From Mesorhizobium shangrilense (GTDB lineage Bacteria; Pseudomonadota; Alphaproteobacteria; Rhizobiales; Rhizobiaceae), in assembly GCF_028826155.1 (NCBI RefSeq), contig NZ_JAQGPN010000001.1, positions 4,527,501 through 4,591,500 on the forward strand: DNA of 64,000 nt, given 5' to 3'. A program made the position numbers and the translations under genes. Positions within the stretch are counted from its first letter, which is position 1; each line of letters starts with the position of its first letter. Under the pieces are notes generated by a model. It was not told the DNA's origin and did not search any database. It saw only the letters and a list, made by a program, of their open reading frames with translations. This document shows, piece after piece, positions 1 to 64,000 of this stretch.

Positions 1-763
1 CTCTCAAAAAACGTGTCCGCCAAAGTCTCGTTCGGACCCATCACTGCGAGGATTTGCATCCCCGCTCCGGGTCCAGCAGAACTCTGCCGCCCACGTTTCT
101 CTTTCTTCAATATTCAATTGTCAAAGAACAGACACCGCTTCGCGCAATGTCGCAGCCCGTTTCGCGTCTTCGCTCCAGGGCCTGTTGAGGTCGCTCACGC
201 GGCTCTCGAGATTTCGTCCAACTCAGCGATACTCAGAAGCGAACTTCTTTCTCGCCAGCAGCGTCGCCGCCGTCGTTGGTGAGGCGTATATAGGCCACGC
301 CCCTTCCAAGTGTCAACAGACATTTCCCGCTTTTTTGAAGTTTTTGCGACAAGCCTCGCAACTCCAGGCAGACCCTGCGTCAACCGACGCAGCCCCAAAT
401 TTCAACGCCTCGCGCGCGCGCTCGTGCCTAATGTTGGCGGCAACTCAGGCGGATCTCAAGCACTGCGTCATCCCTCTCCCGCAAACGTCGAATGCCCACC
501 ACGAAGCCAATCAACCTGAACCGTGCGACCTGTGCTGAACTCCATATCCGAGGGCAGTCGACACCGGATCACGATGCTCAGCCTAACGGCTGGAGGCGGC
601 TCACGAGCCCTATTGCCGCCTTATTGCCGTCGCATGCCGTTTGTGAGCCATGGGGATCGCCGGTTCGCCGGCGGTGGGTTCTTTTGAGGAGAGGTCGGCA
701 GCCGTCCGTCGGATTCGTTGACTTCACGCGCCATGACAGGCAATTGTCGCGGCAATAAACAAA
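1..763. other. No supported gene (left flank)
   Basis: I see no convincing coding sequence here. The open frames in this stretch overlap one another on both strands, are rich in Arg/Ser/Pro and match no family I recognise. There is a locally AT-rich patch around 105-135 and a pyrimidine-rich patch around 325-350, so the DNA may carry the promoter of the M23 peptidase gene that starts at 764, but I could not pick a specific -35/-10 pair. Confidence 0.5.
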
Positions 764-2749
764 GTGCGGACCGGGGATGAAGTCGCCCGTTTAATGGACG
801 ATACCGAGGGAACCATAGCCGAACTGGGTCACGAGCCGCCGCTGATCGCGGACGGACGCTCGCGTCCGCCGGATCGCCGCGAGATTTCCGCGCGCTGGCT
901 CTCCGGGACTTTCCTCACGGGCGTCACATCCAGCATATTGATGGGCGTCGCGCTGTTCGCGGCGCTGGACGGCCGCGAGCAGCTCGCCACGCCACCGGAG
1001 ATCGCCGACATCGCCGCCGTCGGCCTCGCCAATGAAGGCGCGATCGCCAAGGCCGCACGCATCGCTCCGCCGCGCCAGATCGCCAAGGCGAGGGACCGGC
1101 GCAGGTTCGAAGTCTCGACAGTCAGCCGGGTCGGCGATCGCGACGTGATCCGCATGACGCCCTTCATCAATGTGAGCATGGCGCTCGCCGCCGGCCACAC
1201 CACCAGCAAGAGCTATCCTCCCTTCGATCCTCTCGACGTCTTCTCCGAAGACGGCGTCGAGGCCGCCAACCCGCCCTCGTTGACGGGCCAGATCTACGGC
1301 GAGAAGGTGGAGAGCGAAGTCAGCCTGAAGAGCGTCGCCTTTCCCATCGCGACGGCCTCCTTCGACCAATCCAACATCCTGTCTACCGCCGACGTGGAGA
1401 AGGTGGTGCGCTCGACCAGCGCGGAGCTGAGCGACGGCGCCGTCCAGGTAGCGTCGCTACACTACGTCGACCCCGAACGTTTCGGCGATTCGCTGGCAGC
1501 GCAGGCGTTGACGGCGTCGCTCGGGGTGCGAATCGTCGAAGAAAATGTCTCCGTTGCTCCCCGCGAACTGGTTGACGACGACGCGATGTCCTACGCCGAG
1601 GACATCATTCCTTTCATGACCGAGCGCGACGTCGCCGAGGCCTTCGCCGAATCGGGCTACGATGGCGACGATGCCGTGCGCATGTCGCAAGCCATCGCCA
1701 AGCTGATGCATGCCGACAGGCTGAAAGCCGGGACCGTGTTGCGCGTCGGCCTCGAAGTGCGCGGCGACCGGGCCGAGATCAGGCGCGCCAGCGTCTACGA
1801 CCGCGCCCGCCATCTGGTCACCATCGCCGTTGACGACAAGAGCCAGCTGGTGCCGGCGGCCGAACCTGAGCCCAGCCCGGATGTCGCCGCCGCCTTCGAC
1901 GATCGACTGCCGGTGACCGTCCGCGGAAACCTGCCCAGCGTCTATGACGGCATCTACCGCGCCGCCTATTCCTACGGCGTGTCGAAGGACATGACGCGCC
2001 GCCTTGTCCGGCTGCTGGCTTCCGACGTGGATTTCCAGTCGCGCCTCAACCCGGCCGACCGCATCGAGGTCCTGTTCTCGCAGCCCGACGAAGACGATCG
2101 CGTGACCGAGGATTCCGAACTGCTCTACGTCTCGGCGACCCTCGGCGGCAACACGCGCACGCTCTACCGGTTCCAGATGGAAGACGGCGCCATCGACTAT
2201 TTCGACAAGGATGGCCGCAGCGCCAAGCAGTTCCTGCTGCGCAACCCGGTTCCGAACGGACAGTTCAGCTCCGGGTTCGGCGCCCGACGCCATCCGATCC
2301 TCGGCTATTCGCGCATGCACACCGGCACCGACTGGCGGGCGCGCTCCGGGACGCCGATCATCGCGTCGGGCAACGGCGTCGTCGAGAAGGCCGGCTGGGC
2401 CAGCGGCTACGGCAAGCAGATCATGATCCGCCACGCCAACGGCTATCAGACCTCATACAATCACCAGAGCGCCTTTGCCAAGGGCATCAAGCCGGGCGTG
2501 CGCGTGCGGCAGGGCCAGGTGATCGGCTATGTCGGCTCGACCGGGCTGTCCACTGGCGCCCATCTCCACTACGAGCTCATCGTCAACGGCAACAAGGTCG
2601 ATCCGATGCGGGTGCGCCTGCCGACCGGCAAAGTGCTCAAGGCGGTTGAACTCGAGGCGTTCCAGCTCGAACGCAATCGCATCGACGCGCTGCTCAAGGA
2701 GCAGGAGCGCAACGCGCTCACCATCGCCAGCGTCAAGGTTTCCGGCTGA
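764..2749 (+). CDS. M23 family metallopeptidase, membrane-anchored
   Basis: This is a probable peptidoglycan DD-endopeptidase, or a degenerate activator of one, facing the periplasm. The 661-residue product has a basic N-terminus, one transmembrane segment at about residues 50-68, a long middle region rich in Asp/Glu/Ala, and a C-terminal lysostaphin-type M23 domain at about 495-630. The zinc-site pattern is intact: HxxxD at H519/D523 (MHTGTDW) and HLH at H600-H602 (GAHLHYE). A second His lies at 510. Intact ligands favour an active enzyme over an EnvC-like pseudo-peptidase. The start given is a GTG; an in-frame ATG at 794 would remove only ten residues and is equally possible. It converges on the L,D-transpeptidase gene, so the two wall genes are neighbours but not an operon. 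Confidence 0.88.
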   Translation: MRTGDEVARLMDDTEGTIAELGHEPPLIADGRSRPPDRREISARWLSGTFLTGVTSSILMGVALFAALDGREQLATPPEIADIAAVGLANEGAIAKAARIAPPRQIAKARDRRRFEVSTVSRVGDRDVIRMTPFINVSMALAAGHTTSKSYPPFDPLDVFSEDGVEAANPPSLTGQIYGEKVESEVSLKSVAFPIATASFDQSNILSTADVEKVVRSTSAELSDGAVQVASLHYVDPERFGDSLAAQALTASLGVRIVEENVSVAPRELVDDDAMSYAEDIIPFMTERDVAEAFAESGYDGDDAVRMSQAIAKLMHADRLKAGTVLRVGLEVRGDRAEIRRASVYDRARHLVTIAVDDKSQLVPAAEPEPSPDVAAAFDDRLPVTVRGNLPSVYDGIYRAAYSYGVSKDMTRRLVRLLASDVDFQSRLNPADRIEVLFSQPDEDDRVTEDSELLYVSATLGGNTRTLYRFQMEDGAIDYFDKDGRSAKQFLLRNPVPNGQFSSGFGARRHPILGYSRMHTGTDWRARSGTPIIASGNGVVEKAGWASGYGKQIMIRHANGYQTSYNHQSAFAKGIKPGVRVRQGQVIGYVGSTGLSTGAHLHYELIVNGNKVDPMRVRLPTGKVLKAVELEAFQLERNRIDALLKEQERNALTIASVKVSG

Positions 2750-2795
2750 GCGCGGCCGCGCTTGGGGACGCTCGTCGCCGGGGCCGTCGCGGAGA

Positions 2796-4259
2796 CTAGT
2801 CCAAGAACTCGACCATCACGCCCGGCTTGACCAGCTTGGCGAGTTCGTGCGCGTCCCAGTTGGTGAGGCGCACGCAGCCGTGGCTCTCCGTCTTGCCGAT
2901 CTTGGAAGGTTCCGGCGTGCCGTGGATGCCATAGGTCGGCTTGTCCAAGGCGATCCAGATCGAGCCGACCGGGCCGTTCGGCCCCGGCGGGATGGTGAGG
3001 ACCTTGTCGTTGTTGCCCTGCTTGAAATTGATCTTCGGATTGTAGGTGTAGTTGGGATTGAAGGCGATGCGGCTCACCGCATGATTGCCGGTCGGCGACG
3101 GGTTGTCGGCCGACCCGATGGTCGCAGGATAGACCGCCACCATGCGGCCGTCCTCGCCATAGGCGCGCACCTGCTTCCTGGCCTTGTCGGCGACGATGCG
3201 CGCCACCGGCGTCGACACCAGCCGGCCGAAATTCGCCACCTTGACGATGGTACCGGGTCTGTTGAAGTTTGCGTCGGGGTTCAATCTCTTCAGATAGGCC
3301 TCGTCCATGTGGAAGCGCTCGGCCAGCATCTCGGTGACCGACGTGAAGCTCATCCGCTCGAGCCTGGCTTTCTCGCTGTAGTCCTCCGGCACCGATGCGA
3401 CGTAGGGCCCGGCAGCGTCTTCCGCGGTGATGACATAGTCGGCGAAAGCATCGCCGCCGCTCTCTGCGAGTCGCCGCTTGATGCCTTCGACGTCGGTCGA
3501 CTTCAGGTTGTCGCCCGACAACTCCCGGTAGGCAGCCAGCGCCTTGTCGACGTTCGAGCCGAACCGCCCGTCGATCACGCCCGGCGACGCGCCCATGCGG
3601 TCAAGCAGGATCTGAAGTTCGGCTACCTCCTTGCGGGCGCTGAAGGACGGCGTCGGCTCGATGCCTGCCGCCGGCGGGACGAACGCGTCTTCGGCCGGCG
3701 GGGTCGCCCCCGTGGAGAGCCCGCCTTCGGGCTCGACCGCCGCGGTCTCGGTGCCGTCGTCACGCATCGCCGGCGCCTCGCCGAGCGGCCTGCGCTCGAC
3801 CGGCTGTCGCGTCACGACGGTCGGCTCCTCGCCTGCCCCGTCGCGCGGCGGCTCAGGAAATTCCTCGTAGGCTTCGCCCGGGTACTCCGGATAAACCTCG
3901 TCATAGCCGCCGCGTCGTTCGCGCAGCAACCGCGGCCGCTCCAGCACGACCCCGTCCTCGTAGCCGTCGTCCTGGAAGATCTGGCGCTCGCGCTGCATGC
4001 GGCGCCATTCGCCGCGGGTGAGACGCCGCGGCTCGACGGCGATCACCTGGCCGGTCTGCGGATCGACCAGCACCTCACGCCCATAGCGGTCGTAGTAGAC
4101 CTCGACCTCGCGCATCTGTGCCATCTGGATGCCGGCAGGGGCCTTCGCCACATAGATGCGATCGGCTTGCATGTCGGGCACCGCCGCCACCGCCGCGCCG
4201 CTCAGCGAAGCAACCGCGAGCATTGCGACAGCGGGCAACATCAGGCGCTTGGCCAGCAT
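2796..4259 (-). CDS. L,D-transpeptidase (YkuD) with peptidoglycan-binding domain
   Basis: The product (487 aa) should form 3-3 peptidoglycan cross-links or attach proteins to the wall in the periplasm. The start chosen is the ATG at 4259, preceded by GGAGAA at a good distance and followed by a clear signal peptide (MLAKRLMLPAVAMLAVASL, cleavage near AVAA). A longer in-frame start at 4322 would bury that signal. After it come a Pro/Glu-rich low-complexity linker, a PG_binding_1-like helical domain (ILLDRMGASPGVIDGRFG) and a C-terminal YkuD domain with the catalytic signature HGTPEPSKIG...ESHGCVRLTNWD, the Cys being the nucleophile. Rhizobiales depend heavily on L,D-cross-links and carry many paralogues, so the individual role cannot be assigned. 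Confidence 0.92.
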   Translation of the reverse strand: MLAKRLMLPAVAMLAVASLSGAAVAAVPDMQADRIYVAKAPAGIQMAQMREVEVYYDRYGREVLVDPQTGQVIAVEPRRLTRGEWRRMQRERQIFQDDGYEDGVVLERPRLLRERRGGYDEVYPEYPGEAYEEFPEPPRDGAGEEPTVVTRQPVERRPLGEAPAMRDDGTETAAVEPEGGLSTGATPPAEDAFVPPAAGIEPTPSFSARKEVAELQILLDRMGASPGVIDGRFGSNVDKALAAYRELSGDNLKSTDVEGIKRRLAESGGDAFADYVITAEDAAGPYVASVPEDYSEKARLERMSFTSVTEMLAERFHMDEAYLKRLNPDANFNRPGTIVKVANFGRLVSTPVARIVADKARKQVRAYGEDGRMVAVYPATIGSADNPSPTGNHAVSRIAFNPNYTYNPKINFKQGNNDKVLTIPPGPNGPVGSIWIALDKPTYGIHGTPEPSKIGKTESHGCVRLTNWDAHELAKLVKPGVMVEFLD

Positions 4260-4430
4260 TATCCATTTCTCCAGTCTGCGCTGCCGACGCCGACAGCCGC
4301 CGTCCATGACGGCATCCCACACGCGGGAAATGCCGATTCGAAGTTATTCGTTCCATTATGAACGGGGCGTGAAGATGGCCGAAAGCCTTGCCCGGGCGAA
4401 AGTCCGTCGCGTCGCACCGCAGGGTTGCGC

Positions 4431-4796
4431 TCACATCGCCGTGAGGCCGAGCGCGGTCCTTGCCTTGGCGGTGAGCTTGGCCGCCACCAGCCGGTGGCTT
4501 TCACGCAAATAGTCCCTCAGCGCCGCGCCGTCCATCGTTTCCGACGTTCGGCGCTGGATCCACTTCATGCCGCGCGAGGCCAGATAGGGCGCTGGCCGCA
4601 AACCGGGCTGATCCTTCAGAATGTCGTAAGCCGCGTCGGAAACCTTGAAGGTCACCGCGACCTCGCGGCCTTCATCCCAGCCGGCTATGGCAAAAACCTT
4701 GTCGCCGACCTTCCAGACATGTGCTCCTCCCCACTGCACGACATGCGAGGTTGCCGGGAGCGCGGCGCAGAAGCGGTTGTAGTCGTCGAGTGTCAC
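4431..4796 (-). CDS. MmcQ/YjbR family protein
   Basis: This is a small cytosolic protein of the MmcQ/YjbR fold, sometimes called a DNA-binding family, with no firmly established function. The conserved features are an N-terminal helix (TLDDYNRFCAALPATSHVVQ), WGGAHVWKVGDKVFAI, FKVSDAAYDILKDQPG and a C-terminal helical segment after MKWIQRR. I place the start at the GTG at 4796, giving 121 aa, because the family consensus begins about there. The open frame extends upstream to 4934, but that extension is basic and unconserved in character. It lies head to tail with the periplasmic protein gene upstream (stop at 4971). Confidence 0.75.
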   Translation of the reverse strand: MTLDDYNRFCAALPATSHVVQWGGAHVWKVGDKVFAIAGWDEGREVAVTFKVSDAAYDILKDQPGLRPAPYLASRGMKWIQRRTSETMDGAALRDYLRESHRLVAAKLTAKARTALGLTAM

Positions 4797-4970
4797 TGGC
4801 TTCTTCGGGAGCGGTTTTGCTTTTCTTGGGCTTGGCTCGACGCGAAGGTGACCTTCGAAAAGGGGTTGGACCTTTCCGAAGGGCCGTCGCCAGATCAAGC
4901 CCTTATTTATCTTTTGGCACGGGGAGACGGCCAAGCATTCCGGTTCCCGGCGCGCCGCCCGCCAAATCGG

Positions 4971-5465
4971 CTATTGGGCTTCCTGGCACGCGCGCAGAGA
5001 CTTGAACGCCGCGTCCGTTCCCTTGAGGCTCAGCACGATCGGCTCGCGGCCCTTGGGCGTGATGGTCAACGTGTTCTTCTTCGCCAGATCGTAGATGAAG
5101 TCGATATTGTTGACCGGGACAAAGGCTCCCCGGAAACCTTCCATGCGCTGACCGGTCGCATTTCCCGAAAACTGCTGGCCGTCGACGTCGAAGATCACGG
5201 AAAGCTTCTCGCCGGAAGCGACTGCTGCATCCTCCTTCGTGTACAGGGCGATGTAGCCGCGCAGATCGGCGGTCGCGTCGATGCCCATCACGACCTGGGC
5301 TTCGGGGGAGAGTTTGCGGGCGATCAGGCAACCAGGCCCCATGTCAGTATTGATGAATATGTCCCACCCGGCTTCAGAGCCGAATTTCTTGGTCTCGGCG
5401 CTCGCGCCGAACGTAACCGATGTCGCGACTGCCAAAACCGTCCCGAACCAAGCGAACGTCTTCAT
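4971..5465 (-). CDS. Secreted IalB-like hypothetical protein
   Basis: The product (164 aa) starts with a textbook signal peptide (MKTFAWFGTVLAVATSVTFG, cleavage after ASA) and is therefore periplasmic. The mature part contains two Cys (in MGPGCLIARK and LRACQEAQ) that could form a disulfide, and a beta-rich pattern resembling the invasion-associated locus B (IalB) type of small alphaproteobacterial secreted proteins. The assignment is by resemblance only; no catalytic residues are apparent. The ATG at 5465 is preceded on its strand by GAGAGGAGAGA, an extended purine-rich ribosome-binding site. It may be cotranscribed with the downstream MmcQ-like gene, about 175 bases away. Confidence 0.65.
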   Translation of the reverse strand: MKTFAWFGTVLAVATSVTFGASAETKKFGSEAGWDIFINTDMGPGCLIARKLSPEAQVVMGIDATADLRGYIALYTKEDAAVASGEKLSVIFDVDGQQFSGNATGQRMEGFRGAFVPVNNIDFIYDLAKKNTLTITPKGREPIVLSLKGTDAAFKSLRACQEAQ

Positions 5466-5817
5466 GTTTCTCTCCTCTCTTCTTGTCTATTCACCTTTCG
5501 AAATACGAGAGCCCGACGCGGTGCGAAGCACAGCGTCATCTGGAATTACTATGAGGATCCACGGAGATATCGACCGCCATCATGGCCGCAGCTGATCGTC
5601 ATACGCGCTTCTAATCCTCGCATAGACCGCCCAGCCTTGATACTGTGCATATCATGTCTGGCGCTCGTGCTCCAGAACATCCCGGACTTACTTCGAAGAC
5701 ACTCGGGAAGATTTATCCGGCGACGGTCGTCATCCGCCACTGCATGTCACCATCAGGCGCGACCTCACCGATTTCCGTTCTGAAACGCCATTGCCTTTGC
5801 CTGTGAGGGAGAGACCC
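5466..5817. other. Intergenic region, no supported gene
   Basis: About 350 bases lie between the secreted-protein gene (minus strand) and the frameshifted SnoaL-like gene (plus strand). Only short overlapping open frames occur and none looks like a protein family. It should hold the divergent promoters of the two flanking genes, and the last 15 bases hold the purine-rich ribosome-binding site of the SnoaL-like gene (GAGGGAGAG). I see no repeat or stable hairpin. Confidence 0.5.
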
Positions 5818-6212
5818 ATGGACAAGCAGACCGTGAGGAACCTGTTCGCGCATCTCGAGCAAGGCGACGGGGCTGGTTTCTTCGAGCACGTCGCCGACGA
5901 CGTCGACTGGACGGTGCAGGGCACGCACCCGCTTGCCGGCCGCTACCGTTCGAAACAGGATTTTCTGGCGGGCACCTTCGCGAAGCTGGCAAAGGTGTTG
6001 CCGCAGGGTGCACAACTGTCGACCGAAAACGTCCTCATGGATGGCGACTGGGCGATCGTCGACTCCGTTCGATGGCGACGGCGCGGAACGGCATGCGGTT
6101 CGACAACCGCTATTGCTGGCTGTGCCGCTTCGCGGATGAGCGAATCGTCGAAGTTCGCGCCTATCTGGATAGCTGGCTGGTCGGCGAACTGTTCCGGCAG
6201 AACCCGGTCTGA
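5818..6212 (+). pseudogene. SnoaL-like/NTF2-fold protein, single-base frameshift
   Basis: The first 81 codons encode the start of a SnoaL-like (nuclear transport factor 2 fold) protein: MDKQTVRNLFAHLEQGDG, then HVADDVDWTVQGTHPLAG, then VLMDGDWAIV. Right after ATCGTC (6055-6060) the family pattern continues only in another frame, as MATARNGMRFDNRYCWLCRF through to LFRQNPV and a TGA at 6210-6212. One extra base near 6062-6063 would restore a continuous protein of about 131 aa. The start ATG has a strong purine-rich ribosome-binding site (GAGGGAGAG). As written, translation would run on in the wrong frame to about 6474, antisense to clpB. It is either a recent pseudogene or a sequencing error. 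Confidence 0.8.
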
Positions 6213-6245
6213 CGGGGGCGCCGCATCTCATCGGCTTGTGAAGAA

Positions 6246-6271
6246 CCTCTCCCCCGGTTGCGGGGGAGAGG
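6246..6271. terminator. GC-rich hairpin between convergent genes
   Basis: A perfect 10-bp stem (CCTCTCCCCC at 6246-6255 and GGGGGAGAGG at 6262-6271) encloses a 6-base loop. It lies between the end of the SnoaL-like gene and the end of clpB, which converge, so it could end transcription from both sides. No run of T follows on either strand. Palindromes of this composition are also common dispersed intergenic elements in rhizobial genomes, so it may be a repeat copy. Confidence 0.5.
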
Positions 6272-6290
6272 AGATAGTGATCGCGACGCG

Positions 6291-8906
<2,616 letters not shown>

Positions 8907-8998
8907 ATCTGTCTCCGTTCTGCAGACTGCCCGCTTTGCGGCACAGCCTAGCCAAGGGTGACGGGCCTGCTCATTGAGCCAGGTCCATTTCACGGCAG

Positions 8999-9027
8999 AT
9001 ATGGGATAGCGGGTCGCACCTCTCAAG
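8999..9027 (-). promoter_or_regulatory. Sigma-32 (RpoH)-type heat-shock promoter of clpB
   Basis: On the minus strand CTTGAG (9027-9022) is followed after exactly 16 bases by CCCATAT (9005-8999). This matches the RpoH consensus (CTTGAA, 13-17 bases, CCCATNT) nearly perfectly. Transcription would begin near 8992 and leave a leader of about 85 bases before the clpB ATG at 8906. ClpB is a classical RpoH target, which supports the reading. Confidence 0.75.
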
Positions 9028-9045
9028 ACGCCGGAGGGCAGTGCC

Positions 9046-9080
9046 GGAAAAGAAAACGGCGGGACCGCAGGCCCCGCCGT
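9046..9080 (-). terminator. Intrinsic terminator of the DUF4167 gene
   Basis: On the minus strand an 8-bp GC stem (ACGGCGGG with CCCGCCGT, arms at 9073-9080 and 9056-9063) is followed directly by a T-rich tail (TTTTCTTTT, ending about 9048). It sits 28 bases after the stop codon of the DUF4167 gene and just before the clpB promoter, so it separates the two units. Confidence 0.75.
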
Positions 9081-9108
9081 CAATACTCTGTCAAGCGACC
9101 GAAAAAGG

Positions 9109-9819
9109 TCAGTTCTCGACGGTTTCCATCGCAGGCCCGTCGGACGCCGCTACCGGCGACGCCTCGGCCTCGCCCTGCTCGCCGGCGGCTTCGGCGCCCT
9201 CGCCACCCGCAGGACGGGCACGGCTGCGGCGCGGCCGGCGCGGACGCCGCGGCGCGGCTTCGCCTTCTGCCTCACTGGCCTGATGGGCGTCCTTGCCGTT
9301 CACGACCGGCTGCTCCTGCTCGCCGTCGTTGTTGCCGGCAACCTCGGCATTGAGAGCGACCTCGGCCGGGGTTCCTTCGATGACCGGCTGCGGACCCGAT
9401 CCATCATCAACCACCTGCGGCTGTGGCGATTGCTGCTGCGGCTGCTGCCCGAGATTGCCGTTCTGCTGAACCGAGAACTCCTCGCCATCCTCATCGATCT
9501 CGTCGTCGAGATCATTGCGCTGCTGCTGGACGTTCTGGATCGGCATCTGCGCCTGGGCGGCCGCGATGATGCGGTTGTAGTGCTCGGCGTGCTGCAGGTA
9601 GTTCTCCGCCATCACGCGATCGCCGGAGCTTTGCGCGTCACGGGCGAGGGTCGTGTATTTTTCGGCGATCTGCTGCGCAGAGCCGCGAATCTTCACGTCC
9701 GGCCCGTTGCTCTCATAGGTACGGGTCAGGGGGTTCGGGCCGCGGCGGTTGTTGTTATTGTTGTTATTATTGTTGTTGTTGCGCCCGCGCATGCGCCTGT
9801 TCTGCTGTTGTGGCCTCAT
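9109..9819 (-). CDS. DUF4167 domain-containing protein
   Basis: The 236-residue product begins MRPQQQNRRMRGR and then has eleven Asn in a row. The DUF4167 core follows (PLTRTYESNGPDVKIRGSAQ, then EKYTTLARDAQSSGDRVMAE, then LQHAEHYNRI), and after it a long disordered tail rich in Gln/Glu/Asp ending in an Arg/Pro/Ala-rich basic stretch. This layout of a folded core between low-complexity ends is typical of the family, which is widespread in Rhizobiales and uncharacterised; the basic ends suggest nucleic-acid contact, which is inference. The start at 9819 begins the family N-terminus; an in-frame extension to 9921 is not family-like. It lies between prmC and clpB on the same strand but has its own terminator. 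Confidence 0.88.
   Translation of the reverse strand: MRPQQQNRRMRGRNNNNNNNNNNNRRGPNPLTRTYESNGPDVKIRGSAQQIAEKYTTLARDAQSSGDRVMAENYLQHAEHYNRIIAAAQAQMPIQNVQQQRNDLDDEIDEDGEEFSVQQNGNLGQQPQQQSPQPQVVDDGSGPQPVIEGTPAEVALNAEVAGNNDGEQEQPVVNGKDAHQASEAEGEAAPRRPRRPRRSRARPAGGEGAEAAGEQGEAEASPVAASDGPAMETVEN
9748..9780 (-). repeat. Trinucleotide repeat encoding poly-Asn
   Basis: Eleven consecutive AAC/AAT codons (GTT/ATT on the plus strand) near the 5-prime end of the DUF4167 gene. The unit is three bases, so changes in copy number would alter the length of the Asn run without breaking the frame. Confidence 0.9.
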
Positions 9820-10107
9820 TCTTTTCTCTTCATTTGAAAGATTGCCGACAAACGGTCCCAGCGCCGTTTGAACCATTCCGGCGGTTTTGCCCGCCTCACT
9901 CGCGCTCGCGCGACGTGTCACCCAGTTCGGTTTCTATCTGTGCCCGGACACCCCGCACAAAGCACGAGCGTCAAATCGCCGAACCGCTATCTCTGTTCCA
10001 AGGGAACCGAATCGCCAGGGTTCATGCCTGCTTCGTTTCATCCGGTTGGCCGGACCCTAGCGACATTCATCCCTATTGCCAAGCGGTTTATTCACCGTTT
10101 CTGGCCC

Positions 10108-10962
10108 TCAAGCCTTGGAAAACACTAGCACACGCTGGTGTCCGCCAAGATCGACGCCGACCTCGTTCAACGCGTAGCCGGCGCGGAGAAACAGCCTTTC
10201 GATATCCAGTCTCTGGTCAAAGCCGATCTCAACCGCAACGCACCCGCCGTGCTCCAGATGACTTGCCGCCTGTGACGCGATTGTGCGGTAGGCATCCAGC
10301 CCATCCTCGCCGCCGTCCAGCGCACGCTCCGGATCGAAGCCCCGAACCTCACGCGACAGCGCATTCACCGCTTGGGTGCGTATATAGGGCGGGTTCGAGA
10401 CGATTGCATGAAATTTTTCTGTAATCGCCGAAAACCAGTCGGAAGACCGCGCCTCGAAGCGGTCGGAAAGCCCCAGCGCCTCCGCATTTGCCTGCGCCGT
10501 CGCCAGCGCGTCGGACGAAACGTCGACGCCCACGGCGCTCGCCTCAGACACGGCGCTCAGCAGCGCAAGCGCGATCGCGCCGGTGCCCGTGCCGAGATCG
10601 AGTATGCGGGGGCGTTCGCCTGCTTTCACCTGCTCGCGCAGATACGGTAAGACCTTGTCGACCAGCGTTTCCGTGTCCGGGCGAGGCTCGAGCGTGCCGG
10701 CCGACAATTTCAGCTTGAGCCCGTAGAACTCCCTGTATCCAAGGATCCGATACGTTGGTTCGCCCGAAATGCGACGATCGAGCGCAGTCTCGACGGCGTC
10801 GACGGTGGCCTGATCCAGCGTGCGATCGGGGGAGAGAATCGCATCCGTGCGATTCGTGCCCGAAAAATGCTCGACCAGGATGCGGGCATCGAGATCCGGT
10901 GTCTCGACGCCGGCCCCGCGCAGGCGGGCGCGCGCACGGCGCAGGGTTTCGGCAAGTGTCAT
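10108..10962 (-). CDS. prmC: Release factor glutamine methyltransferase PrmC
   Basis: PrmC (HemK) uses S-adenosylmethionine to methylate the Gln of the GGQ motif in peptide chain release factors, which raises termination efficiency. The product (284 aa) has the helical N-terminal substrate-binding domain (MTLAETLRRARARL), the SAM-binding motif ILDLGTGTGAIALALLS and the hallmark NPPY motif in VSNPPYIRTQAV, which holds the glutamine side chain. It lies 56 bases downstream of prfA on the same strand, so the enzyme and its substrate RF1 are very likely cotranscribed, the usual bacterial arrangement. Confidence 0.96.
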   Translation of the reverse strand: MTLAETLRRARARLRGAGVETPDLDARILVEHFSGTNRTDAILSPDRTLDQATVDAVETALDRRISGEPTYRILGYREFYGLKLKLSAGTLEPRPDTETLVDKVLPYLREQVKAGERPRILDLGTGTGAIALALLSAVSEASAVGVDVSSDALATAQANAEALGLSDRFEARSSDWFSAITEKFHAIVSNPPYIRTQAVNALSREVRGFDPERALDGGEDGLDAYRTIASQAASHLEHGGCVAVEIGFDQRLDIERLFLRAGYALNEVGVDLGGHQRVLVFSKA

Positions 10963-11018
10963 CGCGGGCTGCTGCGAGCAAACGGCATGCGGGACGGCGT
11001 GCGACGCGTCATCTCGCT

Positions 11019-12095
11019 CTAGCCATCGGCCACGTCCGCCAGGAGCTTCGACTGGTGGTCCGAGATCAGCGCATCGACGATTTCGTCGAGTTCACCCTCC
11101 ATCACCCGGTCGAGCTTGTAGAGCGTCAGGTTGATCCGGTGGTCTGTCACCCTGCCCTGCGGGAAGTTGTAGGTCCGGATGCGCTCCGAACGATCGCCAG
11201 ACCCCACCTGCAGCTTGCGCGACTCCGACCGCTCGTCGGCCATCCGGCTGCGCTCCATGTCGTAGAGGCGCGCGCGAAGAATCTGCATGGCGCGGGCACG
11301 GTTCTGGTGCTGCGACTTCTCCGCCTGCACCACGATGATGCCGGTCGGGATGTGAGTGATGCGAACCGCCGAGTCGGTGGTGTTGACGTGCTGGCCGCCA
11401 GCGCCTGACGCCCGCATGGTGTCGATGCGGATGTCCTCGTTCCGGATCTCGATGTCGACGTCTGCGGCTTCCGGCAGCACGGCCACGGTGGCGGCGGAGG
11501 TATGGATGCGGCCCTGCGCTTCGGTTTCCGGCACACGCTGCACACGATGCACGCCTGACTCGAACTTCAGCTTGGCGAAGACGCCCTTGCCGGAGACGGT
11601 CGCGATGATTTCCTTGAAGCCGCCGACCTCGCCCTCGCTGGTGGACGCCACCTCGACGCGCCAGCCCTGGCTTGCGGCGTAGCGCTCGTACATGCGGAAA
11701 AGGTCGCCGGCGAACAGCGACGCCTCGTCGCCGCCGGTGCCGGCGCGAATCTCGAGAATGGCGTTCTTTTCGTCGGCGGCGTCCTTCGGCAGCAGCAGGA
11801 TCTGGATGTCGTGCTGCAAGGCCTCGATCCGCTCCTCGACGCCGGGGAGATCGGCTTCCGCCAATTCGCGCATTTCGTCGTCGGTCGCCTTGTCGTCCAG
11901 CATGGCGCCCAGGTCCGCGGCCTCGGCCTCGGCCGCACGCAGATCACGCACCTTGCCGACGATCTCCTGCAGGTCGGCATACTCGGACGCCATCTTCACA
12001 TATGCGTCGGGCTCGGGACCGGCGGCCATCTGCGCTTCGAGCATGTCGAAACGCTTGACGACTTGATCCATTCGGTCGCGTGGGAGGTTTATCAT
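11019..12095 (-). CDS. prfA: Peptide chain release factor 1
   Basis: RF1 recognises UAA and UAG stop codons and triggers hydrolysis of peptidyl-tRNA on the ribosome. The 358-residue product has normal length. The GGQ catalytic motif is in [19 protein letters not shown], and the stop-codon-reading tripeptide PxT appears as PET in [15 protein letters not shown], which marks RF1 rather than RF2. The N-terminus [20 protein letters not shown] fits rhizobial RF1. Transcription continues into prmC, whose product modifies the GGQ glutamine. The DNA upstream (12096-12270) is not coding and precedes the operators of a divergent ArsR gene. Confidence 0.97.
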
Positions 12096-12270
12096 GCTTG
12101 GCGCTCTCTATACCGGAGGGGAAATAACGGAGATCGCGTGAAAGCTCAACGCGAGGATCTTTCTCGGACGTCGCGATTTCGAGCGCCGTGACGATCTGAC
12201 CGTCAGCCAGGAACGTCATGGGCGATCGGCGGCCGCGCCCGGCGCTCCAGGCTCACCAGCTTCGTCAATC

Positions 12271-12290
12271 ATTCAACCAATTGGTTGACT
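12271..12290. promoter_or_regulatory. ArsR operator 1
   Basis: Inverted repeat ATTCAACCA-AT-TGGTTGACT. The inner 16 bases (TCAACCAATTGGTTGA, 12273-12288) are a perfect palindrome. It covers the -35 hexamer TTGACT of the downstream promoter. The same motif recurs 40 bases further on over the start codon of the ArsR gene, so both copies are very likely binding sites for the encoded repressor. Confidence 0.8.
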
Positions 12291-12313
12291 CTCGTTTAGC
12301 ACTCCCTTATATT
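12285..12313 (+). promoter_or_regulatory. Sigma-70-type promoter of the ArsR/SRPBCC/SDR operon
   Basis: TTGACT (12285-12290) and TATATT (12308-12313) are separated by 17 bases, close to the housekeeping consensus. The predicted transcription start falls at about 12319-12321, on or next to the ATG of the ArsR gene at 12321. The messenger would therefore have no leader, and no ribosome-binding site is visible in front of that ATG. Confidence 0.7.
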
Positions 12314-12330
12314 CAACCACATGGTTGAAT
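12311..12330. promoter_or_regulatory. ArsR operator 2, overlapping the start codon
   Basis: Perfect 9-base arms ATTCAACCA and TGGTTGAAT around a 2-base spacer. The site is centred on the predicted transcription start and includes the ATG of the ArsR gene. With operator 1 it brackets the promoter, 40 bases centre to centre, a typical negative autoregulation layout. Confidence 0.8.
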
Positions 12331-12689
12331 TACAAACACCTCAGCTGAACGCCGTCTTCCACGCCCTCGGCGACGCCACGCGGCGACGGATGCTGCGCGA
12401 GCTTGCCGGCGGCGAGCGCACGGTCGGCGCGCTTGCGGAACCATTTGCCATCTCGCTGGCGGCGGCATCCAAGCACATCAAGGTGCTAGAGAGCGCCGGA
12501 CTGATCCGGCGCGAGGTACGTGGCCGCATGCATCTGTGCCGTCTCGAGCCCGGACCGCTCGCCAGCGCCCACGAATGGCTGGGCTTCTACGAGCGCTTCT
12601 GGAGCGGCCGCCTGGATGTGCTGGAAAGCCTTCTCCGCAAGGAAGACGAACGCCAACGCACCACCCCCAAGAAAGGAGACGACCGATGA
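12321..12689 (+). CDS. ArsR-family repressor (SRPBCC-linked type)
   Basis: A 122-residue winged-helix regulator. The ArsR DNA-binding region is clear: FHALGDATRRRMLRELAGGE, then ISLAAASKHIKVLESAGLI as recognition helix, then RGRMHLCRLEP as the wing. The usual metal-binding Cys set of ArsR/SmtB sensors is absent, as in the subfamily that precedes SRPBCC (AHSA1-like) genes; the inducer of that subfamily is generally unknown. Two copies of an ATTCAACCA inverted repeat flank and overlap the start, so it probably represses its own operon. Its TGA overlaps the ATG of the SRPBCC gene (ATGA), indicating translational coupling. The transcript is probably leaderless. Confidence 0.9.
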   Translation: MVELQTPQLNAVFHALGDATRRRMLRELAGGERTVGALAEPFAISLAAASKHIKVLESAGLIRREVRGRMHLCRLEPGPLASAHEWLGFYERFWSGRLDVLESLLRKEDERQRTTPKKGDDR

Positions 12690-13219
12690 CCGAACTCTCC
12701 ACCATCGACGCCTATGCCGTTCAGACCGAGCCCGCCACATTGAGGATCGAGCGCCTTCTGCCCGGCCCCATCGAGCGCGTGTGGGCATATCTCACCGACA
12801 GCGATCTGCGCCGGCAATGGCTGGCGTCCGGTCAGATGGACGCCAAGGTCGGCGCGCCTTTCGAGCTCGTCTGGCGGAACGACGAATTGACCGATCCGTC
12901 GGGCCAGCGGCCGGCCGGGTTCGCCGAAGAACACCGGATGGAAAGCCGCATTACGGTGTTCGATCCGTTCCGGAAGGTCGCCTTCACCTGGGGAGCCAGC
13001 GGTGAGGTTTCCTTCGAGCTCGAACCGACGGGCAAACAGGTGCTGCTCACCATCATCCATCGCCGCATCTCCGATCGCGCCAACATGCTGATGATCGGCG
13101 CCGGCTGGCATATGCATCTCGACATCCTCGTCGCCCGCGCGACAGGCAAGGAGCCCGAGCCGTTCTGGGACGGATGGAGCCGCCTGCGCGACGAATACGA
13201 CCGGCGGATACCGGCCTGA
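12686..13219 (+). CDS. SRPBCC (AHSA1-like) ligand-binding protein
   Basis: A 177-residue START/Bet v1-fold protein of the AHSA1 type, which forms a hydrophobic ligand-binding cavity; the natural ligand is not known. Recognisable parts are RIERLLPGPIERVWAYLTDS, RRQWLASGQMD, the beta-strand region KVAFTWGASGEVSFELEPTG, and the C-terminal helix with GWHMHLDILVAR. The ATG at 12686 overlaps the ArsR stop codon and has an AAAGGAG ribosome-binding site inside the upstream gene. ArsR-SRPBCC pairs of this kind are common in Rhizobiales and are thought to act as a sensor or effector module. A short-chain dehydrogenase-like gene follows 39 bases later. Confidence 0.88.
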   Translation: MTELSTIDAYAVQTEPATLRIERLLPGPIERVWAYLTDSDLRRQWLASGQMDAKVGAPFELVWRNDELTDPSGQRPAGFAEEHRMESRITVFDPFRKVAFTWGASGEVSFELEPTGKQVLLTIIHRRISDRANMLMIGAGWHMHLDILVARATGKEPEPFWDGWSRLRDEYDRRIPA

Positions 13220-13258
13220 CGCAGCCTACCGCATCTAAGCGACATGGAGGGGAGAGCG

Positions 13259-14020
13259 ATGCTCCTGGACGGAAAGACAGCGATCGTCTTCGGCGGCGGC
13301 GGGGCCATCGGCGGCGCAGTCGCCAAGGCCTTCGCCCGCGAAGGCGCAAGCGTGTTCCTCAGCGGACGCCATGCGGCATCCGTGGAGGCGGTCGCCGCCG
13401 ACATCAGGGCGTCGGGCGGGAAGGCGCAGACGGCAGTCGTCGACGCACTCGACGAAACAGCCGTCGAGCGGCATACCGCGGAGGTCGCCGAACGATGGGG
13501 CGGCATCGACGTCATGCTCAACGCCATGGGCTTCCAGCCGGTGCAGGGCGTGCCGTTGATGGATCTCTCGCCGCGGGATTTTTCCTTCCCCATAGCGACG
13601 TGGACCAGCTCCCAGTTCCTCACCGCGCGAGCCGCGGGCCGCCACATGGTGAAAAAGGACTCAGGCGTGATCCTGACCCTCTCCGCCTCGCCGGCGCGGC
13701 TGGCGCTGGCGGGCACCGGCGGCTTCGGCGTCGCCTGCGCGGCGGTCGAAGGCCTGTCGCGCACGCTTGCCGCTGAGTTCGGCCCGCAGGGCGTGCGCGT
13801 CGTGTGCATTCGGCCGCAGCGCATCGGCGAGACAATGTCGGAAGCCGATTTCCCGGTGCCGCGCGACGAGTTCATCGGCGTCCTCGAAGGCATGACGCTG
13901 ACAAAGAGGCTGCCGACGCTGGCCGACGTCGCCAACACGGCGGCGTTCCTCGCCTCGAACCAGGCCGCGGCAATGTCCGGCGCGGTGGCCAATCTCACAT
14001 GCGGGATGAGCGTAGACTAG
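13259..14020 (+). CDS. SDR-family oxidoreductase-like protein, active site altered
   Basis: A 253-residue Rossmann-fold short-chain dehydrogenase/reductase homologue. The cofactor motif is present (VFGGGGAIGGAVAKAF, a Gly-rich GxxxGxG type) and so is the Ser region (LTLSASPAR, about residues 141-147). Where the family has YxxxK the sequence reads FGVAC, with Phe at 156 and Cys at 160, so both key catalytic residues are replaced. It may be a divergent or regulatory SDR, or work by another mechanism. The ATG at 13259 is preceded by GGAGGGGAG; an upstream in-frame ATG at 13244 lies inside that purine tract and is less likely. It is probably the third gene of the ArsR operon. Confidence 0.85.
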   Translation: MLLDGKTAIVFGGGGAIGGAVAKAFAREGASVFLSGRHAASVEAVAADIRASGGKAQTAVVDALDETAVERHTAEVAERWGGIDVMLNAMGFQPVQGVPLMDLSPRDFSFPIATWTSSQFLTARAAGRHMVKKDSGVILTLSASPARLALAGTGGFGVACAAVEGLSRTLAAEFGPQGVRVVCIRPQRIGETMSEADFPVPRDEFIGVLEGMTLTKRLPTLADVANTAAFLASNQAAAMSGAVANLTCGMSVD

Positions 14021-14117
14021 TCGGGCGTGTCAAAGTTTCAGGCGGCAGCGAGGCGCTTTGACGGTTTGCTGCCCCTGCCGACGCTCGCGTGTTCTCTTCG
14101 CTCGGAGCTGCGCCTTG

Positions 14118-16388
14118 TCAGATCGGGATGTTGTGGTCGGCTGCGAAGGTGTGCAGCAGCGCCCGCATCGGCAGCTGGGCGCTCGGGCCTTCCAGGTTGT
14201 CGTCGAAGAAGGTCTTCAGCTCCGAGATCGGCGTCTCGAGAAGCATTGCCTTGACCGGGCCGATCGACGCCGGCGACATCGAGATGGAACGGAAACCGAC
14301 GCCGATCAGGGCGAGAGCCGAAATCGGCTTGCCGGCAAGCTCGCCGCACAGGGTGACCGGCGTTCCCGTCCGTGCGCCGGCCGCCGCGATCTGCTTCAGG
14401 ACGCGCAGGAACGGCACCGACAGCGGGTCGAAGCGGTCGGAGAGCTGGGTGTTGCCGCGGTCCGTCGCCATGACGAACTGGAACAGGTCGTTGGAGCCGA
14501 CGGAGACGAAGTCGACCGCCGCCATCAGTTCGTCGAGCTGCCACAGCAGCGACGGCACCTCCAGCATGGCGCCGACCTTCAAAATGTTCGGCAGGTCGTG
14601 GCCGAAGCGCGACAGATGGCGGACCTCGCGGTCGATCAATTCGCGGGCCTGCGCGATCTCGCCGAGTTCGGTGACCATCGGCAGCATCAGCCTGAGCTCG
14701 CGCCCGCCGGCGGCGCGCAACAGGGCGCGGACCTGGGTCCTGAGCAGGCCGGGACGGTCGAGGGTCAGCCGGATGGCGCGCCAGCCCAGCGCCGGATTCT
14801 CCTCGTGCGCCACAGTCTTGAAATAGGGCAGGACCTTGTCGCCGCCGATGTCGATGGTGCGGAACGTGACCGGCTTGCCGCGCGCGGCGTCGAGGACGTC
14901 GCGGTAGAGCCGCTCCTGCTGCTCGGCGCGCGGAAACGCGGCGGCGACCATGAACTGCAGTTCTGTGCGAAACAGGCCAATGCCCGCCGCCCCTGAGTCG
15001 GCAAGCTGCGGCAGATCCACCGCAAGCCCGGCGTTCATCAGCAGATCGACCTTGACGCCGTCCCTGGAAACCGACGGTTTTGAACGCAGCTCGCGGTAGA
15101 CCTCCTGCCGGCGGGCGCGGAACCGCACCTTCTCCGAATAGGCCGCCTCAAGGTCGGGCTGGGGCCTCAGGTGGATGACGCCCTCTTCGCCGTCGACGAT
15201 GATGGCGTCGCCGTTCTCCGCCATGGAGACGGCGCCCTTCATCTGGCCGGCGACGGGAATCCCCATGGCGCGCGCCACGATGACGACGTGGCTGGTCACC
15301 GCACCGTCCTCGAGCACTAGGCCGCGCAGCTTGTCGCGCGGATAGTCGAGCAGTTCGGCCGCGCCCATCGAGCGGGCGACGATGATGGCGTCCTTCGGCA
15401 GCGAGGCGGCCACATCCTCGGGGCCACGGCCCAGGAGCTGGCGCAGGAGCCGGTTCGCGAGATCGTCGAAGTCGCTCATGCGCTCGCGAAGATACGGGTC
15501 GGTCATGTGCAGCATGCGCGCGCGCATGTCGCTCTGCACCTTCTCGACCGCCGCCTCCGCGGTGAGGCCGTTGCGCACAGCCTCTTCCAGCCGTCGCACC
15601 CAGCCGCGGTCGTTGGCGAACATGCGATACGCCTCAAGGACGGCGCGATGCTCGCCCTCGAAGGCGACGTCGCGGCGCGACAGCATGTCGTCGATGGACA
15701 GGCGCAGCGAGCCCAGAGCCGTGTCGAGGCGCTCGACCTCCTGGTCGCTGTCCTCGTTGAACAGGTTGGTGACGACGATGCGCGGCTCGTGCAGGACGAC
15801 GTGACCGAGGCCGATGCCTTCGTTGAAGGAAAGGCCGTCAATTGTGACGGGACGCGTCAGGTCGAGTTCGAGGCCCGGCCGCGTCAACCGCACGAGGTCG
15901 CCGGTGGCGATCATCTCGGCGATGACCATGGCCGTCGTCTCGAGGGCTTCAATCTCGTCCTCGCGATAGACGCGCTTGGTTCGGTTCTGGACGACGAGGA
16001 CGCCGAGCGTGCGCCCCGCGCGCAGCACCGGCACGCCGAGGAAGGAGTTGTAGATCTCCTCGCCCGTCTCCGGCAGGTAGGTGAAGGCCGGGTGCTGCTG
16101 AGCGTCGGAGAGGTTCAGCGGCCGCGCGCTGGCGGCGATGGTGCCGACGAGGCCCTGCCCCAGCCGGAGCTGCGCCAAGTGGACGGCACCGGGGTTCAGA
16201 CCCTCGGTGGCATAGAGTTCGAGGACGGAGTCGGCGCGCAGGATATAGAGCGAGCAGACCTCGGCGACCATGTTGGACGCGATCTCACGCACGATGCGAT
16301 CGAGCCGCGCCTGCGGCTCGAGCGGCTCCGCCATGAGCTCGCGGAGCCTTTTCAGCAATACGCGTGGGCCGGCGGCCATATCACGCAT
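14118..16388 (-). CDS. ptsP: PEP-protein phosphotransferase PtsP (EI-Ntr)
   Basis: PtsP autophosphorylates from phosphoenolpyruvate and passes phosphate to NPr (PtsO), starting the nitrogen PTS, a regulatory cascade. The 756-residue product has an N-terminal GAF domain (about 20-165, SLYILRADSVLELYATEG), the EI N-terminal domain with the phosphorylated His in DGAVTSHVVIVARAMGIP, and a C-terminal PEP-binding barrel with GLFRTELQFM, RTIDIGGDK and SVGSNDLFQFVMATDR. Length and order are as expected. It follows lysC on the same strand (79 bases), a neighbourhood seen in other rhizobia. The ArsR cassette lies between it and prfA. Confidence 0.96.
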   Translation of the reverse strand: MRDMAAGPRVLLKRLRELMAEPLEPQARLDRIVREIASNMVAEVCSLYILRADSVLELYATEGLNPGAVHLAQLRLGQGLVGTIAASARPLNLSDAQQHPAFTYLPETGEEIYNSFLGVPVLRAGRTLGVLVVQNRTKRVYREDEIEALETTAMVIAEMIATGDLVRLTRPGLELDLTRPVTIDGLSFNEGIGLGHVVLHEPRIVVTNLFNEDSDQEVERLDTALGSLRLSIDDMLSRRDVAFEGEHRAVLEAYRMFANDRGWVRRLEEAVRNGLTAEAAVEKVQSDMRARMLHMTDPYLRERMSDFDDLANRLLRQLLGRGPEDVAASLPKDAIIVARSMGAAELLDYPRDKLRGLVLEDGAVTSHVVIVARAMGIPVAGQMKGAVSMAENGDAIIVDGEEGVIHLRPQPDLEAAYSEKVRFRARRQEVYRELRSKPSVSRDGVKVDLLMNAGLAVDLPQLADSGAAGIGLFRTELQFMVAAAFPRAEQQERLYRDVLDAARGKPVTFRTIDIGGDKVLPYFKTVAHEENPALGWRAIRLTLDRPGLLRTQVRALLRAAGGRELRLMLPMVTELGEIAQARELIDREVRHLSRFGHDLPNILKVGAMLEVPSLLWQLDELMAAVDFVSVGSNDLFQFVMATDRGNTQLSDRFDPLSVPFLRVLKQIAAAGARTGTPVTLCGELAGKPISALALIGVGFRSISMSPASIGPVKAMLLETPISELKTFFDDNLEGPSAQLPMRALLHTFAADHNIPI

Positions 16389-16467
16389 TCAAGTCGTCTC
16401 TCCAACGGCTATGGCCGGAGAGCGCGCGGCCCACCGGCGAATCCGGGAAAATCAATACCAATCCGAC

Positions 16468-17721
16468 TTAGTGCTTATCCAGACCATACACGGAATGCAA
16501 AGTCCGAACCGCAAGTTCCGTGTATGGACCGTCGATCAGTATCGAGATTTTGATCTCGGACGTGGTGATTGCACGGATATTGATCGATTTTTCGGCAAGG
16601 GCGCGGAAGGCCGTGGCGGCGACGCCGGCGTGGCTGCGCATCCCGATGCCGATGACCGACACCTTCGACATGCCTTCCTCGTGCTGGACGACGTCGAAGC
16701 CGACCGTGTCCTTCACGCGTTCCAGAACGGCCAGCGCCTTGGCGGTGTCGCCCGAAGGCACGGTAAACGTCATATCGGTCGACTTGCCGTCCTCGGAGAT
16801 GTTCTGGACGATCATGTCAACATTGATGTTGGCCTCGGCCAGCGGCAGGAAGATGCCGGCGGCCACGCCCGGGCGGTCGGCGACGCGACGAAGCGAGATC
16901 TGCGCCTCGTCCTTGGCATAGGCGATACCGGTGACGACTTGCTGTTCCACGATTTCATCCTCGTCGCAAATAAGCGTTCCAGGCGGATTCAAGAGATCGC
17001 CCATGCCGGGCGCGTCCGGCTCCGCGAAGGAGGAGCGGACGAAGGTGCGCACCTTGTGCACCATGGCGAGCTCGACGGAGCGCACCTGAAGCACCTTGGC
17101 GCCGAGCGAGGCCATCTCGAGCATTTCCTCGAAAGTGATCTTGTCAAGGCGGCGCGCCTTGGGCTCGATGCGCGGGTCGGTGGTGTAGACGCCGTCGACG
17201 TCGGTGTAGATGTCGCAGCGGTCGGCCTTCACCGCGGCGGCGATCGCGACCGCGCTGGTGTCCGAGCCGCCGCGACCGAGCGTCGCGATGCGGTTGTCGG
17301 GCGCGATGCCCTGGAAGCCGGCGACCACGGCCACCTGACCCTCGCCGAAGCGCTTGATCAGGAAAGAGCCGTCGATGTCGGTGATGCGCGCGGCGCCATG
17401 GGCGCCGTCGGTCTTGATCGGGATCTGCCAACCCTGCCAGGAGCGGGCGTTGACGCCCATGTTCTGCAGCGTGATCGCCAGAAGGCCGGCGGTCACCTGC
17501 TCGCCGGAGGCGACCACGGCGTCATATTCGCGCGCGTCGTGCATCGGCGAGGCTTCGCGCGTCCAGGCGACCAGTTCGTTGGTCTTGCCCGCCATGGCCG
17601 AAACCACGACTGCGACTTCGTTGCCGGCGTCGACCTCACGTTTGACGTGGCGCGCCACATTACGGATGCGAGCGATGTCGGCGACCGAAGTCCCGCCGAA
17701 TTTCATCACGATACGCGCCAT
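16468..17721 (-). CDS. lysC: Aspartate kinase
   Basis: Aspartate kinase phosphorylates L-aspartate, the first step towards lysine, methionine, threonine and diaminopimelate. The 417-residue product has the kinase domain with N-terminal KFGGTSVADIARIRNVA, the catalytic region GRGGSDTSAVAIAAA and DVDGVYTTDPRI, and two C-terminal ACT domains (about 265-410) that bind feedback inhibitors such as lysine or threonine. It is monofunctional, with no homoserine dehydrogenase part. The gene precedes ptsP on the same strand. The 169 bases upstream hold a terminator hairpin of the preceding citrate synthase gene. Confidence 0.97.
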   Translation of the reverse strand: MARIVMKFGGTSVADIARIRNVARHVKREVDAGNEVAVVVSAMAGKTNELVAWTREASPMHDAREYDAVVASGEQVTAGLLAITLQNMGVNARSWQGWQIPIKTDGAHGAARITDIDGSFLIKRFGEGQVAVVAGFQGIAPDNRIATLGRGGSDTSAVAIAAAVKADRCDIYTDVDGVYTTDPRIEPKARRLDKITFEEMLEMASLGAKVLQVRSVELAMVHKVRTFVRSSFAEPDAPGMGDLLNPPGTLICDEDEIVEQQVVTGIAYAKDEAQISLRRVADRPGVAAGIFLPLAEANINVDMIVQNISEDGKSTDMTFTVPSGDTAKALAVLERVKDTVGFDVVQHEEGMSKVSVIGIGMRSHAGVAATAFRALAEKSINIRAITTSEIKISILIDGPYTELAVRTLHSVYGLDKH

Positions 17722-17756
17722 GTGTCAGAACGCCCTGGAAAATCCGCCGAGGCGGT

Positions 17757-17793
17757 AAAACCAAACGAAAGCGCCTCGGTCGAGCCGAGGCGC
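17757..17793 (-). terminator. Intrinsic terminator after the citrate synthase gene
   Basis: On the minus strand a perfect 9-bp stem (GCGCCTCGG with CCGAGGCGC, 17793-17771, 5-base loop) is followed by the T-rich tail TTTCGTTTGGTTTT. It sits about 100 bases after the stop of the citrate synthase gene and before lysC, so it should separate the two. Confidence 0.65.
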
Positions 17794-17890
17794 GAAATGC
17801 GCGGCCTCCTTAGCCAAAACGACAAGCATCTGCAAGCTTTTGAGGCGAAGGCGCGACATCCGGCCCGCAGGTCTGCCGGACGGGGCGCGG

Positions 17891-18982
17891 CTAACCGGCC
17901 GGCATCGTCCCGACATAGGCCGCGGCAGGCCTGAGCAGACGGCCATTCTTCTGCTGTTCAAGCGCATGCGCGGTCCATCCGGCTGCGCGGGCGGCGGCGA
18001 AGATCGGCGTGAAGGCCTGGCGCGGGATGCCGAGAGCATCGAGCAGGATGGCGGTGTAGAACTCGACATTGGTATCCAGAGCCCGGTCTGGCTTGGCCCT
18101 GGCGAGCGCCTGGCGCGCATAGGCCTCCACCTCGGCCGCGAGGCCGAGCTCCGCCTCGCTCCTGCCGAGCAGACCGACCGCATGCTTCAGCACGTCCGCC
18201 CGGGGGTCGCGGACGCGGTAGACACGGTGGCCGAAGCCCATCAGCCGCTCGCCGCGGACAAGGGCGGCGTCGATCCATGGCGCGATGTTCTCGCGCCTGC
18301 CGATGGCATCGAGCATCTCCAGCACAGGCTCGGGCGCGCCGCCGTGCAGCGGCCCGGTAAGCGCACAGTAGCCTGCGGTGACCGCCATGAAGAGGCCGGC
18401 ACCTGTCGAGGCGACGACGCGGGCGGCGAAGGTGGAGGCGTTCATGCTGTGGTCGGAGACGGTGACGAGATAGGTATCGAGCGCCTTGGCTTCTGCGTCC
18501 GAAGGCGCGACGCCCCGGATCATGCGCAGGGTATCGGCGGCGTGCGGGAGGTCCGCGGAGGGCGCAACCGGCTGTTCGCCCTGCCGGGCGCGGACGAGTG
18601 CCGCCGCAATGACCGGCATGGCCCCGACGATAGCGGCTTCGGGCGGAAGGTCCGGATCCGGCTGCAATGCCGCGACGGCAGCACGGAAAGCGGCGACGAT
18701 CGGCATGCCTTCGGTGACGGCAAGCATGGCGGGCAGGCGGTCGAAGGCGCGCAGGCGCGCGGTCGCCAAGGCCGCGCCGACCGACGTGGCGTCGCGCTGC
18801 TGCGCGTCGGCAAGCGACCAAAGGCGTGCGGCGACCTCCTCGAAGCCGGCTTCCAGGGCCAGCCGCTCCACCGCCTCACCGGCGATGACCAGCACACCGC
18901 GCTCGCCGTCGATATGCGACAGGCGCGTCTCGGCCGCGGCGACGCCGTCGAGACCGATCAGGGACTTGGGGTGGTGTGTCAT
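17891..18982 (-). CDS. Citrate synthase family protein (short type)
   Basis: A 363-residue member of the citrate/2-methylcitrate synthase family, which condenses acetyl- or propionyl-CoA with oxaloacetate. The two catalytic His motifs are present (PLHGGAPEP and GFGHRVYRVRDPRAD). The catalytic Asp of the family (NVDFYSG in GltA) is Glu here, in NVEFYTA, so activity is uncertain. The ATG at 18982 has a GGAGAAAG ribosome-binding site; the frame is open further upstream but without a start supported by one. It is divergent from a second citrate synthase homologue carrying a DNA-binding domain, with a long inverted repeat between them. The housekeeping gltA is probably elsewhere. Confidence 0.85.
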   Translation of the reverse strand: MTHHPKSLIGLDGVAAAETRLSHIDGERGVLVIAGEAVERLALEAGFEEVAARLWSLADAQQRDATSVGAALATARLRAFDRLPAMLAVTEGMPIVAAFRAAVAALQPDPDLPPEAAIVGAMPVIAAALVRARQGEQPVAPSADLPHAADTLRMIRGVAPSDAEAKALDTYLVTVSDHSMNASTFAARVVASTGAGLFMAVTAGYCALTGPLHGGAPEPVLEMLDAIGRRENIAPWIDAALVRGERLMGFGHRVYRVRDPRADVLKHAVGLLGRSEAELGLAAEVEAYARQALARAKPDRALDTNVEFYTAILLDALGIPRQAFTPIFAAARAAGWTAHALEQQKNGRLLRPAAAYVGTMPAG

Positions 18983-19020
18983 TGTCTTTCTCCATGTCTT
19001 TCCCCGCAAGATCATGGCTC

Positions 19021-19063
19021 TTTTCATATTGATCAATCTTGATTAGCTTGATCAATATGAAAA
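19021..19063. promoter_or_regulatory. Long perfect inverted repeat between divergent citrate synthase genes
   Basis: Arms of 16 bases, TTTTCATATTGATCAA (19021-19036) and its exact reverse complement (19048-19063), surround an 11-base spacer. Each arm ends in the palindrome TTGATCAA, and the spacer holds a third TTGAT, so TTGAT occurs three times at 9-10 base steps (19029, 19039, 19048), about one helical turn apart. The right arm covers the ATG of the HTH-citrate synthase gene at 19057. The geometry is that of a cooperative operator controlling both divergent genes; the obvious candidate regulator is the HTH-citrate synthase itself. Confidence 0.8.
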
Positions 19064-20274
19064 ATCCCCGCGATCCGCTCTATCTCACTGCCCGCCAGGC
19101 GGCCGGCGAGCTGTCGGTCTCGCCTGCAACGCTCTACGCCTATGTCAGCCGCGGCCTGATCCGCTCGGAGCCTGCCGAGTCCTCGCGCGAGCGGCGCTAT
19201 CGAGCAGAAGACGTGCGGGCGCTGAAGGGCCGACGCAGCATGCCGGCCGCACAGCGCAGCGACGTCGAGCAGCAGGCGATCGAAACCGCCGTCAGCACCA
19301 TCGACGATGGCGGACAGATCTATCGCGGCGTGCGGGCCGTCCCCCTGGCAGCCGAGGCAAGCCTCGAACAGGCGGCGACGCTCCTGTGGGATGTCAGCGG
19401 CATCGATCCCTTCGAGCCTGGCAACCTGCCGGTGATGGACCAGGCCATGCGCGCGGTGATGGATGCCTGCGCGCAGGCGGATCCGCTGCCGCGCGCTATT
19501 GCCACGCTGGCATTGGCGACCAGCGCCGACGGCCAGGCCTTCAACCGCTCGGCGGAAGGCCGGGCGCGCATCGGCGCGCGCATTGTCAGGCTGGTCACGA
19601 CGGCAATCCTCGGCACACCGGCGTCGGCCGATCCCGTCCATGTCCAGATCGCGCGGCAGTGGGCCGAAGGAGAGCGGCAGGCCGAAAGCCTGATCCGAAG
19701 GGCGCTGGTGCTGCTCGCCGACCATGAGTTCAATCCATCGACCTACACGTTGCGCTGCGCCGTCTCGACAGGGCTCTCGCTCTATGACGCGACCGTCGCA
19801 GGGCTCGTGGCGCTCAAGGGGCCGAAGCACGGCGGCGCCGCCCTGCTGGCGGCGCAGTTCGTCGGCGTCCTTGCGGTTGCGGAGGGTGACCTGGAGCAGG
19901 TCGTGCGCACGCATGTGACGCTCGGCGAGCAGATCCCGGGCTTTGGGCACAAGGTCTACCGCTCCAGCGACCCGCGCGCCGACGACCTGCTTGCCGCGCT
20001 GGTCCGCGCGGGCGCCGATCGGAGGCTTGCCGTCGAGGCGCCAGCCCTGATTTCGGACGCCACCGGGCTGTTCCCCAACATCGACTACGCCCTTGCCGTA
20101 ATGGCGCGCACGCTCGGCCTCCCCCCGGGCGCGGAGATTGCCCTGTTTGCGATCGCACGCACCGCGGGCTGGATTGCCCATGGCGCGGAGCAACTGGCGA
20201 GCGGGAAGCTCATCCGGCCTGCGGCGCGCTATGTTGGGCTGCATGCGGGGCGGACCGGCCGCCATCCCGAATGA
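19057..20274 (+). CDS. Citrate synthase homologue with N-terminal MerR/excisionase-like HTH
   Basis: A 405-residue fusion. Residues about 6-55 form a MerR/HTH_17-type helix-turn-helix (YLTARQAAGELSVSPATLYA followed by RRYRAEDVRALKGR). Residues about 75-400 form a citrate synthase domain with all three catalytic positions: GPKHGGAALL, PGFGHKVYRSSDPRAD and NIDYALAVMART (Asp retained). It could be a metabolite-sensing regulator that keeps the enzyme fold, or a bifunctional protein. The ATG at 19057 lies inside the right arm of the inverted repeat shared with the divergent paralogue, which implies autoregulation. I know of the same fusion in other proteobacterial annotations but of no characterised function. 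Confidence 0.88.
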   Translation: MKNPRDPLYLTARQAAGELSVSPATLYAYVSRGLIRSEPAESSRERRYRAEDVRALKGRRSMPAAQRSDVEQQAIETAVSTIDDGGQIYRGVRAVPLAAEASLEQAATLLWDVSGIDPFEPGNLPVMDQAMRAVMDACAQADPLPRAIATLALATSADGQAFNRSAEGRARIGARIVRLVTTAILGTPASADPVHVQIARQWAEGERQAESLIRRALVLLADHEFNPSTYTLRCAVSTGLSLYDATVAGLVALKGPKHGGAALLAAQFVGVLAVAEGDLEQVVRTHVTLGEQIPGFGHKVYRSSDPRADDLLAALVRAGADRRLAVEAPALISDATGLFPNIDYALAVMARTLGLPPGAEIALFAIARTAGWIAHGAEQLASGKLIRPAARYVGLHAGRTGRHPE

Positions 20275-20384
20275 GGCCCGCCGGGCGGCACATCCCCGGC
20301 TTGCGCAACCGCACCTTCTCGGCGAGCATGACCAAACGGCAAGCGAACCCGGAGACGCCAGTGGTCGGAACAAGACGGAGAACG

Positions 20385-21074
20385 ATGCGGCTCGGCGAGC
20401 ATCATCTGGCGGCGGTCGCCAAGACCATCGCCGATCCCGGTCCGCACGTCTTCGTGGGCCGAACGCCCGCAACCGATGCGGACTACGAACGCGTGGTGGC
20501 CGAGATCCAGGCAGGCGCCCCGCCGGGTCCATTGTGGCTGTTCGCCTATGGGTCGCTGATCTGGAACCCCGAGTTCGAACACGACGAAGCCCGCATCGCG
20601 CGAGCGCGCGGCTGGCGACGCACCTTCTGCCTCGGCTGGGACTACCGGTTCCGCGGCAGCGTCGAGCGGCCCGGGCTGATGATGGCGCTTGATCGCGGCG
20701 GCCAGTGCACAGGAGTTGTCTACCGACTGCCGGAGGCCACGCGGAAGGCGAACCTCGACAGGCTGATCCGGCGCGAGATGAGTATGGTGCCCACCGCGTT
20801 TCCACCACGCTGGATCAAGGTGGAGACCGAAGACGGTCCGGTCCGCGCGCTGACATTCGTCATGGACCGCAACAGCGGCCGCTACCAGAACCTGGCTGAC
20901 GACGCAGTCGCCGACGTGCTTGCGAAGGCCTGCGGGTTCCGCGGCTCGATGGCGCAATACCTTCACGCCACCGTGTTGAATCTCGAGGCCATGGGCATCC
21001 ACGACCGCCATCTGTGGCGCATGCAGGAACTCGTCGCAGAGCGCATCGCGCGCGAACACAGCCTGCAGGATTAA
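20385..21074 (+). CDS. chaC: Gamma-glutamylcyclotransferase, ChaC type
   Basis: ChaC-type enzymes cleave glutathione to 5-oxoproline and Cys-Gly. The diagnostic substrate loop is WLFAYGSLIWNPEFEHDE, followed by ARARGWRRTFCLGWDYRFRG and GVVYRLPEA. The catalytic Glu of the fold is probably in the RREMSM segment. I chose the ATG at 20385 (229 aa) because ACGGAG precedes it at good spacing. In-frame ATGs at 20328 and 20271 would add 19 or 38 residues; the one at 20271 overlaps the stop of the preceding HTH-citrate synthase gene (ATGA), so coupling to that gene is possible. Confidence 0.88.
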   Translation: MRLGEHHLAAVAKTIADPGPHVFVGRTPATDADYERVVAEIQAGAPPGPLWLFAYGSLIWNPEFEHDEARIARARGWRRTFCLGWDYRFRGSVERPGLMMALDRGGQCTGVVYRLPEATRKANLDRLIRREMSMVPTAFPPRWIKVETEDGPVRALTFVMDRNSGRYQNLADDAVADVLAKACGFRGSMAQYLHATVLNLEAMGIHDRHLWRMQELVAERIAREHSLQD

Positions 21075-21118
21075 CGGCGCTCGGGGCATCGTTCAGCCGA
21101 GGGCGCGGGACGGACGCC

Positions 21119-22528
21119 TTATGGAATGGCGTAGACCTGGAACTCGCGCTCGATGCCGCGCAGCATCGCCGCGTGAACCTCGGGCTCCAGCGCCTTGCCG
21201 CGCAACAGCTCGGCCGTCCTGGCGTCGTCCACCACCGCCGCGGTGACGAAGATCGACTGCGAGTCAGCCAGGCCCTGCACGCGCGAGGCTATGTTGACGG
21301 TCTGGCCGAAATAGTCCTGCCGCTCGTTCATGGCCACCGCGATGCAGGGTCCCTCGTGGACGCCGATCTTCAGGAGCAGATCCTCGCTTCCGTTCTCCGC
21401 ATTCAGCCGCCGCATCGCCTCGCGCATGCGCAACGCCGCGGCGACGGCGCGGTCCGGCGTCGGGAAGGTCGCCATCACCGCGTCGCCGATCGTCTTCACG
21501 ACCGCGCCGGCCTCGGCTGCGACGATCTGGTTGAGCACGCGGAAATGCGCCTGCACGAGGTCGAACGCGACAAGGTCCCCTACCCGCTCGTAGAGCTCGG
21601 TCGAGCCGCGCAGGTCGGTGAAAAGGAAGGTCAGGCTGGTGATCTTGAGCCGCTGGTCGAGATCCAGCGTGTTGGTCCGGTAGAGATCGCGAAAGGTCTG
21701 GTTGGTGAGCAGGCGCTTGGCGGTCAGGAACGGCCGCCGGCTGCCCAGCATGTGGTGCAGCGCTTCGCCGGCGATGCAGATGCTGGGCAGCGCCCGACGG
21801 TCGGTCCGGTTCTCCAGCACCAGCCGGAGCGGGCCCGGCCGCATTTCGATGGTCTGGTTGTGCGTGTGCTCGCGGTCGAAGCTGAGCGACAGGGCCTGCC
21901 GCTCCCTGGTCGGCTCGCCCTTGACGTCCAGGAATTGCGCCGAATGCGTCACCGGCTCGAAGACGATGATGAACTCGGCCGGAAGCTGGAGGGACAGCAC
22001 CGCCTTCTCGCCCGGCTCGAGCTCCACGTGATCGATGGTGAACTCATCGAAGAGCGCATCGTAGGACTCGTCGGGCACGTCGATGCCGGAACCCCAGTAC
22101 ATCTGTCGGTAGTATTCACCGAGCGGCAGCTCGTCCGGCATGTGGGCGGCGATCCTGCGCACGCGGTGACTGACGGTGAAAGTCACCTCCACCAGCTCGT
22201 CAAGCGTCGGCCTGTAGGTATCGGCGCAAAGCGCGCAGACGTATTCGTCCTTGCGGATCGTGCTCAGCGAGGCATTGGTGTCGAGCACGCCGCCGCAGCC
22301 GGGGCACAGCACGTTCCAGGAAATGTCGAACATGCCGATGCGCGCGGCATGCAGGAAGGCCGCGACCGACGCCTCCTCGTCAAGGCCGTTGCGCTCCGCA
22401 AAGGCGAGGACGTTGATACGCGAGAGTTGGTGGTCCTTGCCATGCTCGACGAGGTCCTTGATCGCGTCGACTACGGCCGGCTCGACAAACTGCCGCAGCA
22501 AAACCAACATGTCGCCGGCTTCGCTCAT
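21119..22528 (-). CDS. Class III adenylate/guanylate cyclase with DUF5939-like N-terminus
   Basis: A 469-residue soluble protein. The C-terminal class III cyclase domain (about 290-440) keeps the metal-binding Asp residues in FLFTDLRGSTELYERVG and KTIGDAVMATF and the transition-state NxxxR in FGQTVNIASRVQ, so it should be active. The N-terminal 280 residues resemble DUF5939 and carry a zinc-ribbon-like pair of motifs, CPGC and CALC, about 25 residues apart. No membrane segment or phosphoacceptor domain is seen, so the signal it senses is unknown. It converges with chaC and has its own upstream region. Confidence 0.92.
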   Translation of the reverse strand: MSEAGDMLVLLRQFVEPAVVDAIKDLVEHGKDHQLSRINVLAFAERNGLDEEASVAAFLHAARIGMFDISWNVLCPGCGGVLDTNASLSTIRKDEYVCALCADTYRPTLDELVEVTFTVSHRVRRIAAHMPDELPLGEYYRQMYWGSGIDVPDESYDALFDEFTIDHVELEPGEKAVLSLQLPAEFIIVFEPVTHSAQFLDVKGEPTRERQALSLSFDREHTHNQTIEMRPGPLRLVLENRTDRRALPSICIAGEALHHMLGSRRPFLTAKRLLTNQTFRDLYRTNTLDLDQRLKITSLTFLFTDLRGSTELYERVGDLVAFDLVQAHFRVLNQIVAAEAGAVVKTIGDAVMATFPTPDRAVAAALRMREAMRRLNAENGSEDLLLKIGVHEGPCIAVAMNERQDYFGQTVNIASRVQGLADSQSIFVTAAVVDDARTAELLRGKALEPEVHAAMLRGIEREFQVYAIP

Positions 22529-22653
22529 GGCTCTGCCTCGCTGATCTCACGGCCGGCATTCTACCCAATGCGGCGGGGATTTGGAAGCAATGGCTCTTGC
22601 CGCGGCCCATCACCGACGACCGCCCCGCCGGGCCTGGGACGATCCTCGGAAAC

Positions 22654-23411
22654 TCACTGCTTCAGCTTGTAGCCGGTGCGGAAGATCCAGGAAACGACCG
22701 CGATGCAGACCGCCAGGAACGCGAAGGTCATGGCGAGGCTGACGCCGACGCCCACGTCGGCCGAGCCGAAGAAACTCCAGCGGAAACCGCTGACCAGGTA
22801 AACCACGGGATTGAAGTACGAGATCGTGTGCCAGAACGGCGGCAGCATGTCGATCGAGTAGAAGCTGCCGCCAAGGAAGGTCAACGGCGTGACGATGAGA
22901 AGCGGTATCAGTTGCAGCTTCTCGAAGCCGTCCGCCCAGATGCCGATGATGAAGCCGAACAGGCTGAAGGTCGTCGCCGTCAGGACGAGGAAAAGCAGCA
23001 TGATGAAGGGATGTTCGATCCTGAGGGGCACGAACAGCGCGGCCGTGGCAAGAATGATGATCCCCAGCATCATCGACTTGGTCGCAGCCGCGCCGACATA
23101 AGCGATGACGATCTCCACATGGGAGACCGGCGCCGAGAGCAGCTCGTAGATGGTGCCGACGAATTTTGGGAAATAGATGCCGAAAGACGCGTTGGAGATG
23201 CTCTGGGTGAGCAGCGACAGCATGATCAGGCCCGGCACGATGAAGCTGCCGTAGCTGACGCCGTCGACCTCCTGGATGCGCGAGCCGATGGCGCCGCCGA
23301 AGACGACGAAATAGAGCGAGGTCGAGACGACCGGCGACACGATGCTCTGCAGCAGGGTGCGGAAGGCCCGCGCCATCTCGAAGGTATAGATCGCCTGAAT
23401 CGCGCGCAGGT

Positions 23412-23415
<4 letters not shown>
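22654..23415 (-). CDS. ABC-2 type transporter permease
   Basis: A 253-residue integral membrane protein with about six hydrophobic segments, of the ABC-2 family whose members export drugs, polysaccharides or lipids. The N-terminal cytosolic helix ([20 protein letters not shown]), [18 protein letters not shown] and the [17 protein letters not shown] region are typical of the YadH/DrrB type. Its ATG overlaps the TGA of the ATPase gene by four bases, so the two form a translationally coupled exporter. The substrate cannot be told from sequence. Confidence 0.93.
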
Positions 23416-24338
<923 letters not shown>

Positions 24339-24590
24339 GAAAAATGTTTTGGCGGGGAAACGATGACCATGCATATAGGCAAGATGCGGCGAACCGCAAT
24401 GCGCCCGCCTGCCTTCCAAAAGATCGTCCTGACATTGTATGACAAGCGGGCAGATGGTGCGACGTTTTCGGGCGGCCGGACCAAGAGAGAGCCGCTGACA
24501 AGTCGCCGCCCGTGAGCCGGGTTCCGGCCCGCCGTTCAAAATTGTTGCCTTGACATTCCCTGCCGCGCGCCCGACTTCATACCGCTCGAT

Positions 24591-25358
24591 ATGGAGACCG
24601 CGCCGATGCCGGAAGCCCGACGAACCACGATCGACGCCAGCGAAGTAGAGCGTTTCTCGGCCCTCGCCGCCGAATGGTGGAACCCGAACGGCAAGTTCCG
24701 CCCGCTTCACAAGTTCAATCCGATTCGGCTCGCCTACATCCGCGACCAGATCGCGGAGCGCTTCGGGCGCGATCCCAGAGCAGCGCGGCCGCTGGAAGGA
24801 CTGCGCATCCTGGACATCGGCTGCGGCGGCGGTCTGCTCTGCGAGCCGATGGCGCGGCTGGGCGCCGAGGTCGTTGGCGCCGACGCCTCGGAGACCAACA
24901 TCGAGGTCGCCAAGCTCCACGCGGCCGAATCCCAGGTAAAGATCGACTACCGCGCCACGACCGCCGAGGCGCTCGCCGAAGCCGGCGAGCAGTTCGACGT
25001 GATCCTCAACATGGAGGTGGTCGAGCATGTGTCTGACGTCGACCTCTTCGTCGGCAAATGCAGCGAGATGGTGAAGCCCGGCGGCCTGATGTTCGTGGCG
25101 ACCATCAACCGGACGCTGAAAGCGCTGGCGCTCGCCATCGTCGGCGCGGAATATGTGCTGCGCTGGCTTCCCCGCGGCACCCATCAGTTCGGCAAGCTGG
25201 TTCGGCCCGAAGAACTGGAGAAGGCGCTGGGCACAGCAAGTATGTCGGTCATCGACCGGACCGGCGTGATCTACAATCCGCTGGGCGACCGTTGGCAGAA
25301 GTCCAAGGACATGGACGTCAACTACATGGTGCTGGCGGAGAAAATCTCGGCCGCCTGA
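24591..25358 (+). CDS. ubiG: Ubiquinone biosynthesis O-methyltransferase UbiG
   Basis: UbiG carries out both O-methylations of ubiquinone synthesis, using S-adenosylmethionine. The 255-residue protein has the family start [20 protein letters not shown] with [14 protein letters not shown], the SAM motif [35 protein letters not shown] and the C-terminal [14 protein letters not shown]. It starts at the ATG at 24591; a second ATG at 24606 is also possible. It is divergent from the ABC exporter and convergent with the CYTH-CHAD gene. In several rhizobia ubiG sits next to lysC; here about 7 kb of other genes lies between them, which is my recollection rather than a comparison. Confidence 0.96.
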
Positions 25359-25383
25359 CGCAAGCCCAGGCGCTGCCGCCGTC

Positions 25384-27066
25384 TCACGCCTTCACAGGCC
25401 GCCGATGGCTGCGAAGCGCGCTCCACGCTTCGATGCAGGATGTTTCGAGGCCAATCAGCCGGTGTGACTGCCATCCGAGCACGATTCCGGCGGCCTTGTG
25501 CCCGGCAACGCCCATCTTCGTGGTAGCAATCGAACCGACCAGCCGTTCGGCGACAGCGACGTCGTTGAAAACCCCGAGCTGCTCCTGCAGGTGAGAGAGG
25601 CTTTTGGCGAAGCGTTTGAGCCGCTTGCGCTGCTCGAACAGCGGCAGGAGGAAATCGGCGGCATAGCGCAGTTTCTTGACTGCAATGCGCAGCCGGTGCC
25701 GCTCTTCCGGCGAAAGGCGTTCAAACCGACGGCCGCGCCGAAGCACTTTCCGGTGGAGCCTGGACAAGGTGTCTGCCGCGAACGCCCGGGCAGGCGCATC
25801 CAGCAGCTCTCGCGCGACCTCCGAGCCGGCGTCGCGCCACCCCCGCCTTTCGATCCACAGACCGAGCGCGATCTGGAAACGCGCGTTTCGAGCGTCCGCG
25901 ATGGACGCACGCACCTGCCGGTAGGCTATGGACCGCGCCCCGCTCGCGGCCTTTTCAAGCGCGTCGAAGCCGCCCAGGTGGCCACAATTCTCCCACACTG
26001 CGGGCAGGACCGTGCCCAGGAACACGTCCCAGTCCCGGGCGTCATTGAGGGCCGACATCAGCCATTTGGCATCGTCACCGAGTTCATCCAGTTGCGGCGA
26101 ACTCCCCAGAGGCCGCAGCAGTGCAAACAGCGCCCTCAGCCGGCGCAGCGCTATCCTGTATTGATGAAGCCCTTCGGGATCACGTCCGTCCTCGGCAGCG
26201 GGCTGGTTCTCCAGCAAGAACCGCAACGAAGCGTGGCAAATCGTTGCGACGACGTCGTCGAGCGTCTCTTCGCCGTCAAACTCCAGCTTGGGCGCCTTGG
26301 AGACTGGCGGCGACGCGCCAGCGGCGAGATCGAATCCGCGCGCCGACTTGCTCCTGACGGTAGGGCGCAGAGGAAACTGCCGAACGAGCTTGTCCGCAAG
26401 TTCGAAAAGCGCCTGCACTTTCCCTTCGACAAGCTCGAGTTCCACTTCGCACAGCATCTCGGTGCGTTCTCCGGCAAGAATCGCGCCCTGGTCGACAGCC
26501 ACTTCCACAACGGAGCCAGAGAGGTCGAGAACATGCACCTGACGCCGGACCTCGGTCCGGAAGACGGGAATCAAAGGATCGTCGCGCAATGCCGACCATG
26601 CCTCGCCCGACAGTATCCGGGGCAAGGCGGAACGTTCAGGCTCCGGAGACTGAACGCCCACTTCCCGTTCGCTTCGCTCGAGCGCCTTGCCGCTCTCGGC
26701 CCCATTGGTCTTGGCCGTCATCACGAAGCGGTCGCCGTCGGTGCGCACGCGCAGGACGGTGTTCGACTTGAGCAGATCGTGACCCGGCGTGTCGTAGTAT
26801 ATCGCCGTGAGGGTCAGATCCCTTGCCTCGTCTTGCCGTCCTTCCGCCAGCACAGGGGAGTTGGCCACCGCCTCGGCCCACTTCGGCTCGCAGGCAAGCT
26901 TGAGTTCGATTTCCCTGTCTTTGATTACCTTCTGCGGGGCGGCTGCCCGGAGAGCGCCACCACCCCTTACGCCGGCATTTTCGATGTCCAGTCGACGTTC
27001 TCCAAAACGAACGCTGTCAGACTCCTCACTCATCGACGCCGATCGTTTCGTTGGAAGGTTCCGCAT
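25384..27066 (-). CDS. CYTH and CHAD domain-containing protein
   Basis: A 560-residue two-domain protein. The N-terminal CYTH domain (about 45-240) has the ExExK signature in [12 protein letters not shown] and is a tunnel-fold triphosphate-binding or hydrolysing domain. The C-terminal CHAD domain (about 275-550) is a histidine-rich helical domain that binds polyphosphate, with [20 protein letters not shown] and [28 protein letters not shown] proteins are linked to inorganic polyphosphate or triphosphate metabolism. The start could be 27066 or the ATG at 27033 ([14 protein letters not shown]); neither has a strong ribosome-binding site. It is divergent from a SixA-type phosphatase gene 52 bases away. 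Confidence 0.9.
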
Positions 27067-27118
27067 GCTAGCATCGCGTGACGGGATCGAAAATCAGGAA
27101 ATGATGGTGGAGGCAGCA

Positions 27119-27631
27119 ATGCGCCTCATGCTGCTTCGGCACGCCAAGTCGAAACGCCCCGCCGGCGTCGAGGATCATGACCGTCCCCTCTCCCGCCGTG
27201 GGCGGCAAGCCAGCGAACAAATGGGCAAATACATGGCGGAGACCGGGCTGGTTCCCGATCAGGCCGTCGTATCCACCGCGCGCCGCACACAGGAAACCTG
27301 GCAGCTTGCGCGTCCGGCATTCGAGCATGAGATCGCCTGTCATTGGGAAGGTCGCCTGTACGACGCTTCGCCCGCGACGATTCTCGAGATCATCCGCCAG
27401 ACCGGCGAGGACATCAAAAGCCAGGCGCTTGTGGGACACAATCCGGGACTGCAGGATCTGGCGCTCAGCCTGATCGGCAAGGGCGACCCCGACGCCCTGG
27501 CAAGACTCAGGCGCAAGCTGCCCACGGCCGGCCTGGTCGTCATCGATTTCAAGGCTGGAAGCTGGGGCGAGCTGGCAGAGCGAACCGGCGACCTGGAGCG
27601 TTTCGTCGCGCCGAGTACGATTGCGCCCTAG
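27119..27631 (+). CDS. SixA-type histidine phosphatase
   Basis: A 170-residue phosphohistidine phosphatase of the histidine phosphatase superfamily. The catalytic RHG-like motif is LLRHAKS, followed by DHDRPLSRRGRQASEQMG, the second Arg in STARRTQETW and the second His in LVGHNPGLQDLALSL. In E. coli SixA dephosphorylates phosphohistidine proteins including NPr of the nitrogen PTS; a ptsP gene is present in this window, so a functional link is possible but only inferred. The ATG at 27119 has GGAGG six bases upstream; an ATG at 27101 also lies in frame. It is divergent from the CYTH-CHAD gene. Confidence 0.9.
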   Translation: MRLMLLRHAKSKRPAGVEDHDRPLSRRGRQASEQMGKYMAETGLVPDQAVVSTARRTQETWQLARPAFEHEIACHWEGRLYDASPATILEIIRQTGEDIKSQALVGHNPGLQDLALSLIGKGDPDALARLRRKLPTAGLVVIDFKAGSWGELAERTGDLERFVAPSTIAP

Positions 27632-27692
27632 ACATGGTCGACCGGCCCGCGCCAGCGTTGCGGCCGGCGCTCGCCCGCGGGGACAAATGGGG

Positions 27693-28118
27693 CTAGTTGT
27701 GATCGTCCGGAAAGACCGGGATCGGCAGGAACTCCACGCCGTCCTCGATCAGGCCGCGCGCCTCGTCGGGCGTCGCCTCGCCGTAGATGCCACGCGCTTC
27801 CGATTCCCCGAAATGGATCTTCCGCGCTTCGTCGGCGAACTTGTCGCCGACATAGTCGGCGTTCTCGCGCAGCTTCTCCGAAAGCTCCTTCAGCTGCGCC
27901 ATCGCCTGCTTCTGGCGCTCGCCCATGGCCAGCGAGATCTTCTCCTGCTTGCGCGCCGTCGACACTGCCGGAGCCATCAAGGCCTTTTCCACCTTGTTGG
28001 AGCCGCATGCCGGGCATTCGACGAGACCGCGCGCGTTCTGGACGTCGAAGTCGTCGTTGCTGCGGAACCAACCTTCGAACTCATGCGCATCATCGCAGTG
28101 AAGCGAAAAACGGATCAC
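27693..28118 (-). CDS. DUF1178 family protein
   Basis: A 141-residue protein of DUF1178, small proteobacterial proteins of unknown function. The conserved N-terminus is VIRFSLHCDDAHEFEGWFRS, followed by LVECPACGSNKVEKALMAPA with a CxxC pair, making with the earlier Cys a possible zinc ribbon. The start is the GTG at 28118, because the family begins exactly there and because it overlaps the stop codon of the upstream nitrilase gene by four bases (GTGA). It is the last gene of a nitrilase-DUF1178 unit. Confidence 0.88.
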   Translation of the reverse strand: MIRFSLHCDDAHEFEGWFRSNDDFDVQNARGLVECPACGSNKVEKALMAPAVSTARKQEKISLAMGERQKQAMAQLKELSEKLRENADYVGDKFADEARKIHFGESEARGIYGEATPDEARGLIEDGVEFLPIPVFPDDHN

Positions 28119-28978
28119 GATGCGGCCCTCAATGCCGAAGCCGGCTGCTGCGCGGCGACCACCTCGAAATCGCGGGCATTCTTGAGGTTGGGTATCTTCG
28201 CCCGCGCCGCGCCGGAGAGCGATGTATCGATCTCGGCAAAGATGATTCCGGGCGCGTTGCCGTCTGCCTCCGCCACCACCTTCCCCCAGGGATCGACAAT
28301 GAGGGAGTGTCCATAGGTCTCGCGGCCGTCTTCGTGCGTACCGCCCTGCGCGGCAGCGATGACCCAGGCGCCGTTCTCTATGGCGCGAGCGCGCAGCAGA
28401 ACGTGCCAATGAGCTTCGCCGGTCTGGCGCGTGAACGCCGCGGGCACGGTGAGAACCTGCGCTCCGGCAAGCGCCTCGGCACGGAAAAGCTGAGGGAAGC
28501 GAAGGTCATAGCAAACGGCAAAGCCGAGACGAGCGAAAGGCAGGTCCGCCACCGACGCATTGTTTCCCGGCTCATAGGTGGCCGATTCACGCCAGCTCTC
28601 GCCATTGTCGAGGTCAACGTCGAACATGTGGATCTTGTCGTAGGTGACAAGTAGCGCGCCGGACGGATCGAACAGGAAGGCGCGATTGGCCACCTTGCCG
28701 TCCGGCCGAGCGATCGCCGTGGAGCCGACATGCAGGTAGACGCCAAGGTCGGCTGCGAGGCGGCGCGCGGTGGCCGCCACCACGTCCTCGTCCTGCGGCT
28801 TCAGCGAGGCGCGCAGCTCTTCCTTGCTGCGCATCAGAGCGCCGGTCATTTCCGGGGTCTGGATATAGGTCGCGCCGCCGGCGGCGGCTTCGCGGACCAT
28901 CTCCGCCATCGCCCTGGCGTTGCGTTCCACATTCATGCCGGAACGCATCTGGACGGCTGCCGCCTTGAAAACACCCAT
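28115..28978 (-). CDS. Carbon-nitrogen hydrolase, Nit1/deaminated glutathione amidase type
   Basis: A 287-residue nitrilase-superfamily amidase with an intact Glu-Lys-Cys triad: Glu in IQTPEMTGAL, Lys in YDKIHMFDVD and Cys in GFAVCYDLRFPQLF. The order and spacing fit the Nit1/NitB group, which hydrolyses deaminated glutathione as metabolite repair. That substrate is inferred from subfamily resemblance; glutathione-related genes nearby (grxC next door) agree with it. It overlaps DUF1178 by four bases and follows grxC by nine bases, so grxC, this gene and DUF1178 form one unit. Confidence 0.92.
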   Translation of the reverse strand: MGVFKAAAVQMRSGMNVERNARAMAEMVREAAAGGATYIQTPEMTGALMRSKEELRASLKPQDEDVVAATARRLAADLGVYLHVGSTAIARPDGKVANRAFLFDPSGALLVTYDKIHMFDVDLDNGESWRESATYEPGNNASVADLPFARLGFAVCYDLRFPQLFRAEALAGAQVLTVPAAFTRQTGEAHWHVLLRARAIENGAWVIAAAQGGTHEDGRETYGHSLIVDPWGKVVAEADGNAPGIIFAEIDTSLSGAARAKIPNLKNARDFEVVAAQQPASALRAAS

Positions 28979-28987
28979 GCCTACCCC

Positions 28988-29251
28988 TCAACCTCCATTG
29001 GCCAGCAGCGGATCAAGCCTCCCCTGCCGCTCAAGCTCATGCAGATCGTCCGAACCACCGACATGGAAATCGCCGATGAATATCTGCGGAAAGGTCGCAC
29101 GGCCGTTGGCGCGTGCGATCATTTCCTGCCGCAGCTCGGGCGAAAAACTCGCATCGTGTTCGGTGTAGGCGACGCCCTTTCGATCGAGCAGGCGCTTCGC
29201 CGCCGCGCAGTAGCCGCACATCATGCGGGTATAAATCGTAACGTCGACCAT
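28988..29251 (-). CDS. grxC: Glutaredoxin 3
   Basis: An 87-residue dithiol glutaredoxin that reduces disulfides and glutathione mixed disulfides with glutathione. The active site is CGYC in YTRMMCGYCAAAKRLLDRKG; most GrxC proteins have CPYC, so Pro to Gly is a small variation. The cis-Pro loop ATFPQIFIGDFHVGGSDDL and the glutathione-binding GG are present. The start at 29251 (MVDVTIYTR) fits the family length; the frame is open to 29356 but that part runs into the end of comF. comF lies 25 bases upstream on the same strand. Confidence 0.95.
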   Translation of the reverse strand: MVDVTIYTRMMCGYCAAAKRLLDRKGVAYTEHDASFSPELRQEMIARANGRATFPQIFIGDFHVGGSDDLHELERQGRLDPLLANGG

Positions 29252-29276
29252 GACCGGGTCCATTTGCCTGTCCCGG

Positions 29277-30062
29277 CTATATAAGGTCCTGATCGCCCAA
29301 CAGGAAGTCCCCCGGCAGCACGCGCGCGAAGGTGAGCACGTCGACGCGGGCTGCACCCGCCCTCTTCAGCGCCTTCGATGCGGAGGAAACGGTGGCCCCG
29401 GTCGTGTAGACGTCGTCGACGAGCAGAACCGGTGCACCGGCAATGGCGGCCCTCGCCGCGTCGGGGACCTGAAAGGCCGCGCGCACATTCTCGGTCCGCT
29501 CGCGCCTGCCCAGCCCGACCTGCTGGCGCGTCAGCTTTACACGTCTCAGCGCTTCAGGAGCGAAGGCGAGCCCCTTCATGCGCGCCAGCGCGCGCGCAAG
29601 CTCGGCCGACTGGTTGAAGCGACGACTGATGAAGCGGCGCCAATGCAACGGCACGGGCACCACCAACTGCCCAGGCGAGAAGAGTTCCTCGCCCGGCCTG
29701 AGCATCCATCTCGCCATCCACGGAGCCAGGTCGGTGCGGTCGCCATATTTCAGCTCCTGCACGAGCTGCCGGGCTATGCCGCCATACGCAACCGCGGCGC
29801 GGGCGCGATCGAAGGCCGGCGGATCTGCGATGGCGGCCGGCGACAGAGCCCCCTCGCCCGGATCGTGGTCGAAGGGCGTGCCCAGCGCCTCGCACCAGGG
29901 CCGCTCGAGAAACCTGAGCCGCGGCCAGCAGGCACCGCACAGGGTGGCGGGTCGGGAGACGCGCAGCCGGCAACCGGGACAGGCCGGCGGGAACAGGATG
30001 TTCGCCGCCCAGTCCAATCCGAGTGCGGCGACGGTCTTGATCTTGATATCCCGATCGTCCAC
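29277..30062 (-). CDS. comF: ComF family phosphoribosyltransferase-like protein
   Basis: A 261-residue ComF homologue. It begins with a zinc-ribbon region with two Cys pairs (CPGC and CGAC) and ends with a type I phosphoribosyltransferase fold with the PRPP motif VLLVDDVYTTGATV and RRFNQSAELARALA. ComF proteins are linked to DNA uptake and natural transformation in several bacteria; the biochemical activity is not settled. It is upstream of grxC on the same strand and divergent from a methyltransferase gene starting at about 30138, the usual arrangement in Rhizobiales. Confidence 0.93.
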   Translation of the reverse strand: MDDRDIKIKTVAALGLDWAANILFPPACPGCRLRVSRPATLCGACWPRLRFLERPWCEALGTPFDHDPGEGALSPAAIADPPAFDRARAAVAYGGIARQLVQELKYGDRTDLAPWMARWMLRPGEELFSPGQLVVPVPLHWRRFISRRFNQSAELARALARMKGLAFAPEALRRVKLTRQQVGLGRRERTENVRAAFQVPDAARAAIAGAPVLLVDDVYTTGATVSSASKALKRAGAARVDVLTFARVLPGDFLLGDQDLI

Positions 30063-30137
30063 GAGAGGTCTTCATGCGCACTGCACGCGGTCATTTCACC
30101 GGATCGCGAGGCGCGCGGCCATAGCGCGGAAACGCAA

Positions 30138-31001
30138 TTGCAAACGCTGATCGACACCCGACTCGTTCTCCGGCACCGCCTGCGGGCGCTGAACGACCCG
30201 GATTCTTCCGCCCTGTTCCTGATGCGACGGGTGGCCGAAGACCTCGCCGAACGCCTGGCGACGGTCGAACGCCGCTTCGGCCGTGCGGCGACGCTGCACT
30301 GCTTCACCGGCCATGCACGCGACGCCATCCTCGCCAGCGGCCGGGCGAACGAGGTCATCCGCATCGAGCCGGATGCGGCATTCCTCGGTTCCGACGCCGG
30401 CCTGGTCGCAGACGCGGAACGCGTGCCGCTGGACGAGGCGAGCATCGAGTTTGCCGCGTCGCTGCTTTCGCTGCACGAAGCCAATGATATTCCGGGCCTG
30501 CTGGTGCAGGTCCGACGCGCGCTGCGGCCGGACGGGCTCTTCCTTGCAGCCTTCCCGGGTTCCGGGACACTCACTGAACTGCGGGAAAGCCTTCTCGCGG
30601 CGGAAACGGAGATGCTTGGAGGGGCGAGCCCCCGGGTGATGCCGTTCACCGACGTGCGCGACGCCGGCGGGCTGCTGCAGCGCGCCGGATTCGCGCTGCC
30701 GGTCGCCGACGTCGAGACGCTGACGGTCCGCTATGACACCATGTTCGACCTGATGCGCGACCTGCGCGCAATGGGCGCCACCAATGCGCTGGTCGACCGG
30801 ACGCGCCGACCGGCCACGCGGCGCTTCTTCCAGCGGGCCGCCGAGATCTATGCGGAACGCTTCTCCGACGCCGACGGCCGGGTGCGCGCGACCTTCTCGA
30901 TCGTCTGGCTCTCGGGCTGGGCGCCGGACCAGTCGCAGCAGAAGCCGCTCAGACCCGGCTCCGGAAAAGTGTCGCTGAAATCGGTGCTGGGCGGAAAGTA
31001 G
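30138..31001 (+). CDS. SAM-dependent methyltransferase, BioC/NDUFAF5-like
   Basis: A 287-residue class I methyltransferase homologue. Visible parts are an N-terminal MQTLIDTRLVLRHRLRALND-like segment, EDLAERLATVERRFGRAATL, a truncated-looking SAM region, SLLSLHEANDIPGLLVQVRR, LRPDGLFLAAFPGSGTLTEL and YDTMFDLMRDLRAMGATNAL, which is the pattern of the BioC/NDUFAF5-like group next to comF in alphaproteobacteria. NDUFAF5 hydroxylates an Arg in complex I; whether this protein does so is unknown. No ATG fits; I place the start at a TTG at 30138 by family length. The frame is open far upstream, antisense to comF. Confidence 0.8.
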   Translation: MQTLIDTRLVLRHRLRALNDPDSSALFLMRRVAEDLAERLATVERRFGRAATLHCFTGHARDAILASGRANEVIRIEPDAAFLGSDAGLVADAERVPLDEASIEFAASLLSLHEANDIPGLLVQVRRALRPDGLFLAAFPGSGTLTELRESLLAAETEMLGGASPRVMPFTDVRDAGGLLQRAGFALPVADVETLTVRYDTMFDLMRDLRAMGATNALVDRTRRPATRRFFQRAAEIYAERFSDADGRVRATFSIVWLSGWAPDQSQQKPLRPGSGKVSLKSVLGGK

Positions 31002-31004
31002 CCG

Positions 31005-31193
31005 CTATATCCGCCGGCTCGTCCAGGCCTCGTGGACAGCCTCGCCCTGGCTGCTGAAGTTGGTCTCCACGGAGTTTGCCAGAGCGGTCACCCCGATGAG
31101 GGTCGCCAGGGAAATGAACGTCGCGATCAGCGCGTACTCGATGGATGTTGCCGCGGTGTCGTCGGCGATGAAACGAGTGATCAAGGCTGGCAT
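31005..31193 (-). CDS. Flp/Fap-type pilin
   Basis: A 62-residue Flp family pilin, the subunit of Tad/type IVb pili used for adhesion. It has a short leader, the conserved prepilin hydrophobic core (DDTAATSIEYALIATFISLA) with the invariant Glu at position 5 relative to processing, and a short C-terminus. I start it at 31193 (MPALITRFIADD); nine more residues would be possible from 31220. No cpa/tad assembly gene is in view, so this is an orphan pilin copy. It lies tail to tail with the methyltransferase gene, only 3 bases apart. Confidence 0.88.
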   Translation of the reverse strand: MPALITRFIADDTAATSIEYALIATFISLATLIGVTALANSVETNFSSQGEAVHEAWTSRRI

Positions 31194-31325
31194 GTCCGCA
31201 TTGTCTCCCTGTCGGACCACGCCTACCAGAAAGAGATTAATAGAGGCTCAGGCGACAGCATTAACCATGCGTTTAAACCATGCCTCAAATCGGCCAGTCG
31301 CTACCGGCGACAGAAGCTCGGCGGG

Positions 31326-31634
31326 TCAGCACTCGCCGCTGCGCGTCCCGTCGGGGCGGATGACGCACACGGCCTCCGGCGAGCTCTGCAGCACGCTCTT
31401 GCGAACGATGTAGGTCTTCGGTTGACCGATCGATCCGGTGGTGATGGCGTCCAGCCCCAGCGGAAGGGCTTGGGCGGAGCGGCTCTGGCTGCTCCGGTCC
31501 AGATAGGAAACGGCTACCAGGGCAAGGGCGATGGCCGCCGTGCCGAAGAGCAGCGCGGCGCGCAATGGGCTGATCGCCGGCGCGCCACGATTCGCGCGCG
31601 GCCGCAGTGCCTCCCAGTCGTCCTGCTGCTGCAT
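31326..31634 (-). CDS. Small membrane protein of unknown function
   Basis: A 102-residue protein I cannot assign to a function. It has a cytosolic N-terminus (MQQQDDWEALRPRANRG), one transmembrane helix at about residues 24-44 (AALLFGTAAIALALVAVSYL) and a periplasmic tail with two Cys near the end (AVCVIRPDGTRSGEC), which could form a disulfide. It has the look of a conserved Rhizobiales hypothetical. It lies between the Flp pilin and mutT on the same strand, about 110-130 bases from each. Confidence 0.65.
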   Translation of the reverse strand: MQQQDDWEALRPRANRGAPAISPLRAALLFGTAAIALALVAVSYLDRSSQSRSAQALPLGLDAITTGSIGQPKTYIVRKSVLQSSPEAVCVIRPDGTRSGEC

Positions 31635-31742
31635 CCGAACCTCCCAGACTGCCGATCATGATCGGCAAGGCCCAGTCATGGGTGCATCTTCCCAGCTTTG
31701 GCTGAAGGCTTTCTTAACGATGACTCCAAACGGCCGGTGGGG

Positions 31743-32153
31743 TCAGAGCAGGTCGATGAGGAAAGGAATCAGCGGCTCGTCGGCCGGCGGCATCGGATAG
31801 TTGCGCATGTCGCGCGGGCGCACCCATTTCAGCGCCTGGCCTTCGAGGGGGCGCGGCGTACCCTCGAAGCGCCGGCAGACGTAGAGCGGCATCAAGAGGT
31901 GGAACGTCTCGTAGGTGTGGCTGGCGAAGGTGAGCGGAGCGAGGCAGGCGACCTTGGTCTCGATGCCAATCTCTTCGCGCAGCTCGCGGATGAGCGTTTC
32001 TTCCGGAGTCTCGCCCGGCTCCACCTTGCCGCCGGGGAACTCCCACATGCCAGCGAGCTGCTTGCCCGGCGGGCGCTGCGCAAGCAGAACGCGCCCATCG
32101 GCGTCGACCAGAGCGCATGCAGCAACCAGGAGGAGCTTGCGTTCAGCCCTCAT
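31743..32153 (-). CDS. mutT: 8-oxo-dGTP diphosphatase MutT
   Basis: A 136-residue Nudix hydrolase that removes oxidised dGTP from the nucleotide pool to prevent mutation. The full Nudix box is present: GGKVEPGETPEETLIRELRE followed by EIG. The preceding ACALVDADGRVLLAQRPPGK and WEFPGG are characteristic of MutT itself. Its ATG overlaps the stop of the upstream GNAT gene by four bases (ATGA), so it is the last gene of an argJ-GNAT-mutT operon. Confidence 0.94.
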   Translation of the reverse strand: MRAERKLLLVAACALVDADGRVLLAQRPPGKQLAGMWEFPGGKVEPGETPEETLIRELREEIGIETKVACLAPLTFASHTYETFHLLMPLYVCRRFEGTPRPLEGQALKWVRPRDMRNYPMPPADEPLIPFLIDLL

Positions 32154-32926
32154 GTCTCGGCCGGCTGGCGATAGTGGTAGCGGTAGAGCTCGGTGAAGCC
32201 GAGCGACGCATAGAGCGAACGGGCCCGCTCGTTGCTCGCTTCAACCTGCAGCCACGCGATGCGCGCGCCCCTCAGCCGCGCCCATTTCAGAGCGGAAAGG
32301 ACGATCCTGCGGGCATAACCCTTGCCGCGCTCGGCTTCGGCGGTGGCAATCTCGAAGAGACCGGCAAGATCGCCGTCCTGAACACAGATGGCGGTGGCCA
32401 GGGGTTCGTCATCTTCGCGCTCCAGCGCAAAGAGGCCGGCCTCGGGCTGGATCGCCGTGAGGATGTCGGTGAGGGCCGGCCGCAATATGTTGCTGGCGCC
32501 CTGCGCCTTGATCGCCGCCCCGACGAAGCGGGGCACATCCTTCATCGGGATCTGGTCAATGGCCCCGCCGATGAGGCGATCGTCGAGCGGCCGGTGCATG
32601 ACGAGGGACTCTGCAAGCCAATGCCAGCCGGCGCGGTCGAAATGCACGCTCATGGCATCGCCCGACAGCGGCGACATACGGAAAGTGAGCGTCCTTCCGA
32701 CGGCGGCGAACTCGCGGCCGGCCCTCTCGATGCGGTCTTCCAGATGGTGCACGTCGCCCGGATCGAGCGGATTGACCGAGTTCAGACGCCGGGCCGGATG
32801 TGCCGGCGTCAGGCGAGTCAGCCAGGTTCCGTCGTAGTGGACGTTCGCCGCGGGCCAGGCGCGGAAGCCCGCCGCCTCGAAACGGCGGACGGAGGCAAGT
32901 TCCGGCTGTGCAAGCTGGCTAGCCAA
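32150..32926 (-). CDS. GNAT family N-acetyltransferase
   Basis: A 258-residue acyltransferase. The C-terminal half holds the GNAT acetyl-CoA site (IATAEAERGKGYARRIVLSA) and LQVEASNERARSLYASLGF, while the N-terminal half is a degenerate second lobe, as in the YgjF/DUF-type long GNATs. The substrate is unknown. I start it at the TTG at 32926, which has CGGAG seven bases upstream, inside the last codons of argJ; the frame is open to 32986 but that part lies within argJ. Spacing to argJ is 2 bases and overlap with mutT is 4, so all three are cotranscribed. Confidence 0.85.
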   Translation of the reverse strand: MASQLAQPELASVRRFEAAGFRAWPAANVHYDGTWLTRLTPAHPARRLNSVNPLDPGDVHHLEDRIERAGREFAAVGRTLTFRMSPLSGDAMSVHFDRAGWHWLAESLVMHRPLDDRLIGGAIDQIPMKDVPRFVGAAIKAQGASNILRPALTDILTAIQPEAGLFALEREDDEPLATAICVQDGDLAGLFEIATAEAERGKGYARRIVLSALKWARLRGARIAWLQVEASNERARSLYASLGFTELYRYHYRQPAET

Positions 32927-32928
32927 AC

Positions 32929-34170
32929 TCAGCTCCGGTAGTCGCCGTTGATCTCGACATAGGCCTTGGTGAGATCGCAGGTCCACACCGTGGCCTTGCC
33001 GCGGCCGAGGCCGATATCGGCGCGGATGACGATCTCGTCGCCCTTCATGTATGCGGATGTCGCTTCTTCGGAATAGTCCGGGTCCCGCTCGCCGTCCTTG
33101 GCCACACGGATGTCGCCGAACCAGACCGACAGCAGGTCGCGGTCGGCGGGCTCGCCAGCCTTGCCGACCGCCATGACGACGCGGCCCCAGTTGGCGTCCT
33201 CGCCAGCGACGGCGGTCTTTACGAGCGGCGAGTTGGCGATCGACAGCGCGATCTTCTTGGCCGAACGGGCGGATTTCGCGCCGGTCACCGTCACCTCGAC
33301 CTGCTTGCGGGCGCCCTCACCGTCGCGCACGACCTGCAGGGCGAGGTTCTTCAGGATGCGGTTGAGCGCCCGGCGGAACTGCGCGAGCCGCGGGTCCTTC
33401 GGATCGGTGATCTTGGCAACGCCGCGCTTCGACGCCGCACCGGTGGCGAAGACCAGCAGCGTGTCGCTGGTCGACGTATCGCTATCGACGGTCACCGCGT
33501 TGAACGTGTTCTTGGTGCCGGCGGACAGCATCTGCTGAAGCACCGGAGCGGCGATCGGCGCATCGGTCGCGACGAAGGAGAGCATGGTCGCCATGTCGGG
33601 CGCGATCATGCCGGCGCCCTTGGCGATGCCGTTGATGGTCACGTCGGCGTCGCCGAGCTTCACCGTAGCGGTGGCGTATTTGGGATAGGTGTCGGTGGTC
33701 ATAATGGCCTTTCCGGCCTCACCCCACATCCCTGCATCAGCGGTCTTCGCCATATCCTTCAGCAGATGCGAGAACTTGCCCGCGTCGAGCGGTTCGCCGA
33801 TGACGCCGGTGGATGCGAGAAACACCTCGCCGGCGTCGCACCCGGCTGCCGCCGCGGCCGCCTTGGCCGTCATCGACGTCGTCTCGCGGCCTTTCTTGCC
33901 GGTGAAGGCGTTGGCGTTGCCGGAATTGACGACCAGCATCCGCGCCTTGCCGCCGGACAAGTTCTCCCGGCAGAGATCGACCGGCGCCGAGGGGCATTTC
34001 GAGCGCGTGAACACTCCGGCGACCTCGGTGCCCTCGTCGAACACCATCACCAGGAGATCGGTGCGGTTGCGGTACTTGATCCCGGCTTCGGCGGTGGCGA
34101 TGCGGACGCCGTCCAGCGGCGGGAGCTTTGCGTGTTTCTTCGGCGCGAGCGGGGAGATGGTGGCGGACAT
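32929..34170 (-). CDS. argJ: Bifunctional ornithine acetyltransferase / N-acetylglutamate synthase
   Basis: ArgJ recycles the acetyl group from N-acetylornithine to glutamate in arginine synthesis and can also acetylate glutamate from acetyl-CoA. The 413-residue precursor cleaves itself before a Thr in the motif [13 protein letters not shown], giving alpha and beta chains; that Thr is present. The substrate-binding stretch [13 protein letters not shown] is also present. I start it at the ATG at 34170 ([18 protein letters not shown]), the family N-terminus; the frame is open upstream without family character. It heads the argJ-GNAT-mutT operon. Whether it is mono- or bifunctional cannot be told from sequence. 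Confidence 0.96.
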
Positions 34171-34524
34171 GCGGGCCTCGAGGCATTGGGCAGGCTGGAT
34201 AAGGTCGTTTGCCCGAACGCAGCGAGGCACGCAAGGCACCTCCATCGTTTCCGTGAGACCGGGACACACAAAATGACTGCGCCTCCCCCACCCGGACCTG
34301 CGGGTCGGATAAAGAGCTAGCCCGACCGGTGCTTGCCGATCCGATGGATCGCCAGGCCCGTCAACGACCGCGCAATCACTCCCGGCGATCACTCATCGTC
34401 GCCAAAAAACGCGAGTACATGCGGGATTTCACCCTGCGCCGGAACGGCAGCGGGCCGGCGTCTCCGCCGGCCCGCATGATTTTCTCTTGTCCGCGGCGCC
34501 CAGGAATGGCGCCAGCAAGCGGAC
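34171..34524. other. Intergenic region between parvulin gene and argJ
   Basis: No gene is supported. It contains a GC hairpin at 34450-34475 (listed separately) that follows the parvulin gene. The rest should hold the argJ promoter; I could not identify it with confidence. Only short overlapping frames of low quality occur. Confidence 0.5.
34450..34475 (-). terminator. GC-rich terminator-like hairpin after the parvulin gene
   Basis: A perfect 11-bp stem (GCGGGCCGGCG and CGCCGGCCCGC) with a 4-base loop lies 50 bases after the stop codon of the parvulin gene. In the direction of that gene no T-run follows; on the plus strand a T-rich ATGATTTTCT follows, but no plus-strand gene leads into it. 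It is probably a structural 3-prime end. Confidence 0.5.
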
Positions 34525-35400
34525 TTACTGCTGCGGCTGCTGCGGCTGTTCCTGCTCCACCGCATCAAGCGACTTCTTCAGCTCGGGATCGGTGATGTCG
34601 ACTTTCGCCGCGGCGCGGAGCTGCTTGGCCAGCGCAAAATACTTCTCGCGCACTAGGGCCCCACGGAACTGCTCCTTCACCTGTTCGAAGGCCGGCGGCT
34701 GCTTGGCGCGCTTGTCCTCGACCAGGATGATGTGAAAGCCGAACTGCGACTGCACCGGCTCCTTCGTATAGGAGCCGACTTCGAGCGCGAAGGCAGCCTT
34801 CTCGAATTCCGGCACCATCTGGCCCTGACCGAAATAGCCGAGGTCGCCGCCCTGCGCACCCGAACCCGGGTCCGTCGACTTCTCCTTGGCGATGTCCTCG
34901 AACTTGGCGCCGCCGTCCAGCTGCTTGACGATCGCGTCCGCCTCTTCCTTCGTCTTCACCAGGATATGACGTGCCTTCACCTCGTTGGCAGGCGGCGTCG
35001 CCGCGATCTGCTGGTCATAGAGCGCGCGGATATCCTCGTCGGTGATCTTGGCGGTGATCTCCTTGTCGACCACCTCGCCATGCAGGGCGCGCTCGTTGAG
35101 GAGCGCCAGGCGCTTCTGGAACTCCGGATCCTTGTCCAACCCCTTGGCAATCGCCTCGGCGGACATCAGGCGCAGCTCGATGAGAGCCGACAGCGCCGCG
35201 GTGCGCCTCTGCTCCTCGGGGAGCTGTGCGAACTGGGGATCGAGCTCGGCCGCGGCCCGCGTGAGGTCGGACTCAGTGATGTTCTGGCCGTTGATGGTGG
35301 CGACGACCTTGTCTTCCTGCGCTGCGACGGCATGAAGAGCGGCCAGCGAAAGTCCGAGAGCAAGGCCGAGCGGCCTCAGATGACGCGTTACGAAGGACAT
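34525..35400 (-). CDS. Parvulin-type peptidyl-prolyl isomerase, secreted
   Basis: A 291-residue periplasmic folding factor of the PpiC/PrsA/SurA kind, catalysing cis-trans isomerisation at proline. It begins with a signal peptide (MSFVTRHLRPLGLALGLSLA, cleavage near VAAQ), then an N-terminal helical chaperone region (ESDLTRAAAELDPQFAQLPE), and a parvulin domain at about 140-235 with KARHILVKTKEEADAIVKQL, STDPGSGAQGGDLGYFGQGQ and SQFGFHIILVEDKR. The tail is Gln-rich. Its gene is divergent from secA (242 bases), a neighbourhood known from other rhizobia. Confidence 0.94.
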   Translation of the reverse strand: MSFVTRHLRPLGLALGLSLAALHAVAAQEDKVVATINGQNITESDLTRAAAELDPQFAQLPEEQRRTAALSALIELRLMSAEAIAKGLDKDPEFQKRLALLNERALHGEVVDKEITAKITDEDIRALYDQQIAATPPANEVKARHILVKTKEEADAIVKQLDGGAKFEDIAKEKSTDPGSGAQGGDLGYFGQGQMVPEFEKAAFALEVGSYTKEPVQSQFGFHIILVEDKRAKQPPAFEQVKEQFRGALVREKYFALAKQLRAAAKVDITDPELKKSLDAVEQEQPQQPQQ

Positions 35401-35642
35401 GAATGGTCTCCGGTGGGAACTTCAGGCAGCCTTGAAGCATGCCGAAATGTGGCGAAATTCCGCGTTCAACCGCGTGTTCACGCGGCGTTGACATCGGTTC
35501 GGGCCCCTCTTATCTGTCCTTCGACTTTGCGTCCAGAAACTATTTCCGGGCGCCTTTGTCGTTCTCTGTCCGCCTCTGGATGCGCTTGGCGGGTTTGGCC
35601 GGCGTTCGCGGTCGGCCCTCATTGGGATGAAAGGACCACTGG

Positions 35643-38381
<2,739 letters not shown>

Positions 38382-38640
38382 CCGCAAAGCTTCCCCCGGC
38401 TGGGGCGCAATGCCGCCCCTCCCCGCGCAAATGGCGACGGCTGCCGCGGAAGCAGGCGTGCTGCTCGATCATCCCGACCCAGTCGTTGAGACCGGTCCGG
38501 CCTGCGCCGCGCGCCAGAATTTCCGCGCCCGGAACGCGGACGGCGCACTGCAGCCGGCCGAAGGTCCGGAGGCCCTGCCTACACGCCACCGTTTCTTAAA
38601 GACTCTCCGATAGGTGAGGCGGGAACAGGGAGTGTATTGC

Positions 38641-40050
38641 GTGCGATTTTCGGCGGCGACCATGGCCGAGCGCCTCCTGCCGCAGCGCCTGGCGCTGAAG
38701 GCCAGGCCGCTTCTCGACAGGGTGGACGCCGTACTGTTCGCCGCCGACGAGCGCGGCGAGGCGGGCCGCTTCTCGGTTATCGCATTCGTCATACGTGTGG
38801 TCAGCGCCGTGATCGCCTTCGTGTCGCAGGTGCTCCTGGCGCGCTGGATGGGCAGTTTCGAATACGGCATCTTCGTCCTGGTCTGGACGACGCTGATCAT
38901 CGCGGGAAATCTCTCCTGCCTCGGCTTCCACACCACGGTCATCCGCTTCATCCCCGAGTTTCGGGCCAAGCGCATGATGGCGGAGCTGCGCGGCGTCATG
39001 CTCGCAAGCCGCATGTTCGTGCTGATCGCCTCAACGCTGATTGCGGGCGCCGGCGCGCTCGCCATCTGGCTGCTCGCGCCACGCATCGAGAGCTACTATG
39101 TCGTGCCCTTCATCCTGGGCGTCGTCTGCCTGCCGATGATCGCGCTGTCGGACCTGCTGCAGGGCATATCGCGGGCAAACGCCTGGGTCTTCTCGGCGCT
39201 GTCGCCGACCTACATCACGCGGCCGCTGCTGATCCTCGCCTTCATGGCGATGGCGCTGATCCTGGGCTACGAGGCAAATGCAGTGACCGCCGTGATCGCC
39301 GCCATCCTCGCCACCTATGCTACGACGCTCGTGCAACTGGCGAGCGTCACGTCACGCGTCGACGGCAAGGTGCCGCCGGGTCCGGTGCGTATGGATGTAC
39401 GCGGCTGGATCGTCGTCTCGCTGCCGATCTTCCTCGTCGAGGGCTTCTTCTTCCTGCTCACCAATGCCGACGTGCTGATGGTCGGCGCCTTCCTGGATCC
39501 GGATCGCGTCGCCGTCTACTTCGCCGCGGTCAAGACGCTGGCGCTCGTCCATTTCGTCTATTTCGCGGTGAAGGCGGGCGTCGCCCAACGCTACGCCGCG
39601 TTCAGCCACGGCGACCCGGAAGGCCTTGCCGTCTTCGCCCGGGAGACGGTCTCCTGGACCTTCTGGCCGTCGCTTCTCATGGCGGTCGTGGTGATCGTCC
39701 TGGGCGAGCCAATGCTGGCGCTGTTCGGCCCCGAGTTCACCGAGGGCTATCCGCTGCTTTTCCTGCTCGTCTGCGGCGTCGTCGCGCGCTCGGCCGTCGG
39801 TCCGGCGGAGAGCCTGCTCACCATGAGCGGCCACCAGAACGTCTGCGCCGGCGTCTATGCGCTGACGCTCGCGCTCAACGTGCTGCTGTCGGTGCTGCTG
39901 ATCCCAGTCCTTGGCCTGTGGGGCGCTGCCATCGCCACCACCGCCTCGATGATCTTCGAGGCGGCCGCCCTTTCCTTCACCGTATGGCGAAAGCTTGGAA
40001 TAACCATGGTGATCTTCGTCCCGACACCGGCGGCGCGGGAGGCCTGCTGA
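38641..40050 (+). CDS. Polysaccharide flippase-like membrane protein (MOP/Wzx superfamily)
   Basis: A 469-residue protein with about 12-14 transmembrane helices, of the oligosaccharide flippase (Wzx/PST) group that moves lipid-linked glycans across the inner membrane. Typical pieces are AFVSQVLLARWMGSFEYGIF, ITRPLLILAFMAMALILGYE and LTMSGHQNVCAGVYALTLAL. I start it at the GTG at 38641, which has AGGGAG upstream; an ATG at 38662 and a GTG at 38614 are other options. Its TGA overlaps the ATG of the next gene by one base, so it is coupled to an acyltransferase-like protein, probably for surface polysaccharide or lipid modification. The transported molecule is unknown. Confidence 0.88.
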   Translation: MRFSAATMAERLLPQRLALKARPLLDRVDAVLFAADERGEAGRFSVIAFVIRVVSAVIAFVSQVLLARWMGSFEYGIFVLVWTTLIIAGNLSCLGFHTTVIRFIPEFRAKRMMAELRGVMLASRMFVLIASTLIAGAGALAIWLLAPRIESYYVVPFILGVVCLPMIALSDLLQGISRANAWVFSALSPTYITRPLLILAFMAMALILGYEANAVTAVIAAILATYATTLVQLASVTSRVDGKVPPGPVRMDVRGWIVVSLPIFLVEGFFFLLTNADVLMVGAFLDPDRVAVYFAAVKTLALVHFVYFAVKAGVAQRYAAFSHGDPEGLAVFARETVSWTFWPSLLMAVVVIVLGEPMLALFGPEFTEGYPLLFLLVCGVVARSAVGPAESLLTMSGHQNVCAGVYALTLALNVLLSVLLIPVLGLWGAAIATTASMIFEAAALSFTVWRKLGITMVIFVPTPAAREAC

Positions 40051-41333
40051 TGGCGGCCATTCCGATCCTTGAAGAATCGAGCGGCAGCGCTTCCGGCGCC
40101 ATGATCGCCGGGCTTGCGGGGCTGCCCGCCGAGCCGCTCGATCCCGCTCATGTCGAAGTGCTGGAGAGCCGCCAGCCCGAGCGCAAGCTCGCAATCTATG
40201 CCGCTTCGGCCGGCTTCGAGCTCGTCGAGGAGCTGGACTATCTGTGCGCGCGCACGATCGAGCCGAACGTGTTCTTCAACCTGCGCTTCCTCGCGCCCGC
40301 CATGCCGCGCCTCGAGGACCGCGAGGTGAGGCTTGCGGTCATCCGCGACGGGGACGAGTTCAAGAGCCGGCTGCGCCTGCTTGTGCCCTTCTCCATCGAG
40401 CGCCCGGCGATTCCGCTCGGGCAGCCCATCATCCGCGCATGGTCGAGCCCGTTCGGACCGCTCGGCACACCGCTGCTTGACCGCGACGATCCCGACGGCG
40501 TCGTCGAAAGCCTCTTCGCGATGATGTCGCGGCCGCACCTCAAATTCCCGAAGATCTTCGTGTTCCCCGACGTCAGGCTGGACGGCGCCGTCGCATCGGT
40601 CATCACCATGGCGGCCGAGGCGCGCGGCCTGCCTCTGATCACCACGGGGCGCTTCGAGCGGCCGTTCCTCGAAAGCGGCCTCGACGGGGACGCGTACCTG
40701 AAGAACGCGCTGAAAGCTCATCACTACCGCGAGTTCAATCGCCTCAAGCGCCGGCTGGAGGAACGCGGCAAGCTGGAATACCGGATCGACCGGGCGACGG
40801 ACGACGTGCGGGGCGGCCTGGAGAGCTTCCTCAGCCTGGAGGCGGCCGGCTGGAAAGGCCGGCAGCGCACGGCAATGGCGATCGACCGATACCGCGCGGC
40901 ATTCGCGCGAGAAGCCGTCCACAGGCTGTCGGAGTACGACCTCTGCCGCGTGCATTCGCTGACCCTGGACGGCAAGGTGATCGCCTCGCTGATCGTCTTC
41001 ATCGAGGCCGGCGTCGCCTACACCTGGAAGACGGCCTATGATGAGTCGCTTGCCGAGTTCTCGCCGGGCACGCTGCTGATGATCGAGGTCACCAAGCAGC
41101 ACCTGGACGACCCCAACATCATCACGACCGATTCCTGCGCAGTGCCCGACCATCCGGTGATGAGCCGGTTGTGGGCGGAGCGCCGGCCGATGGGGACCCT
41201 GGTGGTCGGCATGACGCCCGACAGCGACCGCGCGGCACGGCAGGCGGCATCGCAGCTTCACCTTTATCGCGAAACCCGAAACATCGCGCGTATCGTACGC
41301 AACCGGGTGAAGGGCCTGCTGAGGCGGAAATAG
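40050..41333 (+). CDS. GNAT/FemAB-like acyltransferase (CelD-type)
   Basis: A 427-residue protein with a C-terminal GNAT_6 (BioF2/CelD, FemAB-like) acyltransferase domain. Recognisable pieces are LIVFIEAGVAYTWKTAYDES, FSPGTLLMIEVTKQHLDDPN and YREFNRLKRRLEERGKLEYR. CelD-type proteins occur in polysaccharide and cellulose biosynthesis clusters and may acylate a glycan. The ATG at 40050 overlaps the flippase stop codon and is preceded by GGGAGG. The pairing with a flippase suggests modification of the exported glycan; this is inference. Confidence 0.82.
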   Translation: MAAIPILEESSGSASGAMIAGLAGLPAEPLDPAHVEVLESRQPERKLAIYAASAGFELVEELDYLCARTIEPNVFFNLRFLAPAMPRLEDREVRLAVIRDGDEFKSRLRLLVPFSIERPAIPLGQPIIRAWSSPFGPLGTPLLDRDDPDGVVESLFAMMSRPHLKFPKIFVFPDVRLDGAVASVITMAAEARGLPLITTGRFERPFLESGLDGDAYLKNALKAHHYREFNRLKRRLEERGKLEYRIDRATDDVRGGLESFLSLEAAGWKGRQRTAMAIDRYRAAFAREAVHRLSEYDLCRVHSLTLDGKVIASLIVFIEAGVAYTWKTAYDESLAEFSPGTLLMIEVTKQHLDDPNIITTDSCAVPDHPVMSRLWAERRPMGTLVVGMTPDSDRAARQAASQLHLYRETRNIARIVRNRVKGLLRRK

Positions 41334-41339
41334 GACGGC

Positions 41340-43016
41340 TCAGCGCCGTCCGGCCTCCAGCTTCGCCCTGTCCCTGAAAATGCGGCGGATGACCTTGCCC
41401 GTCGTGGTCAGGGGCATCGATTCCACGAACTCCACCTCGCGCGGATACTCGTGCGCCGAAAGGCGCTCGCGCACCCACAGCCGGATCTCCTCGGCCAGCC
41501 GCTCATCCGGCGCGACGCCATCCTTCAGCACCACGTAGGCCTTGACGATTTCGGTGCGCATCGGATCGGGCTTGCCGACGGCCGCGGCCAGCGCCACCGC
41601 GGGATGCCCGGTCAGGCAGTCCTCGATCTCACTCGGCCCGATGCGGAAGCCGGCCGAGGTGATGACGTCGTCGTCGCGGCCGAAGAAATGGACATAGCCG
41701 TCCCCATCCTCGACGCCCTGGTCGCCGGTCGTCATCCAGTCGCCGATGAATTTTCGCTCCGTCGCTTCGGGATTCTGCCAGTACCCCAGGAACATCACCG
41801 GGTCAGGCCGCGCTATCGCGATCTGGCCGGGCGTACCCTTGGGCGCCGGGTTGCCCCCTTCATCGATGACGGCGACCCGGTGGCCCGGCACCGGAAGCCC
41901 GATGGCGCCGGCGCGGGCTAGGCCGAGCGCCCCCATGGACGACAGGACGAGGTTGCACTCGGTCTGGCCGTAGAACTCGTTGATGGTGAGGCCGAGCTCA
42001 TGCCTGGCCCACTCGAAGGTCTCGCGGCCGAGCGACTCGCCGCCGGAGCCCACCGTGCGCAGGTCGAGGCGAAAGCGGCGGGGGATGTCCGGCACGGTCT
42101 TCAGCATGCGCAGAGCTGTCGGCGGGATGAAGGCATTGCGCACCTTCATCTTCTCGGCAAGCAGCAGCGCCGCCTCCGGGTCGAATTTCTCGAAGCGGCC
42201 GGCAACCACGGGAACGCCGAGATAAAGGCCCGGCAGCAGCAGGTTGAGCAGGCCACCGGCCCAGGCCCAGTCGGCCGGCGTCCACATGAGATCGCCCGGC
42301 TGCGGCAGGAATTCATGGTGCATCTCGACGCCCGGCAGATGACCGAGCAGCACTCGGTGACCGTGCAGCGCACCCTTGGGCGGCCCCGTGGTGCCCGAGG
42401 TGAAGATCATCAGGGCCGGATCGTCGGCGGCGGTGTCTTCCGCCTCGAAGGCTGCCGAGCTGTCCGCGATCATCCGGTGGAAGTCCAGCGCCTGGCCCGA
42501 AGCGCCGTCGACACAAACGATCAGCGACAGTTCCGGTAACCGCGCGGCCACCGTGCGCACCTTCTCCAACCCGGATTCCGTCGTGATCACCACCTTGGCG
42601 GCGGCAAAATGCATGCGGTATTCGATCGCCTCGACGCCGAAGAGCAGGGCCAACGGCACGGCGATGGCCCCCAGCTTGTAAATCGCCGCGTGGGCGATGA
42701 CGACCTCAAAACCTTGCGGCAGGAGCAATGCGACGCGGTCGCCGCGGCCGACGCCCCTTGCGCGCAGCGCGTTGGCGAAGGCGTTGGACCGGGCGGCGAG
42801 TTCGCCGTAGGTCAACGTCCGCGGCGCGCCCTCTGGGGCATATTCGAGCAGCGCAATGCGGTCAGGGTCGCGCGCCGCCCAGGCATCGGCGATGGCCGTT
42901 CCGATGTTGAAACGGGCAGGTATGCGCCAGCCAAAATCGCGGCGGAGCGCTGCATAGCTCTCGCGACGCTGCAGCATCGGCAGTCCAGGAATCCCGTGCA
43001 TCAGGTTCGACGCCAT
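41340..43016 (-). CDS. AMP-dependent acyl-CoA synthetase (medium-chain type)
   Basis: A 558-residue adenylate-forming enzyme that activates a carboxylic acid to its CoA thioester through an acyl-AMP. It has the AMP-binding P-loop ALMIFTSGTTGPPKGALHGH, the motif INEFYGQTECN, the hinge and core motifs DWMTTGDQGVEDGDGYVHFF and GRDDDVITSAGFRIGPSEIE, and the conserved C-terminal Lys in PLTTTGKVIRR. The MACS-like pattern suggests a medium-chain or aromatic acid, but the substrate is unproven. I start it at 43016 (MASNLMHGIPGLPML); an earlier in-frame start is at 43103. It is divergent from the persulfide operon. Confidence 0.9.
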   Translation of the reverse strand: MASNLMHGIPGLPMLQRRESYAALRRDFGWRIPARFNIGTAIADAWAARDPDRIALLEYAPEGAPRTLTYGELAARSNAFANALRARGVGRGDRVALLLPQGFEVVIAHAAIYKLGAIAVPLALLFGVEAIEYRMHFAAAKVVITTESGLEKVRTVAARLPELSLIVCVDGASGQALDFHRMIADSSAAFEAEDTAADDPALMIFTSGTTGPPKGALHGHRVLLGHLPGVEMHHEFLPQPGDLMWTPADWAWAGGLLNLLLPGLYLGVPVVAGRFEKFDPEAALLLAEKMKVRNAFIPPTALRMLKTVPDIPRRFRLDLRTVGSGGESLGRETFEWARHELGLTINEFYGQTECNLVLSSMGALGLARAGAIGLPVPGHRVAVIDEGGNPAPKGTPGQIAIARPDPVMFLGYWQNPEATERKFIGDWMTTGDQGVEDGDGYVHFFGRDDDVITSAGFRIGPSEIEDCLTGHPAVALAAAVGKPDPMRTEIVKAYVVLKDGVAPDERLAEEIRLWVRERLSAHEYPREVEFVESMPLTTTGKVIRRIFRDRAKLEAGRR

Positions 43017-43079
43017 GGCAACCGCACTACGTTGCGCGGCAAGGCCAGTCAACGGTGCCGGATGTGCTATCACTCTCGG

Positions 43080-43111
43080 AATATCGCTTGCAATTTTTTG
43101 CAATCAATATT
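43080..43111. promoter_or_regulatory. Candidate BigR operator upstream of the persulfide operon
   Basis: A symmetric AT-rich element: AATAT (43080-43084), TTGCAA (43088-43093), TTTT, TTGCAA (43098-43103) and ATATT (43107-43111), all matching about one centre at 43095.5. It lies 70-100 bases before the ATG of the persulfide dioxygenase gene, in the divergent region. BigR is known to repress its operon by binding an AT-rich palindrome over the promoter, so this is the likely site. Confidence 0.6.
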
Positions 43112-43180
43112 ACGTATCCGTTCATCAGCCAAGGCCGCTCACGCGACCGACGTTTTTCCGCAGGGCCAAGAGGGACACTC

Positions 43181-44059
43181 ATGACGCAAAAACCGGAAGT
43201 CACCGGCTTCTTCGACCCGCGCACCTCCTCCGCGCAATATGTCGTGGCCGATCCTGGGACGAAGAAATGCGCCATCATCGATCCGGTCTACGACTTCGAC
43301 GAGAAATCCGGTCAGACCGCATCGGGCAATGCCGACCGCATCCTCGAGTTCGTCAACGCCAATGGCTACGAGGTCGAGTGGATCCTCGACACGCATCCCC
43401 ATGCCGACCATTTCTCGGCCGCCCAGTACCTGAAGCAAAAGACCGGCGCTCCGACTGCCATCGGCGCGAAGGTGGTCGAGGTGCAGAAGCTCTGGAAGGA
43501 TTTCTATAACTGGCCCGACTTCCCGGCCGACGGTTCGCAGTGGGATCGGCTGTTTGCCGACGGCGACACGTTCAGGATCGGCGACATCGACGCCCGCGTG
43601 ATGTTCTCGCCCGGCCACACGCTCGCATCGATCACCTACGTGATCGGCGACGCCGCATTTGTGCACGACACCCTCTTCATGCCCGATGGCGGCACCGCGC
43701 GCGCCGACTTCCCGGGCGGCAGCGCAACGGCCCTCTGGAGTTCGATCCAGCGCATCCTGGCGCTGCCCGACGAGACCCGGATCTTCACCGGTCACGACTA
43801 CCAGCCCGGCGGGCGCGAGCCGCTGTGGGAATCGACGGTCGCCGAACAGAAGGCCAAGAACATCCACATCGCCAACAAGAGCGAGGCGGAGTTCATCCAG
43901 CTGCGTGAGGCGCGCGACCGCACGCTCGCTATGCCGAAGCTGATCCTGCATTCGCTGCAGATCAACACCAATGGCGGCCGCCTGCCGCAGCCGGAAGCGA
44001 ACGGCCGGCGCTATCTCAAGATCCCGCTGGACCTCCTGTCCGGCGCACCGTGGGGGTGA
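43181..44059 (+). CDS. blh: Persulfide dioxygenase, Blh/ETHE1-like MBL-fold protein
   Basis: A 292-residue metallo-beta-lactamase-fold enzyme of the ETHE1/Blh group, which oxidises glutathione persulfide to sulfite with a mononuclear iron. The iron-site motif THPHADHFSAAQYL is present, as are FSPGHTLASITYVIGDAAF, DTLFMPDGGTARADFPGG and FTGHDYQPGGREP. The ATG at 43181 is preceded by GAGGG. It is the first gene of an operon with a BigR-like regulator and two YeeE/YedE proteins, as in the bigR operons of Agrobacterium and Xylella that detoxify hydrogen sulfide. Confidence 0.92.
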   Translation: MTQKPEVTGFFDPRTSSAQYVVADPGTKKCAIIDPVYDFDEKSGQTASGNADRILEFVNANGYEVEWILDTHPHADHFSAAQYLKQKTGAPTAIGAKVVEVQKLWKDFYNWPDFPADGSQWDRLFADGDTFRIGDIDARVMFSPGHTLASITYVIGDAAFVHDTLFMPDGGTARADFPGGSATALWSSIQRILALPDETRIFTGHDYQPGGREPLWESTVAEQKAKNIHIANKSEAEFIQLREARDRTLAMPKLILHSLQINTNGGRLPQPEANGRRYLKIPLDLLSGAPWG

Positions 44060-44063
44060 GGAA

Positions 44064-44399
44064 ATGATCGACAAGCTGTCCTGCGAAGCGGCCAACATGA
44101 AGGCCCATGTCGATGAGGCATCGGCCTTCCTGAAGAAGCTTTCGAACCCTGACCGCCTGCTGGTCTGCTGCGCGCTGGTCGACGGCGAACGCTCGGTGCG
44201 CGAACTGGAGGACCTTCTTGGCATCCGCCAGCCGGGCCTCTCGCAGCAGCTCGCCGAACTCAGGGCGGCCGACCTCATCGTCGGGCGCAAGGACGGCAAG
44301 CAGGTCTTCTACCGACTTGCCGACCCGCGCATCGAGGTCTTCATCTCCACCATGCACAGGCTCTTCTGCGCTCCCGCACCCTGCGAAAAAGCGATCTGA
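44064..44399 (+). CDS. bigR: BigR-like thiol-switch ArsR repressor
   Basis: A 111-residue winged-helix repressor of the BigR/SqrR kind. The recognition helix is in GIRQPGLSQQLAELRAADLI. Two Cys, at 36 (LLVCCALVDGE) and 102 (MHRLFCAP), align with the sensing pair of BigR (42 and 108) and keep the same spacing of 66 residues; they form a di- or polysulfide link on exposure to sulfide species, which releases DNA. Extra Cys at 7, 35 and 107 are not part of the known switch. The ATG at 44064 follows GTGAGGAA, 4 bases after the blh stop. Confidence 0.92.
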   Translation: MIDKLSCEAANMKAHVDEASAFLKKLSNPDRLLVCCALVDGERSVRELEDLLGIRQPGLSQQLAELRAADLIVGRKDGKQVFYRLADPRIEVFISTMHRLFCAPAPCEKAI

Positions 44400-44402
44400 C
44401 CC

Positions 44403-44831
44403 ATGACCGAATTCACACCTCTCACATCGCTTCTTGGCGGTGGCCTGATCGGCGTCGCCGCGGTGCTGCTGATGGCCCTTAACGGCCGCGTGGCTGGCCT
44501 GTCCGGAATCCTTGGCGGGCTCGTGCCGCCGGCAGCGCCGGACTGGGTCTGGCGCGCCGCCTTCCTGGCCGGCGCGGTCGTCGCGCCGGGGCTGATCCTG
44601 GCGTTCACCGGCTTCACCATTTCATTCGACAGTCCGGTTCCGACGCCATGGCTGATAGTCGGCGGCCTCATCGTCGGCGTCGGGGTGACGCTCGGATCGG
44701 GCTGCTCCTCCGGTCACGGCGTCTGCGGCATGGCTCGGCTTTCAGGCCGATCGATCGCGGCGACGATCAGCTTCATGATCGCCACCGCGGCTACCGTCTT
44801 CATCATCCGCCATGTCCTGGGGGGCTTCTGA
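44403..44831 (+). CDS. YeeE/YedE (sulfur transport) membrane protein, N-part
   Basis: A 142-residue membrane protein with four hydrophobic segments, corresponding to one half of the YeeE/YedE (DUF395) fold that in TsuA transports thiosulfate. The conserved Cys motif is GSGCSSGHGVCGMARLS. In bigR operons the pair is called PmpA/PmpB and is thought to move sulfur compounds such as sulfite or thiosulfate out of the cytosol. It starts 3 bases after bigR and its stop abuts the start of the second half. Confidence 0.92.
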   Translation: MTEFTPLTSLLGGGLIGVAAVLLMALNGRVAGLSGILGGLVPPAAPDWVWRAAFLAGAVVAPGLILAFTGFTISFDSPVPTPWLIVGGLIVGVGVTLGSGCSSGHGVCGMARLSGRSIAATISFMIATAATVFIIRHVLGGF

Positions 44832-45275
44832 ATGCCACGCATCCTGTCCGCTCTCGTCGCCGGTCTCATCTTCGGCGCCGGCATCGCCGTCTCGGGCATG
44901 ATCAACCCAGCGAAGGTGCTGAACTTCTTCGACATTGCCGAAACCTGGGACCCCTCGCTCGCCTTCGTCATGGGCGGCGCACTGGCGGTGACCGCGCTCG
45001 GCTATTTCCTTGTCCTCAAGCGGCCGACTCCCGCTTTCGAGAAGCGGTTCCACCTGCCCACCAAGAAGCGCCTCGACCTGCCGCTCATCGGCGGTTCAGC
45101 GCTGTTCGGAATCGGCTGGGGGATCGCCGGCTTCTGCCCCGGCGGATCGATCCCGGCGCTCGGGCTCGGGCAATCCAGCGCCTTCGTCTTCGTGGCCGCA
45201 ATGATCGCCGGGATGTTCGCCGTGAAGCTGGTGCGCAGTGCAATGCTTGTCCGCGCGGTACGCGGCAGGGCCTGA
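44832..45275 (+). CDS. YeeE/YedE (sulfur transport) membrane protein, C-part
   Basis: A 147-residue membrane protein with four or five hydrophobic segments, the second half of the split YeeE/YedE transporter (PmpB-like). Characteristic pieces are FGAGIAVSGMINPAKVLNFF, WDPSLAFVMGGALAV and GIGWGIAGFCPGGSIPALGL with the conserved Cys. It begins directly after the stop of its partner (no gap), so the two are made in equal amounts and probably assemble. The sequence after its TGA stays open in the same frame and encodes the remains of a SulP transporter. Confidence 0.92.
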   Translation: MPRILSALVAGLIFGAGIAVSGMINPAKVLNFFDIAETWDPSLAFVMGGALAVTALGYFLVLKRPTPAFEKRFHLPTKKRLDLPLIGGSALFGIGWGIAGFCPGGSIPALGLGQSSAFVFVAAMIAGMFAVKLVRSAMLVRAVRGRA

Positions 45276-45293
45276 TCGACCGACCCGACATAC

Positions 45294-45533
45294 AGCAATC
45301 ACAGCCTAGCAAGATTCCTGCCCATCCTCGAATGGGGGAAGGCCTACGCCCGCGGGACACTGGCCAGCGACCTGACGGCGGCGGTGATCGTGACGGATGC
45401 GGGCATCGTCTTCCACCTGTCCGAGGTCAAGGGTCCCGTGATGGACCGGCTGAAGCGCGCGCATTTCCTCGAACACTTGACGGGCAAGGTGTTTCTGAGC
45501 CAGTTCGAGGCCGTTTCGACGCTGGCATCCGGA
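45294..45533 (+). pseudogene. SulP anion transporter relic with large internal deletion
   Basis: Reading from 45294 in the frame of the preceding gene gives NHSLARFLPILEWGKAYARG TLASDLTAAVIVT-like residues in two adjoining parts, the family N-terminus of SulP permeases, and then directly DAGIVFHLSEVKGPVMDRLK followed by FLEHLTGKVFLSQFEAVSTL, the last part of the C-terminal STAS domain. The whole transmembrane domain, roughly 450-500 codons in a normal SulP, is missing, and the join keeps the frame. There is no ATG before the N-terminal part. A SulP gene is a usual last member of bigR operons, so this is a degraded copy. Confidence 0.85.
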
Positions 45534-45691
45534 GCGGCGCCGTCGCCTGGCTCCTGCGTCGTTCCACACCTGCCTGACGAGCGGACCGCAGCTGACCCGC
45601 GGCTTTTTATTCAAATCCACATGTGGATGTTTGCATTCCGTTTGCTTCGGCGGAGTAGAGCGAGATTGGGCGGTCAATCTGGGAACACGAT

Positions 45692-45910
45692 TTGAAAAGC
45701 GATCTTTTTGCCGCGCGTCAGCATCTGGAAAAAGCCTTCGACTGCCTTTCAGGTGACGACGAGCTCGGCCGGCGGGCGCGCGAGGCGCTCGGCATTATTC
45801 TCGACGCCATTGCCGTGGTCGAGCACCGCCGTCCCACAGCCGAGATCATAGCGTTCCCGCAGGCGGCAAGCGTGTTAGCCACGCGCGGCCTCGGCTCGTC
45901 CGAGCGCTGA
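45692..45910 (+). CDS. Small conserved hypothetical protein
   Basis: A 72-residue helical protein (MKSDLFAARQHLEKAFDCLS, then REALGIILDAIAVVEHRR) of unknown function, with the look of small hypothetical proteins common in Rhizobiales. The start is a TTG at 45692; no good ribosome-binding site is evident. It has no signal peptide or membrane segment. A 6-bp hairpin (GATCCG/CGGATC) begins at its stop codon. It lies between the sulfur operon relic and the gtr genes and shows no clear link to either. Confidence 0.6.
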   Translation: MKSDLFAARQHLEKAFDCLSGDDELGRRAREALGIILDAIAVVEHRRPTAEIIAFPQAASVLATRGLGSSER

Positions 45911-45985
45911 TCCGAAAACCGGATCGACACGTCGGCTGGGCGGGACCTTCCATCGGCGAGCGGCTGGGCAATCAGGCCCGGAAGA

Positions 45986-48076
45986 CTATGGCGATAAGGT
46001 CGTAGCCCCGCATGTGGCGGTGCAGCCATTCCAGCCGGGAGCCAGCACCTTGAAGCCGTCAACGGCGCCGCCGAAGGCTGCCCCGGGCTTACTCGACAGG
46101 GCCTTCCGGAACAGGCCGTCGTCCGAGAACACATAGAGGGTGTCGGGGTCCAGAGCGCCGCTGGTCACAGCCGCCAACACTTCCGCCCGTTCCGCTTCGA
46201 GCGCCTCGGGATCATGCCGCGCAAGATAGGCGACGTTGATGGCAAGCCCATTCTCCGCCGCGAGCATCGCCATCGGCAGATACACAGGGCCCTCGCTGTC
46301 TGCCGGCACCAGGGCTATCCGCCTGTAGTTCCTCACGGCCTCCGACCAGAAGCCGGATTGAGCCGGGTTCTGCCAAGTCGCGGAGAAGGTAGTCCGGAAG
46401 AACGACATGGCCGGCTGCAGGTCGAACACCTGGAGAGCGACCGCAGCCAGCAGGACCGCCACGCCCTGCCGGGGCTTTGGCCACCGTGCAGCCGAGACGA
46501 CGAGAAGCAGCATGATGAGGTAGGCCGGCACCCATATGAAGCGACCAGACGCGCGGAATGCGACGAGGAGCGGATCGAGCAGGCTGGGCAACGGGATCGT
46601 CAACACGGTTGTGTCGAGGACACCCACCCTGTTCGACAAAGCAAAGAGCGAGAACAACACGGCGAGCGCCGCCAGCGCGCGATACCGCGCAGAAAACCCG
46701 AACCGACGCGCACCGAGCCAGGAGGCCACGGCAGGGACAATGAGGGCGAGGACACCCAATCCCAGGTAGGCAAAGCCGGCATCGCCGCCAATACCGTCCG
46801 GCACGTCGGGCAGCGCCCCGCTCCATATCTCGTCGGGGTCGACGAGGGCCAGCAGCTCGGCCCGGTAGAGGCCGAAGCCCGCGCCCCAGGCGGTGAGGCC
46901 GATCGCCGACGGCGCCATGAAGTAGCCCACCGCCCACGCCACAAGCGGGCAAACGACGAGGGGCGCAACGACAGCGGCCAGGCGCGGCCGCCGTTCGCCA
47001 TGCCAGCCCAGCCATCGCCCGCATAGATCGGCAAACCAGATGCCGCCAACCATGGCGAACAGGTAGGCGTGCACAAGCACCGCGGCCACCAGGAGAGCCA
47101 GCCATGCACCACCCCGCCATCTGGGCTCCAGATACAGGGACACACCGGCAAGCAACAGCCAATGGGCCAGAAGGGCCTCGTGGCCGTGCAGCCGCCACAG
47201 CATGATGGGGGACAGCACAAACAGGACCGCGCCGACACCCGCGGCGACAACGGGCACATCCAGCTGCCGGAGTATCCTGAGCGCAAAGTACGCCTGCATG
47301 CAGAGGCAGAATGCGATCCACAGGCCGAAATACTGGAAGGGATGCGGGAGAAGCGGACTGACCAGCTTGAACGGCAGGGCGAAGAGCGGGATGGAGTCGG
47401 AGAACACTATGGAGCTGGCGATCTTGTCCCCGAACAGGGGGGTCGCGCCGAGAGGAAACTGGAAAAGCGGAGTGTCTCGGAAGAACGCCCACCCCATGTA
47501 GTGCTGGCTGGGGTCGTGGCGCATGAGCCAGGACGTGTTGGTGGGAACGATGCTGGAGGCTCCGCCGAACAGCAGGAAAACGGCTGCCCCAACTGCCAGC
47601 GCGAACAACCACGGCGCTACGTCGGCATCCTTGCCGTAGAACACCCACTTCCGGTTGATGAAATAGGTGACCAACGGGGTGACGCCGATCATCGGCACGA
47701 TCGCGAAGCCCGCAGCGATCTTGAGAACGTCGGCCACGAGGTAGACGAAGAAGGCGTTGATCAGGTAGCCGAGCAGGGCGGCGACGACCAGACGCCAACT
47801 CGACGCCGTCAGGTCCCGCTTGCCCTCTGCACGGAAGGTGAAGTGGTGGTGCCCGAGGATCGAGATCCCGAGGGCGCTTACGAAGCCGGCCACGTTCGCG
47901 AGTTGCGGGTCCATGCCTACCTGAAGGAGCATCAAGTAGACCGCTGCATGGACCAGGGTCGCCAGACCGCCCACAGCAGCGAACCGCGCGAATTCCGGAA
48001 CCCGACCTCGCAGCAGGGCGACGAGGCCGCTATTCACGATGTCCGGCCACCTGGCGGCGATGCTCCGCGTCCGCAC
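45986..48076 (-). CDS. GtrA-DUF6311 fusion membrane protein
   Basis: A 696-residue membrane protein. Residues about 25-155 form a GtrA domain of four helices (ARFAAVGGLATLVHAAVYLM and ISILGHHHFTFRAEGKR), the type that flips polyprenyl-linked sugars. The remainder has about ten more membrane segments and resembles DUF6311 (SIVPTNTSWLMRHDPSQHYM and SSIVFSDSIPLFALPFKLVS), a likely GT-C-fold glycosyltransferase. The fusion would combine flipping and transfer of a glucosyl-type group to an envelope glycan. It overlaps the GtrB-like gene by 47 bases. The function is inferred from the classic GtrA-GtrB-Gtr system. Confidence 0.85.
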   Translation of the reverse strand: MRTRSIAARWPDIVNSGLVALLRGRVPEFARFAAVGGLATLVHAAVYLMLLQVGMDPQLANVAGFVSALGISILGHHHFTFRAEGKRDLTASSWRLVVAALLGYLINAFFVYLVADVLKIAAGFAIVPMIGVTPLVTYFINRKWVFYGKDADVAPWLFALAVGAAVFLLFGGASSIVPTNTSWLMRHDPSQHYMGWAFFRDTPLFQFPLGATPLFGDKIASSIVFSDSIPLFALPFKLVSPLLPHPFQYFGLWIAFCLCMQAYFALRILRQLDVPVVAAGVGAVLFVLSPIMLWRLHGHEALLAHWLLLAGVSLYLEPRWRGGAWLALLVAAVLVHAYLFAMVGGIWFADLCGRWLGWHGERRPRLAAVVAPLVVCPLVAWAVGYFMAPSAIGLTAWGAGFGLYRAELLALVDPDEIWSGALPDVPDGIGGDAGFAYLGLGVLALIVPAVASWLGARRFGFSARYRALAALAVLFSLFALSNRVGVLDTTVLTIPLPSLLDPLLVAFRASGRFIWVPAYLIMLLLVVSAARWPKPRQGVAVLLAAVALQVFDLQPAMSFFRTTFSATWQNPAQSGFWSEAVRNYRRIALVPADSEGPVYLPMAMLAAENGLAINVAYLARHDPEALEAERAEVLAAVTSGALDPDTLYVFSDDGLFRKALSSKPGAAFGGAVDGFKVLAPGWNGCTATCGATTLSP

Positions 48077-49028
48077 CCAGGTTGGTCGTCTCCCGGACGA
48101 TGTACAAGGGGCGCTGCTTCACCTCCACGAAGATGCGCGCGATATACTCGCCCAGAACGCCTATGCTCAGCAGGATCAGCCCGCTGAAGAAGAGCATCAC
48201 CACCAAGAGGGATGCGTAGCCCGGAAGATCGATTCCGAAGATGAGCGTGCGCACAACGATGAAGGTCATGTAGACCAGCCCCAGGGCGGCAGCCAGCGCT
48301 CCGACGACCGACCATATCCGCAAGGGAAGGGAGGTAAAGGACACGATCCCGTCGACGGCCAGCCTGATGAGCTTCCCGAGTTTCTGTTGCGGTTCGCCGG
48401 CCAGGCGCCTCTCCCGCTTGAAGTAGATCGTCGTGGTCCGGAAGCCTACCCAGGCGAAGACGCCCTTCATGAAGCGGGTACGTTCCGGCATCAGCTTCAG
48501 GGTTTCCACGACGCGACGGTCCATGAGCCGGAAGTCGCCGGTCTGGGGCGGAATTTCCACGTCAGACAGCCGGAGCATGGTCCGATAGAACAGAGAAGCG
48601 GTCACCCGCTTGAACCACGTGTCGCTGGACCGGTCGTTCCGGGACGCCAGCACCACGTCATACCCCTGCCGCCAGCGCGCAAGCATCTCAGGGATGAGTT
48701 CCGGCGGGTCCTGAAGGTCCACGTCGATCGGAATCACGGCATTGCCCGCAGCGTGGTCTATGCCTGCCGTAAGGGCGGCCTCCTTGCCGAAGTTTCGCGA
48801 GAGGTCGATGATCCTGATCCGAGAGTCCGCACGGGCCTCCGCCTCGAGTCTGCTCAGCGTCGCATCCCGGGAACCGTCGTTGACGAAGATGATCTCGTAG
48901 CCACTCAGGCCCTGAGCATCGAGGATCGGACGGACACGGGACAGGAACGCTTCAATGCTGGCCTCCTCGTTGAAGACCGGCACGACGACACTCAGAATGG
49001 ACATGGACGGCGCCAGCCTGGAGACCAT
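48030..49028 (-). CDS. GtrB-like glycosyltransferase, family 2
   Basis: A 332-residue GT2 enzyme of the GtrB/DPM group that transfers a sugar from a nucleotide to polyprenyl phosphate. It has SVVVPVFNEEASIEAFLSRV, the nucleotide-binding FVNDGSRDATLSRL, the catalytic DVDLQDPPELIPEM and GDFRLMDRRVVETL, and two C-terminal membrane helices (about 235-300). The start may be 49028 or the ATG at 49004 (MSILSVVVP). A tRNA-like fragment ends two bases before 49028, so the 5-prime end of the gene lies at a possible integration junction. Together with the overlapping GtrA-DUF6311 gene it forms an O-antigen-type glycan modification module. Confidence 0.9.
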   Translation of the reverse strand: MVSRLAPSMSILSVVVPVFNEEASIEAFLSRVRPILDAQGLSGYEIIFVNDGSRDATLSRLEAEARADSRIRIIDLSRNFGKEAALTAGIDHAAGNAVIPIDVDLQDPPELIPEMLARWRQGYDVVLASRNDRSSDTWFKRVTASLFYRTMLRLSDVEIPPQTGDFRLMDRRVVETLKLMPERTRFMKGVFAWVGFRTTTIYFKRERRLAGEPQQKLGKLIRLAVDGIVSFTSLPLRIWSVVGALAAALGLVYMTFIVVRTLIFGIDLPGYASLLVVMLFFSGLILLSIGVLGEYIARIFVEVKQRPLYIVRETTNLGADAEHRRQVAGHRE

Positions 49029-49029
49029 C

Positions 49030-49088
49030 TGGCGGGCCCTGCCGGCATCGAACCGGCACTCCCGAAGGAACTCGATATTGAGTCGGTC
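49030..49088 (-). other. tRNA-Leu-like 3-prime fragment
   Basis: On the minus strand the sequence ending at 49030 reads like the 3-prime half of a class II tRNA: anticodon-loop-like CTCAATA, a short variable arm (TTCCTTCGGGAG), a perfect T arm (GCCGG-TTCGATG-CCGGC), an acceptor strand AGGGCCC and GCCA. Its last 46 bases match the 3-prime 46 bases of the intact tRNA-Leu at 49297-49381 at 35 positions without gaps. The matching 5-prime acceptor strand (GGGCCCT) is not found upstream, so the 5-prime half is missing. It is in opposite orientation to the intact tRNA gene. Confidence 0.6.
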
Positions 49089-49255
49089 GTTTTCAGCGGC
49101 GCCACTCTACAATTTCAATAATTTAAGGGGATACGCTCGTGGCGTGGGCCACTGGATCAGAGCACCTGGGCGGGACAATAGCCAAGATAAACCACGACGC
49201 CCACGGCGATCAGGTCACCTGTTGAAGCTGAGCCGATCACGCAGGCGGGCTAGTC

Positions 49256-49283
49256 TTGACGGTTGCATGGGGCCTCCTATAGA
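49256..49283 (+). promoter_or_regulatory. Promoter of the tRNA-Leu gene
   Basis: TTGACG (49256-49261) and TATAGA (49278-49283) are separated by 16 bases, a good housekeeping promoter. Transcription would start about 7 bases before the mature tRNA at 49297. Confidence 0.7.
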
Positions 49284-49296
49284 GACCCATCTTAGT

Positions 49297-49381
49297 GCCC
49301 CCTTGGCGGAATTGGTAGACGCGCCGCACTCAAAATGCGGTTCCTAACGGAGTGCTGGTTCGATCCCGGCAGGGGGCACCA
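49297..49381 (+). tRNA. tRNA-Leu (anticodon CAA)
   Basis: An 85-base cloverleaf. The acceptor stem GCCCCCT pairs perfectly with AGGGGGC; the D arm (TGGCGGAATTGGTAGACGC), the anticodon arm CCGCA-CTCAAAA-TGCGG with anticodon CAA, the class II variable arm TTCCTAACGGAG and the T arm GCTGG-TTCGATC-CCGGC are all present. The discriminator is A and CCA is encoded. It reads UUG. A partial, inverted tRNA-Leu-like copy lies about 220 bases upstream. Confidence 0.96.
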
Positions 49382-49565
49382 TTCCCACATATTCCGCGAG
49401 TTCGCTTCGCTAACCGCTCCGATTGGGCAGCCTGAGCGGCCGACGCGCCGCGACGTCTGCCTGGTCGCGACCTCCGAACAGCGACGATCACGGCTTTGGC
49501 ATTTTCCCCCGATTGTGCCAGACACCGATTCTTTCTAGACAGGCAGCCTCGCAACGGGGGATCGG

Positions 49566-50159
49566 ATGCTTCGGGGACTCTACGACTGGACGATGTCGCT
49601 TGCTGCGCGCAAGTCCGCCGAATGGTGGCTGGCGATCATCGCCTTCATCGAGAGTTCGGTGTTCCTCGTGCCCGCCGACGTGCTCTACGTGCCAATGGCG
49701 ATCGCCCGGCCCGACCGCGCCTACCGCTACGCACTCGTGGCCACCGTGGCCTCGGTGCTGGGCGGCATCGCCGGGTGGCTGCTTGGCCATTTCGCCTATG
49801 AAACGATCGCCAAGCCGGTGCTGGAGTTCTATGGCAAACTCGACGAGTTCGAGGCGCTGATACCGACCGAAGGCACGGCGACCGGCTTCATCCTCCTGAT
49901 GCTGGTCACCTCCGGCCTCGCCCACCTGCCGCCGATCAAGGTCGTCACCATCCTGTCCGGCGTCATCGGCGTGAACATCTGGGTGTTCATAATCTCGGCG
50001 ATCATCGCCCGCGGCGCCCGTTTCTGGTTCCTCGCCTGGCTCTTGCGCCGCTACGGGGAGCCTATTCGCCACTTCATCGAGAAGCGCCTGGGCCTGATCG
50101 CCGCAGCGGGCGCCGCCGCCCTCATTCTGCTTTACATTCTCTACAAGCTGCTGACGTAG
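49566..50159 (+). CDS. YqaA/DedA-family membrane protein
   Basis: A 197-residue membrane protein of the YqaA branch of the VTT/DedA superfamily (SNARE-associated domain), with about four to five membrane segments. Typical pieces are FIESSVFLVPADVLYVPMAI, VLGGIAGWLLGHFAYETIAK and LAHLPPIKVVTILSGVIGVN. DedA-like proteins act in lipid carrier recycling and membrane homeostasis; the YqaA branch is uncharacterised. It is 40 bases upstream of dsbB in the same orientation, a pairing often seen in rhizobia, so the two are probably cotranscribed. Confidence 0.92.
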   Translation: MLRGLYDWTMSLAARKSAEWWLAIIAFIESSVFLVPADVLYVPMAIARPDRAYRYALVATVASVLGGIAGWLLGHFAYETIAKPVLEFYGKLDEFEALIPTEGTATGFILLMLVTSGLAHLPPIKVVTILSGVIGVNIWVFIISAIIARGARFWFLAWLLRRYGEPIRHFIEKRLGLIAAAGAAALILLYILYKLLT

Positions 50160-50199
50160 CGAGACTTTCAGACGCCTGTCCGGCCGGACCGATACCGAT

Positions 50200-50715
50200 A
50201 TGACCCCACTGCTTTCCCCGACAAGCCGGCTGCAGGCTGCGACCGCCCTCTTCCTGGCGCTCGCGATGGCTGCGACCGTCGGCTCCGCCCTGGGCTTCCA
50301 GCACATCGGCGGCTACATCCCGTGCAAGCTCTGCTACGAGCAGCGCATGCCCTACTATGTGGGCGCGCCCCTCATGCTCCTGGCATTCGTCTCCTCGACG
50401 CTGCGCTGGCCGCCGCTGCTGACGCGCGGCCTGCTCTTCGTGGGCGGACTGCTGATGACCTATGGGCTCTATCTCGGCGTTTTCCACTCGGGCGTCGAAT
50501 GGGGATGGTGGCCAGGCCCGACCGACTGCGGGATCGCAGTGGAGGGACCGTCCGGCAGCGGCAACGGCGTGCTCGACATGCTGAACGACGTCATGCCGCC
50601 CTCCTGCGACGAGGCCGCCCTGCGCATCCTGGGCCTGTCCATGGCCGGCTGGAACGCCGTGGCGAGCCTGATACTGGCTGCGGTGGCTTTCCGCGGGGCG
50701 TTTTCGCGGCGCTGA
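50200..50715 (+). CDS. dsbB: Disulfide bond formation protein DsbB
   Basis: DsbB reoxidises DsbA in the periplasm and passes electrons to ubiquinone. The 171-residue product has four membrane helices. The first periplasmic Cys pair is in IPCKLCYEQRMPYY (CKLC), and the second pair is supplied by Cys in PTDCGIAVEG and MPPSCDEAA of the second periplasmic loop. Both pairs are intact. It follows the YqaA-like gene and converges on the HAD phosphatase gene. Confidence 0.94.
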   Translation: MTPLLSPTSRLQAATALFLALAMAATVGSALGFQHIGGYIPCKLCYEQRMPYYVGAPLMLLAFVSSTLRWPPLLTRGLLFVGGLLMTYGLYLGVFHSGVEWGWWPGPTDCGIAVEGPSGSGNGVLDMLNDVMPPSCDEAALRILGLSMAGWNAVASLILAAVAFRGAFSRR

Positions 50716-50742
50716 GCCGCAGGCTCCGGCGGGCCAGCGCAG

Positions 50743-51459
50743 CTACGCCGCATTCCTCTGAGTCAGCAATCCCGGCAGTTCGGTGACCGAGTGCAGTATC
50801 GCATCGGCCAGCGGGGTCAGGCTGGCCCTGGTGCCCGTGCCGGAGAGCACGCCAACCGCGAGACCGGCTCCGCCGGCCCGCGCCATTTCCAGGTCGTGGC
50901 GGTTGTCGCCCACCATCGCGATTTCCGACGGCTTCAAGCCGGTCAGGTCGCAGAAGGCTAAGACGGCGTCGGGCGCAGGCTTGGGATTGGCAACCGCGTC
51001 ATAGCCGTAGACGGCATCGAACATCTGGGCGACGCCAAGCGCCAGCAGCGTTTTTTCGGCGCCGCCGGTCGAATCGTTGGTGCAGAGTCCGAGCCGATAG
51101 CCGGCCGCATGAAGCGCGGCGAGCGTCTCCTTGATGCCCTCGAGCGCGATCGCCTGCAGGGCGCCCTCCTCAGCGGTGGCGGTGTCGAAGCGTCGGACCA
51201 TGTCGGCGCGGGCGTGGACCTCGAGATGCGGATACCACAGCGAGACGATGTCGGCGTTGGTTCCAGCCGCGAAGACCGAATCGGCCCGGAAACCGGCAGC
51301 GTCGAAATCGTAGCCGGCGTCGGTCAGCAGCGTGTTTGCCCGCAGCCGATCACCATCCGCCGCCTCCAGCGCCATCCGGTCGCCGATGGCGAACCAGGTG
51401 CGCTGGAAGTCCACCAATGTCCCATCCTTGTCGAACAGGATGCCCTTTATCGTCGCCAA
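50743..51459 (-). CDS. HAD-superfamily phosphatase (phosphoglycolate phosphatase-like)
   Basis: A 238-residue HAD hydrolase. Motif I is ILFDKDGTLVDF, motif II LGLCTNDSTGGAEKTL, motif III Lys in VANPKPAPDAVLAF and motif IV AMVGDNRHDLEMARAGGA. The closest functional label is phosphoglycolate phosphatase (Gph), but HAD specificity cannot be read from sequence. No ATG fits; the start is the TTG at 51459, just 4 bases after the pgi stop codon. The longer open frame upstream runs antisense-like through the end of pgi and is not part of the protein. It is probably cotranscribed with pgi. Confidence 0.88.
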   Translation of the reverse strand: MATIKGILFDKDGTLVDFQRTWFAIGDRMALEAADGDRLRANTLLTDAGYDFDAAGFRADSVFAAGTNADIVSLWYPHLEVHARADMVRRFDTATAEEGALQAIALEGIKETLAALHAAGYRLGLCTNDSTGGAEKTLLALGVAQMFDAVYGYDAVANPKPAPDAVLAFCDLTGLKPSEIAMVGDNRHDLEMARAGGAGLAVGVLSGTGTRASLTPLADAILHSVTELPGLLTQRNAA

Positions 51460-51463
51460 GCCG

Positions 51464-53107
51464 TCACGTCCCTTGTCGTTGCAGGGCGTGAATATGGCCG
51501 ACGAGGCCCGATGTCGAGACATCGCCCGCGTCATCGGCTTTGCCTTCCACGACTGGCAGCAGGTTGGTGGCGAGTTCCTTGCCGAGTTCGACGCCCCACT
51601 GGTCGAAGGAATTGATGTTGAACAGAACGCCTTCGACGAACACGCGGTGCTCGTAGAGAGCAATCAGCCGGCCGAGCGTGAACGGATTGAGCAGGCGGTG
51701 GACGATCGTCAACGACGGCCGGTTGCCGGAGAAGACGCGGTGCGGCGCGATCTCCTCCACCTCGGAGGCCTTCATGCCCTTCGCCAGCATCTGCGCCTTC
51801 GCCTCCTCCAGCGTGCGCCCCTTCATCAGCGCCTGCGACTGCGCCAGGCAGTTGGCGACCAGAAGGTCGTGATGCACCTTCAGGTCAGGCTCATGCCCCG
51901 TCGCAGCGACGATGAACTCGACGGGAATGACGTCTGTACCCTGGTGCAGAAGCTGGAAGAAGGCATGCTGGCCGTTGGTGCCAGGCTCCCCCCAGACGAG
52001 CGGACCCGTCGGCGTCGCCGGCACGCCGCCGTCGAGCGTCACGCTCTTGCCGTTCGACTCCATGTCGAGCTGCTGCAGGTATGCCGGCAGCCGCGCAAGG
52101 CGCTGGTCGTATGGGATGACGGCCCGCGAGGGGTATTCGCAGATGGCGCGGTGCCAGAACCCGATGAGGCCAAGGATCATGGGAACGTTCTCGAGGATCG
52201 GCGCCGTGGCGAAGTGCTGGTCCATGGCATGCGCACCGTCCAGGAAGTCGCGAAAGTTCCGCGGACCGACGGCCAGCATGATCGGCAGGCCGATGGCCGA
52301 CCAGAGCGAGTACCGGCCGCCGACCCAATCCCAGAAGCCAAACACGCGGTCTGGCGCAATGCCGAAGGCGGCGACCTTGTCCAGCGCGGTGGAGACTGCG
52401 CTGAAGTGCCTGCCCACCGCATCCGTGCCCAGCGCCTTCTCGACCCAGCGTTTCGCGGTCTCGGCGTTGGTCATGGTCTCGATGGTGGTGAAGGTTTTCG
52501 ACGCGATGACGAAGAGCGTCGTCTCGGGCGAGAGCCCCTTCAGCGTGTCAGCGATGTGGGCGCCGTCGACATTCGACACGAAATGGGTGCGCGGACCGTC
52601 GTGATAGGGCGAGAGCGCCAGCGTCGCCATGACCGGGCCCAGGTCCGACCCGCCGATGCCGATGTTGACGACGTCGGTGATCCTGCTGCCCGTCGCACCG
52701 GCCGCTTCGCCGGTGCGCACGGCCTCGGCAAAACGCGCCATTGCGCCGAGCACGGCGTGGACCTCCGGCACCACGTTAACGCCGTCGACCTCGATGACGG
52801 CGCCTTCCGGCGCGCGCAGCGCCGTGTGCAGGACGGCGCGGTCCTCGGTCGTGTTGATCTTCTCGCCGGCCAGCATTTCGTCGCGCCGCTGCTCCACCCC
52901 CGCAGCAAGCGCGAATTCGGCCAGGAGCCGCATGGTCTCCTCGCTGACCGCGCATTTGGACCAATCGAGTAGTAGATCGTCGAACGTCAGCGAGAACCGC
53001 GCAAAGCGCTCGGCATCGCCTTCGAACTGCTTGCGGATGTCGGCAGGACGCACGTCGCGATGCGCGTTGAGTTCGGCGAGGGCCGTGGCGAAGGCGGTGC
53101 TGGTCAC
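51464..53107 (-). CDS. pgi: Glucose-6-phosphate isomerase
   Basis: Pgi interconverts glucose 6-phosphate and fructose 6-phosphate in the cytosol. The 547-residue protein is of the classical bacterial type, with signatures [36 protein letters not shown], the PGI signature [20 protein letters not shown] with the catalytic Glu in this stretch and the His in the same stretch, and the C-terminal [14 protein letters not shown] containing the active-site Lys. The HAD phosphatase gene follows four bases after its stop, suggesting one transcript. The divergent MocR gene lies 247 bases away. Confidence 0.97.
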
Positions 53108-53285
53108 GTTTACGCTCCGGATGGTCGTTCGAAGCGCACCTTAGCAGACCTTTGCGACAATAAGGGGCGCTCGACGGCTTCCTCCGACGCATTTTTTTCA
53201 ATCGATTTAGAATCAACGGCGACGTCGAAGCGTGTCGATCGATCACTGGCATAAATAGCAAAGATCAGAAAAATTAACTGGTGCA

Positions 53286-53327
53286 AGGCTTTGGCCCAGG
53301 ACTACAAACTCATGGTCCAGGCTTTGG
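53286..53327 (+). promoter_or_regulatory. Candidate MocR operator
   Basis: Upstream of the MocR gene the 9-base word AGGCTTTGG occurs twice (53286-53294 and 53319-53327), 33 bases apart or about three helical turns, and between them lies an imperfect inverted repeat, CCAGGAC (53296-53302) and GTCCAGG (53315-53321). MocR-type regulators bind paired direct repeats, with GGTCC-like words in several cases, so this is a plausible autoregulatory site 30-70 bases before the ATG at 53355. Confidence 0.5.
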
Positions 53328-53354
53328 GAATCGAGGAAGCCACGGGAGACAGAC

Positions 53355-54848
53355 ATGCCGCAGCGTAATGACGTCGCCATCTGGTCCGGTCTCTTCCGGA
53401 TCTCGCCGGAATCGGGGCAGACGCTGCAAGCGCAGATCCGCCAGGCGATCGTGGCCGCCATCCTCGACCGACAGATCGCCGCATCGATGCCCCTGCCCTC
53501 ATGCCGCATCCTTGCAGAGAAGCTGGGAGTTGCGCGCGGCACCGTGGTTCTCGCCTTCCAGCAACTCGTCGACCAGGGGTTCCTGGTGGCGCGCGAGCGA
53601 CGCGGGCATTTCGTCAATCCGGACGTGCTCGCCACCCCGGCCAAGCCGCAGCGCAAGCCGCCGGACGCCGCCAACTCGATCGATTGGAAGGCGCGCCGCC
53701 AGATCGCCGCGAGCGAGATGCCGCCGTCGGCCAATTATCGCAACTGGATCAAGTCGTCCTATCCGTTCGTCTACGGCCAGTTCGACCCGGCGCTGTTCCC
53801 GACGGCCGAATGGCGCGAATGCAACCGCATGGCGCTCGCCGTGCTCGAGATCCGCAACTGGGCGGCCGACATGGTGGACCGCGACGATCCACTGCTGATC
53901 GAGCAGATACAGGCGCGGCTGCTGCCGCGCCGGGGCATCTTCGCCAATCCGGACGAGATCATCGTCACGCTCGGCGCGCAGAACGCGCTCTACATGCTCG
54001 CCACGCTGCTGATGACCAAGGGCAGCAAGGTCGCCATGGAAGATCCGGGCTATCCCGACGCTCGTTCGATCTTCCGGCTGGCCGGCGCCGACATCGCGCC
54101 GGTGCCGGTCGACAGTTCGGGCATCGTTACGTCGGCCATCCCGTCGGACGCGGGCTTCGTGTTCGTCACGCCCAGCCACCACTGCCCGACCATGGTGCCG
54201 CTCAGCGCGGATCGCAGGCAAGACCTGCTGGCGCGGGCGGCGCGCGACAACCAGGTGATCATCGAGGACGGCTATGACAGCCAGCTCTTCGACGACGCCC
54301 CGCAGCAGGCCCTGAAGAGCCTCGATCGCACCGGACGCGTGGTCTATGTCGGATCGATGTCGAAGACGTTGGCTCCCGGCCTGCGCATCGGCTACATCGT
54401 GGCGTCCGCCGACCTCATTGCGGAACTGCGGGCATTGAGGCGCTTCATGCTCCGCCATCCGCCGGCCAACAACCAGCGGGCGATCGCGCTGTTCCTGTCG
54501 CTCGGCCACCATGACGCACTCGTTCGCCGGCTATCGACCGCCTTCGAGGAACGACGCAAACGTTTGATCCAGGCGATCTCCGCGTTCCTCCCCGAATGGC
54601 GTCCGACAGATTCGGCTGGCGGCACCTCGATCTGGCTCGAAGGGCCGCATGGCACCGACGCGCGCTCCATCGCCGAGGCGGCGGCGGCGCGCAGCGTCAT
54701 CATCGAGCCGGGGGACCGCTTCTTCGACCAGGTCGACAAGCCGAGCAGGTTCATGCGGCTCGGCTTCTCCTCGATTGCCCTTCAGCACATCGAGCCCGGC
54801 ATACGCGAACTGGCGACGGCGGCAGGCAGGAGACCGGCGGCGGCATAG
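53355..54848 (+). CDS. MocR-type GntR regulator with aminotransferase domain
   Basis: A 497-residue regulator. Residues about 20-90 form a GntR winged helix (LQAQIRQAIVAAILDRQIAA and RILAEKLGVARGTVVLAFQQ), and about 120-490 a type I aminotransferase-like domain that binds pyridoxal phosphate, with the Schiff-base Lys in YVGSMSKTLAPGLRIGYI. MocR proteins sense small amino compounds or the cofactor through this domain. The ATG at 53355 has GGGAGA upstream. The MttB-like gene about 200 bases downstream in the same direction is a possible target. Candidate operator repeats lie just upstream. Confidence 0.92.
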   Translation: MPQRNDVAIWSGLFRISPESGQTLQAQIRQAIVAAILDRQIAASMPLPSCRILAEKLGVARGTVVLAFQQLVDQGFLVARERRGHFVNPDVLATPAKPQRKPPDAANSIDWKARRQIAASEMPPSANYRNWIKSSYPFVYGQFDPALFPTAEWRECNRMALAVLEIRNWAADMVDRDDPLLIEQIQARLLPRRGIFANPDEIIVTLGAQNALYMLATLLMTKGSKVAMEDPGYPDARSIFRLAGADIAPVPVDSSGIVTSAIPSDAGFVFVTPSHHCPTMVPLSADRRQDLLARAARDNQVIIEDGYDSQLFDDAPQQALKSLDRTGRVVYVGSMSKTLAPGLRIGYIVASADLIAELRALRRFMLRHPPANNQRAIALFLSLGHHDALVRRLSTAFEERRKRLIQAISAFLPEWRPTDSAGGTSIWLEGPHGTDARSIAEAAAARSVIIEPGDRFFDQVDKPSRFMRLGFSSIALQHIEPGIRELATAAGRRPAAA

Positions 54849-54884
54849 CGGTTTCGACCGAAGCGCACCCTCCCAAGCGCGCAC

Positions 54885-54911
54885 AGAATGGCCGGCATCG
54901 CCGGCCATTCT
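54885..54911 (+). terminator. Hairpin after the MocR gene
   Basis: A perfect 12-bp stem (AGAATGGCCGGC and GCCGGCCATTCT) with a 3-base loop lies 36 bases after the MocR stop codon. No T-run follows. It probably ends or attenuates transcription between the MocR gene and the MttB-like gene. Confidence 0.55.
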
Positions 54912-55045
54912 GGCATAAACAGCCGATACTCCTGGCCCACCCGCAGCTTCCTGCGCGGTTCGATACTCGTCGGAACTACAAGGGGAAAAGCCAGGCTCGC
55001 CTTCCTCCGGAACCGCGGCCTTCGGCAGAAAGGTGGCGTGTGGCG

Positions 55046-56635
55046 ATGTCAGGCACGCTGGATATTCAGGCGCAGGCGACCGAGAGAGTGGGCAGGCGCT
55101 CGGGCGGGCGGGAGGCGCGACGGGCGTTGAGAGCGGCTCCGCTGGCCGAAGACATTCGTCCAGTCCGCGCCGGCCTCGAAGGCGGGCGCTACAAGCCGCT
55201 GGACGAAAACGACCTCTCGCGCATCCATGAGGCGGTGTTGACCGTACTGGAGACGGTCGGCTTCGCCAATGCCATTCCCTCCTGCATCGAGGCGCTGACC
55301 GGCGCCGGGGCGAGCCATGACGCAGACGGCCGCATCCGCTTCCCGCGCCGGCTGGTGCTGGACACGATCCGCAACGCGGCGCGCAACTTCACGCTCTGCG
55401 GCCAGGATCCCAAGCACGACATGGTCATCCAGGGCAAGCGCGTCCACTTCGGCACGGCGGGTGCGGCGGTGCACCTGATCGACGTCGAGAAGCGCGAGTA
55501 CCGCGAGAGCCTGCTGCAGGACATCTATGATGCGGCCCGCCTGGTCGACGGGCTGGACAACATCCACTTCTTCCAGCGACCGATGGTGCCGCGCGACATC
55601 CCCGATCCGCTGGCGATGGATTTCAACACGCTCTACGCCTGCCTGATGGGCACGTCGAAGCATGTCGGCACTTCGTTCACGGTGCGCGAGAACGTGGCGC
55701 CCGCGCTGGAGATGCTCCACGCCATCGCCGGCGGCGAGGCGAATTTTCGGGCGCGTCCCTTCGTCTCCAATTCCAATTGCTTCGTCGTACCGCCGATGAA
55801 GTTTGCCGAGGACGCGTGCGGCGTGCTGGAAGCCTGCGTGGCTGGCGGCATCCCGATCCTGCTGCTTTCGGCCGGACAAGCCGGCGCGACGGCGCCCGCG
55901 GCGATCGCCGGAGCGGTGGTGCAGGCAGTGGCCGAGGTGCTCGCAGGCCTCGTCTATGTCAACGCGCTGAAACCCGGGCACCCGGCGATCTTCGGAGCCT
56001 GGCCGTTCGTCTCCGACCTGAGGACGGGGGCCATGTCCGGCGGTTCGGCCGAACAAGCGCTGCTGACAGCCGCCTGCGCGCAGATGGCGCAATATTACGA
56101 CCTGCCCGGCGGTTCCGCCGCCGGTATGGCGGACTCGAAGCTACCGGACATCCAGTCGGGCTACGAGAAAGGCATCACCAACGTCATGGCGGGCCTCTCG
56201 GGCCTCAATCTCGTCTACGAGTCGGCCGGCATGCACGCTTCGCTGCTCGGCTTCTGCCTGGAAAGCCTGATCATCGACAACGACATGCTCGGACACTGCC
56301 TGCGCTGCGTGCGCGGCATCGCGGTCACCGACGCGGCGCTCTCGATCGATACCATCGCCGAGGTGTGCATGAGCGGGCCGGGCCACTATCTCGGCAACGA
56401 GCAGACGCTGAGGCTGATGCAGACCGAGTATTTCTATCCTGCAGTCGGCGACCGCCTCTCGCCCAAGGAGTGGAACGAGAAGGGAAAGCCCGACATCCTC
56501 ATGAGAGCCATCGCCGAGAAGAAGCGGGTGCTGGCGACGCGCTTTCCCCGACACGTGCCGAAGTCGACCGACGACCGGTTGCGCGCCCGCTTCGGCGACC
56601 TGATCGCCCTGCCCCGCGCGACCATGGGCGGGTAG
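55046..56635 (+). CDS. MttB-superfamily (trimethylamine/betaine) methyltransferase
   Basis: A 529-residue member of the trimethylamine methyltransferase superfamily, which demethylates quaternary or tertiary amines by passing a methyl to a corrinoid protein. The reading frame contains no internal TAG, so it is a non-pyrrolysine (MtgB-like) member that may use glycine betaine or a related compound. Typical pieces are MVPRDIPDPLAMDFNTLYAC, HVGTSFTVRENVAPALEMLH, SGYEKGITNVMAGLSG and MSGPGHYLGNEQTLRLMQTE. The start may be the ATG at 55046 or a GTG at 55040 better spaced from AAAGG. No corrinoid protein gene is near. The substrate is inferred. Confidence 0.9.
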   Translation: MSGTLDIQAQATERVGRRSGGREARRALRAAPLAEDIRPVRAGLEGGRYKPLDENDLSRIHEAVLTVLETVGFANAIPSCIEALTGAGASHDADGRIRFPRRLVLDTIRNAARNFTLCGQDPKHDMVIQGKRVHFGTAGAAVHLIDVEKREYRESLLQDIYDAARLVDGLDNIHFFQRPMVPRDIPDPLAMDFNTLYACLMGTSKHVGTSFTVRENVAPALEMLHAIAGGEANFRARPFVSNSNCFVVPPMKFAEDACGVLEACVAGGIPILLLSAGQAGATAPAAIAGAVVQAVAEVLAGLVYVNALKPGHPAIFGAWPFVSDLRTGAMSGGSAEQALLTAACAQMAQYYDLPGGSAAGMADSKLPDIQSGYEKGITNVMAGLSGLNLVYESAGMHASLLGFCLESLIIDNDMLGHCLRCVRGIAVTDAALSIDTIAEVCMSGPGHYLGNEQTLRLMQTEYFYPAVGDRLSPKEWNEKGKPDILMRAIAEKKRVLATRFPRHVPKSTDDRLRARFGDLIALPRATMGG

Positions 56636-56768
56636 GCCGGAGAACCAGCGCAGCCCAGCCGCTCCCCCGTCGGCAAGTCCGCAGGCCAGGAAATTTCCGT
56701 ATCGCCTGTCGGATCGGGGGCGGCTTGCTCGTCCTTGCGACACAACCATAAATCAAGGAAACCCGCAG

Positions 56769-57233
56769 ATGACCGCAGCCAATGACCGCGAACTGACTCT
56801 CACCCGACTGATCGACGCGCCGCGCGAGAAGGTTTTTCGCTGCTGGACCGAACCGTCGCTGATGGTGAAGTGGTTCGCGCCGAAGCCCTGGTCGACCCCG
56901 CGCGCCGAGACCGACCCGCGCGCGGGCGGCAAGAGCCTGATCGTGATGGCCGATCCGGACGGCAACGAGTTTCCAAACGAGGGAGTCTATCTGGAGGTCG
57001 TACCGAACGAGAAGATCGTCTTCACCGACGCCTTCACCGATGCGTGGTTCCCGTCGGAAAAGCCGTTCTTCGTCGGCATCATCACATTGGCAGACGAGAA
57101 CGGCAAGACCCGCTACACCGCGATGGCCCGGCATTGGACCAAGGAAGACTGCGACGCCCACGAAAAGATGGGTTTTCATGAGGGCTGGGGGCAGTGTGCA
57201 GCGCAGATGGAAGAGGTGGCGAAGACGTTGTGA
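56769..57233 (+). CDS. SRPBCC (AHSA1-like) family protein
   Basis: A 154-residue START/Bet v1-fold protein of the AHSA1 type, with RLIDAPREKVFRCWTEPSLM, KWFAPKPWSTPRAETDPRAG, VYLEVVPNEKIVFTDAFTDA and the C-terminal GFHEGWGQCAAQMEEVAKTL. Such proteins bind hydrophobic ligands; no ligand is known here. The ATG at 56769 is preceded by AAGGAAACCCGCAG. Unlike the ArsR-linked SRPBCC gene at 12686 it has no regulator next to it. It is convergent with the IlvD/Edd dehydratase gene. Confidence 0.9.
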   Translation: MTAANDRELTLTRLIDAPREKVFRCWTEPSLMVKWFAPKPWSTPRAETDPRAGGKSLIVMADPDGNEFPNEGVYLEVVPNEKIVFTDAFTDAWFPSEKPFFVGIITLADENGKTRYTAMARHWTKEDCDAHEKMGFHEGWGQCAAQMEEVAKTL

Positions 57234-57389
57234 TCGCCGTCGAGCAGCGTGGCACTATTGCCGGCCCAGCCCGTCATGCTGGGTGGAGGCAAGCCGTTCC
57301 TTGCGCTGCTCGGGGTCGAGACGTTGCCGCTGGGCGTCGCTCTGCTCAGATACGCTACCTGAGCAGAGCAGTTTGTTGCGGCCGAGGCC

Positions 57390-59192
57390 TCAGTGGTTGT
57401 CGCGCGGGACGCCGCTGGTGTGCGCCACGTCGCGGTACTTCACCGCCGGCTTGAGCACCATGCCCTGATCGAATTGGTCGACCATGCCGCGCTGGATCTC
57501 CTGCCACGGCGTCTGGTGCTTCGGATAGTGGAAGCCGCCATTGCCGTTCAGCGCAGCCCTGCGCTGGGCAAGCTCCTCGTCGGAGATGAGGATGTTCGCC
57601 GTGCCCTTGTTCAGATCGATGCGCACGCGGTCGCCCGACTTCAATAGCGCCAGCCCACCGCCGATGGCGGCCTCCGGCGCCGCGTTGAGGATCGACGGCG
57701 AACCCGACGTGCCGGACTGCCGACCGTCGCCGATGCACGGCAGCGAGTGGACGCCCTTCTTGATGAGGTAGGCGGGCGGCTGCATGTTCACGACCTCTGC
57801 GCCGCCGGGATAGCCGACCGGCCCCGCGCCGCGCATGAAGAGGATGGTGTGCTCGTCGATGCCCTGCGCCGGATCGTCGATGCGGGCGTGGTAATCCTCC
57901 GGTCCGTCGAACACCATCGCCTTGCCCTCGAAAGCCTCCGGATCGGCCGGGTTCGACAAATACCGGTCGCGGAACTCCTTCGAGATCACGCTGGTCTTCA
58001 TGATCGCGCTGTCGAACAGGTTGCCCTTGAGGTTGATGAAGCCGGCGGCCTTGAGCATCGGCTCCGCGACGGTGCGGATGACCCTGGTGTCGAGATTTTC
58101 GACCTTGCCGCAGTTCTCGCCGATGGACTTGCCGTTGACGGTCAGTGCGCCGGGGTTCGGCAGCAGCTTCTCCTTCATCAGCTCCATGACGACGGCGGGC
58201 ACGCCGCCGGCGTGGTGGTAGTCCTCGCCGAGATACTCGCCGGCCGGCTGCAGGTTGACCAGCAGCGGGATGTCGTGGCCGATCTTCTCCCAGTCGTCAT
58301 TGTCGAGCTCAACCCCGAGGTGCCGGGCGATGGCGTTGAGGTGGATCGGCGCGTTGGTCGAGCCGCCGATGGCCGAGTTGACGACGATGGCGTTCTCAAA
58401 GGCCTGGCGGGTCATGATGTCGGAGGGCTTGAGGTCCTCGTGCACCATGTCGACGATGCGCTTGCCGGTGGCATAGGCCATCTGGCCTCGCTCGCGATAG
58501 GGCGCGGGAATCGCGGCCGAACCCGGCAGCTGCATGCCCAGCGCCTCGGCGAGGCTGTTCATGGTAGTCGCCGTGCCCATCGTGTTGCAGAAGCCGACCG
58601 AAGGGGCGGCCGATGCAACGAGATCGATGAACTGCGGATAGTCGATTTCGCCGGCGGAATGCATCTCGCGCGCCTTCCAGGCGATGGTGCCCGAGCCGGT
58701 ACGCTGGCCGCGGTGCCAGCCGTTGAGCATCGGACCGACCGAGAACGCGATCGCCGGAATGTTGACGGTAGCGGCAGCCATCAAGAGCGCCGGCGTTGTC
58801 TTGTCGCAGCCAACGGTCAGCACGACGCCGTCGATCGGGTAGCCGTAGAGCACCTCGACGAGGCTGAGATAGGCGAGGTTGCGGTCGAGATTGGCTGTCG
58901 GGCGCTTGCCCGTCTCCTGGATCGGATGGCAGGGAAACTCGAAGGGGATGCCGCCCGCCGCCTCGATGCCGGCGCGGACGCGCTTGGCCAGTTCGATGTG
59001 GTGCCGATTGCAGGGCGACAGGTCCGAGCCGGTCTGCGCGATGCCGATCAGCGGCTTGCCCGACTGCAGTTCCTCGCGGGTCAGGCCGTAGTTCAGGTAG
59101 CGCTCGAGATAGAGCGCGGTCATGCCGGGGTTGTCCGGATTGTCGAACCACTCCTGCGAACGGAACTTCTTCTTGGTAACTGGCCCAGCCAT
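57390..59192 (-). CDS. IlvD/Edd-family sugar-acid dehydratase (arabinonate/xylonate type)
   Basis: A 600-residue dehydratase that removes water from a sugar acid, probably a pentonate such as L-arabinonate or D-xylonate, giving a 2-keto-3-deoxy acid. The [2Fe-2S] Cys are present in [29 protein letters not shown] and [14 protein letters not shown]. The beginning [20 protein letters not shown] and [20 protein letters not shown] is typical of this pentonate subgroup and unlike branched-chain IlvD. The exact substrate is uncertain. No aldolase or transporter is adjacent. It is divergent from coxG by 151 bases. Confidence 0.9.
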
Positions 59193-59343
59193 CGGTCACT
59201 CCCTGGAAATGCTGCGGCCATCGTTATGACAACGCTACCATCGCGGCAAGAGCCCGCGTTGCACGTCTACGTTCGGGACTTTGGTGCGATAGACAAGCCC
59301 GGGCCGCTGGACTACGAGAACGCAACACAGGAGGAGGACGCGC

Positions 59344-59793
59344 ATGGCCCTGGTGATCGAAGGCGAAGAACGAATCGCGGCGCCGATCGAGAAGGTCTGG
59401 GCGGCGCTCAATGACCCGGCCGTACTCAAGGACTCCATTCCCGGCTGCCAAAGCCTGGAGAAGACGTCGGACAACGAGCTGGCGGCAACCGTCGTGCTGA
59501 AGATCGGCCCGATCAAGGCGACCTTCAACGGCGAGGTGACGCTGAAGAACCTCAATCCGCCGCGCTCCTACACCATCCAGGGCGAAGGCAAGGGCGGCAT
59601 CGCCGGCTTTGCCAAGGGCGGCGCGGACGTGAAGCTCACCGAGGACGGCCCGGACAGCACCATCCTCAAGTACGAGGCAAAGGCGGATGTCGGCGGCAAG
59701 ATCGCCCAACTCGGCAGCCGGCTGATCACCTCGACGTCGAAGAAGCTCGCCGGCGAGTTCTTCTCCACCTTCGGCAAGAAGGTGGGTGGATAA
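59344..59793 (+). CDS. CoxG/SRPBCC family protein (CO dehydrogenase subunit G-like)
   Basis: A 149-residue protein of the CoxG branch of the SRPBCC fold: MALVIEGEERIAAPIEKVWA, LKDSIPGCQSLEKTSDNELA, KIGPIKATFNGEVTLKNLNP and GGKIAQLGSRLITSTSKKLA. CoxG in CO oxidisers anchors CO dehydrogenase to the membrane or delivers quinone; many rhizobia carry homologues next to molybdenum hydroxylase genes. No CO dehydrogenase gene is in view, so the name reflects family only. The region before the ATG contains GGAGGAGG, a strong ribosome-binding site. Confidence 0.92.
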   Translation: MALVIEGEERIAAPIEKVWAALNDPAVLKDSIPGCQSLEKTSDNELAATVVLKIGPIKATFNGEVTLKNLNPPRSYTIQGEGKGGIAGFAKGGADVKLTEDGPDSTILKYEAKADVGGKIAQLGSRLITSTSKKLAGEFFSTFGKKVGG

Positions 59794-59830
59794 GCGGCCT
59801 GCGGATGGAGCCTGAGTGTTGGCGAGCCTG

Positions 59831-60118
59831 TCAGGCGCGCCGCCGTTCACGCTCCATGACGTGCAGGCGAAGGACACGGTTGATTTCCGTCTGATATCCC
59901 CCACCCGCAGCATGCTCCTTGAACCAGGCGAGCACATCGGCATCGAGCCTGATCGTAACCGGCTGCTTCAGAGGCCGGTACAGGTCCCCTCGCCGCGCAT
60001 CCGTCCAGTTTTCCGCTGGCGCTTCCGGGATATCGCTCGTGTCGATCTGATCGTCCGGCAGCGCTTGCAGCCTTGCGAGCCGCGCCAGTTGTTCCGGCTT
60101 AAGTGCCTTCCTGCTCAT
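59831..60118 (-). CDS. brnA: BrnA antitoxin
   Basis: The 95-residue antitoxin of a type II BrnTA system. It binds and blocks BrnT and represses the shared promoter through a ribbon-helix-helix domain in its C-terminal half (PVTIRLDADVLAWFKEHAAG followed by GYQTEINRVLRLHV). The N-terminal part (LKPEQLARLARLQALPDDQI) is the toxin-wrapping segment. The ATG at 60118 is preceded by AAAGGAGG at ideal spacing, and the gene overlaps the end of brnT by 20 bases, the usual toxin-first order. Confidence 0.93.
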   Translation of the reverse strand: MSRKALKPEQLARLARLQALPDDQIDTSDIPEAPAENWTDARRGDLYRPLKQPVTIRLDADVLAWFKEHAAGGGYQTEINRVLRLHVMERERRRA

Positions 60119-60374
60119 AGCGCCTCCTTTCGTGGCTCGTCGCCTTACGAGCGCCAATGATCCGCACAAGTTCCTCGTCATCCCCGTCCGGGTAAATGTG
60201 GACGACGACCAGAACGACAACCGGACCGACCACTCCGATCGCATGCCAGCGTTGTTCTCCATCGTTGAAGCGGTCAGGGACGATTACACGTAGCGGATCG
60301 TCCCAGACGGCCTGTGCATCCTCGAACGCGACACCGTGCTTCGCGAGATTTCTGCGGGCCTTTTCGGATCCCAC
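60099..60374 (-). CDS. brnT: BrnT toxin, N-terminus probably frameshifted
   Basis: A BrnT-family ribonuclease toxin. The continuous frame from a GTG at 60374 encodes 91 residues with most of the family core: KARRNLAKHGVAFEDAQAVW, DDPLRVIVPDRFNDGEQRWH, VVVLVVVHIYP and RIIGARKATSHERRRYEQEG. The expected start VHFEWDPE is encoded just upstream in another frame, from a GTG at 60385 that has an AGAGGGG ribosome-binding site. One missing base near 60365-60366 separates the two parts. Either the toxin is made from the inner GTG lacking its first residues, or it is disrupted, or the base call is wrong. Confidence 0.8.
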   Translation of the reverse strand: MGSEKARRNLAKHGVAFEDAQAVWDDPLRVIVPDRFNDGEQRWHAIGVVGPVVVLVVVHIYPDGDDEELVRIIGARKATSHERRRYEQEGT

Positions 60375-60406
60375 TCAAAGTGCACCAGCCACACCCCTCT
60401 TACGGA

Positions 60407-60435
60407 AATGTACATACACTCCCGCAAGACTTCAA
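60407..60435 (-). promoter_or_regulatory. Promoter of the brnT-brnA pair
   Basis: On the minus strand TTGAAG (60435-60430) and TACATT (60412-60407) are separated by 17 bases, placing the transcript start near 60400, about 15 bases before the GTG at 60385. A palindrome ATGTACAT (60408-60415) overlaps the -10 element and may be part of the BrnA operator. Confidence 0.55.
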
Positions 60436-60475
60436 CCGGATGCGCATTTGGGCAACCGGTTGGAGACTGTCTGCG

Positions 60476-61645
60476 CTACTCGAACACGATCGCCGGCGTT
60501 GAAGCCTCGGCTGCGCCGCGCTCTTCCTTCAAACGGTCCAGGACCTTCGACGCGATATCGCGATAGATCCCGGCCTGCGGACCGTCCGGTGCGGAGGCCA
60601 CCACCGGCGTGCCGGCGTCCGAGGTCTCGCGGATCTGCATCTCGAGCGGCACTTCGCCGAGGAATGTCACGCCAAGCCTCTCGGCTTCATTCTTCGCCCC
60701 GCCGTGCCCAAAGATGTCGTAGCGCTTGCCGGTGTCGGGGGCGACGAAGTAGCTCATGTTCTCGACGATGCCGAGCAGCGGCACGTCGACCTTGCGGAAC
60801 ATGTTGAGGCCCTTGCGGGCGTCGATGAGCGCCAGATCCTGCGGCGTCGAGACGATGACGGCGCCGGCCAGCGGCACCTGCTGCGCCATGGTCAGCTGCG
60901 CATCACCGGTGCCGGGCGGCATGTCGACGACAAGCACGTCAAGATGGCCCCAGTCGACCTCCCGCAACATCTGGGTCAGCGCCGAGACGACCATCGGGCC
61001 GCGCCAGATCATCGGGGTTTCTTCCTCGACCAGGAATCCCATCGACATGACCTTGAGGCCATAGCGTTCCATCGGCTTGAGCGTCCTGCCGTCGGCCGTC
61101 TCGGGCTTGCCCTTCAGGCCGAGCAGGCGCGGCATGGAGGGACCGTAGATGTCCGCGTCGAGCACGCCGACCTTCAGTCCCTTGGCCTGAAGCCCCAGCG
61201 CCAGGTTGATTGCTGTCGTGGACTTGCCGACGCCTCCCTTGCCCGACGCCACGGCGATGATGGCGTCGATGCCGGGCACGCCGCGCTTGCCGCTGCTGCG
61301 TGATGGAGGCGCGGGCGGCGACGTGCGCGCGGCCGGTGATGGCGCTGCCGGGCGGGGCGCCGGCCGGGCCGGCGGGGCGGCCTCCATGCCGCCACCCTTC
61401 TTCTCCGCCGTCAGCGCCACGACCACGCCGGCGACGCCCGGCATGGCTTTCACGGCTCGCTCAGCGGCCGCGCGCAGAGGCTCGAGCTCCTGCGCGCGAG
61501 CGGCCGGCACGGTGACGGAGAAGAAGACCTTGGAATCGGCGATGAAGATTTCCGAGACCAGGCCGAGGTCAACGATGTTGCCCGTGAAATCCGGACCATT
61601 GACGGTCCTCAGTCTCTCGATGACGGCTTCCTTGGTGACGGACAT
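60476..61645 (-). CDS. mrp: Mrp/NBP35-type iron-sulfur carrier ATPase (ApbC)
   Basis: A 389-residue P-loop ATPase that carries and delivers iron-sulfur clusters. It has an N-terminal MIP18-like domain (VIERLRTVNGPDFTGNIVDL), a low-complexity Pro/Ala linker at about 85-115, and the Mrp domain with the deviant Walker A IIAVASGKGGVGKSTTAINL, GVLDADIYGPSMPRLLG and VDMPPGTGDAQLTMAQQ. The CxxC of many Mrp proteins is replaced in ENMSYFVAPDTGKRYDIFGH; I recall this in other alphaproteobacterial forms, so the cluster site may differ. It lies on the same strand as brnTA but 90 bases upstream of the toxin promoter. Confidence 0.94.
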   Translation of the reverse strand: MSVTKEAVIERLRTVNGPDFTGNIVDLGLVSEIFIADSKVFFSVTVPAARAQELEPLRAAAERAVKAMPGVAGVVVALTAEKKGGGMEAAPPARPAPRPAAPSPAARTSPPAPPSRSSGKRGVPGIDAIIAVASGKGGVGKSTTAINLALGLQAKGLKVGVLDADIYGPSMPRLLGLKGKPETADGRTLKPMERYGLKVMSMGFLVEEETPMIWRGPMVVSALTQMLREVDWGHLDVLVVDMPPGTGDAQLTMAQQVPLAGAVIVSTPQDLALIDARKGLNMFRKVDVPLLGIVENMSYFVAPDTGKRYDIFGHGGAKNEAERLGVTFLGEVPLEMQIRETSDAGTPVVASAPDGPQAGIYRDIASKVLDRLKEERGAAEASTPAIVFE

Positions 61646-61846
61646 TTGTGTGTACTTCCCGGCGAGGTGTTAGCTTCCAGATAATGCAGATCAGGAGGAA
61701 CACCAAGCCGCCGGCGCGCCGCCGCCGCCGCCAGCGGCGATACGGCGCAGAATTTTTCGGGTGCGGTGTCGGGACGCGCAGTTTCGACACGTCTTCATTC
61801 TGGGCGGCGGGAGCGCGTGCCGATCGCAACGGATGAGGAGCAAACG

Positions 61847-62347
61847 ATGCAGAAGATCACGACCTGCCTGTGGTTCGACGACCAGGCCGAGGAGGCGGCA
61901 AGGTACTACACTTCCGTGTTCCGCAACGCCAAGGTTGGGAAGATCACGCGTGCGCCGGCCGGCGGCGAGCCCTATGTCACACAGGGCGCAGTTCTGACCG
62001 TCGAGTTCGAGGTCGAGGGGAATGGCTTCGTCGCCCTGAACGGCGGCAAGGTCGACTTCGCATTCAACGACGCCATATCCTTCCAGGTCTCGTGCGCCGA
62101 CCAGGCGGAAGTAGACGAGTACTGGTCGAAGCTCACCGCCGACGGCGGACGCGAAGTGCAGTGCGGCTGGCTCAAGGACAAGTACGGACTGTCGTGGCAG
62201 ATCGTGCCGGAGGCGCTGACCCGGCTCATCGCGGACTCCGACAAGGCCAAGGCCGGTCGGGTGATGGCTGCGATGATGCAGATGGTGAAGATCGACATCG
62301 CCAAGCTGGAAGAAGCGGCGGCAGGGCAACAAGCAAAGGTGGCCTGA
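61847..62347 (+). CDS. VOC family protein (PhnB-like)
   Basis: A 166-residue vicinal oxygen chelate-fold protein of the PhnB/3-demethylubiquinone methyltransferase-like group. Core pieces are TTCLWFDDQAEEAARYYTSV, GGEPYVTQGAVLTVEFEVEG, SFQVSCADQAEVDEYWSKLT and CGWLKDKYGLSWQIVPEALT. The ligand and reaction are unknown. The ATG at 61847 has GGAG upstream; the open frame upstream of it is not family-like. It is the first gene of a VOC-YciI-VOC cassette with short intergenic gaps. Confidence 0.9.
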   Translation: MQKITTCLWFDDQAEEAARYYTSVFRNAKVGKITRAPAGGEPYVTQGAVLTVEFEVEGNGFVALNGGKVDFAFNDAISFQVSCADQAEVDEYWSKLTADGGREVQCGWLKDKYGLSWQIVPEALTRLIADSDKAKAGRVMAAMMQMVKIDIAKLEEAAAGQQAKVA

Positions 62348-62401
62348 GGGCCGGACCGACGCGATCCTGCACCAGCCCGCCAAGAGCAAGAGGAGAAAAC
62401 C

Positions 62402-62821
62402 GTGCGTTTCATGATGCTGATGATTCCGAAGGGCTACGAATCTGCCCCTCCGGGCGTCGACCTCGATCCCGAGGCGGTCGCGCGAATGATGAAGTACAAC
62501 GAGGAACTGCAGAAGGCCGGCATCCTGCTGGCGCTTGATGGGCTGCATCCGCCGTCGAGCGGAGCGCGCGTCTCCTTCAAGGGAGGCGTCCCGATCGTGA
62601 CCGACGGCCCCTTCACCGAGTCCAAGGAGGTGCTTGGCGGCTACTGGATGATCGAGGTGAACTCGCGCGAGGAAGCCATTGCGTGGGCGAAGCGCTGCCC
62701 GGCCGGCGACAACGAGGTCATCGAGATCAGGCAGGTGCAGGAGATGTCCGACTATTCGGAACCCGTCCAGGATATCGTCAAGCAGTATCCCGACATGCCG
62801 ATGAAGTCGTCACAGGCATAG
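62402..62821 (+). CDS. YciI/DGPF-domain protein
   Basis: A 139-residue member of the YciI-like family with the signature TDGPFTESKEVLGGYWMIEV, the start MRFMMLMIPKGYESAPPGVD and NEELQKAGILLALDGLHPPS. Such DGPF proteins form small ferredoxin-like dimers, often beside VOC proteins and ECF42-type sigma factors; the biochemical role is unknown. The start is a GTG at 62402, with AAGAGGAGAAAAC before it. It lies 54 bases after one VOC gene and 25 bases before another, so the three are probably one operon. No sigma factor gene is in view. Confidence 0.92.
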   Translation: MRFMMLMIPKGYESAPPGVDLDPEAVARMMKYNEELQKAGILLALDGLHPPSSGARVSFKGGVPIVTDGPFTESKEVLGGYWMIEVNSREEAIAWAKRCPAGDNEVIEIRQVQEMSDYSEPVQDIVKQYPDMPMKSSQA

Positions 62822-62846
62822 TCCACCACTTGCAGGGAGGAAGCCC

Positions 62847-63254
62847 TTGAAGTTCGTCGTCTATCTCTCGTTCGACGGCAATTGCCGCGAAGCTTTCCGG
62901 TTCTATGCCGACGTGTTCGGCGGGACCATCGTCAACATGGTGACGCATGGCGAGACGGAAGTCCGCGCCCATGTGCCGGAGGACTGGCACGACCGTATCA
63001 TCAATGCCCACCTTGTTGCCGGCGAAGCCGAACTGATGGGCGCCGATTCGCCGCCCGGTTCCGGCCAGCCGTCCGGCTTCTCCGTATCGATCCAGCTTGA
63101 GGACGCCGCTCAGGGCGAGCGCATCTTCAACCGGTTCGCCGAGGGCGGTTCGGTCCTCATGCCGTTCGAGAAGACCTTCTGGGCCGAACGCTTCGGCATG
63201 GTCACGGACCGCTTCGACACACCCTGGATGATCAATTGCGGCATGGCTCGCTGA
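62847..63254 (+). CDS. VOC family protein (PhnB-like), second copy
   Basis: A 135-residue VOC-fold protein: MKFVVYLSFDGNCREAFRFY, HVPEDWHDRIINAHLVAGEA, SVSIQLEDAAQGERIFNRFA, FEKTFWAERFGMVTDRFDTP and WMINC at the end. It belongs to the same PhnB-like type as the gene at 61847 but is a distinct paralogue. The start is a TTG at 62847, supported by GGGAGGAAG. It closes the VOC-YciI-VOC cassette. Function unknown. Confidence 0.9.
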   Translation: MKFVVYLSFDGNCREAFRFYADVFGGTIVNMVTHGETEVRAHVPEDWHDRIINAHLVAGEAELMGADSPPGSGQPSGFSVSIQLEDAAQGERIFNRFAEGGSVLMPFEKTFWAERFGMVTDRFDTPWMINCGMAR

Positions 63255-63279
63255 GGCAGCAGCCCGCCCCAGCATGGTC

Positions 63280-63298
63280 GCCCGCCTGATCGGCGGGC
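63280..63298 (+). terminator. Short GC hairpin after the VOC cassette
   Basis: A 7-bp stem GCCCGCC/GGCGGGC with a 5-base loop lies 26 bases after the stop of the second VOC gene. No T-run follows. It may mark the 3-prime end of the cassette transcript. Confidence 0.4.
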
Positions 63299-63395
63299 GC
63301 CACGGCCGTCAGTCGGTATTGCGCCGGCACGGCTTTTCCCCGACTGTTCCGCCACGAAGAATCTTGGGGCGGCGGTGGAGCGCCCGAACGGACGC

Positions 63396-64000
63396 ATGAT
63401 CGACAAGCTGGAATTCTTCATCGCGCTGGCAAGGGCCCAGCATTTCCGGCGAGCGGCCGACGACCTGGGTATCACGCAGCCGACGCTGTCGGCCGCCATA
63501 AAACAGCTGGAGGACCAGCTCGGCGTACTGCTGGTCAAGCGCGGGTCACGCTTTCAGGGCCTCACCCCCGAGGGGGAGCAAGTGCTCGCCTGGGCGCGCC
63601 GCATCACCGGCGACGCGCGCACCATGCGCGAGGAAATGCGCGCCGCCCGTCGCGGCCTTGCCGGACGCATCCGCATCGCTGCGATCCCGACCGCGCTGGC
63701 CATGATCCCGAAGCTGACCACGCCTTTCCGCGAAAAGCACCCGGGCGTGACCTTCTCGATCCTGTCGCGGACCTCGATCGAAGTCCTGTCGCTGCTCGGC
63801 AACTTCGATGCCGATGTCGGCATCACCTACCTCGACAACGAGCCGTTGGGACGCGTCGTCAGCGTGCCGCTCTATTCGGAGCGCTACCAGCTGATCACAG
63901 CTGCCGGAAACGAATACTCGGACCACAAGACTGTGACGTGGGCGGAGGTGAGCGAGTTGCCGCTCTGCCTGCTGACGCCGGACATGCAAAACCGCCGCAT
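63396..64000 (+). CDS. LysR-family transcriptional regulator (cut by window end)
   Basis: The first 201 residues of a LysR-type regulator; the rest lies beyond the window. The winged helix-turn-helix is clear (MIDKLEFFIALARAQHFRRA, then LGITQPTLSAAIKQLEDQLG and LLVKRGSRFQGLTPEGEQVL), followed by the first part of the periplasmic-binding-like sensor domain (RIRIAAIPTALAMIPKLTTP, DADVGITYLDNEPLGRVVSV). The sequence reminds me of the LysR regulator that precedes formate dehydrogenase (fds) genes in rhizobia; the next genes would settle this. The ATG at 63396 has a weak GGAG about 17 bases upstream. Confidence 0.9.
   Translation, partial: MIDKLEFFIALARAQHFRRAADDLGITQPTLSAAIKQLEDQLGVLLVKRGSRFQGLTPEGEQVLAWARRITGDARTMREEMRAARRGLAGRIRIAAIPTALAMIPKLTTPFREKHPGVTFSILSRTSIEVLSLLGNFDADVGITYLDNEPLGRVVSVPLYSERYQLITAAGNEYSDHKTVTWAEVSELPLCLLTPDMQNRR

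Follow-up and report, generated by a model that had tools for sequence, protein, structure and literature searches.

HTH-CS, a citrate synthase with an N-terminal helix-turn-helix (HTH), is encoded in the window (the whole stretch of 64 000 nt of Mesorhizobium shangrilense DNA analysed here). We propose that it is probably a one-component transcriptional regulator in which a citrate-synthase pocket senses a ligand. The protein very probably recognises DNA at a dedicated predicted operator, and its own citrate-synthase pocket is the likely sensor. HTH-CS is widespread in bacteria and looks like a gene switch because even distantly related carriers have a near-identical short site at its gene, adjacent to genes for citrate formation or propionate breakdown. 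The proposal was built by comparing sequences, which revealed the domain architecture, a conserved site that occurs together with HTH-CS and persists across different candidate targets, the overlap of this site with a predicted −35 box and an intact active-site pocket.

Architecture of the locus

The original prediction described two divergent citrate synthase genes, one of them with an N-terminal HTH, and the PF13411 and PF00285 matches of HTH-CS bear this out. The genes and domains are as follows.

19057..20274, + strand: HTH-CS gene (ATG at 19057-19059, stop codon ending at 20274; 405 aa), the proposed one-component regulator
19081..19227, + strand: winged HTH domain of HTH-CS (residues 9-57; from domain search and structure model)
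19129..19155, + strand: recognition helix of HTH-CS (TLYAYVSRG, residues 25-33)
19273..20223, + strand: citrate synthase domain of HTH-CS (residues 73-389; H223, H258, H298, R307, D343, R368 and R387)
17891..18982, − strand: partner citrate synthase gene, divergent from HTH-CS (363 aa; type II, NF009005/PRK12350, similar to Bacillus subtilis CitA)

A MerR-type winged HTH is present at the N-terminus of HTH-CS. PF13411 (MerR_1) scored above its cut-off (23.7 vs 21.6) and PF12728 (HTH_17) narrowly below (26.3 vs 27); PF00285 matched at 4.6e-56, and the domain search returned nothing besides HTH families and PF00285. The predicted HTH fold was close to those of Xis, BldC and SoxR, and for the synthase part PrpC and other citrate synthases were tied as the nearest folds. 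The HTH-CS model has no coiled coil after the HTH; a helix (residues 50-61) and a low-confidence segment (65-71) lead directly into the synthase fold. A profile of the HTH alone had no match among PDB sequences, and by eye there was no Shine-Dalgarno sequence before the HTH-CS start codon.

The window protein was 33-62% identical to its homologues in an alignment of 34. Where an annotated name was shown, it was mostly 'citrate synthase' or 'citrate synthase family protein'; the two other names were 'MerR family transcriptional regulator' (P0085) and 'helix-turn-helix domain-containing protein' (P0339). Annotation as an enzyme may therefore conceal a family of regulators of the citrate and methylcitrate cycles, and the enzyme count of some genomes may be one too high.

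A predicted operator core between the divergent genes

The intergenic region contains the following elements.

19033..19056, + strand: predicted operator core, TCAATCTTGATTAGCTTGATCAAT, with three half-sites; the sole match with at most two mismatches in its own genome, with no second site that would point to a regulon elsewhere in it
19021..19036, + strand: left palindrome arm (perfect, 16 nt; this length is private to near relatives)
19048..19063, + strand: right palindrome arm (perfect, 16 nt; overlaps the HTH-CS start codon)

An inverted repeat with perfect 16-base arms, three TTGAT words at steps of 9-10 and a right arm over the start of HTH-CS had been predicted, and we confirmed it on the sequence. 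The arms are separated by 11 nt and the TTGAT words start at 19029, 19039 and 19048 (10 and then 9 nt apart). If one mismatch is allowed, the arms extend to 19 nt with a loop of 5 nt.

We then examined whether this repeat is conserved upstream of orthologues, the check by which the prediction was to stand or fall. The long palindrome is ruled out as the conserved element: among 37 loci, only L013 came close (15-nt arms), and three other relatives had arms of 9-11 nt. Conservation is instead confined to a core of 24 bp with the consensus RTCAAT-M-TTGAT-N7-ATCAA, found with at most one mismatch at 88 of 102 loci; in the window, the HTH-CS start codon follows it immediately. The predicted shared site thus does lie between the two genes, in the form of this core with three half-sites and not of the palindrome with 16-nt arms.

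Conservation of the core across loci and genomes

A first core pattern, TCAAT-[C/A]-TTGAT-N7-ATCAA, was taken from the upstream regions of the 37 loci. The set of 102 loci comprised matches from searches of the family, the class and the phylum together with 12 hand-picked plasmid loci (of 51 and 76 records). Near-copies were included, whereas L001, L007, L039 (without the HTH part) and duplicates were left out; six of the 102 were found through the DNA motif itself, and 37 had been used to derive the consensus. Searches with the fusion gave a match in 24 out of 240 class genomes (E≤1e-40), one of these matches being L039 without the HTH part; the fusion profile gave a match in 50 out of 398 phylum genomes (E≤1e-80).

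The core with at most one mismatch was found directly upstream of HTH-CS at the 88 loci mentioned above vs 0 of 505 dinucleotide shuffles. It was present at 39 of the 44 loci already collected by the time we settled on the consensus (six of these 44 had been found through the motif) and at 49 of the 58 fetched afterwards, which include near-copies; 46 of the 49 had the gap as first defined. Once two Deinococcus plasmids and one Polyangia MAG had shown a shorter gap, a deviation of one base in either direction was also accepted.

Fourteen of the 102 loci had no local site with at most one mismatch. In L029 and L030 the partner gene is nevertheless divergent. Also among the 14 are a clade located beside cation-efflux genes, L004 (an Anaerolineae MAG), and L098 and L147, each of which has two sites with 0-1 mismatches at the remote promoter of a cluster that ends in HTH-CS. 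The recognition helix TLYAYVSRG occurred in 71 proteins, 65 of them with a site of at most one mismatch; none of the three proteins with AYVGRK instead of AYVSRG, whose loci are among the 14, had one.

Within the family (101 genomes), HTH-CS was detected in 21 genomes (fusion profile, E≤1e-60). A site with 0-1 mismatches occurred in 20 of these 21, whereas the 80 genomes that lack HTH-CS had none (Fisher 3e-20, a value that ignores relatedness). The site lies directly at the HTH-CS gene in 19 of the 20; in G012 a one-mismatch site lies away from HTH-CS, and the local site at that gene is weaker. In G016, the remaining HTH-CS genome, the site at the gene has two mismatches. The motif search alone also recovered six HTH-CS genes that had scored below the first protein cut-off. 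Specificity was gone at two mismatches, where 40 of the 101 family genomes matched. A quick tree of the synthase domain, many of whose forks are weak, requires at least 8 changes in the presence of the site. Taken together, the counts over loci (88 of 102) and genomes (20 of 21 vs 0 of 80) support the prediction of a regulator derived from an enzyme, with its site in the intergenic region of the pair.

We also tried a core with a gap one base shorter and one more fixed letter, which was rejected with 0 sites in the own genome. With up to two mismatches, the shorter-gap core matched 14 of the 101 family genomes. The 13 HTH-CS genomes identified by that stage were not among these; G012 and G016, recognised later as HTH-CS genomes, were, with matches on contigs other than that of the HTH-CS gene.

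Overlap of the core with a predicted promoter

On the strand of the partner gene, the core coincides in part with predicted promoter elements.

19031..19036, − strand: predicted −35 box of the partner promoter, TTGATC, which is the outer half-site of the operator
19008..19013, − strand: predicted −10 box of the partner promoter, GATCTT, with a spacer of 17 nt to the −35 box
18990..18993, − strand: Shine-Dalgarno-like GGAG, found by eye, 7 nt before the partner ATG (18980-18982)

Read in the direction of the divergent gene, the outer half-site is TTGAY. A hexamer with A at position 2 and T at position 6 (A2..T6) was found at exactly 17 nt from it in 36 of 78 deduplicated sites, and in 0-12 at each of the other spacers from 8 to 39. 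A strict sigma-70 promoter scan of the window returned neither the partner promoter nor that of HTH-CS. For HTH-CS itself a clear promoter was not established: a −35-like hexamer was seen in 12 of 68 at the best offset.

The predicted operator overlaps the divergent −35 box and reaches upstream of it, so that both repression and activation are allowed. Since the site covers the −35 box but also extends upstream, we slightly favour release of repression over ligand-dependent activation as the effect on the divergent target.

Neighbouring genes and candidate targets

The original prediction proposed checking whether a citrate synthase gene always accompanies the fusion. This is not the case: a divergent citrate synthase gene was present at 64 of the 102 HTH-CS loci (63 of the window type and one GltA-like, L031). 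Of the 38 HTH-CS genes without such a neighbour, 26 still have a site with at most one mismatch. Elsewhere the site faces genes for PrpB-like proteins, AcnD, family III CoA-transferases, a TctC receptor and 2-hydroxyacid dehydrogenases, in two Deinococcus plasmids genes for HMGL-like synthases, and also DUF2332 and methyltransferase genes. At L165 a complete methylcitrate operon, prpB-prpC-acnD-prpF, lies behind the site, each gene product above its NCBIfam cut-off. On the same quick tree, again subject to the weakness of many forks, the label of the target must have changed at least 15 times while the site is kept. The site thus tracks HTH-CS and not the partner, as it persists when the neighbouring gene changes, and the 24-bp predicted operator points to a candidate target in each genome.

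Tricarboxylate, 2-substituted malate or acyl-CoA chemistry is common to many of these targets, as would suit a sensor of the citrate-synthase type. The neighbours encoding DUF2332, MFS and methyltransferase proteins have no obvious fit to that chemistry.

As an out-of-sample set we used 79 genomes of one family, taken to be Xanthomonadaceae from the names of near relatives (nearest named relatives: Stenotrophomonas, Luteimonas, Pseudoxanthomonas and Xanthomonas). HTH-CS was found in 14 of these genomes, 11 of which were new. All 14 HTH-CS genes were divergent from prpB with a core of 0 mismatches in between, and prpC lay behind prpB in 12 of the 14. Suvorova et al. in 2012 reportedly described new regulators of propionate genes and may already predict this Xanthomonadaceae case.

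The active-site pocket of HTH-CS

We transferred pocket positions from Escherichia coli GltA by alignment through the genome's own GltA. The positions are those that we take to be H229, H264, H305, R314, D362, R387 and R407 of E. coli GltA, with the corresponding roles. In the alignment, the window HTH-CS keeps all seven residues of the catalytic His-His-Asp and the oxaloacetate-binding positions; this includes H258, H298 and D343, the two His and the Asp that had been predicted to be kept. Among the 89 HTH-CS proteins with a site (at most two mismatches, start-based scan), the seven residues were complete in 84. Of the 13 counted without a site they were complete in seven and some were lost in the other six; three of the seven intact proteins (L098, L147 and L149) have sites according to later scans. 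A decayed pocket and the lack of a site coincide in L096 and L152-L155.

The position of GltA K310, presumably a basic residue on the CoA side, is R302 in the window HTH-CS. K or R occupies it in just 12 of the 89 proteins with a site, and PrpC also has Thr there. An acyl-CoA ligand is therefore less sure than oxaloacetate or citrate.

An intact pocket raises the question whether HTH-CS is also a working enzyme, i.e. a (methyl)citrate synthase or citryl-CoA cleaver whose DNA binding reports turnover. This reading overlaps with the proposed regulator and agrees with the complete pockets at sites, with the losses among proteins without a site and with the modelled fold, for which PrpC and other citrate synthases are the nearest. 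We consider it unlikely, as the CoA-side base is mostly missing and Caulobacter crescentus CitC, an inferred HTH-CS, failed to complement an E. coli gltA mutant according to passages of PMC7083601.

The proposed regulator would nevertheless accommodate an intact, possibly working synthase as its sensor. In this version, which we put forward tentatively for a widespread regulator family, the closure of the enzyme around oxaloacetate and acyl-CoA (or methylcitrate) would be coupled to the DNA-binding head. The cell would then gauge the entry of acetyl-CoA or propionyl-CoA into the citrate or methylcitrate cycle by carrying out the reaction itself, or its first step.

The partner citrate synthase

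The partner matched PF00285 at 3.8e-99 and NF009005/PRK12350 above its cut-off; its best PDB match was 2c6x_A, 'citrate synthase 1' of B. subtilis. The position of the catalytic Asp is occupied by Glu in all 63 aligned partner proteins (Glu307 in the window), as in B. subtilis CitA (2c6x). HTH-CS, GltA and PrpC have Asp at this position. In the alignment, the active site that deviates from the canonical one is thus that of the partner and not that of HTH-CS. In a quick tree of 53 rows, HTH-CS and the partner formed two separate clades with a support of 99 each, and on this tree a recent origin of HTH-CS as a copy of the partner is rejected.

The partner was found in 18 of the 101 family genomes, beside an HTH-CS every time. 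Citrate synthases dimerise, and together these points would suit a mixed dimer of HTH-CS and partner as the sensor, or a regulator that senses the partner or its free pool. We regard this as improbable, given that 38 of the 102 HTH-CS lack a divergent citrate synthase, 26 of them retaining the site, and that the two proteins fall into separate deep clades.

Proposed mechanism

It is more improbable still that the citrate-synthase part is a pseudo-enzyme serving as a dimerisation scaffold, with no sensing. The members with decayed pockets and no site (L096, L152-L155) would suit such a role, but the intact pockets in 84 of the 89 proteins with a site and the 33-62% identity of the 34 aligned homologues to the window protein argue against it. 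Finally, the core is very improbably an element of another factor, or a mere promoter or leader element, with the HTH in some other role: its outer half-site doubles as a −35 box and one site with 0-1 mismatches (G012) lies away from its HTH-CS, but such sites were absent from all 80 family genomes without HTH-CS, all three proteins with the AYVGRK helix lack a site, and two genomes have two sites each at a remote cluster promoter.

For the one-component regulator that we prefer, we infer physical DNA binding, a dimer, autorepression and a ligand, as follows. A MerR/excisionase-type winged HTH would have been joined to a complete citrate synthase. Dimerisation through the citrate-synthase fold would set two HTHs on the core at 19033-19056. 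Bound there, HTH-CS would cover the start of its own gene and limit its own synthesis, and it would control the divergent gene, whose predicted −35 box is the outer half-site. Oxaloacetate with acyl-CoA, or citrate or 2-methylcitrate, would close the synthase domain and thereby alter DNA binding. The divergent gene would then be expressed when its substrate or product is present; this gene would be the CitA-like second synthase in the window, and prpB, mostly followed by prpC, in the sampled Xanthomonadaceae-type genomes. HTH-CS thus offers a case for asking how the domain closure of an enzyme became gene control.

Relation to known systems

Among the matches listed from the open-access literature (titles and abstract openings), there was no functional study of an HTH-citrate synthase fusion. 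An enzyme turned regulator is a known kind, as in GabR and BzdR; a citrate synthase as sensor was not described among the open-access matches listed. As in enzyme-derived one-component regulators, the predicted operator adjoins both the regulator's own gene and that of its candidate target.

In the MerR family, operators lie inside the 19-20 bp spacer between the −35 and −10 boxes of the target. HTH-CS has the winged HTH (PF13411) in common with this family, but the coiled coil after the HTH is missing from its model. Unlike the MerR arrangement, the outer half of the HTH-CS site is itself the predicted divergent −35 box, with a spacer of 17, and does not lie inside a long spacer.

B. subtilis CitR is a LysR-type regulator encoded divergently from citA. 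The citR-citA pair therefore resembles the window in having a regulator divergent from a CitA-like synthase, but in the window the regulator is itself a citrate synthase.

MocR/GabR regulators are like HTH-CS in carrying an HTH on a complete enzyme fold, in acting as local regulators and in the expectation of a ligand in the pocket. They differ in their parts, a GntR-family winged HTH and a PLP-type aminotransferase fold as opposed to a MerR/Xis-type HTH and a citrate synthase. BzdR is a fusion to a shikimate-kinase-like domain. Like HTH-CS it is an enzyme turned regulator (PMC3602430), with different domains.

Xanthomonas citri PrpR resembles HTH-CS in that, in passages of PMC12153269, its gene lies upstream of prpB and its site in the prpB promoter. 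The operator given there, GTTGCAA-N2-TTGCAAC, differs from the core, which rules out that PrpR is the same protein as HTH-CS; PrpR also differs by a sigma-54 activator domain, which is absent from HTH-CS (HTH families and PF00285 only).

In C. crescentus, citB and citC (CCNA_03757/03758) are consecutive, and CitB replaces E. coli GltA whereas CitC does not (Berge et al. 2020, passages of PMC7083601). The moonlighting protein in those passages is CitA; they name neither an operator nor regulation by CitC, and the term 'helix-turn-helix' is absent from the main text of the article. CitC is probably an HTH-CS and citB/citC the same gene pair as in the window. If so, this would provide a reading for the failure of CitC as a citrate synthase in that study.

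Partner citrate synthase and downstream genes

In the window copy of the partner (17891-18982), and in all 63 partner proteins aligned, the catalytic Asp of citrate synthase is replaced by Glu. The same position is likewise occupied by Glu in B. subtilis CitA. The partner proteins are a natural D-to-E citrate synthase family.

Genes lying 3' of HTH-CS, the HTH-citrate synthase fusion gene, include:
20385-21074, a ChaC-like gene that comes immediately after HTH-CS
21119-22528, minus strand, a gene whose product combines DUF5939 with a cyclase domain of the adenylate/guanylate type
Near the ChaC-like gene, an ATG at position 20271 shares bases with the stop codon of HTH-CS.

HTH-CS loci with other neighbours

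Two loci (L098:1096-1284 and L168:5496-5688) each carry two copies of the predicted operator in opposed orientations. These pairs are located within a divergent promoter, with a 2-hydroxyacid dehydrogenase (annotated as D-glycerate dehydrogenase in L098) on one side and an MFS-containing gene cluster, of which HTH-CS is the last gene, on the other. On Deinococcus plasmids (L095 and L104), an HMGL-like synthase is divergent from HTH-CS and the predicted operator has a gap shorter by one base. The top NCBIfam match of the L095 synthase was homocitrate synthase, with a score below that model's cut-off.

We also found HTH-CS relatives without the predicted site (L096 and L152-L155); their citrate-synthase pockets are decayed, and their neighbours are porin, MipA or cation-efflux genes.

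At L031, a GltA-like citrate synthase, not the usual partner, is divergent from HTH-CS. At L166 (genome G012), HTH-CS is adjoined by a CoA-transferase III gene, with a CitE-like HpcH/HpaI protein encoded close by.
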